DNA of 64,000 nucleotides, from NCBI GenBank assembly GCA_029907205.1, contig JARYMI010000004.1:115776-179775 (forward strand). Reading direction: 5' to 3'. Under the pieces are notes generated by a model. That model was not told the origin of the DNA. It made no database searches and saw only the letters and a list, made by a program, of their open reading frames with translations. Both the position numbers and the translations under genes were made by a program. Origin of the DNA: Clostridiales bacterium (GTDB taxonomy: Bacteria > Acidobacteriota > Aminicenantia > Aminicenantales > UBA8522). This document shows, piece after piece, positions 1-64,000 of this stretch (positions within the stretch are counted from its first letter, which is position 1; each line of letters begins with the position of its first letter).

Positions 1-141
1 GGCGATGAGCCGGACGGCTAAGACGCGGCTTTAAGACCTGGGCTCGCGAAAACAATTTCTGTTGACTTTCGTGTGGTCAACCATATACTTTTGAAAAGAA
101 ATTCCTTCATTAACTAGCGATCTCAGACAAGGATCCTCAGG

Positions 142-1524
142 ATGGAAATCACGGCCGACCAGGTCACCAAATTCATGATTGACTTCTGTTGGCTCTGTGT
201 TCTTCTTCTTCTGGGCAAATGGCTGCGCGTCCGCTTTGCCCTCTTCCAAAGGCTTTTCCTGCCAGCCTCCATCATCGCCGGGTTTATCGGGCTCATTCTT
301 GGTCCAAGCATTTTCGGCCAGTATCTCTTCTCTGTCATCCCTCCAAACATGGTCAGTTCATGGTCGCACTTGCCGGGGCGGCTGATCAACGTCGTTTTTG
401 CCTGCCTCTTTCTCGGAATCTCCATCCCCTCTCTGAGAACAGTCTGGCGCGAGGGAGGACCGCAACTATGCTACGGCTGGCTGGTTGGCATGGGGCAGTA
501 TGTTGTCGGCCTTGGCATCACCATGGCCCTGCTTACTCCCGTGTTCAAAGTCCCTTATTACTTCGGTTGCCTTCTTGAAATCGGCTTCTCCGGCGGCCAC
601 GGGACGGCCGCGGGCATGAAGGAAGCGTTTTCTGACCTCGGTTTCAGTGCAGGTTCGGACCTCGGCTTGATGTCGGCCACGGTCGGGGTCGTTAGCGCGG
701 TCGTCTTCGGTATGCTTCTAATCAACATCGCCGCCCGCCGCGGCTACACAAAGATTATCAAATCGCCTGAAAAGCTTACGCTTGAATCCGACCGGGGCCT
801 TGTCCCGGAGACAAGGAGAATCCCCGGCTCGTTTAACACCGTCTCGCCAGATGCTCTTGAGCCTTTTGCCTTTCATGCCGCCTTTGTCGGCTTCGCCATC
901 CTGATCGGATGGTTCATCCTCACCGGCATTAAAAGCCTGAGCGCCGGTATGAAGCCAGATCTCTTCCGGAGTTTCCCTCTCTTCCCTTTGGCCATGATCG
1001 GCGGCATTATCATTCAATTTACCGCCCTCAAGACAGGCCTCGCCCGTTATTTTGACCGCAGAACATTCGACCGAATTCTGGGGCTGGCGCTCGACTTTCT
1101 GGTTGTCTCAGCCATCGCTTCCATCAAGCTGGATGTATTCCTGGCCTATTTCTGGCCGTTCTCCATACTCATGCTCGCGGGCCTCGCCTGGGTGATCTCC
1201 TGCACCTGGTTGATCGCGCCGCGGATGCTCCCGGACGCCTGGTTTGAGCGCAGCATCACCGAGTACGGCATGCAGACCGGCGTCACAGCTCTTGGTTTGC
1301 TCCTGCTCCGCGTGGCCGACCCGCACTTTGAAACACCTGCCGCGCGCTCCTTCGGGTTCAAGCAGATCCTCTATGAACCGATGCTGGGCGGCGGGTTCAT
1401 CACGGCAGCAGCTCCTCTTCTGATCGCAAGTTTCGGCGTTTTACCTGCTTTCGGTATGGCCACCGCTTCGATCGCCGTGGCCATTGGCGTGGCTTTCCTC
1501 AGCGGCTGGGTTCACTCTAAGTAG
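142..1524 (+). CDS. Sodium/glutamate symporter-like membrane protein (GltS-like)
   Basis: 460-aa polytopic ORF; GltS-like N-terminus (LFQRLFLPASIIAGFIGLILGP), FSGGHGTAAGMKEAF and the C-terminal YGMQTGVTALGLLLLRVADP region. Confidence 0.8.
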   Translation: MEITADQVTKFMIDFCWLCVLLLLGKWLRVRFALFQRLFLPASIIAGFIGLILGPSIFGQYLFSVIPPNMVSSWSHLPGRLINVVFACLFLGISIPSLRTVWREGGPQLCYGWLVGMGQYVVGLGITMALLTPVFKVPYYFGCLLEIGFSGGHGTAAGMKEAFSDLGFSAGSDLGLMSATVGVVSAVVFGMLLINIAARRGYTKIIKSPEKLTLESDRGLVPETRRIPGSFNTVSPDALEPFAFHAAFVGFAILIGWFILTGIKSLSAGMKPDLFRSFPLFPLAMIGGIIIQFTALKTGLARYFDRRTFDRILGLALDFLVVSAIASIKLDVFLAYFWPFSILMLAGLAWVISCTWLIAPRMLPDAWFERSITEYGMQTGVTALGLLLLRVADPHFETPAARSFGFKQILYEPMLGGGFITAAAPLLIASFGVLPAFGMATASIAVAIGVAFLSGWVHSK

Positions 1525-1768
1525 TCAAGCACTGCCTTTTTGACCCACAGCTTTCATCATTCTAAATTCTAAAAAAAGCACAATGGTTGCTTTTATTTTG
1601 GGGAGAAAATGATCTTCTTGAAGAAAGAATCGAATTCGCCTATCCCACTCTAGACGATTTTTATGCCAGGAAACCGCGGAGCCCGGACTTCGACAGGTCA
1701 ACAAGAACAGCCTTAGCAGAGGAGGCCGGCGAGATCCCAGCGATTCGGCAACTTAGATTTTTTGGTCA

Positions 1769-1797
1769 TTGACACAGGCATATGAATAGTCTATAAA
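1769..1797 (+). promoter_or_regulatory. Sigma70-type promoter (TTGACA-17-TATAAA) upstream of methyltransferase
   Basis: TTGACA 1769-1774, 17-bp spacer, TATAAA 1792-1797. Confidence 0.6.
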
Positions 1798-1900
1798 CAG
1801 AGGGGAAATTTCATGAAAATTCAGCGCTCCTCTCTGGGATTTCGATTCTCTGGCAAAATCTTGTCAATTCTGAAGGGGTACGGACTTTAAAAGAAGAGAG

Positions 1901-2731
1901 ATGTTTTTTGCAGTTTACTCGCGCTTGATCAATTTCTCACCTCGTTTCAAAAAGCTTTCCAAGTATTTTTTCTACAAGTATCTCGCTCACTCAGCCCAGA
2001 TGAATAACTGGAAGTTCATGAACTATGGCTATGTTTTTATAAAAGACCTTCAGGAAGCTCCGCAGCTTGATCCATCAGACGAACCACACCGCTATTCCAT
2101 CCAGCTTTACCATCACCTCATACGCGCGGTCAGCCTTGATGGCCACAGGATCCTTGACATCGGCTGCGGCCGGGGAGGAGGGTTGGACTATCTCAAACGT
2201 TACTTGAAAGCCAAAAATGTCGTCGGCCTTGATGCCTCAGAAATGGCCATGAATCGTTGCCGGAAAGCTTATCAGGCTCAAGGGCTGGTTTTCATTGCCG
2301 GCGATGCCGAAGCCCTTCCCTTCTCCGATCAAAGGTTCCACGCAGTGATAAACGTTGAATCCTCTCACTGCTATGCCGACATGAACAAGTTTCTCTTGGG
2401 AGTCAAGCGGGTCCTTCATCCGGGAGGATACTTCCTCTTCGCCGACTTTCGTGATAAGCAGCACGTTCACCTTCTTGAAGAACAGATGGAGCGCTCCGGG
2501 ATGATCATTATCAAGAAATTTGATATCACAGACAATGTCATCACGGCTCTGGAAACAAGCCATAACCAGAAAGTCGCTTTTATCCAAAAGGAAGCGCCAA
2601 AATACTTGGTCAGATTTTTCAAGGAATTTGCCGGCTGCAGGGGAACGAGAATCTACAACCGGTTCAAGACCGGCAAGTCTATCTATCTGAGCTACATCCT
2701 GCAAAAACCAGAAGGCGCGCTTTTTCCCTAG
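1901..2731 (+). CDS. Class I SAM-dependent methyltransferase
   Basis: Motif I LDIGCGRGGG, then VVGLDASEMAMNRCRK and FIAGDAEALPF. Confidence 0.85.
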   Translation: MFFAVYSRLINFSPRFKKLSKYFFYKYLAHSAQMNNWKFMNYGYVFIKDLQEAPQLDPSDEPHRYSIQLYHHLIRAVSLDGHRILDIGCGRGGGLDYLKRYLKAKNVVGLDASEMAMNRCRKAYQAQGLVFIAGDAEALPFSDQRFHAVINVESSHCYADMNKFLLGVKRVLHPGGYFLFADFRDKQHVHLLEEQMERSGMIIIKKFDITDNVITALETSHNQKVAFIQKEAPKYLVRFFKEFAGCRGTRIYNRFKTGKSIYLSYILQKPEGALFP

Positions 2732-2856
2732 CAGGTTATTTTCGTCGGCCCCTCGATAATTCCAGAGGCAGATTGAACGTGGTGGGGGAAGTGAAAAGGA
2801 GGAATAGCACCACGACATTCGCTTAAAGCCTTCCCGCCGATAAGTTTCCGCTGCTC

Positions 2857-4251
2857 TTACTTATCGAAATCCTCGATCCTCGGGTACTTCCTGAAGAACT
2901 CCCTTGCTGTTGCGGCGACTGTCCCGCTCAGAAGTACGAGCGCGATCAAATTCGGGAAGGCCATGAAAGCATTAGCGATGTCGCCGATGTAAAAGACGAG
3001 CTCGATGGAAATGACTGAGCCCGTGAAGACGAGGATGACGTAGATCACTCTGTAGGGATACGTAACTTTGATGCCAAAAAGGTACTTCATGCACTGCTCG
3101 CCATAATAGTACCACCCGATGAGAGTCGTGTAGCCAAAGAGGAAGGAAGAAAGAGCCACGACCAGCCCGCCGGCGACGGGCACAGTTTTAGAAAAGCTGG
3201 CAGCGGTCATGGCCGTTCCGTTAAGGCCGCTCTGCCACATGCCCGTGGACAGGTTGATAAGGGCCGTGATAGAACAGACGATGAGTGTGTCGATAAAAAC
3301 TTCGCCGATGCCCATCAATCCTTGATGAACTGGGGAGGGCGTCTGGGCGGCCGCATGGGCGATGGGTGCGCTGCCCAGGCCGGCCTCGTTGGTGAGCAGC
3401 CCCCTTCGGAAGCCCATCTGGATGCCGCGCTTGACAGTCGCTCCGAGAAAGCCGCCGACAGCAGCGGCCGGCGTGAAAGCATGCTTGAAAATCAAAAAGA
3501 AGACGTTCGGAACATGGGTGATATGGGCAAAAATGACGATAAAGCTGAAGACGAAATAGATGATCAGCATGGTTGGCACGATTTTCTCCGCCACGGCACC
3601 TATTCGCTTGATGCCGCCGATGACCACCAGGGCCACGAGGAAGGTAACAATCCCGCCGATCAACGCCTTAGGAATCCCGAATTCGCTGTTGAAGGCCAAG
3701 GCCATCTGGTTGGCCTGCATCATGTTGCCGGTCCCGAAAAGCGTAGCCAGGGCGCCGCAGACGGCAAACGCAGGAGCTAAAACCGCAGCAAGCCTCTTGT
3801 TCTTGAACCCGTTCTTGATGTAATACATCGGCCCTCCGGCGATCTTTCCATCTGGATATTTTTCTCGGTACTTCACTCCCAGCAAGGCTTCGGAAAATTT
3901 CGTCGCCATCCCCACAAGGCCGCAAATCCAGAGCCAGAAAATAGCGCCAGGCCCTCCGGTGAAAAGCGCTGTGGCCACGCCGCCGATATTCCCGTTTCCA
4001 ACCGTTGCTGCCAGGGCAGTCGAGAGAGCCGCGAACGGAGACACATCCCCTTCTTTTCCTTTTGCTTTCTTCCCAAGGAATCCCGCAAAAATCAGCTTGA
4101 AGCTGTCACCAAGCCGCCGAAACTGGATGAACCTCGTTTTTACCGTGAGCCAGATGCCCACGCCAAGAAGCAGAAAGAGAAGATAGGACCAGATGTTGTA
4201 AGCTGTGTGGTCAACCCATCTCGCCAGGTTCTCATAAAATTGTTCCATCAA
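2857..4251 (-). CDS. Alanine/glycine:cation (sodium) symporter family protein (AGCS)
   Basis: 464 aa; AGCS hallmarks FAALSTALAATVGNGNIGGVATAL, GGPMYYI, FRRGLLTNEAGLGSAPIAHAAA. Confidence 0.93.
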   Translation of the reverse strand: MMEQFYENLARWVDHTAYNIWSYLLFLLLGVGIWLTVKTRFIQFRRLGDSFKLIFAGFLGKKAKGKEGDVSPFAALSTALAATVGNGNIGGVATALFTGGPGAIFWLWICGLVGMATKFSEALLGVKYREKYPDGKIAGGPMYYIKNGFKNKRLAAVLAPAFAVCGALATLFGTGNMMQANQMALAFNSEFGIPKALIGGIVTFLVALVVIGGIKRIGAVAEKIVPTMLIIYFVFSFIVIFAHITHVPNVFFLIFKHAFTPAAAVGGFLGATVKRGIQMGFRRGLLTNEAGLGSAPIAHAAAQTPSPVHQGLMGIGEVFIDTLIVCSITALINLSTGMWQSGLNGTAMTAASFSKTVPVAGGLVVALSSFLFGYTTLIGWYYYGEQCMKYLFGIKVTYPYRVIYVILVFTGSVISIELVFYIGDIANAFMAFPNLIALVLLSGTVAATAREFFRKYPRIEDFDK

Positions 4252-4527
4252 CGACTCCTCTTCACGCCTTTATCTCTTCTCTTCTCAAACGCAAGAGCGC
4301 AACCCGCGCCAGGCGCTTCGTGTCATATTCTGTCCATTCATCAAAGCACAAAGCTATCATTTCGATAGGTGTTTATAACATAAAAATAACGCGGCCTCAA
4401 CTTTGCGGTTTATGTTAAGTTTATCAATGGAAAGATCTGAAAGGGCCTTTGGCGTGTCTGGTGTTTATTTTGATCCTGCGGAACGCCCTCCGGCCAGGGT
4501 TGATGAGAAGGTCGCTATCGCCGCTTT

Positions 4528-6978
4528 CTAACTCGAGCAACCCAGCAATGATATCGGCGAAAAAAAGAGTCTCTTCGCCCCAAGGAGGGCGGCCGGGGAC
4601 CGCCTGAACTTCGCGCCTCGGCCGTTGATGAACAAGAACAATTTGCCGCGATCTCGGGAGAATCTCCGTCGGGCTTCGTCATGGACAAGGAAACGGTCAA
4701 GGTCATGGACGTTCGGGATGGGAGGAATTTCTTCTGGCTCGAGAAAATCGAGCGCCCTCCGCCAGACGTAAATTTTGTTTCCCGACTCATTACTCACTGC
4801 CCAGACATCCTCCGGCAACTCTCGCTCCTGCCCTATTTGCCGTTCGACGAAAATTTCCGGCAACGGATTATAAACCCAGGGAACATGGTTATAAAGCAAC
4901 CGAGAAACCCAGGTGGGCTTAAGGTACTCTTCGGGTCTCGTCGGACGAAAGGGAATCGCCTGAAGAATGACCAAAATTGCTCCCACCCCGGCGAGAAAGC
5001 GCTTGGCCGGCGGAACCTTTCCGACAAGAAACAAGGTGAGCTGCCAGGTTATAAAGAAGAAAATGTAAAGATGCCACAGGGCGTACCTGGAGATGTTGAT
5101 TGTTCCGCCGTGGTTCACGTTGAAGGTCCGAGATTGACTCCACAGGAGGAAGGGCATGGAGATTAAGAAAAAAACAGCTGTCCGCCGGTCCAGACTGACC
5201 TCTTTTTTGATGGTCAGGACAACAAAAACCACCAGCAGGACAAGAGACAGGGGCCAGTTGGGAAAAAGGCCGATGTCCGGGTCGATGAGGAAGGAAGTCA
5301 TCTTTTTGGCCGACAGAATGTCCTCGCCTATTCTAACCCCTCCGGTAGCCATGACAGGGTTAAGAATGCCGTGTCGCAACCAATAATAGGCCGGCTGAAG
5401 GGAAACCAGAAAAAGAATAACCGGCCAGAAGAGGATGTTTCTTTTAATGAACGCCCACCTCCTTGCCAAAAAACCAGAAAGAAAAGCCAAAAATGAAAGC
5501 ATGGCGAAGGGAGGGTTCTGGGTGGATACGACGGCAAAACAGAAGGCCGCTGCAGCGAAATCGTCTTTGATAAAAAGAGCCAGGCCAAGAATGGATAGGA
5601 CGACCGTAAAGAACTCAATTTGAGCCTTGTTGGAAAACCAAAGCAGCGGAGAAAAAAAGACGATAAGAAGAAGACTCAAGCCAGCCAGGCCGCCTAATCG
5701 TTTTCTGATGACGGCAAAAGCAATGACCAGCAGAATAATGTGCAGGAGCATGAAACAATAACTCGGGTTAATTGAAACGAGCTTCACAAGCGGGTAAAAG
5801 ACAGCCGCAGCCAGGGAATAAAACCAGAAATGAGGGAAATCCAGCTCTCGACCCTCCCTGAAGAGCGTAGCAAACCTATAGCTGAGGTCGTCGTACATGG
5901 CTTCACCTTCCTCAAAGGATGCAACCCTCAGCCTTTTTAAGGTAGAGGAAAAAACCGCTCTTGAGACAGAGGGTCTGAAATCCTCGGCCCAGCTGACCAG
6001 CATGGCTTGGTACTCGAGGCTGTCGCCCGACCTCGGGTTAGGGCCGGGAAAGAACAAGGTCATCAAGATAAAAATAACGAGGAAAACCGCGGACAGCCGG
6101 TCTTCGCCTGCCCAGGGAAACCAGAGATGTTTCTTGACCTGTTCTCCCCAATCGGCCAGGAGCGGAGCAAGGGAAAGCATCCTCCCGCCTGCTTTTTCAA
6201 AGAGCCAGCCGACTTCGCCAGAAAAAGCCAGGGCATAATAGATGGAAAAGAGAAGGATGGCTGATTTTAGGCCAAGCAGCAGCCTGAATCTTGTGAGATG
6301 AGGAAGGAGCAAGATAGCCAGAAAGAGAAGCAAAATGAGCCAGCGGAGGATCCTCTCGGCCCTGAAGAAACGCTGAGGCGGGGGGCTCCGCAGGAGAGAT
6401 ATGAGGTTCAAAACGAAGGCGGCCCACCAGAACAAGAGCAGGCCAAGAATGCCAAGCCATGATAAGGGCCAACTCGAGAGATCAGCATACTGATTATCTT
6501 TATGAAAGATGACAGCAGAGAAGACGCCCGAGGAATAGCCATAAATGTTTTTTACCCTTATCCGGCGAAATGTCCAGAATTCAGAAGAGCTCACCTCCAG
6601 CGCGTTCTCTCCTTCGACGAGGAGCGACTCGGCAAACTCTTGAACGAGCCTTTTCCCCTTGACTGATATCGCCGCCACAGGAATCCTGTTCAGCGTGAGT
6701 TCGAAAACCCTGTTTTCCCCGACCTTATCAAAGAACTCAATCTCTATCGTCCAGTGGTTTTGTTCGCGCTCCTTTTCGACATAGAACTCTCTTGAGATGC
6801 GGGAGACCGGCATGTTTTTATTACCTTTGTATATGGCGATGGATTTGAAGAAATGGCGGTAGGAGTAGCGCTGGAGGACACAAATAAAAATTGAGGCGAC
6901 TATCAATGAGGAGGCCGCGGCCTCCAAGAGATGGCGGTTCTTTTTTTGGGGATTCAACATGGCCGCAAAATTAGCCAA
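4528..6978 (-). CDS. Large polytopic membrane protein, possibly glycosyltransferase-like; function unknown
   Basis: 816-aa ORF, one N-terminal TM, a beta-rich soluble segment, then many predicted TM helices; no diagnostic motif recognised. Confidence 0.6.
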   Translation of the reverse strand: MANFAAMLNPQKKNRHLLEAAASSLIVASIFICVLQRYSYRHFFKSIAIYKGNKNMPVSRISREFYVEKEREQNHWTIEIEFFDKVGENRVFELTLNRIPVAAISVKGKRLVQEFAESLLVEGENALEVSSSEFWTFRRIRVKNIYGYSSGVFSAVIFHKDNQYADLSSWPLSWLGILGLLLFWWAAFVLNLISLLRSPPPQRFFRAERILRWLILLLFLAILLLPHLTRFRLLLGLKSAILLFSIYYALAFSGEVGWLFEKAGGRMLSLAPLLADWGEQVKKHLWFPWAGEDRLSAVFLVIFILMTLFFPGPNPRSGDSLEYQAMLVSWAEDFRPSVSRAVFSSTLKRLRVASFEEGEAMYDDLSYRFATLFREGRELDFPHFWFYSLAAAVFYPLVKLVSINPSYCFMLLHIILLVIAFAVIRKRLGGLAGLSLLLIVFFSPLLWFSNKAQIEFFTVVLSILGLALFIKDDFAAAAFCFAVVSTQNPPFAMLSFLAFLSGFLARRWAFIKRNILFWPVILFLVSLQPAYYWLRHGILNPVMATGGVRIGEDILSAKKMTSFLIDPDIGLFPNWPLSLVLLVVFVVLTIKKEVSLDRRTAVFFLISMPFLLWSQSRTFNVNHGGTINISRYALWHLYIFFFITWQLTLFLVGKVPPAKRFLAGVGAILVILQAIPFRPTRPEEYLKPTWVSRLLYNHVPWVYNPLPEIFVERQIGQERELPEDVWAVSNESGNKIYVWRRALDFLEPEEIPPIPNVHDLDRFLVHDEARRRFSRDRGKLFLFINGRGAKFRRSPAALLGAKRLFFSPISLLGCSS

Positions 6979-7125
6979 CGCCTAACTCATATAGCACAGG
7001 AGAAGAGTCTTGGCAAACCGCACCCGGCCCAATCCTTGACGGGCTGGGAGAGCCGGAATATACTTCCAGGAGACGCCTATGATAGGGTTTGTGTCCCCGC
7101 GATAAAAAACCGAGGGAGGTGAGTC

Positions 7126-8226
7126 ATGGTAAATCACCACATCCGCCGGGAACTCAAGAAATGGGCTGCCGTCCTTTTGACCGCCGCCATTCCCTCGCTC
7201 GGCCTTCTCTCAGAGCCCCAAGAGAAACTCTCTCCCCGTCCGATTTCTCCACGCAGCCCTTTGCTCCCCGGCGAGGAGGCAGTCATTGCTATCTTCGAAG
7301 AGGCCCGGCCCTCGGTCGTCTTCATCACCACTCTCGTTTTCAGGAGAGACCTTTTCACCTTCAACATTTTTGAAATCCCTCACGGAACCGGGTCCGGCTT
7401 CATCTGGGATGAACTTGGACACATCGTGACAAACTTCCACGTCATCTACAGAGCTCAGCAGGTTCGGGTGACGCTGTCAGACCACACCCAGTGGGAAGCG
7501 AAGCTTGTGGGCTACGCGCCGGACAAAGACCTGGCTGTTCTCAAAATTGATCCGTCAAAAAAAAAGCTCCGGCCGATCCGCCTTGGCACTTCAAGAGACC
7601 TCAAGGTGGGCCAATTTGTCTTTGCCATCGGCAACCCCTTTGGCCTTGACCAAACCCTCACGACAGGAGTCATAAGCGCCCTCGGCCGGGAAATCGAATC
7701 TCTCTCCCGCCGTCCCATCCAGGGAGTCATCCAGACAGATGCAGCCATCAACCCGGGCAACTCTGGAGGGCCGCTCCTGGACAGCGCCGGCCGGTGCATC
7801 GGCGTGAACACGGCAATCTACAGCCCGTCGGGCGCTTACGCCGGAGTCGGGTTTGCTGTGCCCATCGATACGGTCAACCGCATCGTGCCCCAGCTCATCC
7901 AATACGGAAAAGTCATCAGGCCGGGTCTCGGCATTCAGCCTGCTGAAGACTACCTCGCCCGCGAAATCGGAATTGAGGGTGTTCTCGTGGTCGACGTCGA
8001 CCCCAGAGGAGCGGCAGCCAGCGCGGGTATTCTGCCAACCCGCTACGACAAAGATGGGAATGTCGTCCTGGGAGATATCATCGTGGCCGTCAATAGACAG
8101 CCGGTTAAGTCCGTCGACGATCTTTACAGAATTCTCGACAACCACCAGGTGGGCGACGAGGTCATGGTTGACGTTATCAGGGGCGGCAAACAGAGGACGA
8201 TGACGGTAAAACTCCAGGCCATCTGA
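7126..8226 (+). CDS. HtrA/DegP-like trypsin-like serine protease with PDZ domain
   Basis: Catalytic triad context: TNFHV, DKDLAVLKI, NPGNSGGPLLDSAGRCIGVNTAI; C-terminal PDZ (GDIIVAVNRQPVKSVDDLYRIL). Confidence 0.94.
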   Translation: MVNHHIRRELKKWAAVLLTAAIPSLGLLSEPQEKLSPRPISPRSPLLPGEEAVIAIFEEARPSVVFITTLVFRRDLFTFNIFEIPHGTGSGFIWDELGHIVTNFHVIYRAQQVRVTLSDHTQWEAKLVGYAPDKDLAVLKIDPSKKKLRPIRLGTSRDLKVGQFVFAIGNPFGLDQTLTTGVISALGREIESLSRRPIQGVIQTDAAINPGNSGGPLLDSAGRCIGVNTAIYSPSGAYAGVGFAVPIDTVNRIVPQLIQYGKVIRPGLGIQPAEDYLAREIGIEGVLVVDVDPRGAAASAGILPTRYDKDGNVVLGDIIVAVNRQPVKSVDDLYRILDNHQVGDEVMVDVIRGGKQRTMTVKLQAI

Positions 8227-8250
8227 GGAACAGATCGCTTCAGGTAAGGC

Positions 8251-9228
8251 ATGAGCATGACGCGACAAGAGAGAGTTGCCCTCCTTTTCAACCCGGCCGC
8301 GGGAAAAGGGAGGGCGATCAAAGCCAAATACCAACTGGACCGGATCCTCCATAAACACGAAATCCTCTTCGATCTCTACATCACCCAGAGCGTCCAGGAC
8401 CTAAGAGAGCTCGCGCGGCGAGCTTCGCTGGAATACGAAACCCTTGTCGGAGTCGGCGGAGATTCAACATTTCAAATCATCATTGACGAGGTCATGAAGA
8501 CAGGAGGCCACCCCAAGCTTGGCTTGATCGGGCTGGGTTCGTCCAATGACATTGCCAGGGAATTCCGGGTGGAAAGCCTGAACAAAGCCTGCTCTGCCTT
8601 GAGAAAGGGAGAAATAAAAACAATCGACCTCGGCTGCCTCGGCCTAGAAGAAGAAACCCTCCTCTACTTTCTGGGGCAGGCAAACATCGGCCTCGGAGCG
8701 CTCGTGAACCAATATATCGAGGAGCTCTCAGACCGAAAGCCGAGGCTGGGAAAAAGGCAGAAAATCGCCGGCCTGTTCTGTATCCTCAACGCCCAGCGGT
8801 CCGGAAAAGTTCCTTTGCGCTTGACGATCGACTCAGTTGAGGGAAGGACAGAGGGAGAGTTCGCGGCAGCGGTTTTCAGCAACATCCGCTACTGGGCAAC
8901 GGGCCGACTGATCAACCCCGGCGCCCGAGTTGATGACGGATATCTCGACGCCTGCCTTATCCGAGCTTGCTCCCTGCCGCGCCTCCTTCACCTGGCCCTT
9001 CTTGCTAAGAACGGAAAACATATAACGGCCACGGAAGCTGTTTTCCTCCGTTCCCCCGTTTTCACCATTCGGTCAGAGCAACAGTTCACTGTCCAGGCGG
9101 ACGGCGAGATCGTCGGCGGGTGGCGAACCCCTACTGTCTTCTCAGAAATCCAGGTCCGGGCCATCCCGGGGGCTCTGAAGCTCATCTGTCGGGGCTTGAC
9201 GCAGCTCGCCAGGAAGGATATTTTTTAA
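8251..9228 (+). CDS. Diacylglycerol kinase family lipid kinase
   Basis: LLFNPAAGKGRA, VGVGGDSTFQIIIDEVM, GLIGLGSSNDIAREF; C-terminal VQADGEIVG. Confidence 0.85.
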   Translation: MSMTRQERVALLFNPAAGKGRAIKAKYQLDRILHKHEILFDLYITQSVQDLRELARRASLEYETLVGVGGDSTFQIIIDEVMKTGGHPKLGLIGLGSSNDIAREFRVESLNKACSALRKGEIKTIDLGCLGLEEETLLYFLGQANIGLGALVNQYIEELSDRKPRLGKRQKIAGLFCILNAQRSGKVPLRLTIDSVEGRTEGEFAAAVFSNIRYWATGRLINPGARVDDGYLDACLIRACSLPRLLHLALLAKNGKHITATEAVFLRSPVFTIRSEQQFTVQADGEIVGGWRTPTVFSEIQVRAIPGALKLICRGLTQLARKDIF

Positions 9229-9238
9229 TTCTCAGCCG

Positions 9239-9898
9239 ATGAGGAGAACACGAAATCTCAGGGGAAAGGCAGGGGGGGCCTTTGGTCTCTTTTTTCTGTC
9301 TTCCCTTGTGGCTTTCTCTCAGGAGATACCTGATTTCGGGCCAGATGGGATGGCCGGTCTGGGGTTCGACCAAAGACAAAAACTTGTCCGCGGCGAAATC
9401 ATCCATCCTAAAAGCCTTGCTCAGACAACCGACGGGAAGACAATGATCGAAGCGGCTCTGCTCTTCGAGAAGCCGCCCGAAGAGGTCTGGCAACTCCTCG
9501 TTAGGACTGAAAACCAGGTCAAGTTCCTTGACCAAGTCAAGAAGGTTACCATCATCCGTAAAGAAGCCTCCGGAGACACGCTCGAATTCACGACTAAAAT
9601 TCTGACCGAGACTCTCGTCTTCCGGGTCAACCATGAGTTTGATGAAAAAAACCTCTTCATTCGGTGGGCTCTGGATAAGTCGTTCAAGAATGACCTCAGA
9701 GAGCTTGAGGGATTCTGGCGGTTCTATCCTTTGTGTCAGAGCAAGACGATCGCCCGGTACGGAAGCCGGGTCAAGCCGAATTTTCCTGTTCCGGGCTTCA
9801 TTTATGATGTCCTCGCCAGGAACGACTTGCGCACGGCGCTGGCTTCCGTGAAGAAGTACGTCGATTCGGGCGGCGTCTGGAGCAAGGACTCCTCATGA
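9239..9898 (+). CDS. Secreted SRPBCC/START-like domain protein
   Basis: Signal peptide; IEAALLFEKPPEEVWQLLVRTENQVKFLDQVKKVTIIRKEASGD resembles SRPBCC/polyketide cyclase-like folds. Confidence 0.6.
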   Translation: MRRTRNLRGKAGGAFGLFFLSSLVAFSQEIPDFGPDGMAGLGFDQRQKLVRGEIIHPKSLAQTTDGKTMIEAALLFEKPPEEVWQLLVRTENQVKFLDQVKKVTIIRKEASGDTLEFTTKILTETLVFRVNHEFDEKNLFIRWALDKSFKNDLRELEGFWRFYPLCQSKTIARYGSRVKPNFPVPGFIYDVLARNDLRTALASVKKYVDSGGVWSKDSS

Positions 9899-11268
9899 CA
9901 AAAAAATTCTGGTTCGCCTCCTTCCAAAAGATCCGAGTTAAGGCCTCACTTTTCGTCCTGTTTCTTCTCGTCTCGACGACACTCATTTTCTACTTTGTCA
10001 CGGTTCGGATCGTGAACAACCGGGTCCTCGATGAGCTCATCAAAAGAGTTGAGTCGCTCAGCCGGGGCATCGCCTCGACAGCCGGCTACAACCTTCTTTC
10101 CCAGGATCTTCTCGGGCTCGACAACATTGTTTTCAGGATAAAGAGCTCAAACCCTGACATCGAATCTGTCGCTCTGGTCAACACAGACAGCCGGATCATC
10201 GTTCACAGCGATATACACAAATCGGGTGAAAACTTCACCCCCGCAGAAGGAATCGTTTTCAAACAGGAGCCAGACGCCACGGTGATCGTGGAAGCGACCG
10301 GCCCTTCTGGAAGCTTTTTTCAGGTTTCCAGCCCCATCCGTTTTATGAATAAGCGCCTCGGAGCGGTTATTATTGACATCAATAAATCGGTTTTGATAGT
10401 AGCCCAGCGAGAAGCGCGAGAGAAAGTTGCTTTCGTTTTCGCGGCCATTCTTCTTCTCGGCGTTGCCAGCAGCTTTCTCTTTTCCTCATTCTTGACAAAG
10501 CCCATCCATGAGCTGTCCGTTGGCGTCGCTGAGCTTAAAGAAGGAAAAAGGCGACAGCCGCTGCGCGTTTATTCGCGGGATGAACTCGGACGGCTTACCG
10601 AGAGTTTTAACGAGATGACCGCCCTCATCACGACCCAGCAGGACAAGCTCAGCAAGTACGCTCAAGACCTCGAGGACGCATATGTTTCCACGGTGAGAGT
10701 GTTGGCCGCAGCCATCGACGCTCGGGATACGTACACGCTCGGCCACTCAACCCGGGTGGCTCAGCTTTCCGTCGCAATGGGCAAAGAAATGGAGCTCCGA
10801 AGCGCCGAGCTCGAAGACCTCGAAATCGCCTGTCTCTTCCACGATGTCGGAAAAATAAAAATCCCTGACGCTATCCTGCTGAAAAAAGGGAAGCTCGACC
10901 CGCTCGAACACAGAGAGATGGCCAGGCACACTGAATACGGGGCCGAGATCCTCAGCAAAGCGCCATCTCTGCTGAAGTACATCCCAGCTGTCAGGCATCA
11001 TCACGAATGGCACGACGGCACAGGCTATCCCGACGGGATAAGCGGGGACGAAATCCCACTGGCCGCTGCCATCATTTCTCTCGCTGATGTTTACGACGCC
11101 ATGACGTCGGAAAGGCCCTACCGCGAGGCTCTGACCGAGAAGGAGGCATGCCAAAAAATCACGGAACTCGCGGGAAGGCAATTTCATCCGGACCTGGTGA
11201 AAATCTTCATCCGAACCATAGAGAAAAAGCTGACTGAGATAAAAGGCTTGGATCAAGGCGGGGCATGA
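9895..11268 (+). CDS. Membrane-bound HAMP / HD-GYP domain protein (putative c-di-GMP phosphodiesterase)
   Basis: HDVGKIKIPD and HHEWHDGTGYPDGISGDEIPLAAAIISLADVYDAMTSERPYR; two TM segments and HAMP. Confidence 0.92.
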   Translation: MTKKFWFASFQKIRVKASLFVLFLLVSTTLIFYFVTVRIVNNRVLDELIKRVESLSRGIASTAGYNLLSQDLLGLDNIVFRIKSSNPDIESVALVNTDSRIIVHSDIHKSGENFTPAEGIVFKQEPDATVIVEATGPSGSFFQVSSPIRFMNKRLGAVIIDINKSVLIVAQREAREKVAFVFAAILLLGVASSFLFSSFLTKPIHELSVGVAELKEGKRRQPLRVYSRDELGRLTESFNEMTALITTQQDKLSKYAQDLEDAYVSTVRVLAAAIDARDTYTLGHSTRVAQLSVAMGKEMELRSAELEDLEIACLFHDVGKIKIPDAILLKKGKLDPLEHREMARHTEYGAEILSKAPSLLKYIPAVRHHHEWHDGTGYPDGISGDEIPLAAAIISLADVYDAMTSERPYREALTEKEACQKITELAGRQFHPDLVKIFIRTIEKKLTEIKGLDQGGA

Positions 11269-12122
11269 AACACACCCTAAAAAAGAAAGCATGGCTCTCT
11301 TTTCTTGCGACCTTAAGCCTCATCTATTGTGGCTGCGCCACTCAGAAAAAGATACCTCCTGAACAAGCCGCCCTCATCTTGCCCCAGCAGCATCTTGAAG
11401 CAGGCGAATACAGCCAGGCCATCGCCGCTTTCGATTCGGCCTACCGGGCGAATCCCGGCAATACAGCTATCAAGGAGGCGTTTGCCAGGTGTTTAGAAAG
11501 AATCAGACAGACGGCTGACCAAGCCTTCGAGAAAAATGACTATTCCCAGGCAGAAAAAACCTATTCCCTTCTCTTGGAGAACTTGAGAAGCATCAGAGAT
11601 CTTCAAGAATTGCTGGCCTTCTCTGAAAAATACCTGAACGATCGGATCAAAGAAAGCCGCGTTGCGCCAGCCACAAGAAGGGCTCGCCAGGCGCTTAAAA
11701 CCGGGGAGTTTGACCTGGCTCTCGCCGAAATGAAGTCACTTGTCCAGATCTATCCCGACGATCCTGATGTGCGGACAAGCCTGGTTAACCTCAGCCGAGA
11801 CATCAAGAGAACGGCTGACCTCGCCCTGGCGAGAGAAGATTATGCTATCGCAGGAAAAGCTTCCCATGCCCTTTTGAAAGGTTACTCGCTCCTGGAGAAG
11901 ACCGGGACAGGGCTGCCCTTTTCGCGCGCCGATCTCGACAATGCTATCAAGACCTGCCGGATTCAGCTGACGAGAAAAGGATTAGAACTGTACAGGAGGG
12001 GAAACCTGGCCGAGGCCATTTTTCTATGGCAGGGCCTGCTGGCTTTTGACCCGGATAACGTAGAAATCAAGAAAGCCGTCCAAACGGCTACCGAACAGCT
12101 CAAAAAAATTAAGAAAAAATAG
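11265..12122 (+). CDS. TPR-containing lipoprotein
   Basis: Lipobox SLIYCGCA; TPR-like repeats (LEAGEYSQAIAAFDSAYRANPGNTAIKEAFARCLER). Confidence 0.7.
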   Translation: MKHTLKKKAWLSFLATLSLIYCGCATQKKIPPEQAALILPQQHLEAGEYSQAIAAFDSAYRANPGNTAIKEAFARCLERIRQTADQAFEKNDYSQAEKTYSLLLENLRSIRDLQELLAFSEKYLNDRIKESRVAPATRRARQALKTGEFDLALAEMKSLVQIYPDDPDVRTSLVNLSRDIKRTADLALAREDYAIAGKASHALLKGYSLLEKTGTGLPFSRADLDNAIKTCRIQLTRKGLELYRRGNLAEAIFLWQGLLAFDPDNVEIKKAVQTATEQLKKIKKK

Positions 12123-12244
12123 GTTGGCCACTTTTTCGATTGCGGTTGGCCGTGACTCTCAGTATAATTCAGCCACATGTTTTTGCATGCCGGTTTGAAT
12201 AGAGGATTATCCTTCAAGCGATTTCTATTCACGGAGGGTTAACG

Positions 12245-13711
12245 GTGAGCACCAAGGACCAATTCCTATCCCGATGGGGCTTCCTGGCAGCCGCGCTTGG
12301 AATGGCCATCGGCACGGGCAATATCTGGCGTTTTCCCCGGATGGCCGCCCAGTACGGGGGCGGCGCTTTTATCCTTGCGTACACTCTGGCTCTCTTCTTA
12401 TGGTCGGCGCCTCTTCTCATGAGTGAGATGGCCATCGGCCGAAAAACACGCCGCGGGCCGGTCGGAGGTTTTCGTGATTTCTTAGACCGGCGCTTCACGT
12501 GGATGGGCGCCTGGATGGCTGTGGTCTGCATGCTGATCACCTTCTATTATTCGGTCGTCACCGGATACTGCCTTAAATATTTCGTTCTGGCTATGCAAGG
12601 AGCGTTCAAAGAAGGCGTTGACACAACCGCTTTGTGGAATGATTTTCTTTCCAAGCCTTTTGAAACAGTCCTTTTTCATGCGCTGGCCATCGGGCTGTGC
12701 GGCCTGGTCATCTACAGAGGCATTCAGAGCGGAGTGGAAAAGGTCGCCAAGCTGATGGTTCCAGCGCTCTTCATTTTTCTGGTCGTCGCGGCCGTGCGGG
12801 CTGTTACGCTCGCTGGAGCTGGGGAGGGACTCCGTTATCTTTTTGTTCCCGACTGGTCGAAGCTGGGCCAGCCTGCAACTTGGCTCCAGGCTTTCACCCA
12901 GTCTGCCTGGTCGACAGGCGCCGGTTGGGGCCTACTCCTCACCTACGCTATCTACACAACAAAGAAGGAGGATATCTCGCAAAACTGCCTCCTCGTGGGA
13001 TTCGGCGACCAGTCGATCGCCCTTTTGGCAGGGATGGCCATCATTCCGACGATCTTCGCCCTCTCTCCTAGCCTTGAACAAGCCAATGCTGCTATGGCCA
13101 GCGGTAACACCGGCTTGACCTTCATCTCGCTAGCCCAGCTTTTTCCGAAAATGGCCGGAGGGGTTATCATCGCTCCTGTCTTTTTTCTGGCCCTGGTCTT
13201 CGCTGCCTTCACCTCGCTCATCGCCATGGTCGAGGTTGGGGTCCGGTCTTTCATTGACGCCGGCTGGGACAGGAGGAAGGCGACGATTGCTATCGTCATC
13301 AGCTGTTTCCTTTTGGGCCTTCCATCTGCTCTCTTTCCGTCCTTCCTCGAAAACCAGGACTGGGTCTGGGGCGTGGCTCTCCTCCTGAGCGGATTCTTCG
13401 TCATCCTGGCCGTCTGGAAGTATGGCGCTGACAAGGTTCGCGCCGAGCTCATTAACCCGAGTGCCGACATCAAAATGGGCCGCTGGTGGAGTTTCATCAT
13501 CAAGTTCGTTTCGCCCGTTGTGTTCCTGGTTCTCACCTGTTGGTGGTTCTACAGAGGAATCGTTGACAACCCGAGAGACTGGTGGAAGCCCTTCGGCACG
13601 TTCACGACGATGACTGTTCTCTTTCAGTGGGCCATCCTTCTCGTTGCCTTGCCCGCTGCTAACAGGCTCCTGGCAAGATGGGTCAAGGCATCTCCTCCGG
13701 AGGTAGATTGA
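12245..13711 (+). CDS. Neurotransmitter:sodium symporter (NSS/SNF) family transporter
   Basis: RWGFLAAALGMAIGTGNIWRFPRMAAQYGGGAFILAY is the canonical NSS TM1 motif. Confidence 0.95.
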   Translation: MSTKDQFLSRWGFLAAALGMAIGTGNIWRFPRMAAQYGGGAFILAYTLALFLWSAPLLMSEMAIGRKTRRGPVGGFRDFLDRRFTWMGAWMAVVCMLITFYYSVVTGYCLKYFVLAMQGAFKEGVDTTALWNDFLSKPFETVLFHALAIGLCGLVIYRGIQSGVEKVAKLMVPALFIFLVVAAVRAVTLAGAGEGLRYLFVPDWSKLGQPATWLQAFTQSAWSTGAGWGLLLTYAIYTTKKEDISQNCLLVGFGDQSIALLAGMAIIPTIFALSPSLEQANAAMASGNTGLTFISLAQLFPKMAGGVIIAPVFFLALVFAAFTSLIAMVEVGVRSFIDAGWDRRKATIAIVISCFLLGLPSALFPSFLENQDWVWGVALLLSGFFVILAVWKYGADKVRAELINPSADIKMGRWWSFIIKFVSPVVFLVLTCWWFYRGIVDNPRDWWKPFGTFTTMTVLFQWAILLVALPAANRLLARWVKASPPEVD

Positions 13712-13712
13712 A

Positions 13713-13826
13713 ATGAAAACTTATGTCTGGATGATGATCATGTTAGCGATCAATTGGGGGGGTTTTATCTATCTTCTCATTCGCACCTCGCGGAGAGAAG
13801 CGAGGAAAACGAGGACCAAGCCTTAA
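13713..13826 (+). CDS. MetS-like NSS transporter small subunit (37 aa)
   Basis: Translated manually: MKTYVWMMIMLAINWGGFIYLLIRTSRREARKTRTKP; one TM, starts 1 nt after the NSS stop codon; resembles MetS family small subunits; absent from the supplied ORF track because of its length. Confidence 0.75.
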   Translation: MKTYVWMMIMLAINWGGFIYLLIRTSRREARKTRTKP

Positions 13827-13935
13827 AAGAAATTCCGCGCTCACCAAGAACTTAATCAAGCAAAAGAGGGAAGAAAACGACGCGTTCTCCGTCTAAAATT
13901 TGATGAATAATAAGTATATACAGAAAAAGGAGGCC

Positions 13936-15522
13936 ATGATGCCCAGGAATATCAGAAGAGGATTAGTGACGCTTTTCTGCCTCGTTTCTCTCCCCCTGTT
14001 TGGACAAAAAGAGGAAAACACTCTCTCCCTTTCCCTCGAGGAATGCATTCAAAAAACGGTCAAAAATAACCTTGGCCTGGCCGTTGAGGTGCTGACCCCG
14101 GAGATTGCTGACCTATCGGTCGCTCTGGCCAATGAAAAATTCATGCCCGTGCTTTCTTTCAATTACAACAAGCAAGACACAAGGTCAGCCTCATATTCGT
14201 TTCTTGATGCCGAAGAAACCGTCGCGACGCTGCAGAACGACTATTCCTCCCAGGTCTCGCAACTTTTTCCCACAGGCGGCAACTTGCTTGTTAGCCTCAC
14301 CGGCTATCTGATTGACACAAACAGAAGGGCTCAGACGATCAACCCGCGCTACGGAAATACTCTCCGTTTAACCTTCAGCCAGCCACTGCTCAAAGATTTC
14401 GGGTTTAAAATGACCCGCCGGGAGATCATCATCGCTCACAACGGCAGAGATATTTCAGAACAAAACTTCGCCAAAATCATGGCGGACACGATTTACAGCG
14501 TTGAGAGCGCTTACTGGAATTTCGTTTACAGCATAGAGAACTTGAACGTCCGCCGGCAATCGCTGAAACTGGCCCAGGAATTGCTGGAGAAGAACAGGGC
14601 CGAAATCGAGGCGGGCACTCTCGCGCCCATTGAAATCCTTACGGCTCAAGCAGACGTCGCCACAAGAGAGGCGGATATCCTTGAGGCGGAGGCTATGGTT
14701 AAGAACAATGAAGATCTTCTCAAGACCATCATCAATCTTCCGGCCGAAGTGGAGAATGCTGAAGACGTGAGGCTCATTCCCTCTGACAAACCTTCCGTCA
14801 TCAAAAAAAACATCAGCCTTGAGGAAGCCCTGAGGGCAGCCATGCAGAACAGGCCAGACCTTCAGGCGACGAGGATAGACAAAAAAAACAAAGAGCTCAA
14901 CCTGAGCTATGCCCGAAATCAGCTCTTTCCCGATCTCCGGTTTCAGGCCTCCTACTGGAGTCCGGGAATCTCGGGAGACCGGGTTCTGTTCGAGGGCGGG
15001 AATGCTCTGACAGGCAAGGTGATTGGAAAAATCCCTGGAAAAAGCTCTGATGCCCTTAAGGATGTTCTCGATTTCAAATACAAGAACTGGTCTGTTGGGT
15101 TGACCCTTTCCTTTCCCCTGAATAACCTTCTTTCTCGGGCTTTCTACGCCCAGGCAAAGCTCAACCTCGAGCAAGCCAACCTGAGAATAAGAAACCAGGA
15201 ACAACAGATATTCCTGGAAGTAAAAACATCAGTCCGGGCCGTCCTGACGAATTACCAGCGTGTCGAAGCCTACCGAGCAGCACGGGAGCTGGCTCAGAAA
15301 AAGCTCGAAGCCGAGGAGGAGAAATTCAAGGTCGGCCTAAGCACGAACTATTTCATTCTTCAATACCAGAGAGATTTGGCCAATGCTCAGGTCATGGAGC
15401 TTAGGGCCATCGTGGATTATAATATATCGCTGGCCTATCTTAACCGAGTCCAGGGGACGGGTTCCAAAAGGCAGACGAGCGGCGGTTTCAAAGGAAAAGA
15501 GGCTGCGGCCAGCCAATTCTGA
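13936..15522 (+). CDS. TolC-family outer membrane efflux protein
   Basis: Signal peptide, LSLEECIQKTVKNNLGL, two coiled-coil repeat regions; start chosen at 13936 because AGGAGG precedes it (track ORF opens at 13900). Confidence 0.9.
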   Translation: MMPRNIRRGLVTLFCLVSLPLFGQKEENTLSLSLEECIQKTVKNNLGLAVEVLTPEIADLSVALANEKFMPVLSFNYNKQDTRSASYSFLDAEETVATLQNDYSSQVSQLFPTGGNLLVSLTGYLIDTNRRAQTINPRYGNTLRLTFSQPLLKDFGFKMTRREIIIAHNGRDISEQNFAKIMADTIYSVESAYWNFVYSIENLNVRRQSLKLAQELLEKNRAEIEAGTLAPIEILTAQADVATREADILEAEAMVKNNEDLLKTIINLPAEVENAEDVRLIPSDKPSVIKKNISLEEALRAAMQNRPDLQATRIDKKNKELNLSYARNQLFPDLRFQASYWSPGISGDRVLFEGGNALTGKVIGKIPGKSSDALKDVLDFKYKNWSVGLTLSFPLNNLLSRAFYAQAKLNLEQANLRIRNQEQQIFLEVKTSVRAVLTNYQRVEAYRAARELAQKKLEAEEEKFKVGLSTNYFILQYQRDLANAQVMELRAIVDYNISLAYLNRVQGTGSKRQTSGGFKGKEAAASQF

Positions 15523-15546
15523 AAGAAAGGACCTGTATAGAGCAAC

Positions 15547-16824
15547 ATGATAAAAACACCATTGAAAAACAAACTCGCCAAAAAGAAAAAACATGTGCTT
15601 TTAGCCGTTGCTGTTGTCATCCTCGGCTACATTGGCTGGAAGGTTGTCGAAGCAACTTTATTAGCCAACAAAGCGCCCGGGATGGGACAGAGGGGCTTCT
15701 CCGTCGCCGTCGAGATCGCGCCGATCGAGAAAGGGACTATCAGAGACGCTGCTCAGTTCTCAGGGACCCTGATTCCCAAATCCCAGTTCACCATCGCTCC
15801 CAAGATCTCCGGCCGGCTGAACCGCCTCCTGGTTGACATCGGCGACCCGGTCAGGAGGGACGAGCTTGTAGCTGTGTTAGAGGATGAGGAGTATCAACAG
15901 CAAGTCATTCAGGCAGAAGCGGACCTCCGCGTCGCCAGAGCCAACCTGGAAGAAGCCAAGAGTTCTCTGGAGATGGCGAAAAGAGACCTGGAGCGCGCAA
16001 GAACTCTGCACCAGAAAGGTATCCAATCGGATTCGCAACTGGATGCGGTGGTCGCCCAGTATGACGCTCAGGAGGCTCGATATAAAGTGGCTGTGGCTCA
16101 ACAGGCTAATAAAGAAGCAGCCCTGGAAACGGCCAGAGTCCGTCTTTCCTATACAAGGATCAAAGCCTCATGGGAAAAGGGGAGCGAGATAAGATATGTA
16201 GGAGAACGGTTTGTCGATGCAGGGGCGATGCTCTCTCCTAATACTCCCATCCTTTCCATTATCGACCTTCAACCGATGACGGCCGTTATCCACGTGACTG
16301 ACAGAGATTATTTCCGCTTGCAATCAGACCAAAGGGCGACGATCACGAGCAGCGCTTTTTCTGGCAAAACGTTCCTCGGCCATGTTGTCAGAATCGCTCC
16401 TCTCTTGAAGGAGACATCCCGACAGGCACGGGTGGAGATTGAAATCCAGAACCCCGAGGGACTTCTTAAGCCCGGCATGTTCATCACGACGACGGTCGAA
16501 TTCTCAAGGCGCGAGGAGACAACGGTCGTCCCTTTCAGCGCACTGGTCAACAGAAACGGACAGCAGGGCGTCTTTGTGGCCGATACCGAGAACAAGAAAG
16601 CCCGTTTTCAGCCAGTCCAGGTCGGAGTCATCGAGGGAACACGGGCTGAGATTCTCGAGCCAAGCTCAATCTCCGGGTACGTGGTCACTCTCGGACAGCA
16701 TCTTCTTGAGGACGGCGTAGGCATCATCCTGCCCTCGAGCACGCCTCTCGCCACAAAAACTCAGGCGGGCGCCCCCGGAAAACAGCCCAAGGTCAAAAAA
16801 GCTTCTCAAGGAGGAAAGCGATGA
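15547..16824 (+). CDS. RND efflux system periplasmic adaptor (membrane fusion protein)
   Basis: Lipoyl/hairpin/beta-barrel architecture: GRLNRLLVDIGDPVRRDELVAVLEDEEYQQQV, LKPGMFITTTVEFSRREETTVVPFSALV. Confidence 0.92.
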   Translation: MIKTPLKNKLAKKKKHVLLAVAVVILGYIGWKVVEATLLANKAPGMGQRGFSVAVEIAPIEKGTIRDAAQFSGTLIPKSQFTIAPKISGRLNRLLVDIGDPVRRDELVAVLEDEEYQQQVIQAEADLRVARANLEEAKSSLEMAKRDLERARTLHQKGIQSDSQLDAVVAQYDAQEARYKVAVAQQANKEAALETARVRLSYTRIKASWEKGSEIRYVGERFVDAGAMLSPNTPILSIIDLQPMTAVIHVTDRDYFRLQSDQRATITSSAFSGKTFLGHVVRIAPLLKETSRQARVEIEIQNPEGLLKPGMFITTTVEFSRREETTVVPFSALVNRNGQQGVFVADTENKKARFQPVQVGVIEGTRAEILEPSSISGYVVTLGQHLLEDGVGIILPSSTPLATKTQAGAPGKQPKVKKASQGGKR

Positions 16825-19800
16825 GCCTTTCTGAATTTTCCATCAAGCGCCCCATCTTCACAGTGATGATCACCCTCGCTGCCGTCGCCATCGGTCTTGT
16901 CTCCGTCAGCCGCCTGCCCATCGACCTGATGCCGGACATCACTTTTCCCACACTCAACGTCTCCACTTCCTACCAAAATACCGGCCCTGAAGAGATTGAA
17001 CAGTTGGTCACGCGGCCGATCGAGGAAGCCATGAGCGCCGTTCCTGGTGTGGAAGAAGTCTTTTCCATCTCGTCCGAGGGAAGCAGCACGGTCCGGGTCA
17101 TGTTTTCCTGGGGAGTCGACTTGGATGCAGCGGCCGACGATGTCCGGGAACGCCTTGACCGGGTCATTCCCCGCCTGCCCGAGGATGTCAACCGGCCGAC
17201 ACTCCGGAAATTCGACCCCGCCCAGTTTCCCATCCTGATGTTGGGCGTTGTGAGTAACCTTGACCCCATCCAGACGCGGCGGATCATCGACGAGCAGATC
17301 TCCTACCGGATCGAACGGATTCCCGGGGTCGCCTCGGTGGACATCTGGGGAGGGCTGCAGCGTGAAATCCAGGTGAACCTCTATCCCGATAAGGTTAAGG
17401 CTCTCGGACTTCCGCTCGACCTGATCATCAACAAAATCAGGCAAGAAAACATCGACCTGCCGGCCGGGGTCATCGAAAAAGGAAATTACGAAATTCTCGT
17501 CCGGATCCCCGGCGTTTACACAAACCTGGACGAAATCAAAGAGACGGTCGTGGCCATCCGGGAGGGAGTCCCGATACAACTCAAAGAAATCGCCAGCATC
17601 GAGGACACTCACCAGAAAATAACGCGCATCGCCAGAATCAACGGAAAGCCGGGAACGCGGATCGCCATCAATAAACAATCGGGGAAAAACACGGTCAAAG
17701 TGGCCGAAGGCGTGTTGAAGGAAATAGAGAGAATCCAGCAGGATCTCCCCCAAATCCAGCTCATCCCTGTTTCCAACAGCTCCCAGTACATCAAAAGAGC
17801 GATCAATAATGTCAGCAACGCAGCCCTTTACGGCGGCATCCTGGCGGTCGTTATCCTCCTTGTTTTTCTCACGAGTATTCGGAGCACGCTCGTTATCGCT
17901 ACCGCCATCCCCGTATCGGTCATTGCCACTTTTGCCCTCATCTATTTCGGCGGGTTCACCCTCAATATTTTGACGCTGGGCGGCCTGGCCTTAGGCATTG
18001 GGATGCTGGTCGATAACTCCATTGTCGTCCTGGAAAACATTTTTCGCCTGCAGGAGTCGGGCGTTCCTCCAGAAAAGGCTGCCGTCACCGGAAGTCAGGA
18101 AGTCCAGGCGGCCATTATCGCCAGCACCCTGACGACTGTGGCCGTGTTCATGCCGATGGTTTTTATCCGCGGCATGTCCGGGATCATGTTCAAGCAACTC
18201 GCTTATGTCGTCAGCTTTGCTCTTCTCTGCTCGCTCTTCGTCGCCCTGACTATTATCCCCATGCTCTCCAGCCGCGTCCTCAAGCCAGCGCCGCTGGCCA
18301 ACCCGCACCCGAAAAAACGGCAGCAAAAGGCTGCTGACCGGATCCGTCAGTCATTTAAGCAATTAGAAAATAACTATAAAAAGCTTCTTCATTATGCGCT
18401 TGATCATCGTCTTTTAGTTTTGGGGGTAACGGTTGCCCTTCTGGCTGGAAGCATCGCTCTTGCCCGGTTGGTGGGAAGTGAATTTTTGCCCTCTACTGAT
18501 GAGGGAGAAGCACGCGTGACGGTTGAGATGGAAGTTGGAACCAGGCTGAGGATTATGGATGATAAATTCAAGATGATCTCGGGAATCATCCGGAACGAAG
18601 TGCCCGAGCTGGAAAGCATTGAAGAAGGCATCGGCGGAGGCGGCTGGCGGGGCACGGCTAATACGGGGAATATTACGATCAAGCTCAAGCCCAAGTTCCA
18701 ACGCTCGAGGTCGAGCGAAGCCATTGCCGCTGACCTCAGGCGGAAGCTCGCGAACATTCCGGGAGTCCTCATCCGGACTCGGGCGGGCGGAGGCCAGATG
18801 ATGTTCGGCATGCGCGGAGGGGGAGGACAGGAACGGGTCCAGGTCGAGATTCGCGGTTATGACCTTGTGATGGCTGAAGCGCTGGCCCAGCAGGTTAAAA
18901 AAGTCGTCGAAAACGTCAAAGGAATCACTGATGTCAGGCTCAGCCGAGAGGTAGGAAAACCTGAGGAGCTTTTCATCATCGACCGGCATGCCGCCGCGGA
19001 CACAAAGCTCTCGGTCAGCCACATCGGGAGCACCGTCCAGACTGTCCTGACAGGAACCCAGGCCAGCATGTACCGGGAGGGCGGGCATGAATTCAGAATC
19101 CTGGTCAAGGTCAAGGATTCAGAACGGATGGATATTGACGATATTCTCGACCTGACGCTGACCAACGCCGAGGGACAGGCGGTGAGCCTGCGGAATGTCG
19201 TCGACACACGGCCGCGAAGAGGCCCGATGAGGATTGAGAGAAGAGACCGAGAACGAGTCCTGACCATTTCGGCTGAAATCGCCGGAAGGGACCTTGGGTC
19301 CATCATCGGTGATATCCGAGAGGGGCTTCGCACTGTCCCCATCCCCAGGGACTTCAGCGTGGCGTTTACCGGCGATTACGAGGAAAGACAAAAAGCCTTC
19401 CGGGAGCTCCTGGTGAGCATCATCCTGGCCATCTTGCTGGTCTATATGATTATGGCCATGCTTTATGAGTCCGTGCGTGACCCGTTCATCGTCATGTTCT
19501 CGGTTCCCCTGGCTGTCATCGGCGTTATTCTTATGCTCTTTCTGACCGGCACGACGTTCAACGTCCAGTCCTATATTGGGTGTATTATGCTGGGCGGCAT
19601 CGTCGTGAATAACGCTATTCTGCTTGTCGATTACACCAACCTCCTCAGGCGCCGCGACAAAATGGGAGTGCGGGAGGCCATCGAGGAAGCCGGCCGACGC
19701 CGCCTCCGCCCGATCCTGATGACGGCGTTGACGACCATCATGGCGATGACTCCTCTGGCTATAGGGTTGGGGGAGGGCGGCGAGGCTCAGGCACCGCTGG

Positions 19801-19913
19801 CACGGGCCGTCGTTGGTGGCCTGTTGAGCTCGACTCTGATTACCTTAGTTATCGTCCCTGTGGTCTATTTCCTGTTCGAAGGAAAAAGAGAAAAGAAAGA
19901 GCAGGAAGCTTAG
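16821..19913 (+). CDS. RND-family efflux permease (AcrB/MdtC-like)
   Basis: 1030 aa; [44 protein letters not shown]-terminal [21 protein letters not shown]. Confidence 0.96.
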
Positions 19914-19964
19914 GGCCCTTCCTTCTGCATAAGAATCTATTTTTGTGGGATTTTTCTCAATTTT

Positions 19965-19993
19965 TTGACACGATTGGCCGCTTGTGGTATAGG
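19965..19993 (+). promoter_or_regulatory. Sigma70-type promoter (TTGACA-17-TATAGG) upstream of fucosidase
   Basis: TTGACA 19965-19970, 17-bp spacer, TATAGG 19988-19993. Confidence 0.55.
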
Positions 19994-20040
19994 CTTTTAA
20001 GCTCGGCGAAAATTTAAACAAGAAATGGATGGAGAATAAG

Positions 20041-21423
20041 ATGAAAACGATCGGAACTATCGTTTTAATCGGGTATCTTGCCTGCTTGGCCTCTCCTGCC
20101 GCTGCTCTGTCAGGCGAGCAGGCCGACGCCCAGCGGACGGCCAGGATGAAGTGGTGGACCGAGGCCCGCTTCGGAATGTTCATCCACTGGGGACTCTATG
20201 CCCTCCCCGCTCGCCACGAGTGGGTCAAACAGCACGAGGCGGTCACGGATGAGGCTTATGAGCAGTATTTTGAGCATTTCAACCCCGACCTCTACGACCC
20301 GAAAGAATGGGCGCGGCTGGCGAAGAATGCGGGGATGAAATACTTTGTCGTCACGACCAAGCACCACGAGGGCTTCTGCCTTTGGGATTCGAAATACACA
20401 GACTATAAGGCAACCAAAACTCCCTACGGCAAAGACTTGATCAAACCAATGGTCGAAGCCTTCCGAGCCGAAGGCCTTCGCGTCGGTTTTTACCATTCGC
20501 TCTTAGACTGGCATCATCCGGAGTACCCGATCGACAGGTTCCACCCGATGTTTAATAACCTTGAGTTCCGGGAGAAGGCCAAAGGCCGCGACATCCGGAA
20601 ATACGCCGAGTACCTGCACAACCAGGTTAGAGAGATTCTGACCGGTTTCGGCCGAGTGGACTGCCTGTTTATGGATTTCTCCTTCCCCGGGGAAAACGGA
20701 AAGGGCCGGCACGACTGGCAGTCAGAGAAACTCCTCAAGATGATACGGGAGCTCCAGCCGGAAATCATCCTTAATGACCGGCTCGACCTCCTCGATGTCC
20801 CTGGCGGCTGGGATTACCGGACGCCGGAGCAGTTCATGCCTCGCGAGTGGGTCACAATGAACGGCAAACGCGTGCCCTGGGAAACGTGCCAGACATTTTC
20901 GGGCTCCTGGGGTTATCACCGAGACGAGGCGACCTGGAAAAGCGTTCGCCAGCTCGTCGTCATGCTCATCGAGACGGTGAGCAAGGGAGGAAATCTTCTT
21001 CTCAATGTCGGGCCGACCGCCCGCGGGACGTTCGACGATCGCGCCAAGGAGAGGCTCGAGGAAATCGGCCGCTGGATGAACGACCACAGCCGGGCGATCT
21101 ACGGCTGCACCGCCGCGCCCGACGATTTCGCTCCTCCGCAGAACTGCCTTTTGACCTTCAACCCGGAGACGAAGCGCCTCTATGTCCATGTTCTCGAATG
21201 GCCGATGGGCGCGCTCCATCTTGAGGGGTATGCGGGAAAAGTGAAGTATGCCCAGCTTTTGAACGACGCTTCCGAGGTCAGATACATCGAGGAAAGCCGC
21301 TCATCCGAGGTTGGCTATCTCCCCGGCGAGAGGAAAGCAGCCGCGGCCGCCAACCTCATCCTCCGCCTTCCCATACAGCAGCCGAATGTCACGGTTCCGG
21401 TCATCGAGCTGTTTTTGAAATAA
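20041..21423 (+). CDS. Secreted alpha-L-fucosidase (GH29)
   Basis: Signal peptide; ARFGMFIHWGLYALPARHEWV, AKNAGMKYFVVTTKHHEGFCLWDSKYTDY, KGGNLLLNVGPTARG. Start at 20041 favoured by GGATGGAG (track ORF opens at 20029). Confidence 0.94.
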   Translation: MKTIGTIVLIGYLACLASPAAALSGEQADAQRTARMKWWTEARFGMFIHWGLYALPARHEWVKQHEAVTDEAYEQYFEHFNPDLYDPKEWARLAKNAGMKYFVVTTKHHEGFCLWDSKYTDYKATKTPYGKDLIKPMVEAFRAEGLRVGFYHSLLDWHHPEYPIDRFHPMFNNLEFREKAKGRDIRKYAEYLHNQVREILTGFGRVDCLFMDFSFPGENGKGRHDWQSEKLLKMIRELQPEIILNDRLDLLDVPGGWDYRTPEQFMPREWVTMNGKRVPWETCQTFSGSWGYHRDEATWKSVRQLVVMLIETVSKGGNLLLNVGPTARGTFDDRAKERLEEIGRWMNDHSRAIYGCTAAPDDFAPPQNCLLTFNPETKRLYVHVLEWPMGALHLEGYAGKVKYAQLLNDASEVRYIEESRSSEVGYLPGERKAAAAANLILRLPIQQPNVTVPVIELFLK

Positions 21424-21478
21424 TCAGGGTTGTGTTCCTTGGTTTCGTCCTGCGCCCGAATCCATCCTGGCGGCCTTT

Positions 21479-21925
21479 TTATGACGGCCGTGATCGAGTG
21501 AGCGGCCAATTTGCATCTTCTTCGAGCAAGCTGGCAATCGTGATGGACCGGAGCTCAGCCAGGAAGATCTTCTGCAGCTTCAGGATTCTCTTCCGCAGCG
21601 GGCACGTCTTGATGTCAGGACAGATCGTGTCCTTGAATACACAATCCGCCAGCTCAACCGGCCCATGGAAAATATTGATTAAGTCCGTGAGGTAAATTTT
21701 CTCCGGCGGAAGAACCAGCTCAAACCCTCCTCCTTTCCCTTTGGAGGAGGTAAGTATGCCCCTTCTACTCAAGCCCTGGAAAGTTTTCCTCAAAAAAGGA
21801 TAAGGAATATCCAGTTCGCCTGCAAGCTCGGCGACGGACATCCGCCGGCCGCCATTCCGGGCGATGTGAAGCAGCGCCTTGACCGCGTAATCTGTGTCCT
21901 TGTTGATGAGTTTCATGTTCTTCAC
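21479..21925 (-). CDS. Rrf2-family transcriptional regulator with Cys triad (possible Fe-S sensor)
   Basis: NKDTDYAVKALLHIARNGGRRMSVAELAGELDIPYPFLRKTFQGLSRRGILTSSKGKGGGF; C-terminal CVFKDTICPDIKTC. Confidence 0.9.
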   Translation of the reverse strand: MKNMKLINKDTDYAVKALLHIARNGGRRMSVAELAGELDIPYPFLRKTFQGLSRRGILTSSKGKGGGFELVLPPEKIYLTDLINIFHGPVELADCVFKDTICPDIKTCPLRKRILKLQKIFLAELRSITIASLLEEDANWPLTRSRPS

Positions 21926-21933
21926 GTGCCATA

Positions 21934-21962
21934 ATGATACTAATAAAAGGTCAATATGTCAA
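21934..21962 (-). promoter_or_regulatory. Promoter of the Rrf2 gene (TTGACA-17-TATCAT on minus strand)
   Basis: Minus strand: TTGACA (21962-21957), 17-bp spacer, TATCAT (21939-21934), just upstream of the start at 21925. Confidence 0.6.
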
Positions 21963-22357
21963 AAAGAATTATCTATCAATCTCCTTTTCCCGGTCGCCGC
22001 CGTATCTTTCTGCGGCCCGAGGACATCAGGCGGCGAAGACCCGAACTTCCTTGCTCGCTTTGCGGGGACTGTCTCCGCACACGTCACGCCAGCGCTCTTC
22101 GCTGCCGTTTCAGCCGGCTGGGTCCCGGGGCGGCGCGGACTCTTTTTGTGATCATCGTGGTTTCTCTCCATGCCCTCTTCCTTGCCCTCCCGTTACGCTC
22201 CTATTCCAGGGAAGAAAGGAAGAGGGCGAGGAGGAGGAAGAAAAACGGGGTCGGAAGGTGGCCGCCAGGCAAAAACAAGGAGTTTGTTCCAGCGCCAACA
22301 TTTTGATAAAATCTCCGCGAAATGGGAAGCCGATCATCCCATTCCGAGGAGGTATAG

Positions 22358-23251
22358 ATGAAAAGAATCGCTCCTGTTTTCTTGATGCTGGTTTTCCTGA
22401 CCGGCCTCTTTGCGGCCGAGAAAACAGGCCCAAAGGTGTTCATTTCGGTCGATATGGAAGGAATCTGGGGGGTCGTCCACGGCGATCAGGTCTCAGCTCA
22501 GGGCCACGACTATGGTCCGGCCAGAAAATGGATGGCTGAGGACGTAAACGCCGTCATCGAAGGGCTTTTCTCGGCCGGCGCCTCGGAAATCGTGGTCAAC
22601 GATTCGCACGGCAGCATGCGGAATATCCTGGCCCAGGATTTAAACCCGCGCGTTTCTCTCATTACAGGCTCGCCCAAGCCGCTCTCGATGATGCAGGGGG
22701 TCGACAACACGTTCGACGCCTGCGTCTTCGTCGGCTACCATGCCAAGGCCGGAACAGCCTCATCCATCCTCGATCACACCTACTCCGGCGCGACCATCCG
22801 CTCCATCAAGGTCAACAACCTCGAGCTCCCCGAGCTCGGCCTCAACGCGGCTATAGCTGGGGCGTTTGGCGTGCCGGTCATCCTGCTGAGCGGCGACGGA
22901 GAGACCTGTAACCAAGCAAGATCCATCCTGGGAAGCGAGGTCGTCACGGTAGCCGTCAAGGAAAGCTTCGGAAGGTATGCGGCTAAACTCCACCCTCAAG
23001 AGGAAGCGAGAAAGCGCCTCCGCGAAGGCGCCAAAGAAGCCCTTCTCAAAAGAAGCAAAATCGCGCCGCTCCGGTTGAAACCGCCTTACGCTTTCGAGCT
23101 CGAATTCCACAACAGCAACCAGACGGAAATGCCAGCCCTTGTCCCCGGGGTCAAAGTGACCGGGGCTCGCTCGGTAGCCTTCACGGCCGACGATTTTATC
23201 GAAGGCTTCAAGCTCATGCGCGCTTTGATCGCTCTGGCTGGCTATCAATAA
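22358..23251 (+). CDS. M55-family D-aminopeptidase (DppA-like), secreted
   Basis: KVFISVDMEGIWGVVHGDQ, IVVNDSHGSMRNIL, CVFVGYHAKAGT.....LDHTYSG are M55 motifs. Confidence 0.92.
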   Translation: MKRIAPVFLMLVFLTGLFAAEKTGPKVFISVDMEGIWGVVHGDQVSAQGHDYGPARKWMAEDVNAVIEGLFSAGASEIVVNDSHGSMRNILAQDLNPRVSLITGSPKPLSMMQGVDNTFDACVFVGYHAKAGTASSILDHTYSGATIRSIKVNNLELPELGLNAAIAGAFGVPVILLSGDGETCNQARSILGSEVVTVAVKESFGRYAAKLHPQEEARKRLREGAKEALLKRSKIAPLRLKPPYAFELEFHNSNQTEMPALVPGVKVTGARSVAFTADDFIEGFKLMRALIALAGYQ

Positions 23252-23295
23252 ACAAAGACACGAATGCTTTCTCAGATTAAGTTTTGAACATGAGC

Positions 23296-23895
23296 CTAAG
23301 TTTTTTTATCAGAAGCGCCGGGCTTAGCGAGAGGAATTCCCTTTTGGCAGAGAGGACACCCTTCGGGTTCAAACGCCTCGACTTTTAGAGCCAGGAGACT
23401 GCCCACGGGCTTGCCTTCCATCAAGACTTCCCCGGCCGTGCGGTCGACAAGGACATACACGCCAGCGACTGAGATTCCTCTCTGTTTCAACGCTTCGATT
23501 ACTTCCTGGATTGATCCCCCTGTGGTCAGGATGTCTTCGACGATGACGGCGCGCTCGCCTGCCTCGAGCCCTATCCAGCCGGGTCTAAATGCCATCTTTT
23601 CTTCGACACGCTGGGTGAAGGCAAATTTTTTCCCGAGCTTGAGCGCAGCCAAAAAGCCGATGGCGATGGCGCCATAAGCCGGCGAGACAACATAGTCAAA
23701 GGCTATATTGTCGTTTTTAACCTTCTCGACCAGGAGGCCGACGATCCGTTCAAGAACCTGAGGTTTTTCAATAAGGCGGATCTTCTCAAAATACCAGGCG
23801 GAATGTTTTCCCGAAGTCAGCTTGAAGTGCCCCTCGAGAAGGGCATCGCACTCCTTGAACAGCAAGAGGACCCTCTCTTTTATCTCCTGCGTCAT
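23296..23895 (-). CDS. pyrE: Orotate phosphoribosyltransferase
   Basis: FDYVVSPAYGAIAIGFLAALKLGKKFAFTQR and PRPP motif AVIVEDILTTGGSIQEVIEALK. Confidence 0.88.
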   Translation of the reverse strand: MTQEIKERVLLLFKECDALLEGHFKLTSGKHSAWYFEKIRLIEKPQVLERIVGLLVEKVKNDNIAFDYVVSPAYGAIAIGFLAALKLGKKFAFTQRVEEKMAFRPGWIGLEAGERAVIVEDILTTGGSIQEVIEALKQRGISVAGVYVLVDRTAGEVLMEGKPVGSLLALKVEAFEPEGCPLCQKGIPLAKPGASDKKT

Positions 23896-24083
23896 TTATC
23901 TCCTCCACAATTTTCGATCGACTCCTCATCAACCTGTTTTCGTGCTTAAGCATATCAATTTGCTGCCGACATGACAACTGCCGCGCGAATTGCATTCTCC
24001 GTTGTCTTTAACATAATATATGAACTCGATGCTGCAACTCAGGCAAACGGTTGTCAAAGAGCCGGAATAAAAAGGAGTCTGCA

Positions 24084-25715
24084 ATGAAAACACGCACAGT
24101 AATCAAAAATTTCAGCCTGGCCGTTTTCTTCGCGTTCAGCCTGATCCTCGCCATCGTTTACGTCTTTCCCCTGTTTTCCCAACCCGGCTGCCAGGCTCTC
24201 GATAATCTGGAAGCCGGCTGCACGAGCATCCAGGCCGGCCGCTTAGCCACCGCGGACGGTTCTGTCATCACCGCCCATTCCTGCGACGGGAATTATCGGA
24301 CCTGGCTGAATGTCGTACCCCGGGCCAAACACTTCGAGGGTTCCATGAGCAAGGTCTACGCGGGAAAAATGCACACAGAGACTTCGACAGATATGAGGAA
24401 TGTCACAGAAAAAGGGGAGATCCCCCAGGCCGCGGTTACCTTTGCCTTCCTCAACACGGCTTATCCCTGCTTGAACGAACATCAACTGGCTATCGGTGAG
24501 ACAACCATCGGCGGACGGAAAGAGCTCTACAACGGCGCCGGCATGTTCATGATCGAGGAGCTCGAACGGATCATGCTCGAAAAATGCACGAACGCGCGCG
24601 ACGCCATCAAGCTGGCCGGTCAACTCGTTAAGGAGTACGGTTATGGCGACTGGGGTGAATGCATTACCATCGCCGACGAAAAAGAAGTATGGCATTTTGA
24701 GATCTTCGGCGCCGGGCTCAAGGAAAAGGGCGCTGTCTGGGCAGCCGTCCGCATTCCGGACGACCATGTGGGCATCTCAGCCAACATCCCCCGGATTAGC
24801 GAGCTTAACCTAAAGGACCCGGACCACTACATGGCTTCGGACAACGTCCATTCCCTGGCCATCGAGAAGGGCTGGTGGGATCCAAAAAGCGGCGAGCCCT
24901 TCAAATTCTGGAAGGCTTACAGCGGCCAGAAGCCGTTTTCTACGCGGGAATATTATGTTTTCAACACCCTGGCCCCTTCCCTCAAACTCGACATCAACGC
25001 TGAGGAGCTTCCCTTCTCGGTCAAGCCGGATAAAAAAGTATCGGTCAAGGATGTCATGAAGCTCTACCGGGAGACCTATGCGGGGACAGAATTCGACATG
25101 ACCAAAAACCTCATGGTCAAGGACAGGCGCAGCGACCAGCTTATCAAAAGCCCGGTGGCTAACCCCTGGATGTCGAGGGACATGGTCGAGCTCCTCAACA
25201 CCTTGAAACCCGGCGTCGTCGACCGGAGCCGGACGATCGCCATTGCCGGCTGCTCTTATTCTCACATCATCCAGTGCCGCGGCTGGCTTCCCGACCCGGT
25301 GGGCGGCGTCTGCTGGTTCGCCTTCGACAACCCCGGCCAGAGCGCCAGAATCCCCATATTCGCTGGAACGACAGAACTCCCGCCTTACTTCGAGGTCTGC
25401 GCCCAGCACCGGTTCCGCACCGACTCGGCCTGCTGGCATTTCCGCCGAGCCAACCGTCTGGCTACAGTGAGATGGGGGGAGGCGGAGAAGTTTATCATCG
25501 AGGCGATCCGGGAGTTTGAAGACAGAGCCTTCGCCGAGCTCCCCCATGTCGAGAAGATTGCCCTCGAGCTCTACGGAAAGGGCGAGTCTGAGGAAAACAT
25601 TGCCCGGACAAAGCAATACCTCACAAAATACACCAACGATTTCGCCCGCGCTGCCATGAGCAAGTATTGGGAGCTCGGCGACAAGTTCTGGGGGATGTTC
25701 AGTCGCGGCTTCTGA
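24084..25715 (+). CDS. C69-family dipeptidase, exported
   Basis: N-terminal TM/signal followed by CTSIQAGRLATADGSVITAHSCDGNYRTWL, SDNVHSLAIEKGWWD; start after AAAGGAG at 24084. Confidence 0.9.
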   Translation: MKTRTVIKNFSLAVFFAFSLILAIVYVFPLFSQPGCQALDNLEAGCTSIQAGRLATADGSVITAHSCDGNYRTWLNVVPRAKHFEGSMSKVYAGKMHTETSTDMRNVTEKGEIPQAAVTFAFLNTAYPCLNEHQLAIGETTIGGRKELYNGAGMFMIEELERIMLEKCTNARDAIKLAGQLVKEYGYGDWGECITIADEKEVWHFEIFGAGLKEKGAVWAAVRIPDDHVGISANIPRISELNLKDPDHYMASDNVHSLAIEKGWWDPKSGEPFKFWKAYSGQKPFSTREYYVFNTLAPSLKLDINAEELPFSVKPDKKVSVKDVMKLYRETYAGTEFDMTKNLMVKDRRSDQLIKSPVANPWMSRDMVELLNTLKPGVVDRSRTIAIAGCSYSHIIQCRGWLPDPVGGVCWFAFDNPGQSARIPIFAGTTELPPYFEVCAQHRFRTDSACWHFRRANRLATVRWGEAEKFIIEAIREFEDRAFAELPHVEKIALELYGKGESEENIARTKQYLTKYTNDFARAAMSKYWELGDKFWGMFSRGF

Positions 25716-25721
25716 TCAGTC

Positions 25722-26630
25722 TTATCGCGGGTCTTCACCCCGGGCTTTGATGATCTTTATCCCGACCGGATAGAGCAATGCTCCCAGGAGGAGTCCGGCG
25801 ATGGGGTCCAACGCATGATGGTAGCCCAGATAAACTGTCGAGACAGCCACTCCCAGCACGACCGGGAGAAGAATCCTGCCCATCTTCCGGTTGTAGCGAA
25901 AAGCCATCAACGCCCAGGCGAGAGCTTGGGAAATATGGGAGGAGGGAAATGTTCCTCCGCGCACCGAACCGTGATCCTGGAGAAAGCGCGTGATTTCTGC
26001 CAGGATATGTCCCGAATACCTCCTGGTATGCAGCGCGTCCAGCGACTCGGTCATCACAGGAGAGAGGACTGGCATTAGGTAAAAGAGAAAATAGTTGATA
26101 AACAGGACAAACGTGGAGACGGAAAAGACCGCCAAGGTCTCTTCATATTTTTTCTTGATAAACAGAGGGAGGGTGGCCAGAGGCAGAAACAGGTAGTAGC
26201 CGGAATAACATACGGCCATCAGCTCGTCGAGCCAGGGACGGTAAAACTTCTGGACCCAGACCGTTGGGTGAACGCCGAAAACCATCACATCCGCGCGAAT
26301 GAGGAGGTCCGTCGCCCAGTAGCCGCCGAAGAACATCCTTACCAGAGCGTCGATCTCGCTCCATCCGATAAGGATTGCGGCCACAGGGTAGAATGTCCTT
26401 AGAAACCAGAGCCCCCTCCTTCTGGGAAGGGATTCTCCCAGGCGGACGATTTCAAGGATGGCAACGATGACCAAGGCATGGATCAACACATACGTCGGCC
26501 AGGCCGGAACGGTCCGGTGAAAAAAAATGAGAAGAAAGGCGATTACCCCGAAATACGCCAAACAGTTGAAGTCCACAAGCCGGAACCGGGCCTGCGCGTA
26601 TCGCCGCGTGAACCATGCCCCCAGCTTCAT
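25722..26630 (-). CDS. PAP2-superfamily membrane phosphatase/transferase, AUR1 (inositol phosphorylceramide synthase)-like
   Basis: GGTFPSSHISQALAWALMAFRYNRKMGR and YLGYHHALDPIAGLLLG motifs; polytopic. Confidence 0.8.
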   Translation of the reverse strand: MKLGAWFTRRYAQARFRLVDFNCLAYFGVIAFLLIFFHRTVPAWPTYVLIHALVIVAILEIVRLGESLPRRRGLWFLRTFYPVAAILIGWSEIDALVRMFFGGYWATDLLIRADVMVFGVHPTVWVQKFYRPWLDELMAVCYSGYYLFLPLATLPLFIKKKYEETLAVFSVSTFVLFINYFLFYLMPVLSPVMTESLDALHTRRYSGHILAEITRFLQDHGSVRGGTFPSSHISQALAWALMAFRYNRKMGRILLPVVLGVAVSTVYLGYHHALDPIAGLLLGALLYPVGIKIIKARGEDPR

Positions 26631-26649
26631 TCTTTTGGAGCCTCTTTAA

Positions 26650-27339
26650 TTAGGGCGTTGCTTTCTTGCGAAGTCTCTTTCTTGCGAAATTTTTGATGAA
26701 AGGGAAATTGGCCGTTAGAACAAGAATCACAGTGAATAAAATCAATACGATGTTGGGAATTTTCATCAGCTTTCCCGCGAGCGCCAGGAGGTAGAATCGA
26801 GGCCCGCGGGAGGCCGCTACAGCCAATACATATTTCCAAACAGGATATCCGGCCAGCGCGACGAGAAAACGAAAAGGAAAGAAGGGGATGGGAGTGAATC
26901 CGGCGATCCAGACGGCCAGAAAGGGGGCCCTGCTAAAAAGGCTCATAATCCTGCCGGTCGTCTTGCTTGTCCGGAAGTTCTGGAAGGCCCGAAAATCAAA
27001 GATGTGGCGAATGACGAAATAATTGCTTGCTTCCACCAAGAGCGTGCTCAAGAGAGCGACCCAGGCCACCGTCAGCGGATTAAAAAACTCGCCAAAATAG
27101 ATGAGAACGGGTTCGTGGGGGAGCATGCCGATAACAAATTCGGAGGGAAAGCTGTAGAAAAAGAGCACCAGAAGATTCGTGCTTTTTTGAATGAGGCCTG
27201 AACTGATCCAGATAACGAGGAGAGTTCCGATGAACAGAAACTGCAGAGCAAAAAAAATATTCCGTCTTTGCTTATTCAGCCCTGTGACGGAGCCCAACGT
27301 CGATGATCCTGGAGACGGCGTTTGTTTTTTGTTCTCCAT
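26650..27339 (-). CDS. VTT/SNARE-associated (DedA/TVP38-like) membrane protein
   Basis: AGFTPIPFFPFRFLVALAGYPVWKYVLAVAASRGPRFYLLALAGKLM resembles the VTT domain. Confidence 0.7.
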   Translation of the reverse strand: MENKKQTPSPGSSTLGSVTGLNKQRRNIFFALQFLFIGTLLVIWISSGLIQKSTNLLVLFFYSFPSEFVIGMLPHEPVLIYFGEFFNPLTVAWVALLSTLLVEASNYFVIRHIFDFRAFQNFRTSKTTGRIMSLFSRAPFLAVWIAGFTPIPFFPFRFLVALAGYPVWKYVLAVAASRGPRFYLLALAGKLMKIPNIVLILFTVILVLTANFPFIKNFARKRLRKKATP

Positions 27340-27366
27340 GGGCTTGTTTCGCTTTGAAGGCCATCC

Positions 27367-28404
27367 TTAAAGGCTTTCCAGCACATTCCAGGCCAATCGC
27401 CAGAGCGGCTGTTCACAATTGGCCCGGATGCTCGTCAGGCAGTAGACGCAGGTGTTCGTCCTGGAAAAACCGGTTTTCAGTCCTTTCAGTGTCTTGAAAT
27501 TCGTTATGATCAGGCCGCAGGGGGAAAACGTTCCATCGGGATTGACGTTGCAAAACTTCTCTCCAGTGCGGCAGCGGGGAAAATAGCCCTGCTCGAAATA
27601 TTCTGCCATGTTCTTGAAAGAATATTCCGATGTGAAGACGGTGTCGTGTTGTTTCCTGAAAGCAACAAGCCGTCTGGTGATCTCCCGGAATTCGTCCAGC
27701 TCCCACCGAGGAATCATGTAGCCCTCATCGTGCGTCCGGAGCGGCGTGTAGCAACTGAAGTTGACGGAAACGTTCCATTCCAAGGCGAGCTCTGACATCC
27801 GCGGAAGGTCTCTAAAATTGTCACGCTGGATGACGCAGCAAAGCGTGATGTGGTTCTTTTCTGACGGGCTTAAGCCTTCGACCAGGGCCTTGATACGGCC
27901 GAACAGACCGGGGATCCGACGGAAAGCATCATGCCGCTCGTCCGGGTAGTCCAGCGAAATCGAGAATTCGTCTACTCCAGACTCGCGGAGGCCATCGTAA
28001 CGTTTTCTCGTGAGCAGGGCCGCGTTTGTCGTCACCACGATATAAGGCGCTCGTTCAGGTACACGAACCGCCTTGACGATCTCCTCGAGGTCCTGGCGGA
28101 GGAGCGGCTCGCCGCCCGAAAACTGCGCGATGACGGGCTTAACCCTGCGGCATATCTCCGCATAAGTCTTAGCAGAAGCCCGGTCTTCTTTGACACCCCC
28201 TCCCAGATGACAATGATGGCAGTTTGCGTTGCAGGCGTGGGTAATCTCAAAGGATATGGTCAAAGGCCTCACGAAAAGAAAGTTTTTGAGCCCGCGCAAA
28301 CCCAGAGAAAGGCTCCGCCTCGAGGATATCGAACGTCGGTTTCCTCTTGATGATGATCGGATCTTGCTGTCCTGGTGAGTTCCAGCAAATTCGCTACTAC
28401 CCAT
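27367..28404 (-). CDS. Radical SAM protein with SPASM-like C-terminal Cys motifs
   Basis: ISFEITHACNANCHHCHLGG (CxxxCxxC), FSGGEPLLRQDLEEIV; C-terminal CRTGEKFCNVNPDGTFSPCG...CVYCLTSIRANC. Confidence 0.9.
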   Translation of the reverse strand: MGSSEFAGTHQDSKIRSSSRGNRRSISSRRSLSLGLRGLKNFLFVRPLTISFEITHACNANCHHCHLGGGVKEDRASAKTYAEICRRVKPVIAQFSGGEPLLRQDLEEIVKAVRVPERAPYIVVTTNAALLTRKRYDGLRESGVDEFSISLDYPDERHDAFRRIPGLFGRIKALVEGLSPSEKNHITLCCVIQRDNFRDLPRMSELALEWNVSVNFSCYTPLRTHDEGYMIPRWELDEFREITRRLVAFRKQHDTVFTSEYSFKNMAEYFEQGYFPRCRTGEKFCNVNPDGTFSPCGLIITNFKTLKGLKTGFSRTNTCVYCLTSIRANCEQPLWRLAWNVLESL

Positions 28405-28573
28405 AAAAGTTGAACCCCTTTATTAAGTGCAAAAAAGTATTAACATAGGCAGGCATGATTCGTCAAATAAAAACGTCTTTTATTTAAACTAAAGAGATCT
28501 TTCCTCAACTTGGGGCCCAGGCGTGTTCTTTTTCTTGGTAAGGAGATTCGAGGCTTTGTGGTAAAATATACGC

Positions 28574-28981
28574 ATGTCCGTTCGAAAAGCTTTAAAGGAT
28601 GACTTGCCGCAAATCAGCGCTCTGGCGGCCAAGCACAACCTCGACTACGAGAACATGGCAGTGGACGATTTCTGGGTGGTTGAAGAGGGCGATAAAATCA
28701 TCGGTATTTGCGGGCTCAGGAAGCATCCGGATTGCCTGGAGCTCTGCTCGCTCGGCGTTGAAGAAACCGTCCAGAAAAGGGGGTTAGGGCGACGGCTGGT
28801 CAAAACTCTTCTCCAGGAAACGTCGGGCGATATTTACCTGGCCACGGTCATCCCGGAGTTTTTCAGAAAACTCGGGTTTGAAGAGGCCGCTTCCATACCC
28901 CCTTCGATGATCAAGAAGGCTGACTGGTGCGCAGGGTGCAGTCGGGCGGGCTGCACCATCATGATCAAGAAAAGAGGATGA
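28574..28981 (+). CDS. GNAT-family N-acetyltransferase
   Basis: LELCSLGVEETVQKRGLGRRLVKTLLQE acetyl-CoA motif A. Confidence 0.82.
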   Translation: MSVRKALKDDLPQISALAAKHNLDYENMAVDDFWVVEEGDKIIGICGLRKHPDCLELCSLGVEETVQKRGLGRRLVKTLLQETSGDIYLATVIPEFFRKLGFEEAASIPPSMIKKADWCAGCSRAGCTIMIKKRG

Positions 28982-29886
28982 ACATGCCGAGTTTTCCGGA
29001 ATTCAAGTTGGTTGGGCTTGAGGACAGGGAGACGGTTCAACACTTTATCCGCCGTTTTCCCTCCGCGGCCTGCGAGATCAACTTTGCCAATATTTTTATC
29101 TGGCGGAATTTCGAACACCCCAAGCTGACGACGATCAACGGCAACCTCTGCATCCAGTGTGAACCTCCCTCGGAGCCCGCTTATTTCTTGCAGCCTCTCG
29201 GCGATACCGATATCCGCAGAACAGTCGAAACCTGCCTAACTTTTTCGCCCCGCCTTTCCCGGGTTCCGGAGGACTTCGTCGAGCAACACTGCAGCGAGTT
29301 CCGCCGCGAGCTGGACGCGAACAACTTTGACTACGTCTATCTAACCTCAGATTTGATTTCTCTCAAGGGGAAAAAATACGACGGCAAGCGAAACAGGATC
29401 AGGAAATTTGAAAGGAACACAAGGTACAGATACCTGACGCTCTCTCCCGAGCATCTTGAAGGCTGCCGCCGCCTCTTCGAACAGTGGGTGGAAGCCAAAG
29501 CAGAACACCGGCAACCCGTTGGCGAAGAGCAGAAGACGGCCATCCTCGAAGCCATCGCCCACTTCCAGGAGTTGGAGCTTGTTGGCGGGGCGATCGAGGT
29601 GGAAGGCCGGGTTGAAGCTTTTTCGATCGGCGGGAGGTTGAACGCTGACACGGCCGTCATCCATATCGAGATCGCCAACCCTGATTACGATGGCCTCAGC
29701 CAGCTCATCAACCGTGAATTCGTCAGGCATGAGTGGGCGGCCTTCAGGTTCATCAACCGGGAGCAGGATCTTGGCGTTGCCGGCCTGCGCCGGGCCAAAA
29801 TGTCCTACCATCCCCACCACCTGGTCAAGAAATACAATGTCTGGAATGGGTCTGCGCAGAGGCAAACCTCTTCTTCAGCTGGGTGA
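28978..29886 (+). CDS. DUF2156 / phosphatidylglycerol lysyltransferase C-terminal-like protein
   Basis: FIRRFPSAACEINFANIFIW, KGKKYDGKRNRIRKFERN, FINREQDLGVAGLRRAKMSYHPHHLVKKYNV; starts within the GNAT stop (ATGA overlap). Confidence 0.78.
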   Translation: MNMPSFPEFKLVGLEDRETVQHFIRRFPSAACEINFANIFIWRNFEHPKLTTINGNLCIQCEPPSEPAYFLQPLGDTDIRRTVETCLTFSPRLSRVPEDFVEQHCSEFRRELDANNFDYVYLTSDLISLKGKKYDGKRNRIRKFERNTRYRYLTLSPEHLEGCRRLFEQWVEAKAEHRQPVGEEQKTAILEAIAHFQELELVGGAIEVEGRVEAFSIGGRLNADTAVIHIEIANPDYDGLSQLINREFVRHEWAAFRFINREQDLGVAGLRRAKMSYHPHHLVKKYNVWNGSAQRQTSSSAG

Positions 29887-29930
29887 AAATTGTTTCTTTT
29901 TGAAGGGCAGTCTGCCATAATCCTGGCAAG

Positions 29931-31085
29931 ATGATCAAGGCGAAACCAGAGGATTTCGTCGTCGAGGAAAGAGCGAACCTTCGCCTCCAGCCCCGGGGAC
30001 AGCACCGAGTCTACCTTCTTAAAAAATCGCACTGGAACACGCTCGACCTGATTCGTTTTCTATCCCACTCCCTCTCCCTGCCTCTCGATAAGTTCTCTTA
30101 CGGCGGGAAGAAAGACAGGCATGGTCTGACGCATCAGTTCATCGCCATCCAGGATCAAGCCGACTTCAGCCGCGAGGGAAAAGATTTCGCCCTTGAGTCT
30201 CGGGGCTTCATGGACCGGCCCATGAGTCCCGATCTCATCACGGGCAATGCGTTCACGGTGACGATAAGAGACTTCGAGGACTTAATACCGGTAGAAAAAA
30301 ACGTCGAGGAGGTCAAAAAAACGGGCTTCCCTAATTTTTTTGACGACCAGAGGTTCCGGAGTTATGACCCCGAAAGAGGCTTTTTTGCCGAGAAGATACT
30401 CCGGCGCCACTGGAACGGGGCGCTCCAGGTTTTTCTGACCAGCACAGGGGCTGAGGACGGAAAGAAAGAACGCGAACGGAGAGAGGCCATTTATAGAGAC
30501 TGGAAGAATTGGCGAGCCTGCCTGGATCACGCTATAAATCCGTTAGAAAAAAAGATTTTCAGCTTTCTAAACAACCATCCGAAGGGTTTTTTCAGGGCCC
30601 TGCATCTGATTCCGGCGGAGGAAGTCTCGATGTTTTTCTCCGCCTTCCAGTCGCACCTCTGGAACGAAGTTCTCCGCAGAGTCATCAAGCTCAAAATTGG
30701 TGATGTCGAGGAAATCATGGGTACTGAGGGGAGCTATCTTTTCTGGACGAAGCTGGATGAAGATCTCCTCTCCTACTTGAACAGCCTTGAAATCCCCACG
30801 GCCGCCGTGAAGACGGACTTCTCTGATGCCTTCACCCGCTCTCTTAATGAAGAGATACTGCGAGAAAAAAACCTCCAGCCGAGTTTCTTCCGGACGAAGG
30901 CGCTCCGTAAGGTTTATTTCCGCTCGTTCAGACGAAAAGCCCTGCTTATCCCCGACGACCTCCGCGTTATCGCGGAAGGAGAGGATGAGTTCCATCCAGA
31001 CAGGAAGAAACTCACCCTGTCGTTTTTCCTCCCCCGCGGAGCCTATGGAACCATGCTTATCAAAAGGATTTCCTTAGAAACGTGA
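29931..31085 (+). CDS. truD: tRNA pseudouridine(13) synthase TruD
   Basis: PEDFVVEE, FSYGGKKDRHGLTHQFIAI and FFSAFQSHLWNEVLRR are TruD motifs. Confidence 0.88.
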   Translation: MIKAKPEDFVVEERANLRLQPRGQHRVYLLKKSHWNTLDLIRFLSHSLSLPLDKFSYGGKKDRHGLTHQFIAIQDQADFSREGKDFALESRGFMDRPMSPDLITGNAFTVTIRDFEDLIPVEKNVEEVKKTGFPNFFDDQRFRSYDPERGFFAEKILRRHWNGALQVFLTSTGAEDGKKERERREAIYRDWKNWRACLDHAINPLEKKIFSFLNNHPKGFFRALHLIPAEEVSMFFSAFQSHLWNEVLRRVIKLKIGDVEEIMGTEGSYLFWTKLDEDLLSYLNSLEIPTAAVKTDFSDAFTRSLNEEILREKNLQPSFFRTKALRKVYFRSFRRKALLIPDDLRVIAEGEDEFHPDRKKLTLSFFLPRGAYGTMLIKRISLET

Positions 31086-31100
31086 GCTTCTCCGAAATTC

Positions 31101-31249
31101 GGGGGACGCCATACGTAATATACTTAATTCATCACCGGGTTATTATACCGCTTTCACCAAGTGAATATGCCCCCACTTTCTATGCTACAGCGATTAGTAA
31201 ACCAGTCACACTTTGCCCGCAATTAAGTGAATTACGTATGCTGTCCCCC
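31101..31249. mobile_element. MITE/REP-like palindromic element, 149 bp, with ~29-bp imperfect terminal inverted repeats
   Basis: Left end GGGGGACGCCATACGTAATATACTTAATT; reverse complement of right end GGGGGACAGCATACGTAATTCACTTAATT. Confidence 0.8.
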
Positions 31250-31310
31250 TTATAAACTTGACAGGGATTTCCCGCTAAAGATATATTCTGCAGGAATAGA
31301 AACGAGGCCA

Positions 31311-32132
31311 ATGAACAAGAGAAGGCTTCCGCTTAGAATCCGCCGGCTGACCAGCCACGCCGAGTTTGCCAAGATCGTTCGCATCCAGAAAGCCGTCTGG
31401 AAACACGATGACATTGACCTTACACCCACCCATCAGTTCTGCATCACCTCCCAGATGGGAGCAATCCTCCTGGGGGCTTACGTCGGAGGGGAACTCGCCG
31501 GCTTTGTCTATTCCTTCCCCACCATCTTCGACAACAAGCTGCGCCAGCATTCTCACCTATTGGCAGTCCTCCCGGATTACCAAGGCCTCGGGATCGGTAA
31601 AAAACTGAAATGGGCGCAGCGGAAATGGGCCCTGAGGCTGGGATACGACCTGATCACCTGGACCTTTGACCCCCTTGTCGCCCGGAATGCTAACCTCAAC
31701 CTGCACACCCTGGGCGCAATAACCAGGATCTACTGGCCGAATTTTTATGGGACGACATCTTCCCTGACCCACGGTCTGAACATCCCAACCGACCGGTTTC
31801 TTGTCGAGTGGCCGATAAAGACAGCCCGGGTTGAAAGACACTGGAGGGAGAGGTTCGAGGCCTTTGACGAAAAAAAGTTGCCCAAGGCTCTTGAGAGAAA
31901 ATCCGCTGCCCCAGATTCCTGGCCGGGCAAAGCAAGACTCAACCTTGACGATAAAATCATCCTGGCCGAGGTCCTGCAGGAGATAAACACAAGCCGCGCG
32001 GCGCCTTCCCTCATCGTGGCCTGGCAGGCTTGTCTCCGCAAAGTCATGCAGAGATATTTCGAGCGGGGCTATGCGGCAACCGATTTTCTTTACAAAGATC
32101 GCTGTTTTTATGTCCTCAAGAAGCAAGCCTAA
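31311..32132 (+). CDS. GNAT superfamily acetyltransferase (COG3375-like)
   Basis: GAYVGGELAGFVYSFP, HSHLLAVLPDYQGLGIGKKLKWAQRKWAL, ITWTFDPLVARNANLNLHTLGAI; track start at 31227 lies inside the MITE, so start moved to 31311. Confidence 0.82.
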   Translation: MNKRRLPLRIRRLTSHAEFAKIVRIQKAVWKHDDIDLTPTHQFCITSQMGAILLGAYVGGELAGFVYSFPTIFDNKLRQHSHLLAVLPDYQGLGIGKKLKWAQRKWALRLGYDLITWTFDPLVARNANLNLHTLGAITRIYWPNFYGTTSSLTHGLNIPTDRFLVEWPIKTARVERHWRERFEAFDEKKLPKALERKSAAPDSWPGKARLNLDDKIILAEVLQEINTSRAAPSLIVAWQACLRKVMQRYFERGYAATDFLYKDRCFYVLKKQA

Positions 32133-33811
32133 GTGCGAGACGCCCGCTCAAGCCTTTTCATCACCGCAAAGATGAACCCGGCAGAAAGAAGACAGCAAAT
32201 AACGAGGATCAGCCACAACGACCACAAGGGCACCCGCAACCAGAAATAGCCGATGACAGCGACAAGATAGTTCCCGATGGCTGTTGCGGCGAACCAGCCG
32301 CCCTGCATCATTCCTTTGTACTTGGGAGGCGCCACTCGTGAGACAAAAGAGATTCCCATCGGGCTGAGGAAGAGCTCAGCGATCGTCAGCAAGAAATACG
32401 TCGCGATCAGCCAGTAGACCGAAACAAGCTCTCCAGCCGGCGCCACCTGTCCGCCGAGTTCCTTCGGGCTTGGCAGTCCAACCGAGCCGAAAACAAGAAG
32501 GAGGAAGCCAACCGCAGTGATGAGCATGCCGATGCCGATTTTCCTCGGCGCCGAAGGCTCTTTCCCCTTCCTGTTCAGATAGCCGAACAGGCCGACAACG
32601 ACTGGGGTCAGTGCAACGATAAAAAACGGGTTGAAATGCTGGAATTTTTGCGGCGTGAACGGGTTGACGTCCCCGTAGCTTCCGTATCTCTGGAGAGCGA
32701 GGAGGCCAAACCCGATAAAAGCCAGCCCGCCGAGCAACCGCGTTCCGGCGCCAGAGCTTTTCCTGAGCAGGAAAACAAGGCCCACGGCGGCCAGGAAGAC
32801 GGCCAGAAGGCCAAAAAGGTCAAAAAGCAGGTTCGCGATCCTGCCCACGCTCGGCACCGTGTAATCCCGGGCAAAATAGGTCATCGTGACCGCGCTCTGG
32901 TGGAAAGACATCCAGAAGAAGATGACGACCAAAAACACGAGAATGAGGGCGACCAGCCGTTCCCTTGTCTGCTGGGGAGTCAGCTCGACAACCTGAGACT
33001 TGAGCGCTTCCGATTTGGCTTTCTGTTTTTCAGTGAAATCGGCCTGCCGGTAAAACTTCCGGAAACCCCAGAAGATGAGCATGGAGATGATCAGGCTGAC
33101 GCAGGCCACGCCGAAGCCGTAATGGTAGGATTTGCTCAGGGCGTTGATGTATCTTTCCGAAAACCCGGTGAGCGTTTCCAGGGTGACGCCCGGGTCCTGC
33201 AGCCGGGCGATGGAGAGATACTCGCCCGCCTCGGCCAGTTTTCCCTTCAGGAAATCGTTGGCCAGCGCCGGGATCCTTGCATCATAGACATAATTCGATG
33301 CAGCCAGAATCCAGTTGCTGACCTTTTCTGAGGCTGTCGGCGCGAACATCGCGCCGATGTTAATCCCCATGTAAAAAATGTTGAACGCCCTGTCGCGCAA
33401 GGCGCCGTACTGGGGGTCGTCGTAGAGATTCCCCACGAGCGCCTGGAGGTTTCCCTTAAAAAACCCTGTGCCAAGGGCGATCGTGGCCAGGGCGGCGATG
33501 ACGAGAGCGAAATTCGTCTCCCTGACGCTCGGGATCGCGAGCAGCAGGTAGCCTAGGAACATGACGATAAGACCAAGGCTGATCGTCCTCCCGTAGCCCA
33601 ATAGCCTGTCTGCTACGACTCCCCCGAGAAGGGGAAAAAAATAAACGCAGAAGAGGAAAATTCCATAGACTAAACTCGATTGGGCGGCGTTGAGACCGTA
33701 CTTGGCTTGAAGGAAGAGGACAAAGATACTGATCATCGTGTAGAACCCGAACCGCTCGCCCATGTTGGCAAAAAAGGCGATAAACAGACCCTTGGGATGG
33801 CCTTTGAACAT
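32129..33811 (-). CDS. POT/PTR-family proton-coupled peptide MFS transporter
   Basis: GVVADRLLGYGRTISLG, GTGFFKGNLQALVGNLY, FYMGINIGAMFAP, ELFLSPMGISFVSRVAP. Confidence 0.92.
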   Translation of the reverse strand: MFKGHPKGLFIAFFANMGERFGFYTMISIFVLFLQAKYGLNAAQSSLVYGIFLFCVYFFPLLGGVVADRLLGYGRTISLGLIVMFLGYLLLAIPSVRETNFALVIAALATIALGTGFFKGNLQALVGNLYDDPQYGALRDRAFNIFYMGINIGAMFAPTASEKVSNWILAASNYVYDARIPALANDFLKGKLAEAGEYLSIARLQDPGVTLETLTGFSERYINALSKSYHYGFGVACVSLIISMLIFWGFRKFYRQADFTEKQKAKSEALKSQVVELTPQQTRERLVALILVFLVVIFFWMSFHQSAVTMTYFARDYTVPSVGRIANLLFDLFGLLAVFLAAVGLVFLLRKSSGAGTRLLGGLAFIGFGLLALQRYGSYGDVNPFTPQKFQHFNPFFIVALTPVVVGLFGYLNRKGKEPSAPRKIGIGMLITAVGFLLLVFGSVGLPSPKELGGQVAPAGELVSVYWLIATYFLLTIAELFLSPMGISFVSRVAPPKYKGMMQGGWFAATAIGNYLVAVIGYFWLRVPLWSLWLILVICCLLSAGFIFAVMKRLERASRT

Positions 33812-33958
33812 GGCTCACCGTCCTTGTTAGTTCAAGCTGGCGCGGCCTACTATAGAAATTCTTTCCCCTCTTGTCAATAAAAAACATTGGCCTTCTTATT
33901 GAATGTTCAAATGTCCGGCGTTGACACGGGCGCTTCTCCGGTCATATAGTGTGGACCG

Positions 33959-35905
33959 ATGCAGATAGAACGTGAGGCCGGCCCTGAGATCATCCTTGCT
34001 TCCCGGTCGCCGCGACGGCAAGAGCTCCTGAGGAAAATCGTCACCCGCTTCCGGGTTGTCCCGAGCCAGGTGGACGAAGAGAACTTCTGGGAACAGGACC
34101 CGGTTCGCTTCGCCATTCATGCTGCCGAAGCCAAAGCGCGGGATGTGGCCGAGAAATTCCCGCGAGCACTCGTCCTTGGCGCAGATACTCTCGTCTGCCT
34201 GGGAAAGGAAATCCTCGGCAAGCCGAAAGACAGGCTTGACGCCAGGCAGATGATCAAAAAACTTTCCGGACAGAGGCACCGCGTGATTACCGCCGTCGCC
34301 CTTTATAAAAAGGACGAAGACAGGCTCCTCTCCGATTACGAGATCAGCCATGTCCGCTTCAAGCCATTAACCGATGAAGAGATCGAAAGCTATCTTGCGG
34401 CCGGCGAGTTCGCTGACAAAGCCGGAAGTTACGCCATTCAAAAGGTCGGGGATGCCTTCGTCGAAAAACTCGAGGGCGACTACGACAATGTCGTCGGCCT
34501 TCCCGTTAAGAGAGTCAAGAGGCTGCTGGCCGAGTTCTTGAGCCAGGAGCATTCCGCTACTATCACGGATATCGCTTTCCCGAACGACTGGGGTGTGGCC
34601 ACGATAGACAAAGCGGTCACTTTTGTCCCCGGAACTATCGTCGGCGATAAAGTCAGGATAAGAATCGTACGGAAAAAGAAAAAGCACTTTTTCGGCCGAG
34701 TGATCAACTTCACTTCTCGTTCACCTTTTCGGGTGGAGCCAGAATGTCCCCATTTCGGCGAGTGCGGCGGCTGCGCCTTCCAGAACCTGGCTTATTCCAA
34801 GCAGCTCGAGCTCAAGGAGAACTATCTTCTCCGAACCCTCAAGAGAATCGGGAAAATCGAAGCAACCGGGCTGGAAAAAGAGCCCATCATCCCTTCGCCG
34901 GATATCTATTTCTACAGGAACAAGATGGAGTTTGCCTTCGGAGGAGAAGGCCGCCGCGTCTTTCTTGGCCTTCGCCAGCGCACTTCTCCTCTGGCAAAAG
35001 GCGAAAGAAGCACTGTAGAGCTCAAAAAATGCCCTATCTTCAGCCCCGCTTTTGAAGAGATTTTTCCTTTTGTTGCGAGCTTTGCTAATGAGACAGGACT
35101 CCCCGCCTACGACCCGGACCGCCGAGAAGGCTATTTCCGGAATCTCGTTTTGAGAGAAGGAAAAGCAAGCGGCGATATCCTCGCTATCCTGGTGACGAAG
35201 AGCGGCCGGAAGCCGGAAGTCTGGCGGCTCGCCGAGACGTTAGAACGCCGGTTCTCCCTGCTGAAAAGCTTCTGGTGGGTGGAAACAGACCGGGTTTCCG
35301 ATGTCGTCGATTTCTCCGCGAAAAAGCTCATCTCCGGCAAGAAATTCATCGAGGATTCTATGGGAGGGTTTCGGTTTCGCATCTACCCTGAATCCTTCTT
35401 CCAGCCTAACCCGAGGGCAGCGGAGATTCTCTACAGCAAGATTGCAGCCGAAGCAAAAGCCAGAGGAAGCCGGAAAGTCCTGGGTCTTTACTGCGGGCCG
35501 GGGTCAATCGAAATTTTCCTATCGCGGACCGTAGACGAAGTCGTCGGCGTCGATTCTGAGCCGACGAACATCACGACGGCCGTGGAAAACTGCCGAGCGA
35601 ACGGCATCCCTAACTGCCGCTTTATCGAAGGCCGCGTCGAGCTGGTTCTCAAGAAGGACGATTTCCGCAGCTTTGACCTCGTTGTGCTCGACCCTCCCCG
35701 GGCTGGAATCAGCGCCAAAGGACTTAAACACATCATCTCCCTGAACATTCCGGCCATCTTTTATGTCTCTTGTAACCCGGCTGCCCTGGCCCGCGACCTA
35801 AGCCTTTTTGCCCAGCAAGGTTACAGGCTCCAGAAGCTCTCCATCTTCGACTTTTTCCCTCACACGCCTCATCTTGAGTCGCTAGCCATCATCGCCAGAG
35901 ACTGA
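33959..35905 (+). CDS. Fusion: Maf nucleotide pyrophosphatase + TRAM/TrmA-RlmD-type [4Fe-4S] RNA (uracil-C5)-methyltransferase
   Basis: Maf: ILASRSPRRQELLRK, LGADTLV, ADKAGSYAIQ, GDYDNVVGLPV; TRAM: ITDIAFPNDWGVATIDKAVTFVPGTIVGDKVRIRIV; Fe-S: CPHFGECGGCAFQ...KKCPIF; MTase: GLYCGPGSIEIF, LDPPRAG, YVSCNPAALARDL. Confidence 0.93.
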   Translation: MQIEREAGPEIILASRSPRRQELLRKIVTRFRVVPSQVDEENFWEQDPVRFAIHAAEAKARDVAEKFPRALVLGADTLVCLGKEILGKPKDRLDARQMIKKLSGQRHRVITAVALYKKDEDRLLSDYEISHVRFKPLTDEEIESYLAAGEFADKAGSYAIQKVGDAFVEKLEGDYDNVVGLPVKRVKRLLAEFLSQEHSATITDIAFPNDWGVATIDKAVTFVPGTIVGDKVRIRIVRKKKKHFFGRVINFTSRSPFRVEPECPHFGECGGCAFQNLAYSKQLELKENYLLRTLKRIGKIEATGLEKEPIIPSPDIYFYRNKMEFAFGGEGRRVFLGLRQRTSPLAKGERSTVELKKCPIFSPAFEEIFPFVASFANETGLPAYDPDRREGYFRNLVLREGKASGDILAILVTKSGRKPEVWRLAETLERRFSLLKSFWWVETDRVSDVVDFSAKKLISGKKFIEDSMGGFRFRIYPESFFQPNPRAAEILYSKIAAEAKARGSRKVLGLYCGPGSIEIFLSRTVDEVVGVDSEPTNITTAVENCRANGIPNCRFIEGRVELVLKKDDFRSFDLVVLDPPRAGISAKGLKHIISLNIPAIFYVSCNPAALARDLSLFAQQGYRLQKLSIFDFFPHTPHLESLAIIARD

Positions 35906-35967
35906 GTTGTTTTACATTCGGCCCAAACTTTATTAGAATTTCTCCGTATAAAAAACGGGAGGATTTC

Positions 35968-36690
35968 ATGGACGCAGTTCTTGAAGTCGAAGGCCTGAAA
36001 AAAAATTACGGCAGCCTGGAAGCTCTCAAGGGCATCAGCTTCCAGGTCAAGCCGGGGGAAATTTTCGCTCTTATCGGCCCGAACGGAGCCGGAAAGACAA
36101 CGGCTCTCCGCATCGTGGCCACACTCCTCTCAGCTTCAGATGGGAAAGTCACGTTTCTCGGGCACGACCTGAAAAAGGAGCCGGAAAAATTCCGGGAAAA
36201 AATCAGCTATCTTCCGGAGGAAGCGGGAGCGTACAGGAACCTCAAAGGCATCGACTATTTGAGGTTCATGGCCAGGTTCTACGCCGATTCTGACGAGAAA
36301 ACCCGCGAATTCGTGGACCGAGCCAAGTCGATCGCCGACTTAGGGACGCGCCTCAACGAGAAGGCCGGCACGTATTCAAAGGGGATGGTGAGGAAACTCC
36401 TCCTCGGCCGGGCCCTCATGACCAGGCCGCATCTGGCCATCTTAGACGAACCCACCTCAGGCCTCGACGTCATCAACGCCCTCGAGGTGAGAGAGATCAT
36501 CAAGAAATTCGCCGCCGAAGGCATCTCCGTGCTCCTGTCCTCGCACAACATGTTAGAGATTGAGTTCCTGTCCGACCGGGTCGCTCTCATCGATAAGGGA
36601 GTCATCCTGGATTCCGGCACTTCCTCGGAGTTGAAAGAAAAATACCGGGCCGGAAACTTAGAAGAAGTCTTCAGGAGCGCCCTCAGATGA
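35968..36690 (+). CDS. ABC transporter ATP-binding protein (NatA-like)
   Basis: Walker A GPNGAGKTT, YSKGMVRKLLLGRALM signature, Walker B LAILDEPTSGLD. Confidence 0.95.
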   Translation: MDAVLEVEGLKKNYGSLEALKGISFQVKPGEIFALIGPNGAGKTTALRIVATLLSASDGKVTFLGHDLKKEPEKFREKISYLPEEAGAYRNLKGIDYLRFMARFYADSDEKTREFVDRAKSIADLGTRLNEKAGTYSKGMVRKLLLGRALMTRPHLAILDEPTSGLDVINALEVREIIKKFAAEGISVLLSSHNMLEIEFLSDRVALIDKGVILDSGTSSELKEKYRAGNLEEVFRSALR

Positions 36691-37979
36691 AAAAATTCCT
36701 CAACCTCCTGGCAAAGGAAATTAAAGAGCTCATCACCCTGCAACTCTTCATCTCCCTGCTTTTTACGATTTTCCTTTTCTACTTCATCGGCCAGATGGCC
36801 AAAAGCGAGATGAAAAGGGCCATGAGGACCCAAAAGATCGCCGTTCTCGACATGGACGCGTCAACGCTTTCCCAACAGCTAACCGACAGCCTAAACATGG
36901 CAAGGTTCCAGGTAGAAAAGCTCCGTGGCAAATCCAAAGAGGAAGCCGTGGAATGGACAAAAGCCAGCGATATCAACCTCCTTTTAGTCATTCCTCCCGG
37001 TTTCGGCGAATCCCTATCCACCTTAGAGTTGAAAGAGATGGAGACCTATTCTTTTTTGCGGAGCTTTTCCATCGTCGGAAGCCGGACCTCGGTCATCCTC
37101 GGAAGCGTCATCTCCGCCCTAAACAACTACATCTCGGATGACTTCCTAAAAAAGAAAATCCCTGACTTTAGCCCGGAAAAACTGAAAAAGCCGGTCCGAA
37201 GCAAGGATTTCGTCATCATTAAAGGCAGGATGGCTGAGGGTTCGGCCTCGTCGATCGCCGGGTTCATTTCCAACCAGTCCCTCTTTATCCCGATCATCCT
37301 GATGATGATCATCATCTATTCTTCCCAGATGGTCATTTCGGCCATCGCCATGGAGAAGCAGAACAAAACTTTGGAGACTTTGCTCACTGTCCCGATCAGC
37401 CGCACGTCCATCGTCACGACTAAGATGTTAGCTTCGGCTGTGGTCGGGCTGATTTCCGCCGTTATCTACATGTTCGGGTTCAGTTATTACATGTCTGGTT
37501 TCATGGGTGACGTTCGCCAACAAGTGGCATCAGAAGGCTTGGGCAGGGTCATCCAGGAGCTTGGTCTTGCGCCGACCGCCAACAGCTACCTCATCCTCGG
37601 AATTTCTTTGTTTCTGGCCATCCTCTGCGCCCTGGCCATGGCCACGATTCTCGGCGTTTTGGCCGAAGACTACCGCAGCGCTCAGAGTCTGATCATGCCG
37701 GTCATCTTTCTCGTCATGATTCCTTACTTCCTGTCCTTTTTCTCCGATATCAAGAATCTTTCCCTGCCCGTTAAGCTTTTTGTCTGGGCCATTCCCTTCT
37801 CCCATCCGTTCTTGACAACGCAAAACCTGCTTCTGGAAAACTACACGGCTGTCTTTGGCGGCATTGTCTACATGTTGGTCTTTTTCATCTTTTTGATCGC
37901 TATCGCCGCGCGCATCTTCTCTACCGATAGAGTTTTGACCATGAAGCTCAGATTCAGGAGAAAGAAGCTGCTGCTCTGA
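36687..37979 (+). CDS. ABC-2 type permease (NatB-like)
   Basis: Overlaps the ATPase gene by 4 nt; KQNKTLETLLTVPISRTSIVTTKMLASAVVG; TM helices. Confidence 0.88.
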   Translation: MKKFLNLLAKEIKELITLQLFISLLFTIFLFYFIGQMAKSEMKRAMRTQKIAVLDMDASTLSQQLTDSLNMARFQVEKLRGKSKEEAVEWTKASDINLLLVIPPGFGESLSTLELKEMETYSFLRSFSIVGSRTSVILGSVISALNNYISDDFLKKKIPDFSPEKLKKPVRSKDFVIIKGRMAEGSASSIAGFISNQSLFIPIILMMIIIYSSQMVISAIAMEKQNKTLETLLTVPISRTSIVTTKMLASAVVGLISAVIYMFGFSYYMSGFMGDVRQQVASEGLGRVIQELGLAPTANSYLILGISLFLAILCALAMATILGVLAEDYRSAQSLIMPVIFLVMIPYFLSFFSDIKNLSLPVKLFVWAIPFSHPFLTTQNLLLENYTAVFGGIVYMLVFFIFLIAIAARIFSTDRVLTMKLRFRRKKLLL

Positions 37980-38171
37980 ACAAAGCCCCCGAATCAACTG
38001 CTCAATCAGTGCACAGGGTTGAGACTTTCTTCAGAAATATTGTCAACGCGATCAAATTCGTTGCATCCCCCCCTCACCCCTCGAGGGGGAGGAAGACGGA
38101 ACCTTATGAACAATTGCGTTGATAAGAGTAAGTAAGTAGAGAAAGATCGAACTTCAGACTCGGGTGTCCGA

Positions 38172-38924
38172 TTATTTCCTGTGGCGGTAGTACTCGGCTG
38201 GCGTCTGGCTGGCGATATACTCCACAGCTTTTTGAATGCAGACCCGTATGGCCTTTTCTGTCGGCGTCTTTGAAAATCCGCCCAACGCTACAGGCAGCCT
38301 GCCGCCAATGTTTGTCTCTCCTTCACCTCCAAAGCTTGTCGCGCTTCCCTCGACCGTGGTCGCCGCCACAATCTGGGAAGTCTTGGCGTCGATGATCCTG
38401 AGGTCTATGGCAATATGAGCTTTCGTCAGCCCTCCGCCGACAGTCACGCCCAGAACCCGCGTTTCGCCGCCGACGCCTTTGGCTCCGCCCTCAAACTCGG
38501 TCACGGCCGCCGTGATGATCAAGTCTGCCCCGTAAATCTCTCCAATTGGAGCTTCGGTTCCCTTCTTGACGCGGCCTGAAGCTGCAAGGTCCTGCTCCTG
38601 GAGGACGGTGTCTAACTGTTCTCTCTCGAGGACGATGAAGCGGTTGGAGTTGAATAGCGCCGTGGTCAGCATGTCTCTCATCCCATCGCCGATCTCTTTG
38701 AAATGGATGCCGAACATCCCGAACCATCCCGTTGGACCTTCTCCCTTAGCTGTTTTGTCCCTGAATTCTCCGACAGCCAGCCGAGCCTTGGGGCCATCAT
38801 ACCGTTCAGCCCGGGCTTCGGCGATCGATGGACCTCCGGCCGAGGTCACCTTGGCCGTGGGAGCGCAGGACATCAAGAATCCAAAGATCATCACAAGAGA
38901 AAATAGAATAGACGCCTTCTTCAT
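38172..38924 (-). CDS. CsgG/HfaB-family lipoprotein
   Basis: Lipobox FGFLMSCAP; LAVGEFRDKT, DMLTTALFNSNRFIVLEREQLDTVLQEQDLAASGRV. Confidence 0.85.
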   Translation of the reverse strand: MKKASILFSLVMIFGFLMSCAPTAKVTSAGGPSIAEARAERYDGPKARLAVGEFRDKTAKGEGPTGWFGMFGIHFKEIGDGMRDMLTTALFNSNRFIVLEREQLDTVLQEQDLAASGRVKKGTEAPIGEIYGADLIITAAVTEFEGGAKGVGGETRVLGVTVGGGLTKAHIAIDLRIIDAKTSQIVAATTVEGSATSFGGEGETNIGGRLPVALGGFSKTPTEKAIRVCIQKAVEYIASQTPAEYYRHRK

Positions 38925-39024
38925 GTTTTCCTCCTGTCCGATTTTGAATTATATTGCCCGCTCATAGACTTGTCAATGAGAAGAGAGCCCTCGGAAGCAT
39001 CTCTAAACATGGGATATTTATGAT

Positions 39025-39148
39025 GGGCGCAGGAGGCTGCCCTGAAAGCCCCCGTAGCGGAGGGGGGACCCGTCGGCTTCTCCGACGGGGGGAACCGACG
39101 GGACTGGTTCCCCGGGGTGCTGGGGCCAAAGGGCAGTTTCCTGCGCCC
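39025..39148 (+). ncRNA. Candidate structured RNA element (19-bp closing helix with internal hairpins)
   Basis: 39025-39043 pairs with 39130-39148 (17 Watson-Crick + 2 G.U); hairpins 39069-39076/39082-39089 and 39089-39096/39106-39113. Confidence 0.55.
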
Positions 39149-39188
39149 AATTGAATCACATAAACGGAGATGCTCCCAAACCTCTTTA

Positions 39189-40277
39189 TCAGAGGACGTA
39201 TTTGAAGAGTCTGAGACCAGCCGGGACTTTCACCTTCTCCTGATAGATGTCCCAGTAGGTCTCTCTTGCTTTCCCCAGCTTCTCGAAAAGAGGATGGTTC
39301 TCGTCGGGAGTATGGGTCGCAAGAAGACCGCCTTTGTCATCAACTAACACAAGCTTCTGGCATCTGTTCAGGATGCCGGCCGTGCCGACGCTCGAAGCCA
39401 CGACGAGTTCTCCTGTCTTCACTCGTTCGACGAGCTCTCCGTAAGTCATCGGCCTCTCTTCCACGGGCACGCCCATTTCCCTCAGGATCGCCACGATTCC
39501 CTGGATTGTCACCGAGGGAAGGATGAGGTTGCTCTCGGGGATCTTGACCACCTTCCCCTCGCGGAGGCCAAACAAGCAGCAGGAAGAATCCCACTCGCTG
39601 ACCTGCCGTTCGGCCATCGGGGCCTGCGGGTTGTCATCCAGAAAGAGGGCTGAGGCCGCCTCCGGGCAGAGCTTTTTCGCTTCGTCTATGGCCTTAACGC
39701 TCATAAGATAGTTGATGCCCAGCTTGAGGCAGCCGGTTTTGTTAACGCCAACCGCCCGGACCAGATGGGGGACAACAACGCCGCAAAAGGGCTCTCCCAG
39801 GTATCGGTCGTAGCGGCAGGCCATGGCCCGGATGGACGGCTGAGCGGGGAAGGTCACGCCGATACTCTGCTCTTCGTCTACCGTGAACGGCCGGAGGTAG
39901 CCCTGGGCTCCGAGTCCAGCCATCTCCTCCATGAACCCCCTCATCGCCGATTCATCAAAATAGAGGCGGATGAAAAGATGCTCTAGATCCTCGACCTCCG
40001 GGACAAGCCCTTGCTGGTCTCTGCTCAAGTTAAAAGCGATTCCCTTCTGGAACCGTTCGAGGTTCTTGTGCCAGTTGAGAAATATGACCTCACAGTCTCC
40101 CCGTTGGTTTTTCTTGCAGTAAAACCGGATGCCCTCGAAGGCCAGGAACAGCCCGTAGTGAATGGACCGGGAGACGGCGAAAACCCTGGCATCGGGCTCG
40201 ACGATCTCAAACTGTCTTTCTTGAAGGGTGTATTTCATCTGCCGGGGCGCCCACTTCACTCCTTCAAACTTGGCCAT
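39189..40277 (-). CDS. Class IV (branched-chain-like) aminotransferase
   Basis: GCLKLGINYLMSVKAIDEAKKLCPEAASALFLDD, SSCCLFGLREGKVVKIPESNLILPSVTIQGIVAILREMGVPVEERPMT. Confidence 0.8.
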   Translation of the reverse strand: MAKFEGVKWAPRQMKYTLQERQFEIVEPDARVFAVSRSIHYGLFLAFEGIRFYCKKNQRGDCEVIFLNWHKNLERFQKGIAFNLSRDQQGLVPEVEDLEHLFIRLYFDESAMRGFMEEMAGLGAQGYLRPFTVDEEQSIGVTFPAQPSIRAMACRYDRYLGEPFCGVVVPHLVRAVGVNKTGCLKLGINYLMSVKAIDEAKKLCPEAASALFLDDNPQAPMAERQVSEWDSSCCLFGLREGKVVKIPESNLILPSVTIQGIVAILREMGVPVEERPMTYGELVERVKTGELVVASSVGTAGILNRCQKLVLVDDKGGLLATHTPDENHPLFEKLGKARETYWDIYQEKVKVPAGLRLFKYVL

Positions 40278-40509
40278 AAAAAGACTCCTTAGTCAGCGTC
40301 GTTATGATTTTCCTTATTTATGTATCATAGTCCAAAGAGAAGCTCAAATTTTCGCGAAATTCCCGACGGAAATGTCATCCTCTTTAGCGTCAACCCGTGC
40401 GGCGGCACCAGGCCCGCGGCTCTTTTTTCCTTATCTCCAAGGCCATGCTCAACTAGAAGAATCTTTGAACAGAGGCAAGAATTTGTCTTGGGATGAGTCG
40501 AAGTAGCTA

Positions 40510-40537
40510 TTGACTTTTTTCTGCCTTAGGCTATATT
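40510..40537 (+). promoter_or_regulatory. Sigma70-type promoter (TTGACT-16-TATATT) upstream of the M16 operon
   Basis: TTGACT 40510-40515, 16-bp spacer, TATATT 40532-40537. Confidence 0.55.
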
Positions 40538-40640
40538 TTGAATTACTAGTGGGAAGAAGCTCGATGTTTAAAGCGCTAAAGCAATCTCTCGGCAGAAACT
40601 TTTTATTCTGCTAATTCCAGCATAAAAGAAGGAGGAAAGG

Positions 40641-42179
40641 ATGAACCATTGTCCTCAAAACCCAAAAAAGCCGCAGGCATGGGTTTCTGTTTTGGGGCTT
40701 CTCATTTTCCTTCTGCTTATCTGGCCGCTGTCATCCCTTTTCGGCCAGGATCTCGAATCAAGGGTCAAAGTCCATACGCTCGCCAATGGCCTAACCTTTC
40801 TCTTCATGGAAAGACACGAAGTCCCGGTATTCAGCGCCGTCTACGGGTTCAAGGTTGGGAGTGTCGACGAGGCCCCCGGCATAACCGGCCTGGCCCACCT
40901 TTTCGAGCACATGGCTTTTAAAGGGACGCCCAGGATCGGCACCAGAGACTTTGAAAAAGAAAAAGTCATCATGGAAGAAATTAACAGGCTCGGCGCCGCG
41001 ATCTCCAGAGAACTGATCAAAGGAGACCTGGCAGACAAGGAAAAGGTCGAAAAGCTGAAGAAAGAAATGGCCGAACTCGAGAAAGAGCAGAAGAAATACA
41101 TAGTCAAGGACGAAATCGACCAGATCTACTCCAACGCCGGCGGGGTCGGGCTTAACGCCGGAACAGGGACGGATGTTACTTCTTATCTCATCAGCCTGCC
41201 CTCAAACCAGCTCGAGCTTTTCTGCTTGATGGAATCAGAACGGATCAAGAACGCCGTTCTCCGCGAGTTCTACACCGAGAGAGGGGTTGTCCAGGAAGAG
41301 AGAAAACAGACAACTGAAGCCATCCCCATCCGGCAGCTGTCCGAAATCTTCATGGCGGCGGCCTTCCTTGCTCATCCCTACGGCCATCCCGTGGTCGGCT
41401 GGGCTTCAGACATCAACTCCGTCACTCTGGAAGAGGCGGCAGAATTCAAAAGCAAATACTACACGCCCAACAACTGTGTCGTCGCCTTAGTCGGGGACAT
41501 CTACCCGGAAAAAGCCGTTCCTCTCATCGAGAAATATTTCGCCGACATCCCCCGGGGCCCCGAGCCTCCCATCCTGAGGACAAAAGAGCCAAAACAACTC
41601 GGCGAGCGAAGGACAAAGATCGCTTTCGACGCAGAGCCGCAGATTCTCATCGGCTTTCACAAGCCTACTTACCCCCATAAGCACGCTTATGTCATGGACG
41701 TCATCGCCTCCATCTTGACCACCGGAAGAAGCTCCCGCCTGTATAAAGACTTAGTGAAAACGAAGCAGGTGGCTGTGGGCGTCTCGGCTACGGCCTCGTT
41801 CCCGGGCATACGGTACGACAACCTGTTCATGATTTCAGCCACGCCCAGGCATCCGCACACCAACGAAGACGTAGAGAAAGCCGTTTCCGAGCACCTGGAA
41901 AAACTCAAGGTTGAGCCTGTCGAGGCCAAAGAGCTGGAAAAAATCAAGAACCAGATCGAGGCATCCTTCATCCAGAGTCTCAGGAGCAATTTCGGCATGG
42001 CCTTCCGGCTGATGAGAGAACAGCTCTTCTTCGGAGACTGGAGGAACATGCTGCGGTATAAGGAAGAAATCACCAAGGTCGGGCCTGAGGACATCATGGA
42101 GGCGGCCAAGCAATATTTCACCGAGCAAAACAGGATTGTCGCCTGCCTGATCAAAAAACAGGCCGACGTCAAAAAATAG
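40641..42179 (+). CDS. M16-family zinc metallopeptidase, catalytic-type subunit
   Basis: HLFEHMAFKG (HxxEH); MESERIKNAVLREFYTERGVVQEERK. Confidence 0.92.
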   Translation: MNHCPQNPKKPQAWVSVLGLLIFLLLIWPLSSLFGQDLESRVKVHTLANGLTFLFMERHEVPVFSAVYGFKVGSVDEAPGITGLAHLFEHMAFKGTPRIGTRDFEKEKVIMEEINRLGAAISRELIKGDLADKEKVEKLKKEMAELEKEQKKYIVKDEIDQIYSNAGGVGLNAGTGTDVTSYLISLPSNQLELFCLMESERIKNAVLREFYTERGVVQEERKQTTEAIPIRQLSEIFMAAAFLAHPYGHPVVGWASDINSVTLEEAAEFKSKYYTPNNCVVALVGDIYPEKAVPLIEKYFADIPRGPEPPILRTKEPKQLGERRTKIAFDAEPQILIGFHKPTYPHKHAYVMDVIASILTTGRSSRLYKDLVKTKQVAVGVSATASFPGIRYDNLFMISATPRHPHTNEDVEKAVSEHLEKLKVEPVEAKELEKIKNQIEASFIQSLRSNFGMAFRLMREQLFFGDWRNMLRYKEEITKVGPEDIMEAAKQYFTEQNRIVACLIKKQADVKK

Positions 42180-42189
42180 GAGGGAAAAA

Positions 42190-43653
42190 ATGAAGAAAAG
42201 AAGGAACGGCAAAATTTTCCTGGGTATAGCCATATTTTTTCTCCTCTTTGCTTCTGGAATTCTTCTCCAGGCTCAGAGGCATCCCTCCGACTTGGCGAAA
42301 CCGGAGCCACTCAAGTTCACTCCGCCGGCTATCCAGAAGTTCCAGGCGGCCAGGGGAATCACTGTTTATTACATAGAGGACCGGGAACTTCCGACCGTCA
42401 GCCTGATCGGGTACTTCAAGACCGGCTCTCTTTATGAGCCGGCTGACAAGGCCGGCCTGGCCAGCTTAGTGGGAACGGTCATGAGGACGGGCGGAACAGT
42501 CAGGATGACGGGCGATGAGATCGACGAAGAGCTCGAGTTTCTCGCTGCCAGGGTCGAAACAAACATCGGCTCAGAATTCGGCCTGGTAAGCCTGTCCTGT
42601 CTGAAAAAAGACTTCCCCAGAGTCCTCGAGATCTGCTCGGACATTCTGACCGCTCCGGCCTTCAGCCAGGAAAAGATCGACCTGGCCAAAAACCAGATGA
42701 AGGAGAGCATCAGGCGACGATGGGACATGCCCTTCTCCGTGGCCAACCTGATTTTCAATGAAAAGCTCTACGGCGCCGAGAGCCCCTATGCCAGAAGAAC
42801 CGCGTTCGCAACGCTTGACAACATCAGCCGAGAGGACTTGATTGCCTTCCATAAAAAATATTTCGCTCCCAATAACACGACAGTCGGAGTTACCGGTGAC
42901 ATCTCCAGAGCCGAGGTCAACAAGCTTCTCGACAAAACCTTCAAGAAATGGGAGCCGAAAAAAATAGACTACCCGGCTGTCCCGCCTGTTCAGGATGACG
43001 TTAGGAAAATCGTCTACTATGTCTACAAAGACACTCCCCAGGCTAACATCGCTCTCGGCCACTTCGGCGTCCGCCGCAACCACCCCGACGAGTACAAGCT
43101 GGAGATTATGAACTATGTGCTTGGCGGAGGCGGGTTCAGCTCGAGGCTGATGCGGGAACTCCGTTCCAACCGCGGCTGGACATACGGCATCTACGGCGGC
43201 GTCGGCTCTGGCCGGGACAGGGGCTCGTTCACGATTGCTTCAACCTTGAAGGCCGATAGCTTCGGCGAAGCCTTGCCTCTCATCGAAGAGATTGTCAAAA
43301 GCATGCAGGCCGGGCTGATCAAGGATGAGGAAATGGAAGAGGCCAGAAACTACATGATTAACAGCTTTGTCTTCCGGTTCGAATCGAACCTTTCCATCCT
43401 CATGCAAAAAATAAGTTATGCCCTGCAAGGCTATCCTGAGGACTACCTGGAAAAATACGTCGAAAACATTAAAAGGGTGACCAAAGAGGGCGTGCTGGAT
43501 GCGGCAAAGAAATACCTCGAGCCCGGCCGGATGATGATCGTTGTCTGCGGCGACAAGAAGAGGTTCGACAAGCCGCTGGATGGCTTTGGACCTGTTGAAG
43601 AAATCGACCTCAAAAGCATCATCGACAGAGAGAGGGCCGGCATCACTAAATGA
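42190..43653 (+). CDS. M16-family peptidase-like protein lacking HxxEH (non-catalytic partner)
   Basis: M16 fold sequence but KAGLASLVGTVMRTGG in place of HxxEH; retains SSRLMRELRSNRGWTYGIYGG (R/Y motif). Confidence 0.88.
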   Translation: MKKRRNGKIFLGIAIFFLLFASGILLQAQRHPSDLAKPEPLKFTPPAIQKFQAARGITVYYIEDRELPTVSLIGYFKTGSLYEPADKAGLASLVGTVMRTGGTVRMTGDEIDEELEFLAARVETNIGSEFGLVSLSCLKKDFPRVLEICSDILTAPAFSQEKIDLAKNQMKESIRRRWDMPFSVANLIFNEKLYGAESPYARRTAFATLDNISREDLIAFHKKYFAPNNTTVGVTGDISRAEVNKLLDKTFKKWEPKKIDYPAVPPVQDDVRKIVYYVYKDTPQANIALGHFGVRRNHPDEYKLEIMNYVLGGGGFSSRLMRELRSNRGWTYGIYGGVGSGRDRGSFTIASTLKADSFGEALPLIEEIVKSMQAGLIKDEEMEEARNYMINSFVFRFESNLSILMQKISYALQGYPEDYLEKYVENIKRVTKEGVLDAAKKYLEPGRMMIVVCGDKKRFDKPLDGFGPVEEIDLKSIIDRERAGITK

Positions 43654-43684
43654 GGTTCAGGGAGTAAGAATCGGCGGAAAATCC

Positions 43685-43726
43685 GGGGACATGACCTAAT
43701 TCTCTGGGATTGGGATCGTGTCCCCC
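43685..43726. repeat. REP-like palindrome overlapping the 3' end of the TPR gene
   Basis: GGGGACATGACC (43685-43696) versus GATCGTGTCCCC (43714-43725): 12-nt arms, two non-Watson-Crick positions. Confidence 0.55.
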
Positions 43727-44508
43727 GAACTTAGCTCCATAATTTTCTCCAGGTACTCGAGGATTCGCTTCCTCAGGTTCTGATCCTTGACCCTTTCAAG
43801 GGTCTTTTCGAGAAGTTCGCGGGCTTCTTTGAGATTCCCGGTATTGATGAGGCCGACGGCCAGGTTGATCCTGGCGACATCGCTCTGCGGGTCAATTTTC
43901 AGGGCATTCCGGAAGCTGGAAACAGCTTCGGCATACCGGCCGAGCTCATTTAAGATGACGCCCTGGAGGTTAAAGGCCGGGAAGGAACGGTTGTCCTTCT
44001 CGGTCGCTTTCTCGACGGTCTCCAAGGCCAGATCAAGCTTTTTCTGATCATAATAAAGCTTAGCCAGGTTAATGAGGGATTCAACATTTCCGTTGATAGT
44101 ATATGCCTTTTTGTATTCCTCTTCCGCTTCGGCAAGCTCCAGCATTTCCTCAAGGACGACGCCAAGCCTCAGATGAGCGTCGGCCTGATCGGGCTTTAAC
44201 TCCAGGCATTTGCGGAAGGCTCTTTCTGCTTCAAAGAAATTGCGTTTCTGCGACTGGATCACTCCAAGCAGATAAAAGGAGGGGTAATGGTTGGGGTCCA
44301 GGGCTGATGCCTGATTCAAATATTTAATCGCTTCATCCTCCAGGCCGTAGCGGAGGGCTGTTTGAGCCAATTCGTATTGATATTGAGGGTCTTTTTCTTT
44401 GGGAAGAGTAGGCTTCTCCCGGGGAGCTGAGGCGCAGTTGACGAAGGCCAAGCCTATAGCAAAAATAAGCAAGAGTCTTAAAGAAACCACCTCTTTTGGA
44501 TCAACCAT
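43696..44508 (-). CDS. TPR-repeat lipoprotein
   Basis: Lipobox LAFVNCAS; repeated TPRs (AFRKCLELKPDQADAHLRLGVVLEEMLELAEAEEEYKKAY). Start uncertain; track ORF opens at 44592. Confidence 0.8.
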   Translation of the reverse strand: MVDPKEVVSLRLLLIFAIGLAFVNCASAPREKPTLPKEKDPQYQYELAQTALRYGLEDEAIKYLNQASALDPNHYPSFYLLGVIQSQKRNFFEAERAFRKCLELKPDQADAHLRLGVVLEEMLELAEAEEEYKKAYTINGNVESLINLAKLYYDQKKLDLALETVEKATEKDNRSFPAFNLQGVILNELGRYAEAVSSFRNALKIDPQSDVARINLAVGLINTGNLKEARELLEKTLERVKDQNLRKRILEYLEKIMELSSGDTIPIPEN

Positions 44509-44594
44509 TTTTATACTTAAGCACTTTGGCCCACCATCATGACATAACCGAGATACGAACTCAAGGGCTGGATAGGTCCCCGACTCAGGCAAGG

Positions 44595-45623
44595 CTAAAA
44601 CCCGGCCTGGAATTGAACAAGGACCGCTCGATTGGCTGTCTCTCCCGACTCCCTCCGGTAAGAATTGAAGTTGACCTGGAGTTTTGTCTTTTCCGAGAAA
44701 AACCAGTTGATTCCAAGAGTCAGGAGGTCGCTCCGGTCGGAAGCTGCATCTTTATCCTGGTCATAAGAGTCCCACTTGATGACCGCCTGGACTTTTTTCT
44801 CTAAGACAAAGTAGCTACCCTGGACATACCAGCCGTCTCTTTTGGTCTGGTTTTCCTGACCCGAGATATACTCTGTCCTGGCCGAAAATGCCCCCATGTC
44901 CAGACCCGCTTCTATCCCGACTCTATCACGGGTAAAAGGACGATCTCCCTGAGCGGGACTGTGGCGTCCGTTGTAGAGAGATCCGCCGATTGATATAAAA
45001 GCGGCGGGTCTGAGCACGACTCTGGCGCTGAAATCCTTGTTCTCGTTCGTGTCCGTCTTGTTCACACCTGACCCGTTAAAAAAACCAGCCATGTATTCGA
45101 TGGCCGAAAACTTGCCGAAAACCATTGCCCCGATATCCCGTCCCGGAGAGCCGATATCGCGGCTGGGAGCCAGCTTGTCGACGACTTGAGAGCGAAGGAT
45201 TGTCTCGATCTCGGAGCTCGAGGTCCGGTTTTCCCGGCCGAAGGGAACGTAGAACTGTCCAATTCTAAGGCCTATGGACGGGCTGAACTCGAAATCGACC
45301 TGAGCGTCCAAGAGGATGGGGCTCTTCACGGCGTCGGCCTGAAGCTTGAATTTGATCTTCCTGGCGATCTCTCCACTTAAGCTCAGCCTTGCCCTTTTTA
45401 CAAGGAAGGAATCAACTCCCTCCTCCCACCAGGAATAAAGAACCTGCGTGTAGCCGCTCACATGGAGTTTCACGGTTGAAAGAAGAGGGTTCTCGGTTGA
45501 TGCTTGACCTGAGACAGGTACGACCAACAAACTTATTTCAAAAAGAAAACCGAGAATCAGCCCAACCACAACATTTTTTCTTTTCTCTCTCTCTTGTCTC
45601 TGGATAGCCATCGCCCTTATCAT
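44595..45623 (-). CDS. OprO/OprP-like phosphate-selective porin family protein
   Basis: VDSFLVKRARLSLSGEIARKIKFKLQADAV, LRIGQFYVPFGRENRTSSSEIETILRSQVVDKLAPSRDIG; C-terminal beta strand ending in F. Confidence 0.82.
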   Translation of the reverse strand: MIRAMAIQRQEREKRKNVVVGLILGFLFEISLLVVPVSGQASTENPLLSTVKLHVSGYTQVLYSWWEEGVDSFLVKRARLSLSGEIARKIKFKLQADAVKSPILLDAQVDFEFSPSIGLRIGQFYVPFGRENRTSSSEIETILRSQVVDKLAPSRDIGSPGRDIGAMVFGKFSAIEYMAGFFNGSGVNKTDTNENKDFSARVVLRPAAFISIGGSLYNGRHSPAQGDRPFTRDRVGIEAGLDMGAFSARTEYISGQENQTKRDGWYVQGSYFVLEKKVQAVIKWDSYDQDKDAASDRSDLLTLGINWFFSEKTKLQVNFNSYRRESGETANRAVLVQFQAGF

Positions 45624-45849
45624 GACTCCGTCAATTTTTTTTCCTGTCTTTTTGTTTTCTTTTATCCTTCATTTTCTTGTTATCGTAGAGGCTTTATTCG
45701 AGAGACTGTATTGCCATACCACCTGGAGAGCGAAGCGAGCGGAGTGTTGCCTTCTCCTAAAATCCGCCGAGTTCTCCACAGTTTCTTATCAATTACACTT
45801 TTCCGATAGGAATATGTAACAATGCTTTGTTCGTTTCGTCCACGCCAGC

Positions 45850-47394
45850 CTACCAGAAAACGACGTAAAGCGCCAACGTTAGGACGATGATGGTGAGGCT
45901 GAGCCATTTGAGAAGGGGCGAAGAGCGCGTGTCAAAGTCCGCCTTGACGGGAAGGACTTTCGGCTCCCGGAGGGGCCTCGCCGCAGTGATCACGGTCATG
46001 ACCGCAATAAGGACAACGAACGTGATGGCCATGCGGTTAAGAAAGGCGATATGGCCAAACTGCCACTGCAAAAACCCATAGACCGGCACGCAGAGGAGGA
46101 GCGAGGTGATTCCCGCTGCGGCCGGCGTGCGCTTGATGAAGAGCCCGAAGACAAAGGCCGCCAGAACGCCAGGTGAGATGTACCCCTGGAATTCCTGGAT
46201 GTAGTTAAAAATCCCCTTGAATTTCGGGTTGCCGAGATGGGGAGCAATCAGACAAACAATGAGGACGAAGACAACCGTCAGGTACCGGCCGATCTTCACC
46301 AGCGACTCACCAGAGGCTTCTTTTTTGACATGCCTTTTGTAAAGGTCCATGGTCAGGATAGTGGCGACCGAATTGAGAAGCGAGCTGAGCGTTGAGATGA
46401 CCGCCCCGGCGATCGCCGCTAAGATGAAACCGCGCAGCCCCGGCCCGACAAGGTTCCGGATGAGCAAAGGATAAGCCTGGTCGGTCGTCGCGCCGGGCGC
46501 AGTGAGTTCGCTCCTGAAAAGCTGATAGGACATGATGCCGGGGAAGATGATGATGAAGGGAATTGTCAATTTCAGGAAGGCGGCAAACATGATTCCCAGC
46601 TGGCCCTGTTTGACGCTCTTGGCCGCCAGGGTCCTCTGGGTGATGAACTGGTTGAGGCCCCAGTAGTAGAAATTCGGGATCCACAGCCCGATGACCAGCG
46701 CCGTCCAAGGAATGACGGGATGGTCAGCCGGAAGGATCATGTGAAGCTTGTCCTGGTTGGCCGAAAAAAACTCGCCCACCCCGCCGACAGCCCTAAACCC
46801 CAAGATCATGGTGACCAGGCCGCCTAAGATAAGGCTTGAGCCCTGGAAGAGGTCGGCCCAGGCCACGGCTTTCAGGCCTCCCCAGGTCGTGTAGACGGCA
46901 GCGATGAATCCGATTAACCAGACTGACCTCGTGAGGTCCATATCAAAGATCGTGTGAAGGGCAAGGGCGCCCGTGTAGACAACGGCCGAGATGCTGACGG
47001 CGATGTAAACGACGACCAGATAGAAGGCCATGATGCTGCGGGCGACCGGGTGGTAGCGGTACTCGAGATACTCGGGTATCGTGTAGATGCCGCTCCGCAA
47101 GAACTTGGGCAAGAAGAAAAGGGCGACAAAGACAAGGGTGATCGCCGCCATCCATTCGTAGCTGGCCACGGCCATGCCCATGACGCCGGCTCCCTGGCCC
47201 GACATGCCGACGAAGTGCTCAGTCGAAATGTTCGCCGCGATCAGGGAAAAACCGATGAGCGGCCAGACAAGTCCCCGGCTGGCCAGGAAAAAATCCTCGC
47301 CCGTTTTCTCGCGCCGGCTCTTGTACATGCTGACGCTGATAACAATAAGGAAAAAGACGACGAACACCGAGATGTCCAGCCAGTGGAGGTGCAT
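45850..47394 (-). CDS. Sodium:solute symporter family protein (SSS)
   Basis: EDFFLASRGLVWPLIGFSLIAANISTEHFVGMSGQGAGVMGMAVASYEWMAAITLV; LNSVATILTMDLYKRH. Confidence 0.92.
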   Translation of the reverse strand: MHLHWLDISVFVVFFLIVISVSMYKSRREKTGEDFFLASRGLVWPLIGFSLIAANISTEHFVGMSGQGAGVMGMAVASYEWMAAITLVFVALFFLPKFLRSGIYTIPEYLEYRYHPVARSIMAFYLVVVYIAVSISAVVYTGALALHTIFDMDLTRSVWLIGFIAAVYTTWGGLKAVAWADLFQGSSLILGGLVTMILGFRAVGGVGEFFSANQDKLHMILPADHPVIPWTALVIGLWIPNFYYWGLNQFITQRTLAAKSVKQGQLGIMFAAFLKLTIPFIIIFPGIMSYQLFRSELTAPGATTDQAYPLLIRNLVGPGLRGFILAAIAGAVISTLSSLLNSVATILTMDLYKRHVKKEASGESLVKIGRYLTVVFVLIVCLIAPHLGNPKFKGIFNYIQEFQGYISPGVLAAFVFGLFIKRTPAAAGITSLLLCVPVYGFLQWQFGHIAFLNRMAITFVVLIAVMTVITAARPLREPKVLPVKADFDTRSSPLLKWLSLTIIVLTLALYVVFW

Positions 47395-47518
47395 GTCTCG
47401 CTCCTTAGCTCATTCTCTTGAAGCGCAGCTCTAACACCAGAGTTTAGACAAAACAGTATTAAACACCTCAGGCAAAGTCAAGGCCTTCGCCCCGCTTATT
47501 TTTATAGACCGGTAAATT

Positions 47519-47527
47519 TGGTATAAT
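47519..47527 (+). promoter_or_regulatory. Extended -10 promoter (TGnTATAAT) upstream of first VPS10/BNR gene
   Basis: TGGTATAAT at 47519-47527. Confidence 0.5.
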
Positions 47528-47610
47528 GCGGGCCGCTATCGTGAGATCATTATCATCTCCTGCTGCTTTTTACACCAGCGCAGGAAAAAAGTCTTCATCG
47601 GAGGTGCATC

Positions 47611-50600
47611 ATGAGGCATAAGTCCGCTTTTTTGGTCCTCACTTTTGCTTTTCTCCTTGGTCTCAGTGGCTGGTTGCCGGGTCTGGCCCAGGAAATCACG
47701 CCAGATCTCTATAAGGTTTTGAAATACCGCCATATCGGCCCGCCTGGAAACCGCACTTCGGCTGTTGTCGGCGTCCCGGGCGACCCGCTCGTCTATTACA
47801 TCGGCGCATCCTCTGGTGGCGTCTGGAAATCCACAGACGGCGGCGAAAACTGGGCGCCGATTTTTGACGACCAGCCTGCCCAGTCGATCGGAGCACTAGC
47901 TGTCGCTCCTTCCGACCCTAACGTCGTCTGGGCCGGCACGGGTGAGGCCTTTGTCCGCAGCAACATCTCTATCGGCAACGGCGTCTACAAATCCACCGAT
48001 GCCGGCAAGACCTGGAAGCATATGGGCCTGGAGAAGAGCGGACGGATCGGAAGAGTGGCCATTGACGCCCAAAACCCCGACATCGTTTTTGTCGCCGCTA
48101 TGGGCCACTGCTACGGCCCGCAGAAAGAGCGTGGGGTTTTCCGGACAAAAGACGGCGGAAAAACATGGGAGCATGCCCTCTTCGTTGACGAAAATACCGG
48201 CTGCTTTGAAATCGCCATGGACCCGAATAACTCACGCATCCTTTTTGCCGGCATGTGGCCGCTCATCATCAGAACATGGGGCCGGGAAAGCGGCGGCCCG
48301 AACGGCGGAATCTGGAAATCCACCGACGGCGGCGAAACTTGGCAGCGCCTGACCGGAAAGGGGCTTCCGAGTCCTCCGATCGGAAAAGTAGGGTTAGCTA
48401 TCGCCCCGAGCAATTCGGCTGTCGTCTACGCCCTGATTGAAACGGGAACTCCCAACCGCGGCGTGCTCTGGCGGTCGAGCGACGGCGGCGAAACTTGGCG
48501 ACTCATGAGTTACAACCGCCTTCTCAACGAGCGGCCGCACTACGCCTCGCGCATCATGGTCAACCCGGCCGATGAAAACGAAGTCTATTTTGCGGCCAAC
48601 AGCATGAGCCGCACCTTAGACGGCGGCTACACGACTGAAGTCGTGCCGTGGAGCGGCGACTGCCACGACATGTGGGCCGACCCCAAGATACCCGACCGGA
48701 TGATGATCAGCGACGACGGCGGGGTCATCATCACCCTCAACCGGGGCCAGACATGGAAGCGGGTGAACCTGCCCATCGCCCAGATGTATCATGTGGCCGT
48801 GGATAACCAGGTCCCCTACTACGTCTACGGCGGCCGGCAGGACGGAGACGCCTACAAGGGCCCGAGCACGGGAGAGAGGGAACGCGGCTGGTCGCCGCCC
48901 CGCACGCTCTGGGAAGCCACGGCTGGCGGCGAGTGCGGGTTCATCATCCCGGACCCGGTCGACCCCAACATCGTCTGGGGCGGAAGCTACAACGCCCAGC
49001 TCCAGCGCGCCGATTACCGGACGGGCCATATCAACACCGTTCACGTCTGGCCGGAGTCCATCTACGGCTCCCATGCCGCAGCCGTCAAGTACAGGTTCAA
49101 CTGGACATTCCCCATCCACATCTCACCCCATGACCATAACAAGATCTACGTCGGAAGTCAGTTCATCCACATGACAACAGACGGCGGCCGGAGCTGGAGC
49201 ATCATCAGCCCTGATTTGACCACGAACGACCCGACCAAGATGGGACCTTCCGGAGGGCTGACTCTGGACAACCTGGCCGTCGAGTACGGCTGCGTCGTCT
49301 TCGCCATCGCCGAATCCCCGGCCGAGAAAGGCTGCATCTGGGCTGGCACGAACGACGGGCTGGTTCACGTGACGCGGGACGGCGGCAAGACCTGGACCAA
49401 TGTCACTGGCGGCATCCCCAACCTTCCGTCCTGGGGGACGGTGAGCAATATCGAGCCGTCGCGTTATGCTGCCGGGAAAGCCTACATCACCGTCGATTTC
49501 CACCAGATGAACAACCGCGATCCTTTTGTCTACAAAACCACTGATTACGGCAAAACGTGGACTTTCATCGGCGCTGATATCCCCAAGTCCGTCTTCAGCT
49601 ATTGCCACTGGGTTCACGAGGACCCGGCAAGGCAGGGAATGCTCTATCTTGGGACGGAAAACGCCCTCTATGTCTCGTTCAACGACGGGAAGAACTGGCT
49701 CCCCCTCCAGAACAACCTACCCCACGCGCCCGTGCACCACATGGTCATCCAGGAGCATTTCAACGACCTGGTCGTGGGCACTTACGGCAGGGGCTTCTGG
49801 ATTATGGACGACATCACTCCCCTCCAGCAGCTCACGCCAGAGGTTCTCAAAGCGGACGCTCATCTTTTCAAGCCACGTCTTGCTTACAGGCTCCACGACA
49901 TTGCCGGAGGCCCGAGGGTCAATCCCCAGGCTTACATCAACTATTACCTGAAAGAAGTTCCAAAAGACCCCGTGACGATCACTATCCTCGACGAAGAAGG
50001 CCGGGAGGTGATGACGCTTCCCGGCACAAACGAGCGCGGAATCAACCGCGTCACCTGGAACCTGCGCTATCCCGGCGCCCGGCAAGCCAGACTCCGGACA
50101 AAACCGCCCGGCAACCCGCACGTGGTCGAAGAAAAGAGGTTTCACCAGCTCTGGGAACGGGAAGGCTGGTACCCCATCCTGAGCTGGGGAACCTACGGCG
50201 GGTTCATGGGATTCCTGGCTGCGCCGGGAACTTACACGATTAAATTAAAAGTTGGCGACAAGGAGATCAGACAGAACTTGGAGGTGCGAAAAGACCCGCG
50301 CTCGGCCGGAACCCTCGAGGACATCCAAGAGCAGGTGAAAATGCAGATGGCCATCCGCGAGGACCTCAACAGCGTCTCCGACATGATCAACCGGATCGAA
50401 TGGATACGCAGACACCTCTACGACCTCGAGGCTGTGGTCAAAGCAGGGAAAGCCAACCAGGAAATCCTTGCTGCCATCTCGGAATTTGATAAAAAATGCC
50501 GTTCGGTCGAGGATGAGCTCTTCCAGCCAGTCCTGGCAGAGGGCGACTCCAAGTCTTTCCGCAGCCCCCACAAGCTTTACTGCAAGCTTTCTGTGCTCGC

Positions 50601-50790
50601 CGGAGATCTCTCAGACAGCGTCGACTTTGCGCCAAATAAGCAGCAGCGAGAGGTGCACGCAGTCCTGAGAGAACGCTTGACAGCAGAGAAAGCGCGGTTT
50701 GAGAGCCTGCTCCAGACAGACCTGCCGGCTTTTAACGAGTTCCTCAAACAAAAAAATGTCGCCGGCCTCATTGACCCCAAACTCAATTAG
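47611..50790 (+). CDS. Secreted VPS10/sortilin-like BNR beta-propeller repeat protein
   Basis: 1059 aa; many SxDxGxxW-type Asp-boxes (STDGGENWAPIF, STDAGKTWKHMG, TKDGGKTWEHAL, TRDGGKTWTNVT); signal peptide. Confidence 0.9.
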   Translation: MRHKSAFLVLTFAFLLGLSGWLPGLAQEITPDLYKVLKYRHIGPPGNRTSAVVGVPGDPLVYYIGASSGGVWKSTDGGENWAPIFDDQPAQSIGALAVAPSDPNVVWAGTGEAFVRSNISIGNGVYKSTDAGKTWKHMGLEKSGRIGRVAIDAQNPDIVFVAAMGHCYGPQKERGVFRTKDGGKTWEHALFVDENTGCFEIAMDPNNSRILFAGMWPLIIRTWGRESGGPNGGIWKSTDGGETWQRLTGKGLPSPPIGKVGLAIAPSNSAVVYALIETGTPNRGVLWRSSDGGETWRLMSYNRLLNERPHYASRIMVNPADENEVYFAANSMSRTLDGGYTTEVVPWSGDCHDMWADPKIPDRMMISDDGGVIITLNRGQTWKRVNLPIAQMYHVAVDNQVPYYVYGGRQDGDAYKGPSTGERERGWSPPRTLWEATAGGECGFIIPDPVDPNIVWGGSYNAQLQRADYRTGHINTVHVWPESIYGSHAAAVKYRFNWTFPIHISPHDHNKIYVGSQFIHMTTDGGRSWSIISPDLTTNDPTKMGPSGGLTLDNLAVEYGCVVFAIAESPAEKGCIWAGTNDGLVHVTRDGGKTWTNVTGGIPNLPSWGTVSNIEPSRYAAGKAYITVDFHQMNNRDPFVYKTTDYGKTWTFIGADIPKSVFSYCHWVHEDPARQGMLYLGTENALYVSFNDGKNWLPLQNNLPHAPVHHMVIQEHFNDLVVGTYGRGFWIMDDITPLQQLTPEVLKADAHLFKPRLAYRLHDIAGGPRVNPQAYINYYLKEVPKDPVTITILDEEGREVMTLPGTNERGINRVTWNLRYPGARQARLRTKPPGNPHVVEEKRFHQLWEREGWYPILSWGTYGGFMGFLAAPGTYTIKLKVGDKEIRQNLEVRKDPRSAGTLEDIQEQVKMQMAIREDLNSVSDMINRIEWIRRHLYDLEAVVKAGKANQEILAAISEFDKKCRSVEDELFQPVLAEGDSKSFRSPHKLYCKLSVLAGDLSDSVDFAPNKQQREVHAVLRERLTAEKARFESLLQTDLPAFNEFLKQKNVAGLIDPKLN

Positions 50791-51959
50791 TGGAAAAAAG
50801 AATAAATTCACCCATCAGAGGAAGGAACGCCGACCGCCGGGCGCTCCGGACCTGGATCGAGGTCGACAAGAAAGCCCTGGAGCACAATCTCCACGTCTTC
50901 CGACACCGGATTCCTCTTTCCTGCCGGATCATGGCGGTCGCGAAATCAAACGCCTACGGGCATGGCCTCTATGATTTCGTCCCCCTTATGGAGACCATGG
51001 CCGTGGACTGGTTCGGCGTGGACTCGATCGTAGAGGCGGTAACGCTCCGTACCATAGGAGTCAGGAAGCCTGTCCTTGTCCTCGGATACACTCTGCCTGG
51101 CCGCTTCCCTGAGGCGATAAAGCACCGGGTGAGCCTTACGATCTCCAGCATGGAGAGCCTGCGCGGCCTCGCGGCTCTTCCGGACTGCCGGAAGATAAAG
51201 ATCCACTTGAAGCTCGACACCGGCATGCACCGTCAGGGATTTTTGCCAAATCTGGTTGGAAATCTCGTTGCGTATTTGAAGACGAATGAGAATCGCTTTC
51301 ATGTTGAGGGCGTTTACACCCATTTCGCTTCGGCAAAAGACCCCAGGTCAAGAAATTACACGAAAAGCCAGATCGGATTATTCGAGCGAGCTCTTGCCCT
51401 GTTGCACGAAGCCGGTTATCATCCTCTCCGGCACGCCTGCGCCACAGCGAGTGCTCTTAATTACCCTGAAGCGCATTACGACATGGTGAGAATCGGCATC
51501 GGTCTCATGGGGCTCTGGCCGTCCGCCGAGACAAGGGGGGCCTGGGAAAAAGCTGTTGCCCTGAAACCGGCTCTGACCTGGCGGACAATCCTTTCGGAGA
51601 CCAAGCGGTTGAAAAAGGGAGCGGGCATCGGCTACGACCTCACCGAAACTCTGGCCAGGGACTCGACCGTCGGCGTCTGCCCAATCGGCTACTGGCACGG
51701 GTTTCCTCGGAGTCTTTCGCGCGTTGGCGAGGTCTTGATACGGGGGCGGAGGGCAAAGGTCCTGGGCAGCGTTTCGATGGACATGATCGTCGTTGATCTG
51801 ACTGGCGTCCCCGGCGTCCGGGTTGGAGATATTGTGACGGTGATCGGCAAGGACGGTGAAGCCGAGATCACACCATATGAAGTAGCCGCGAAGGCAAGAG
51901 TATCGCCCTACGAGCTTCTCACCCGAATCAACCCGCTCATCCAGAAGTTTTATAAATAG
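50790..51959 (+). CDS. alr: Alanine racemase
   Basis: CRIMAVAKSNAYGHGLYDFV (PLP-Lys motif), LKLDTGMHRQGF, VLGSVSMDMIVVDLTG; GTG start overlapping the preceding TAG by 1 nt. Confidence 0.92.
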   Translation: MEKRINSPIRGRNADRRALRTWIEVDKKALEHNLHVFRHRIPLSCRIMAVAKSNAYGHGLYDFVPLMETMAVDWFGVDSIVEAVTLRTIGVRKPVLVLGYTLPGRFPEAIKHRVSLTISSMESLRGLAALPDCRKIKIHLKLDTGMHRQGFLPNLVGNLVAYLKTNENRFHVEGVYTHFASAKDPRSRNYTKSQIGLFERALALLHEAGYHPLRHACATASALNYPEAHYDMVRIGIGLMGLWPSAETRGAWEKAVALKPALTWRTILSETKRLKKGAGIGYDLTETLARDSTVGVCPIGYWHGFPRSLSRVGEVLIRGRRAKVLGSVSMDMIVVDLTGVPGVRVGDIVTVIGKDGEAEITPYEVAAKARVSPYELLTRINPLIQKFYK

Positions 51960-52282
51960 ACGCACCTGTTTAATATGAAGCTTCTGAGAACATCAAAAAA
52001 GCGGTCCGGCCCTTCGTCGTAAATGCCGTGGCCAGACTTCTCGAAAACGACCATTTGGGCGTTGGGATGATTCTTCTTGAGAATATCGGCTTTCTGCTCG
52101 CCCCAAGTCAGGTCCCATTTCCCCTCCAGGATGAGCGTTGGAATGGGGTTTTTCTCAAACAGGCCGGTAAGGTTGATCCGTCCCATGCTTCGATTCATCA
52201 GGCTGTTGAAGTTATCGTCACTGTCCCCATTTTTGAGTTGACGAAGGGGGTCGGCCAGCGCTAAATTAGGGCCAGTCCGCAT
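51950..52282 (-). pseudogene. C-terminal remnant of an alpha/beta-hydrolase
   Basis: IPTLILEGKWDLTWGEQKADILKKNHPNAQMVVFEKSGHGIYDEGPDRFFDVLRSFI keeps the terminal Asp/His region but lacks oxyanion and nucleophile elbow. Confidence 0.65.
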
Positions 52283-52940
52283 GAACGATTTCAGCTTCGG
52301 ATTGGACTCGCTTGAAAAAACGTTCGAAGCTCTCCGGGTCAGGCTTCAGGGACCGAAGCCGGGCTTGAAGGCGCAGCTCAAGATGGTCACCAGCCCTCGG
52401 CGGGGCGACAAAACCTACCTGGACGTCGGAGATTCGTGCCTTAAGGCGGGAGTCCTCGTCCTCCTCTACCCCCGGAAGGAGAAACTCTATCTTGTCCTGA
52501 CGCGGCGGACATCTGCTGTCGCTCATCATCAGGCCCAGATTTCTTTTCCCGGCGGCCGCATGGACAAAGGCGAGAGTGCTGTCGAGGCAGCTATCAGAGA
52601 AGCACATGAAGAGCTTCAGATAATGCCGGATTCGATCCGAATCTTAGGAGAGCTGACGCCGCTCTATGTGCCGCCGAGCAACTACTGCATCTATCCCGTT
52701 GTTGCCGCGGTGGTGGAGAGGCCGGATTTCCGGCCCTCTCCAATCGAGGTTTCGGAAATAATCGAGGTTCCTGTCGAGCATCTCCTCGACTCGATAAACG
52801 TCCGCCAGGAAACCTGGCCACTGAGAGGGATAGACGTCAGCGTCCCGTTCTATTTCTTCAAGGGTCACAAAATCTGGGGTGCCACAGCCATGATCCTGGC
52901 CGAGCTTGTTGATCTAATCTCATCGATTACAGAATTATAA
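52281..52940 (+). CDS. NUDIX hydrolase, CoA pyrophosphatase-like
   Basis: Nudix box GGRMDKGESAVEAAIREAHEEL preceded by RRTSAVAHHQAQISFPGGR (NudL-type). Confidence 0.9.
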   Translation: MNDFSFGLDSLEKTFEALRVRLQGPKPGLKAQLKMVTSPRRGDKTYLDVGDSCLKAGVLVLLYPRKEKLYLVLTRRTSAVAHHQAQISFPGGRMDKGESAVEAAIREAHEELQIMPDSIRILGELTPLYVPPSNYCIYPVVAAVVERPDFRPSPIEVSEIIEVPVEHLLDSINVRQETWPLRGIDVSVPFYFFKGHKIWGATAMILAELVDLISSITEL

Positions 52941-53051
52941 ATTTCTGCGAGCTCTTTTAGGGCGGCTTCGTCCCAGCCTGACGTCCGCACAGAAGAGAAT
53001 TCTGATTTTTGGCCGGCTGGATTCCAGCAAGCGCTCTTAGCTCTCCCTCGA

Positions 53052-53732
53052 TTACTTTTTTTTAAAGCTTAGGGCGAGTCCTGACCAGCTATCCGGATGG
53101 ATGGAGGTTTCAAACTCGGGCTGATTGACCATGAACTCATAATAATCTCCTCCGCCCATTCTCCAGCGGCGGCCCGTTGACCGAGGCGCATGCACATTGT
53201 GCGCCGCTATGCACCCGCCGGCCTCAAGCTTGGGGATGACAGCTTTGGCATAATTGACATACCAATCCTTGTCGGCGTCGATAAAGACAAAATCAAACGG
53301 GCCCTCAAGCTCCTCGACCAGCTCGTGAGCGTCGGCCAGGCGCGCGTCAATGAATCCGCTGAGTCCCGCTTCCCTAAAATTGACGAGCGCCTCCCGGTAA
53401 CGTTCCTCATCAATCTCGATCGTGATCAGCCTGCCTCCTGTTTTGCTCAGAGCCCAGGCAATCCAGATCGCTGAATGTCCCGTCGAGGTGCCGATTTCGA
53501 GCGCTCGCGTGTAATTATTTTTGGTGACCAAATCATGCAGAATCCTTCCATCAGCCTCAGGAACGTTCATGTCCCGCCAGGAGTACCTGTGTCTTTCCAG
53601 AAAATTCCGAACTTTCTCATCCAGGCTCTGAAACGAGCCGGTTTCGTTCGCAGGCAGGAAGATTCTGAGAGCTGAACAGAGGAACAGGAAGACAAAGGAA
53701 AAAAGGAGGAAATTTTTAACTGGCCGGTTCAT
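53052..53732 (-). CDS. O-methyltransferase (caffeoyl-CoA O-MT-like), with N-terminal signal/anchor
   Basis: RALEIGTSTGHSAIWIAWAL, FDFVFIDADKDWYVNYAKAVIPKLEAGGCIAAHNV. Confidence 0.88.
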   Translation of the reverse strand: MNRPVKNFLLFSFVFLFLCSALRIFLPANETGSFQSLDEKVRNFLERHRYSWRDMNVPEADGRILHDLVTKNNYTRALEIGTSTGHSAIWIAWALSKTGGRLITIEIDEERYREALVNFREAGLSGFIDARLADAHELVEELEGPFDFVFIDADKDWYVNYAKAVIPKLEAGGCIAAHNVHAPRSTGRRWRMGGGDYYEFMVNQPEFETSIHPDSWSGLALSFKKK

Positions 53733-53935
53733 TCAAATCTCCATGATTAAGTTCATTTTTTTGACGGTATTCATGCCTTGTTTCTTCCCTGATTGTTATC
53801 AACGCAACAAATTTGCGTATCACGAATAAGTGCGTTTATAAAAATCATAGGGCTACTTGATCCTGAAGCGGCTGAGGGAGAGAAGAAGAGTGAGTGAGTG
53901 AGAGTGAGAAAAAAGGAAGAAATGACTTCAGGGCC

Positions 53936-55249
53936 TTAGGCCAGAGTTAGCTGATGATGAGCGAGAAGGAGCATCCCTTGCACGGGAACGCCATAAGGAC
54001 AAGCCCTCTCGCAGTGGCCCAGGCAATTCGTGCACGCATCGGCCCTGGCGCCCGGGATCTGGCTGTACTTGAGCATGGCCTCCTTTTCACGGCCTTGGGC
54101 CAGGAAATAGTGGTTGTACCGCATGATCGTGTTGACAGGGACATGGCGCGGGCATTCGAGCTCACACAGGCCGCAGGCATGCCGGCAGTAAAATTCACCG
54201 CAGGCGGCTTTATAAGCAGCGAGCGTCGCCTGCCCTTCCAGGTCAAGCCGGCTCCCGGAGAGGCGGACGACCCGTTCCATCTCTTCGTATGTCCCCACCG
54301 AACAGCAAACCGTATGGACATCCGGATTGCTCAAGACGAAACGGATGGCCGCAGCTTTGACCTCGTCAGGGTTTTTCAGGCCGTATTTCTTGATAAAGCC
54401 TTCGGCTCTTTCCGCTTTCTCCCGGAACCGTTTCAAGCCTTCCTGGAAGAGGGGGCTTATTTCTTTTCCTTCCTTCTCCAGGAGTTCGAGCCGCAATTTA
54501 AGGATTTCGTATTCGGTCACGGGCGTTGTCTTCATCAACGCAATGCCAATTTTTTTCGGCCGGCTGGCTTCGAGGACCCGTTCCGCCTGGTCCATCTGGA
54601 GGAAATTGTAACCCATGAGAAAAACGTCAAATCGCCCGTCGTCGACAGCAGCCAGAAGCACTCTTTCCATCGTCTCCTTCGGATCTCTAAACCAAAACGA
54701 CCCATGATTCGATAGCCCGACAAAGCGAACCCTCCCCTCAGCTCTGAGCTCCTGCATGGCCGCATGGAAGCCTTCGTTTTTGAGCTCTTCAACCGTCTCC
54801 GGCATGTGAAGCATCATGCAATCGACGTAGTCAGTTCCCAGATCCTCCAGGCTTTTACGCGCCCGCTTGATGAAACCCTCCCTGGAAATGTCTCCTTCAG
54901 CCTGCATTTTGGTGTTGATGAACAGCGATTTTCGGTCCCTGTCTTTGATGGCGCTTCCGACGAGCCTGTGGTGTCCAGGATAGCTTTCCGCCGTATCGAT
55001 AAAATTTACTCCTGTGTCCAGCATGGCGCTGAGCACGCCGCCGTCCATGATGCTTCCCGTGGCCAAGTCTGAGACTTTAAACCCCGTCCGGCCGAGGAGA
55101 CGGTAGCCCTTTATTTTCGGAAAAGGATCATGTTGTTCACGGGAAGCTCGCGCCGCAGGCTGAGAGTATCCTTTCTCCGTAGCAGCGCCGGCCAGGACAA
55201 CCGCCATCTTCAGAAAGTTCCTCCTGCCATGAGATAATTTTCTTCCCAT
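53936..55249 (-). CDS. Tat-exported aldo/keto reductase with C-terminal 2x[4Fe-4S] ferredoxin-like domain
   Basis: GRRNFLKMAVVLAG Tat-like signal; AKR motifs (GVNFIDTAESYPGH); CRHACGLCELECP and CTNCLGHCERACPYGVP. Confidence 0.9.
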   Translation of the reverse strand: MGRKLSHGRRNFLKMAVVLAGAATEKGYSQPAARASREQHDPFPKIKGYRLLGRTGFKVSDLATGSIMDGGVLSAMLDTGVNFIDTAESYPGHHRLVGSAIKDRDRKSLFINTKMQAEGDISREGFIKRARKSLEDLGTDYVDCMMLHMPETVEELKNEGFHAAMQELRAEGRVRFVGLSNHGSFWFRDPKETMERVLLAAVDDGRFDVFLMGYNFLQMDQAERVLEASRPKKIGIALMKTTPVTEYEILKLRLELLEKEGKEISPLFQEGLKRFREKAERAEGFIKKYGLKNPDEVKAAAIRFVLSNPDVHTVCCSVGTYEEMERVVRLSGSRLDLEGQATLAAYKAACGEFYCRHACGLCELECPRHVPVNTIMRYNHYFLAQGREKEAMLKYSQIPGARADACTNCLGHCERACPYGVPVQGMLLLAHHQLTLA

Positions 55250-55322
55250 CAAGCCTCCGTTCATCCGCGCCTTGCTGCGGCCAATAAAAATAAAAATGAA
55301 ACTAGTTTTAAGCCTCGATCAT

Positions 55323-55943
55323 TCAATTCGTTCTTCTTTTCCGGTAAAGACTCTTGTCAACGGCGGAGATCATGCTGTCGAGGTCTGCCTCCCCCCAGCA
55401 GAAATGGTCGCAGATTTTTCTAATCTGGGTCTCGGGGTCTTCGATTATCAGGTTATAGTTAATGAAAAGCACGTCAACATCTTTCCGGGCGCGAATCATT
55501 CTCTTAACCATTTCGTTCAGTTTGATGAAGCTGGTCTTGGTGTCTTCACGCTTCTCGTCGCGGATTCTGGCCATCTTTTCCATGGAATCCATGACCTCTT
55601 CGATGTTGCGTTCTGTATAGATGATGCGATACGTTCCAGGGGGAAGAAATTTCAACCCGTAGGCAGTGATCTTGATAAACTTGCCCTTGTAGTCAGCCAG
55701 GGGAAAAGTGCCGTCCATCAGCCGGCTGATGACTTTCCCTCCTTCGAGCTCGAAGTAACCCCGGGGATTGGCATCATCTGGCGGCCGCGAAGCCATATCA
55801 AAAGCAACAGGCACACCACCCGCATGAAGAATCTGCATCAGCAGGGATGTCCCAGAGCGCTCAAGCCCTGAGACGATGTAATTTATCGTGTTATCCAGCT
55901 TAATCATGCCTCTTATGATAGGATAATCACTCCGGCTCTTCAA
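55323..55943 (-). CDS. Sulfotransferase-family P-loop protein
   Basis: YIVSGLERSGTSLLMQILHAGGVPV (PAPS/P-loop type motif). Confidence 0.75.
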   Translation of the reverse strand: MKSRSDYPIIRGMIKLDNTINYIVSGLERSGTSLLMQILHAGGVPVAFDMASRPPDDANPRGYFELEGGKVISRLMDGTFPLADYKGKFIKITAYGLKFLPPGTYRIIYTERNIEEVMDSMEKMARIRDEKREDTKTSFIKLNEMVKRMIRARKDVDVLFINYNLIIEDPETQIRKICDHFCWGEADLDSMISAVDKSLYRKRRTN

Positions 55944-56050
55944 GCCGGCATTTCTCTGAGAAGAATCGTCGAGTCGGCGGTAAGCTCAGAGCTATAAACA
56001 CGGACTGAGATGCCGCAATTCTTAGATTCGCGCGGGGCGCAGCGGCTCCT

Positions 56051-59000
56051 TTACTCGATCTTCAGCGGCATGAACGGGCCGAAGAGCGAAAAACCCGAAT
56101 CCTGGAGCGACTTCTTGAACTCTTCTATGTCTTTTTGGTAGAACTCATTAAGCTTGGAAACGAAGGCCTCAACGAGAGGCTTGACCTTTTCATATTTAAC
56201 CAAAGCAGCTTGGGATACGGGTTCAATTTCCGTTCTCGTGATGCCGGAGACGGCGCTCATCACTTGGTTACTGAGTCCGGCCGATCTGTCGGCAATGCCT
56301 TGCTTAGGAGGGGTCGGGTTCAGGGTTTCAGAGAATTCTTTGAGCTTCTTCTCCAGAGCTTCGGCTGCTTTAATAAGGTCGGCCATCTTGGGATTCCGGC
56401 TCATCCTGGCGTTCTCTTTGACGGTCTGGAGGGCTCTTTGAGTCTGCTGGATCTGACGACCGGCCCGCGTGATGACCCGTGACAATTTTTGCGCCTCTTT
56501 GGCCTTCTGGTAATTCGCTTTCAGAACCTCGATGTCAACTTTGAGGCGGGGGTCTGTCTTCACTTCAAATGTCTGGCTGATTTCCTGATCCTCGTACTTA
56601 ATCTTGGCGGTGTATGTGCCGGGAAGGACGCTCATTCCGGCTCCCCTGCCGAAAAACGCCATCGGGCTTCTCTCCTCCGTCTGCTCCTGTTCGCCGGGAG
56701 GCTGAGGTTCAGTCTCCCGGAGATTCCAGTAAACACGATTTATTCCTTTCTCCTCTGTCCCGCTGATTTGGCTGACAAACCTTCCTTCTGAGTCCAGGAT
56801 CGTGATGTTAACCCTTGTGGATGGACGTCTGAACATCTGCTCCATCGTGCCCGGCGGCACCTGGCCCGCCATCCGGCTCATCCTGGCCATCATGGCGCTT
56901 TGCTCCGTCTCTCCTGTCTCTTGAGTCTTTTCATCAGGCTTTTTTTCGGTCGGAATCAGGAAATACGTGATGCATGCGCCCACCGGTTTATTCTGGCCAA
57001 CAAAGGCCGTGTCGCCAGGACTCAAGTACACGCTCAACCTTCCCTGGACAAAGGCATAGGCAGCGGGCACTGAAAACGAGTGAATTCTCTTTTTGGTTAT
57101 TTCCTCTGAGATCTCTCTCAGTGGGGTGATGTCGTCGATGACGTACAGGGAGCGGCCGTGTGTGGCAATGATGAGGTCGTTTTCCCTGGGATGGATGGCC
57201 AGGTCATAAACGGGACAGGTCGGAAGTCCGTGCGTCCATTTCATCCAGCTTCCGCCGCCGTTGAGGCTCACAAAAAGCCCAAATTCCGTTCCCACAAAGA
57301 GGAGGTTTCTCGTGACCGGGTCTTCCTTGATCACAAAACAATATCCGTCGATCTCCGATGTCACCAGGCTCTTCCAGGTTTTGCCGTAATCGCGAGTGAC
57401 AAAGACATAGGGAGCGAAATTTGAACGGCGATGGTCGTCAAGCACGACATAAGCCGTGGCTTCGTCGAAACGGGACGGTTCGATATGGGGGACAGCGGCG
57501 CCCTGCGGCGCGACCGGCTTTTTCCCCGCGGTCATCGCCGTCGAGACCAACTCCCAGGTCCTTCCGCCGTCCCGGGTGAGCTGGATGTTTCCGTCGTCTG
57601 TACCCACCCAGATGAGTCCTTCTTTAAGCGGGCTGGGAGCGATGCTGAGGATCGTGCAGTAATTCTCCGCGTTCGTGACGTCAAGAGTCAGTCCTCCGCT
57701 TTCTGGTTGCTTCTGTTTTTCCCGGTCGTTGGTCGTCAGGTCTGGGCTTATGACCTCCCAGGTGTATCCCTTGTCGGGGCTGCGGTGGACAAACTGGCTA
57801 CCTAAGTAAACCGTCGCCGGCCGGAACGGGTCAACGGCAAACCCGGCATTCCAGTTAAAGCGATGCTTGACGTCAGATTCTGTCGGGACAATTGTGCGGC
57901 TTGTCCCGGTCGTGATGTCAAAATAGTAGAGATTCCCACCCTGCGACATGCCGTAGCCGCAGTTCGGGTTTTCCGGGTCAGGAGCGGCGTCGAACCCGTC
58001 ACCGCCGCCCACGCTAATCCAGTGGTGATTGCCAAGAGATCTCTCTTTGAGCGAATAGGCCGGGCCGCGCCAGGTGCCGTTATCCTGGAGTCCTCCGTAA
58101 ACGTTGTACGGAATCTCCATATCATAATTTATATGATAGTATTGCCCGAGAGGAAGGTTCTCGACGAAACGCCAATTCCGGCCGCGGTTCGCGCTGACGA
58201 CGACGCCGCCGTCGTTCCCGACGATCATCCGCTCGCCGTCCGGATGAATCCACATGGCATGAAAATCAGAATGGGCCTGGCCGAAGCCAGTCAGGCGCGT
58301 AAAGGTTTTGCCCCCATCTTCGCTCACCGAAAGCTGCGTTGCCAGCATGTACAGGAGGTTTTCATTTCGCGGGTTCACCCAGATGCGGCTGTAATAAAAG
58401 GGACGGTTGTGGATGTTTTCCGTGTTGTTGACAACCTGCCAGTTAAGCCCCCCGTCTGTCGAGCGAAAGAGGACGCTTTTTTTGGCTTCGACCAGAGCGT
58501 AGACGACCTCAGGCTTGCTCGGCGCAAACGCCAGGCCGCAGCGGCCGAGCTCACCTGAAGGAAGGCCGTTCTTTTCGGAGAGCCCCTCCCACTTCTCGCC
58601 GCCGTCGGTCGTGAGGTAAATCCCGCTTCCTGGCCCGCCGGAGACAAAAAACCAGGGCCAGCGCCTGTGCTCCCACATCGCAACCAACATTCTATTGGGG
58701 TTGGATGGGTCCATGGCCAGGTCCGCAGCTCCCGTTTTCTCGTTGACGTACAGGATTTTTTTCCAGGTTTTGCCGCCGTCAGTCGTCCTGAAGATGCCAC
58801 GTTCAGTGCTATCCCCCCAGGTCGCGCCAAGGGCAGCGACAAACACGACATCCGGGTTATCTGGATTAATCAGGATCTTGGAAATTTTCTCTGTTTTCTC
58901 GAGTCCCATGCACTTCCATGTCCGGCCACCGTCGAGCGTGAGGTAAACGCCGCGGCCGACGCTCACCGAATTGCGAGGCTTTGACTCGCCCGTTCCCACC

Positions 59001-59332
59001 CAGACGATTTCTGGGTTTTTCTGGTAAACAGCGATGGCACCAATCGACGCAACAGGCTGATCATCGAAAATCGGAGTCCATGTCATCCCGCCGTTTGTGG
59101 ATTTCCAGACTCCGCCCGCGGCCGTCCCCACATAGACGATGTCGGGGTCGTTTATCACGGCATTGATGTCGCTGATGCGGCCGCTCATGTTGGCCGGTCC
59201 GATGCTCCGCGCTTTCAAACCGGCAAAGATGTCGGGTTTGATTTGAGCCGATAAAAAAGAAACCATTAAAAAAAGCCCGATTAAAAGAAAAACTCCGCTC
59301 GTGAAAAACCGTTGATCCCTGGAAGCTCTCAA
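56051..59332 (-). CDS. Secreted VPS10/sortilin-like BNR beta-propeller repeat protein (second paralogue)
   Basis: 1093 aa; Asp-box repeats STNGGMTWTPIFDDQPVASIGAIAVYQKNPEIVWVGTGE, TTDGGKTWKKIL, TRDGGRTWELVS; parallel architecture to 47611-50790. Confidence 0.9.
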   Translation of the reverse strand: MRASRDQRFFTSGVFLLIGLFLMVSFLSAQIKPDIFAGLKARSIGPANMSGRISDINAVINDPDIVYVGTAAGGVWKSTNGGMTWTPIFDDQPVASIGAIAVYQKNPEIVWVGTGESKPRNSVSVGRGVYLTLDGGRTWKCMGLEKTEKISKILINPDNPDVVFVAALGATWGDSTERGIFRTTDGGKTWKKILYVNEKTGAADLAMDPSNPNRMLVAMWEHRRWPWFFVSGGPGSGIYLTTDGGEKWEGLSEKNGLPSGELGRCGLAFAPSKPEVVYALVEAKKSVLFRSTDGGLNWQVVNNTENIHNRPFYYSRIWVNPRNENLLYMLATQLSVSEDGGKTFTRLTGFGQAHSDFHAMWIHPDGERMIVGNDGGVVVSANRGRNWRFVENLPLGQYYHINYDMEIPYNVYGGLQDNGTWRGPAYSLKERSLGNHHWISVGGGDGFDAAPDPENPNCGYGMSQGGNLYYFDITTGTSRTIVPTESDVKHRFNWNAGFAVDPFRPATVYLGSQFVHRSPDKGYTWEVISPDLTTNDREKQKQPESGGLTLDVTNAENYCTILSIAPSPLKEGLIWVGTDDGNIQLTRDGGRTWELVSTAMTAGKKPVAPQGAAVPHIEPSRFDEATAYVVLDDHRRSNFAPYVFVTRDYGKTWKSLVTSEIDGYCFVIKEDPVTRNLLFVGTEFGLFVSLNGGGSWMKWTHGLPTCPVYDLAIHPRENDLIIATHGRSLYVIDDITPLREISEEITKKRIHSFSVPAAYAFVQGRLSVYLSPGDTAFVGQNKPVGACITYFLIPTEKKPDEKTQETGETEQSAMMARMSRMAGQVPPGTMEQMFRRPSTRVNITILDSEGRFVSQISGTEEKGINRVYWNLRETEPQPPGEQEQTEERSPMAFFGRGAGMSVLPGTYTAKIKYEDQEISQTFEVKTDPRLKVDIEVLKANYQKAKEAQKLSRVITRAGRQIQQTQRALQTVKENARMSRNPKMADLIKAAEALEKKLKEFSETLNPTPPKQGIADRSAGLSNQVMSAVSGITRTEIEPVSQAALVKYEKVKPLVEAFVSKLNEFYQKDIEEFKKSLQDSGFSLFGPFMPLKIE

Positions 59333-59573
59333 CGTTCCTCCTCCTTTTTAATAAAATAGCCGGCCGCTCCAAGCGGCTTTAAGTATTTAGACGGCAATTA
59401 TCACGATTTTCTTCCAATGTCGGGGACTCGGCTGGCTGCTTATTTGAGCAGCATAAAATCGGCACGAGCGGCCCCCTTGTGGCAATGCTGAACATTGGCG
59501 GCATTCTCGGGGTCCAGTTGAGACAGAGCTCGTGTGAAGAGATAAGGCGTTTCGAGGCTCCGGCGTCTTTCCG

Positions 59574-59714
59574 CTAAGAAGTCGGCTCCTCGCTTTGCTC
59601 AGGCGACGTTTTGTGTTTAGCGAAACGCCTTCGTCTCTTTTCTTCCTGCTTTTTCTGGCGGAGAAGCTCTTTTGTCCTCTTTGCGCTCTTGTAAGCACGG
59701 CTGCTCTTTGCCAA
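59574..59714 (-). CDS. Small highly basic protein, 46 aa (TTG start)
   Basis: Manual translation MAKSSRAYKSAKRTKELLRQKKQEEKRRRRFAKHKTSPEQSEEPTS*; AAGGAGGAGG a few nt before TTG; not in the supplied ORF track. Confidence 0.65.
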   Translation of the reverse strand: MAKSSRAYKSAKRTKELLRQKKQEEKRRRRFAKHKTSPEQSEEPTS

Positions 59715-59832
59715 AGGTCCTCCTCCTTGTCATTTGCGCTTATGATAGCACAACTTGGGTAGAAACGACAGGTTCAATCATATAATTCATGAAGGCTTAT
59801 GCGTGGGGTCTGATCGAATCGAGGCTGATCCC

Positions 59833-60810
59833 TCATTTGACCTTGCACATCAGGTCAAATATCAGCTCTTTTAGCAGGTGATCATAAGTCAAGCTGAGCT
59901 TTTGAGGAGAGGCTTTTTCCGGTGGCGTTTTTATCCCGGCCTGGCTGAAAAACTCTTGAGCTTTTTCTGTCTCCCCAAGATGGAACGAAGCGCGACCGAT
60001 ATTGATCTGGGCTTCTTTGGCTTCGGGATTCTCAGAAAGAATCTCTTCCCAGATCTGGCGAGCTTTGCTGTAATCTCCGCCATTATAATAAATAAGAGCC
60101 ATGTTGTTCTTTGCCGCAGAGTTTGTGGGGGCCAACTTTTGAAAAGAAGCCAGCGCCCCGGCTGAATCTCCTTCCCTGTACATTAAATAACCACCAAGGA
60201 AAACAGAAATCTCGCTTTCTTCCCTCATTTTCTTGAGATTGGAGAGTTGCTCGGCCGCTGCCTTTAAATCTTGCTTTTTGACCGAGATATCAAACAGGTG
60301 GAGCCTCACTGCTTTTTCATCATATTTTTGTTTCAGGGCTTCTTTGAATTTTTTTTCAGCGTTCTTCCAGTCCCCCGCCTCCTTCATGGACAGCCCCCGG
60401 CAAAAATACAGCAACCCCCTGCGTTTTTTAGAAAACAATTGCTCGGCCCTCCTTTCCATTCCCAACTCGGTAAATTCCACTGTATCTCCGAATGGGCGGC
60501 TGGCTCCTATTATCCTATCTACTTCTCTTTCGACTTTTGCAAATTTTGTGGCGGCATTTTCCAGGTCATTTTTATAATAGAGGGCTATTCCCAAGTAGAG
60601 AAGAGCGTTAAGATTGTCCGGGTTGATCTCCAGCGCTTCCTGGAGAATCCTTTGAGCCTCGTCGATTTCTCCCTTTTCCAGAGATTCGCAGGCGCTTTCT
60701 TCCCAATACACAACATCTTGAGCTCGAAGAGGACAAGAAACAGGCTGGAGAGAAAAAGCCATGCAGGCGGCTGACGCAAAAATCCTCATGATTATCTTGG
60801 CAAGTCCCAT
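59833..60810 (-). CDS. TPR-repeat secreted protein
   Basis: Signal peptide; LEKGEIDEAQRILQEALEINPDNLNALLYLGIALYYKND and NGGDYSKARQIWEEILSENPEAKEAQINIGRA. Confidence 0.82.
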   Translation of the reverse strand: MGLAKIIMRIFASAACMAFSLQPVSCPLRAQDVVYWEESACESLEKGEIDEAQRILQEALEINPDNLNALLYLGIALYYKNDLENAATKFAKVEREVDRIIGASRPFGDTVEFTELGMERRAEQLFSKKRRGLLYFCRGLSMKEAGDWKNAEKKFKEALKQKYDEKAVRLHLFDISVKKQDLKAAAEQLSNLKKMREESEISVFLGGYLMYREGDSAGALASFQKLAPTNSAAKNNMALIYYNGGDYSKARQIWEEILSENPEAKEAQINIGRASFHLGETEKAQEFFSQAGIKTPPEKASPQKLSLTYDHLLKELIFDLMCKVK

Positions 60811-60920
60811 GCTTCACCTTCTCAGGCAATCAAGAAGCTTTTCTTGTTGCCTGATTTTATTTCCCTTTAAGCCTCGAATCTTCATCCCCAATTATGCAAA
60901 AAAGATGCCACCGGCGGGCA

Positions 60921-63092
60921 TCAAGACGAATTTCGCGTGGTCGAAGAGGCTTTGGCCATCTTCTCCTGGTACATTCTCTCATCGGCCTCATTGAGGACCC
61001 CCGTCAGAGGCATGCTCTTTGAGGCCGTCGCCGTTCCGAGAGATAGCTGAAGGGGCCGATCGGGGTAGCTGCGGTTGTGCTCTTCGAGACGGCTCTTCAG
61101 CCGGCTGACGATTGTCTTGGCGACGCCCGTGTCCACGCCGGGAAGGATGACGGCGAATTCATCCCCACCGATCCTCGCGACGATATCCTCCGGCCGGAAA
61201 GCCACCCGCAAGATCTCAGCAGCCCTAAGGAGAAGTTTGTCTCCCTCGGCGTGGCCGAGAGTGTCGTTTGTCTTTTTTAGCTCATCCACATCGGCCATAA
61301 GGACAGTAACAGGGTAATTCCGGCTCCGCTCCGTCCTGGCCAGTTCTTCTTCGAAGAAACTCCGGTTATAAAGCTGAGTGAGGCCGTCACGGTGACTCAT
61401 ATCGCGCAGCTTCTCCTCGACTTCCTTCTGCTCGGTGATGTCCAGGCAGGAGCCGATGTAACCGGCGAATTTCCCTTCGAGGTCGAAGAATGGCCTGCCC
61501 GTGTTGATAACCCAGCGATAGACACCATCGTAACGCCGCAGCCTGAATTCTATTTCAAAGGCTTTTCTCGCCCGGAATGAACTCTGGTAGACCCTGTTGA
61601 ATTTCTGCGCTTCGCTCGAATGGATGCCACTCATCCAGTTATCGCCCAGCTCCTGCTGAAGAGAGCGGCCAGTGAAGGCCAGCCAGGTCTTGTTGAAGTA
61701 ATCGAACCGTCCGTCGAGCCCCGACCGCCAGATGAGAGTCGGGAATTCTTCCAGGACCGTAATGTAGAAATCTCTTGCCCGGACGATAGCGTCATCGGCT
61801 CTCTTCCGTTCGAGGGCGACGGCGTAAAGGGAAGCCAAGCGTTCCAGCGTTGCCAGGTCGAGCGCCGTGTAGTCACGGCTGGCATTGGCCATGCAGATTT
61901 GGCCTAAGAGCTTCTCGCCAAGAAGAACGGGCGTTGAAAGAAACCGCTTGATGACGACCTTGTTTTGTTCGGGCAAGGCGAAGCGGGGGTCTCCTGAGGC
62001 AGAATTTGTCAGCAACGGCCTTTTTGTTTCGAGAGGCCATTTCCAGAGGCCAACAATTTTCCCGGACAAATCCTCCTTTTCCTTGATCTGAAAAAGCTCG
62101 CCGATCTCCGCCGTCATGGCGGCGCAAATGTGATGTCCGGTGAGCGGGTCGATATAGCTGACATAGCCGATAATACTTCCCGTCAGAGACCTGGCGTTGT
62201 CGAGGACAAGGTTGGAGATTGATTCGATCGTCTCGGATGAAAGGAGGGAGTTGGAGAGCTCGGCTATGGCAGAGTTGGCGACGAGCATCCGCCGGAATTC
62301 CTCTTCTGTCCTTTTGCGATCGCTGATATTCTGGAGGCTTCCTTCGTAGTAGAGGATTTTGCCGGTGGTATCGCGAATGGCGCGTCCGTTGTCCTCGACC
62401 CAGATCGTCGACCCGTCAAGACGAATGATCTCGACTTCGTAGCTGTTTACGACGCTTTGACGTTCCATCAACTCTTGCCAGCGGCTCCGGTCGATCGGCT
62501 CCTTGTAGAAATCGGTCGCCTTCATGTTGAAAAGGCTCTCCCGGTCAGGCAGGCCTAACAACTGGATCAGAGCGGGGTTGGCGTCGATGAACTGTCCGTC
62601 TGGGCTTGTCCTGTAGAGTCCCAGGGGCGTGTTCTCAAAAAGAGCCTGATAACGCGCTTGCGTTTCGGTCAGGGCCGCCACGGCCTTCTGCTTTTCCTGG
62701 ATCAGATTCCTCTCCGAAAGAAGCCTTTCGACAACGCGGGGAAGGAATTCGAGGTAGCGGCCCTCATCATCTTTGACGATATAGTCCTTGGCGCCCAATT
62801 TCATCGCTTCGACAGCGATTCGTTCATCCCCGCTGCCTGTGACCATGATCGTAGAGGGAAAGATTCCCTTGGCCCCCAAAATCCGGATGACCTCGAGGCC
62901 ATTGCGGCCGGGAAGTGAATAGTCAACAACCAAGACATCAAAATTTTCGGAAACAACCTTGCTTATGCCTGAATCGCTATCTCGGGCATGCTCGATCGTG
63001 TATCCGGTCTTCTCCAGCCTTTTCTTGAGGAGACGGGCCGTAACCAAGTCATCCTCAATCACCAGGATCCGGACAGGTTGAGATTCGTTCAT
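60921..63092 (-). CDS. Response regulator REC-PAS-GAF-PAS-GGDEF (diguanylate cyclase)
   Basis: REC (VRILVIEDDLVTARLLKKRLE, VLVVDYSLPG), PAS, GAF, PAS, then RPEDIVARIGGDEFAVILPG with I-site RPED. Confidence 0.93.
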   Translation of the reverse strand: MNESQPVRILVIEDDLVTARLLKKRLEKTGYTIEHARDSDSGISKVVSENFDVLVVDYSLPGRNGLEVIRILGAKGIFPSTIMVTGSGDERIAVEAMKLGAKDYIVKDDEGRYLEFLPRVVERLLSERNLIQEKQKAVAALTETQARYQALFENTPLGLYRTSPDGQFIDANPALIQLLGLPDRESLFNMKATDFYKEPIDRSRWQELMERQSVVNSYEVEIIRLDGSTIWVEDNGRAIRDTTGKILYYEGSLQNISDRKRTEEEFRRMLVANSAIAELSNSLLSSETIESISNLVLDNARSLTGSIIGYVSYIDPLTGHHICAAMTAEIGELFQIKEKEDLSGKIVGLWKWPLETKRPLLTNSASGDPRFALPEQNKVVIKRFLSTPVLLGEKLLGQICMANASRDYTALDLATLERLASLYAVALERKRADDAIVRARDFYITVLEEFPTLIWRSGLDGRFDYFNKTWLAFTGRSLQQELGDNWMSGIHSSEAQKFNRVYQSSFRARKAFEIEFRLRRYDGVYRWVINTGRPFFDLEGKFAGYIGSCLDITEQKEVEEKLRDMSHRDGLTQLYNRSFFEEELARTERSRNYPVTVLMADVDELKKTNDTLGHAEGDKLLLRAAEILRVAFRPEDIVARIGGDEFAVILPGVDTGVAKTIVSRLKSRLEEHNRSYPDRPLQLSLGTATASKSMPLTGVLNEADERMYQEKMAKASSTTRNSS

Positions 63093-63300
63093 TGAATAGT
63101 TTCTAACTTAGAAAAATGGTAATGCATGATAGGCAAAGAAGTCAAGATTTCAAAAAACTTTTCCGCCCTCTCCCGCGCGGCTCCCCGCGCAGCGCCGTCG
63201 CCACAGGAGGGCACACGGCGATGCCCCTGAGATTGAGATAGTTTTGCGAACCGAACCAAAAAACGAACTCCCGCGTAATAGATATGGAATCAAACGGATG

Positions 63301-63687
63301 GATTCAATGACCACGCAGGCTTTGAGAATCGAGGATAATTGCTTTTTCTATGCTCTTCGGGCTATTTTAGAGAGCAGGATGGGAGTTGAGCCAGAAGTGG
63401 AGAAGGCGATTGAGACTGAAGACGCCGTTCTTATTCGCCAAATCAGGTCTGGCCGAACCGAGCCAATAGAAGTTCTCATCCGGAAGCATTCGGACCGCTT
63501 GTATCATATCATTCTGCAGCTCGTTTAATCCGCGGCAGCCGCTGAAGACCTTCTCCAGGACACCTGGCTCCTGGTTATTCGAAATCTCCATAAATTCGAT
63601 ATCGCCTATCCTTTTCCTCCATGGATCAACCAGATAGCTGTGACTGATTTTCGACAGTTGGCGAGACGTTTTCAAAATCCGCTCTAA
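63301..63687 (+). pseudogene. Remnant ECF RNA polymerase sigma factor (region 2 only) with in-frame TAA
   Basis: DAVLIRQIRSGRTEPIEVLIRKHSDRLYHIILQLV*SAAAAEDLLQDTWLLVIRNLHKFDIAYPFPPWINQIAVTDFRQLARRFQNPL*, same frame across the TAA at 63526-63528; no region 4. Confidence 0.7.
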
Positions 63688-63761
63688 TAGAATCAACAAC
63701 TTACATCCGAAAACCGCGATATCTCCCGAAAAAGTAGTGCCTAATAAGTATTTTTAGACTA

Positions 63762-63789
63762 TTGACATTTATTTTTATTTGCATATTAT
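63762..63789 (+). promoter_or_regulatory. Promoter (TTGACA-16-TATTAT) for IS transposase
   Basis: TTGACA 63762-63767, TATTAT 63784-63789. Confidence 0.55.
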
Positions 63790-63795
63790 TATGGT

Positions 63796-64000
63796 ATGTT
63801 CATCAGGCTCAAGCGTAGCATCCAAAAAGGCGTCACTTACGAATACTTTCAGATCGCCGAGTCCTTCCGCAAGGACGGCAAACCTCGCCAGCGGGTGCTG
63901 GCCACGTTGGGGCGGCGTGATCAAGTTCTGGCTTCGGGAACCCTGGACAGGCTGTTACAGGGTCTGGCTAAGTTCAGTCAAAAATATCGTGTCGTCGAGG
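63796..64000 (+). mobile_element. IS1634-like transposase, 5' portion, truncated by window end
   Basis: Manual translation MFIRLKRSIQKGVTYEYFQIAESFRKDGKPRQRVLATLGRRDQVLASGTLDRLLQGLAKFSQKYRVVE resembles IS1634-family N-termini. Confidence 0.8.

Follow-up and report, generated by a model that had tools for sequence, protein, structure and literature searches.

The window, by which is meant here the whole stretch of 64,000 nucleotides that was analysed, carries on its forward strand a gene that joins a Maf domain to a TRAM domain and an RlmD-type methyltransferase for 5-methyluridine (m5U). The gene, its parts and the site ahead of it are as follows.

33921-33950, forward strand: promoter-like site, TTGACA-18-TATAGT (consensus scan, 11/12 matches)
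33959-35905, forward strand: Maf-TRAM-RlmD fusion gene, 648 aa (coding 33959-35902, stop 35903-35905)
33986-34537, forward strand: Maf domain of the YhdE subfamily, residues 10-193 (Pfam PF02545 and signature residues)
34538-34546, forward strand: junction, residues 194-196, no linker (AlphaFold2 secondary structure)
34547-34720, forward strand: TRAM domain, residues ~197-254 (Pfam PF01938 199-248; model strands 197-253)
34727-35899, forward strand: RlmD-type m5U methyltransferase region, residues 257-647 (TIGR00479, Foldseek)
34745-34774, forward strand: three [4Fe-4S] cysteines, C263, C269 and C272 (CPHFGECGGC), invariant in 33 fusions
35030-35032, forward strand: fourth [4Fe-4S] cysteine, C358, invariant in 33 fusions
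35771-35773, forward strand: catalytic Cys605 (SCNP motif), invariant in 33 fusions
35876-35878, forward strand: catalytic-base Glu640 (HTPHLE motif), invariant in 33 fusions

The original prediction, which was of one uninterrupted 648-aa frame combining Maf, TRAM and an RlmD/TrmA-type methyltransferase, is borne out: the single ORF has zero internal stops, Pfam and NCBIfam matches place all three parts in the one protein, and every motif that had been quoted is found in its translation. Full-length homologues, ~46-64% identical, occur as open frames in dozens of independent assemblies (MAGs) from two phyla. Misassembly or a frameshift at ~34555, the event that the prediction had named as its possible undoing, is therefore excluded, and with no point found in its favour, the reading of the fusion as an assembly or frameshift artefact has a practically negligible chance of being right.

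The N-terminal half is matched by the Pfam Maf profile over residues 10-193, covering profile positions 1-187 of 187 at 204 bits against a cut-off of 27. Residue numbering was transferred by alignment to E. coli YhdE, in which the Maf signature S-R-E-K-D-K comprises Ser10, Arg13, Glu33, Lys52, Asp70 and Lys82; the YhdE subfamily is further marked by R-T-Q (Arg12, Thr71 and Gln153), and the YceF subfamily by W-Q-E (PMC3899018). The corresponding signature residues in the fusion protein are S17, R20, E40, K59, D76 and K88, and the subfamily motif is R-T-Q (R19, T77 and Q161), not W-Q-E; all nine positions are invariant in 33 aligned fusions. The YhdE-type assignment thus holds, and the mutated catalytic residues that would have told against it are nowhere seen.

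Within the C-terminal half, residues 199-248 match TRAM (PF01938; 24 bits against a cut-off of 21), residues 212-640 match the NCBIfam RlmD/RumA equivalog TIGR00479 (312 bits against 183.55) and residues 470-644 match Pfam tRNA_U5-meth_tr; the stricter RlmD model NF009639 is not reached (224 bits against 458). The SAM motif LYCGPG is present, and the four cysteines, the glutamine of the FFQxN motif (Q482), C605 and E640 are invariant in the 33 fusions, so that the cysteine cluster and methyltransferase motifs are as complete as had been claimed. The roles of these residues, i.e., cluster binding by C263, C269, C272 and C358, the part of Q482, C605 as nucleophile and E640 as base, we take to be those of their counterparts in E. 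coli RlmD. Candidate targets would be U1939 or U747 of 23S rRNA and U54 of tRNA; sequence alone does not choose among them, and the fold is nearest the dual-target RlmCD.

With the 33 aligned fusions as input, AlphaFold2 gives a confident model (mean pLDDT 89.7, pTM 0.75) that consists of two folded halves with no linker between them. Only two residues separate the final helix of Maf (183-194) from the opening strand of TRAM (197-201), and block pLDDT stays at 85-91 across the junction; the Maf/TRAM boundary that had been predicted is thus there, only slightly upstream of the position given for it, at ~34538-34546 and not at 34555. By Foldseek against solved structures, with TM-scores taken by target length, the C-terminal half is most like the RNA-bound RlmCD of S. 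pneumoniae (5zq0; 0.92) and next most like E. coli RumA, and the N-terminal half lies nearest YhdE of E. coli and Maf of B. subtilis (0.91-0.93). Six close pairs were compared by dN/dS (Nei-Gojobori). The methyltransferase half gives 0.09-0.30 in all six, and the Maf half 0.12-0.19 in five, the value for the sixth having been lost to an ambiguous codon; in most pairs the Maf half is constrained as strongly as the methyltransferase half, or more. By these measures, both halves of the fusion are under purifying selection; on alignment, both active sites are intact, and both halves are expected to be enzymatically active. Were the Maf half instead catalytically dead, aiding the methyltransferase only in RNA binding or folding, its rigid attachment straight onto the TRAM domain would be readily understood. 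Yet every catalytic and specificity residue is invariant, both subfamily signatures included, and this, along with the dN/dS values, tells against a dead Maf domain, a reading rejected as very improbable.

A search for the architecture and its taxonomic spread, which the original prediction had proposed, found an open Maf-RlmD frame in 39 of the 94 genomes of the order Aminicenantales in the collection, the named close matches being from Candidatus Aminicenantes and Candidatus Saccharicenans, which place the window in Aminicenantales. Three further genomes of the order have cut or partial matches, including one (G371) whose frame runs into the contig end. The fusion is also present in 23 of the 35 genomes of a second small phylum, whose records are labelled Candidatus Omnitrophota at NCBI; one copy there (G424) is cut at a contig end. 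At a threshold of 1e-95, which would miss badly truncated copies, full fusions were found in none of 82 genomes of the KSB1 phylum and in none of 395 genomes of the phylum of G446. Within Aminicenantales, neither Maf nor the fusion was matched in two families (f4 and f5), and the function is therefore dispensable; an intact stand-alone Maf was not found in the order, except for one divergent protein of 33% identity in genome G010. In sampled genomes elsewhere in the class, Maf stands alone, in frames that reach 347 aa at most, and in none of these outgroups was it seen adjoining RlmD. For want of any such pair in them, the idea that the fusion arose from an ancestral maf-rlmD operon was rejected. 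Other Maf fusions in Acidobacteriota were considered and set aside, since the long frames represent stop-free read-through 5' of the Maf start, with short tails after Maf; this applies to the 10 genomes with the longest frames among the matches listed and to two with frames of 376-386 aa, in DNA of 63-73% GC.

Two copies deserve separate mention. The bin from which the window derives holds a second full fusion, 60% identical, on a 17-kb contig (G000 contig C68, L125:5634-7550), where gene order is as in the relatives G001 and G003 and where GC content and tetranucleotide profile deviate from the rest of the genome; it may be bin contamination, with a paralogue or transfer as the other options, and no conclusion here draws on it. 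The fusion on G011:C451 (L015, L041 and L128) is interrupted by one in-frame TAG near residue 585, which is either a sequencing error or decay.

A partner change was encountered in two genomes of one genus (G010 and G044; family f2, genus g9), in which a DusB-like tRNA-dihydrouridine synthase (Dus) carries Maf at its C-terminal end.

L143:4869-6545, reverse strand: Dus-Maf gene of G044
L144:5014-6684, reverse strand: Dus-Maf gene of G010

The Maf of these proteins is 56-60% identical to that in the window and, by sequence and alignment, retains its signature residues. The Dus part scores 171-175 bits with Pfam Dus, its best NCBIfam model is DusB, just under the cut-off, and its cysteine, lysine and histidine align with those of the T. 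maritima structure 1vhn. The two parts are connected by a linker of ~25 aa with pLDDT <50, taken from a model of low quality (pLDDT 67.6, 10 sequences) that served for the linker only. The Maf-RlmD fusion was not found in G010 or G044, and the Dus of other Aminicenantales genomes has no Maf attached. Judging by the sequences, the same Maf lineage has been swapped to a different uridine modifier in this one genus.

A tree of Maf domains sets the stand-alone Mafs apart from a single clade (SH-aLRT 99) that contains the fused Mafs and, nested among them, the two Dus-Mafs, and in a tree of methyltransferases all fused rows lie on one side of a branch (SH-aLRT 100); both trees came from short tree searches. 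Pairwise identities of the Maf half correlate with those of the methyltransferase half (r 0.91). The pattern agrees with a single joining, after which both halves descended together, and presence in two phyla would reflect either an early date for the fusion or transfer between phyla. Eleven genomes of the G446 phylum (L217-L227) carry stand-alone RlmDs whose identity to the methyltransferase half of the fusion is 42-49%; these are far nearer to it than other stand-alone RlmDs are, and they are placed next to or within the fusion clade. Fission of a fusion as their source was rejected. The Mafs of the same genomes are only 36-41% identical to the fused Maf, and a fusion-only clade is not rejected (AU p 0.74; the constrained tree is better by 15.7 log units), so that the 11 stand-alone RlmDs look like a sister group. 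They may represent a pre-fusion lineage or a transfer.

These same trees bear on what is the main rival to a functional coupling, namely that the protein is bifunctional and nothing more: its halves would have been joined once by chance and inherited because both activities are useful, with Maf acting on the general UTP/dTTP pool. Since the trees fit a single origin, wide occurrence would amount to inheritance, plus perhaps one inter-phylum transfer, and not to repeated selection; in addition, sampled class outgroups have Maf alone, not beside RlmD. It tells against such an accident that this Maf lineage was later fused a second time, once again to a uridine-modifying RNA enzyme, though this is only one further event. 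The joined state has also been kept through deep divergence, in an order with no intact stand-alone Maf bar the 33%-identity one. On balance, a chance joining is a real possibility but a somewhat doubtful one.

Gene context has also been considered. In the window, the -10 hexamer of the forward promoter-like site ends 8 nt 5' of the fusion ATG, a spacing that suggests a fusion mRNA that is leaderless or nearly so. A divergent promoter-like site, also with 11/12 consensus matches, lies at 33877-33849 on the reverse strand and would drive the POT transporter gene. Two genes separate the fusion from truD, the gene for the TruD pseudouridine synthase, which precedes it on the same strand (29931-31085, forward strand). 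Five Saccharicenans-like genomes have, immediately 5' of the fusion, a phosphoribosyltransferase gene that we read as pyrE-like, Pfam giving only a general phosphoribosyltransferase domain; its stop codon and the fusion ATG overlap as ATGA.

L135:4442-5032, forward strand: pyrE-like gene
L138:4429-5019, forward strand: pyrE-like gene
L045:4408-4998, forward strand: pyrE-like gene
L048:4345-4998, forward strand: pyrE-like gene
L140:6975-7565, reverse strand: pyrE-like gene

On the 3' side, the Saccharicenans-like genomes have a ferritin-like gene, truD (two genes downstream) and ispD. Among relatives in family f1, a glycosyltransferase-2 gene ends a few bases 5' of the fusion; some genomes of the second phylum have a radical-SAM gene that overlaps the fusion start. 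Neighbours differ between groups, and gene context is therefore not constant. The overlap with a pyrE-like gene would sit well with a Maf half that regulates the pyrimidine pool or growth, lowering UTP and dTTP and so coupling the maturation of ribosomes or tRNA to the supply of pyrimidines or to an arrest of cell division; likewise, YhdE increases UMP and dTMP levels in vivo, and Mafs first became known as division inhibitors (PMC3899018). The overlap was, however, seen in only one genus-level group, its place being taken elsewhere by a glycosyltransferase, a radical SAM enzyme or none, and the RlmD half gives no hint of a regulatory role. A regulator of this kind is thus unlikely.

What, then, might the fusion be for? 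YhdE-type Mafs hydrolyse UTP, dTTP, CTP, m5UTP and pseudo-UTP, and the kcat/KM of E. coli YhdE is 5.7e5 on m5UTP vs 2.2e5 on UTP (PMC3899018). For Mafs, a house-cleaning role has been proposed in which the modified NMPs released as modified RNA breaks down are rephosphorylated, and Maf bars the resulting triphosphates from new RNA (PMC3899018, Tchigvintsev et al. 2013). In vivo, the substrates of YhdE were dTTP and UTP, with modified nucleotides below detection, and no activity on dihydro-UTP is reported in the text of that paper (PMC3899018). Applied to the protein in the window, the C-terminal half, with its TRAM domain, [4Fe-4S] domain and SAM methyltransferase, would write 5-methyluridine into rRNA or tRNA, while the N-terminal Maf would hydrolyse pyrimidine nucleoside triphosphates to monophosphates, its substrates including modified uridine triphosphates that arise from broken-down, rephosphorylated modified RNA. 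Fusion would hold this clean-up in fixed ratio to, and on one molecule with, the uridine modifier. The full-length matches of both halves to curated families speak for clean-up, as does retention of the fusion across an order and in a second phylum, and we infer that the two enzymes were joined for the sake of nucleotide clean-up. The pyrE-like gene at the fusion start in five genomes, with truD close by, points the same way.

The earlier reading tied the fusion to m5U alone. That is probably too narrow, since the same Maf lineage is joined to a dihydrouridine synthase in one genus; because of that move, the link would be to uridine modification in general. Together with the attachment of Maf there at the other end of its partner, by a seemingly flexible linker, this second fusion speaks against a mechanism that is channelled or specific to m5U, and in favour of a broader clean-up of modified uridine nucleotides or of simple co-expression with uridine modifiers. 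With Maf rigidly N-terminal in one case, and C-terminal behind a low-confidence linker in the other, no channel is implied; moreover, m5UTP is formed by a long route of RNA decay and kinases, so that proximity to the writer would bring no obvious kinetic benefit. Going by the models, channelling between the halves would be unlikely. That Maf has had two different uridine modifiers as partners fits the published idea of YhdE-type Mafs removing RNA-derived modified UTPs. Taken together, we give roughly even chances to the reading of the fusion as a bifunctional enzyme, an m5U writer plus a Maf that cleans up modified uridine triphosphates, tied to uridine modification generally. The broader proposal, that in Aminicenantales and a second candidate phylum the YhdE-type Maf is a dedicated, covalent clean-up module of RNA uridine modifiers (for 5-methyl-UTP, dihydro-UTP and pseudo-UTP) that is swapped between modifiers, is put forward tentatively, with doubt slightly outweighing belief.

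The cellular role of Mafs is unsettled, with division arrest, control of dTTP and UTP, and removal of modified nucleotides all in contention. The fusion to an m5U writer and that of the same Maf lineage to Dus constitute independent genomic evidence tying Maf to RNA uridine modification, and suggest a link between writing a uridine modification and clearing away what it leaves behind. The question can be tested with one protein whose two active sites are separately inactivatable, and Dus-Maf raises dihydro-UTP as a candidate Maf substrate. In line with an earlier remark that the architecture was not known to have been described, neither Maf-RlmD nor Dus-Maf was found described in the open-access papers searched; automatic database entries for these architectures may well exist.

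Compared with known systems, the Maf half shares the fold (TM-score 0.93 by target length) and signature residues of YhdE-subfamily Mafs such as E. coli YhdE and B. subtilis Maf (BSU28050), with ~41-42% identity when structurally aligned; those proteins are single-domain, of ~190 aa, whereas the Maf described here is joined to an RNA methyltransferase. With RlmD/RlmCD (TIGR00479), the fusion has in common the TRAM domain, the four cluster cysteines, the SAM motifs, and the catalytic Cys and Glu, but it has an N-terminal Maf where those enzymes have a free TRAM N-terminus. Vertebrate ASMTL, which had been offered as a parallel, is a fair comparison, in that both proteins begin with a YhdE-type Maf and continue with a domain of the methyltransferase class, and a linkage of Maf to methyltransferases had already been noted in eukaryotes (ASMTL) and, as a gene association, in archaea (PMC3899018). 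The methyltransferase of ASMTL is nonetheless unrelated to that of the fusion, being acetylserotonin O-methyltransferase-like, and ASMTL has neither TRAM nor an iron-sulphur RNA methyltransferase; conversely, no Pfam or NCBIfam match to an acetylserotonin O-methyltransferase-like domain was obtained in the fusion protein. Also close is the DusB-like Dus-Maf of G010 and G044, which pairs this Maf lineage with a different enzyme of RNA uridine modification; there, Maf is C-terminal behind a ~25-aa linker and its partner is a flavin reductase, whereas in the window Maf is N-terminal and its partner is a SAM methyltransferase. Both component domains of the fusion are well known, and what would be new is their joining and, with Dus-Maf, the change of partner.
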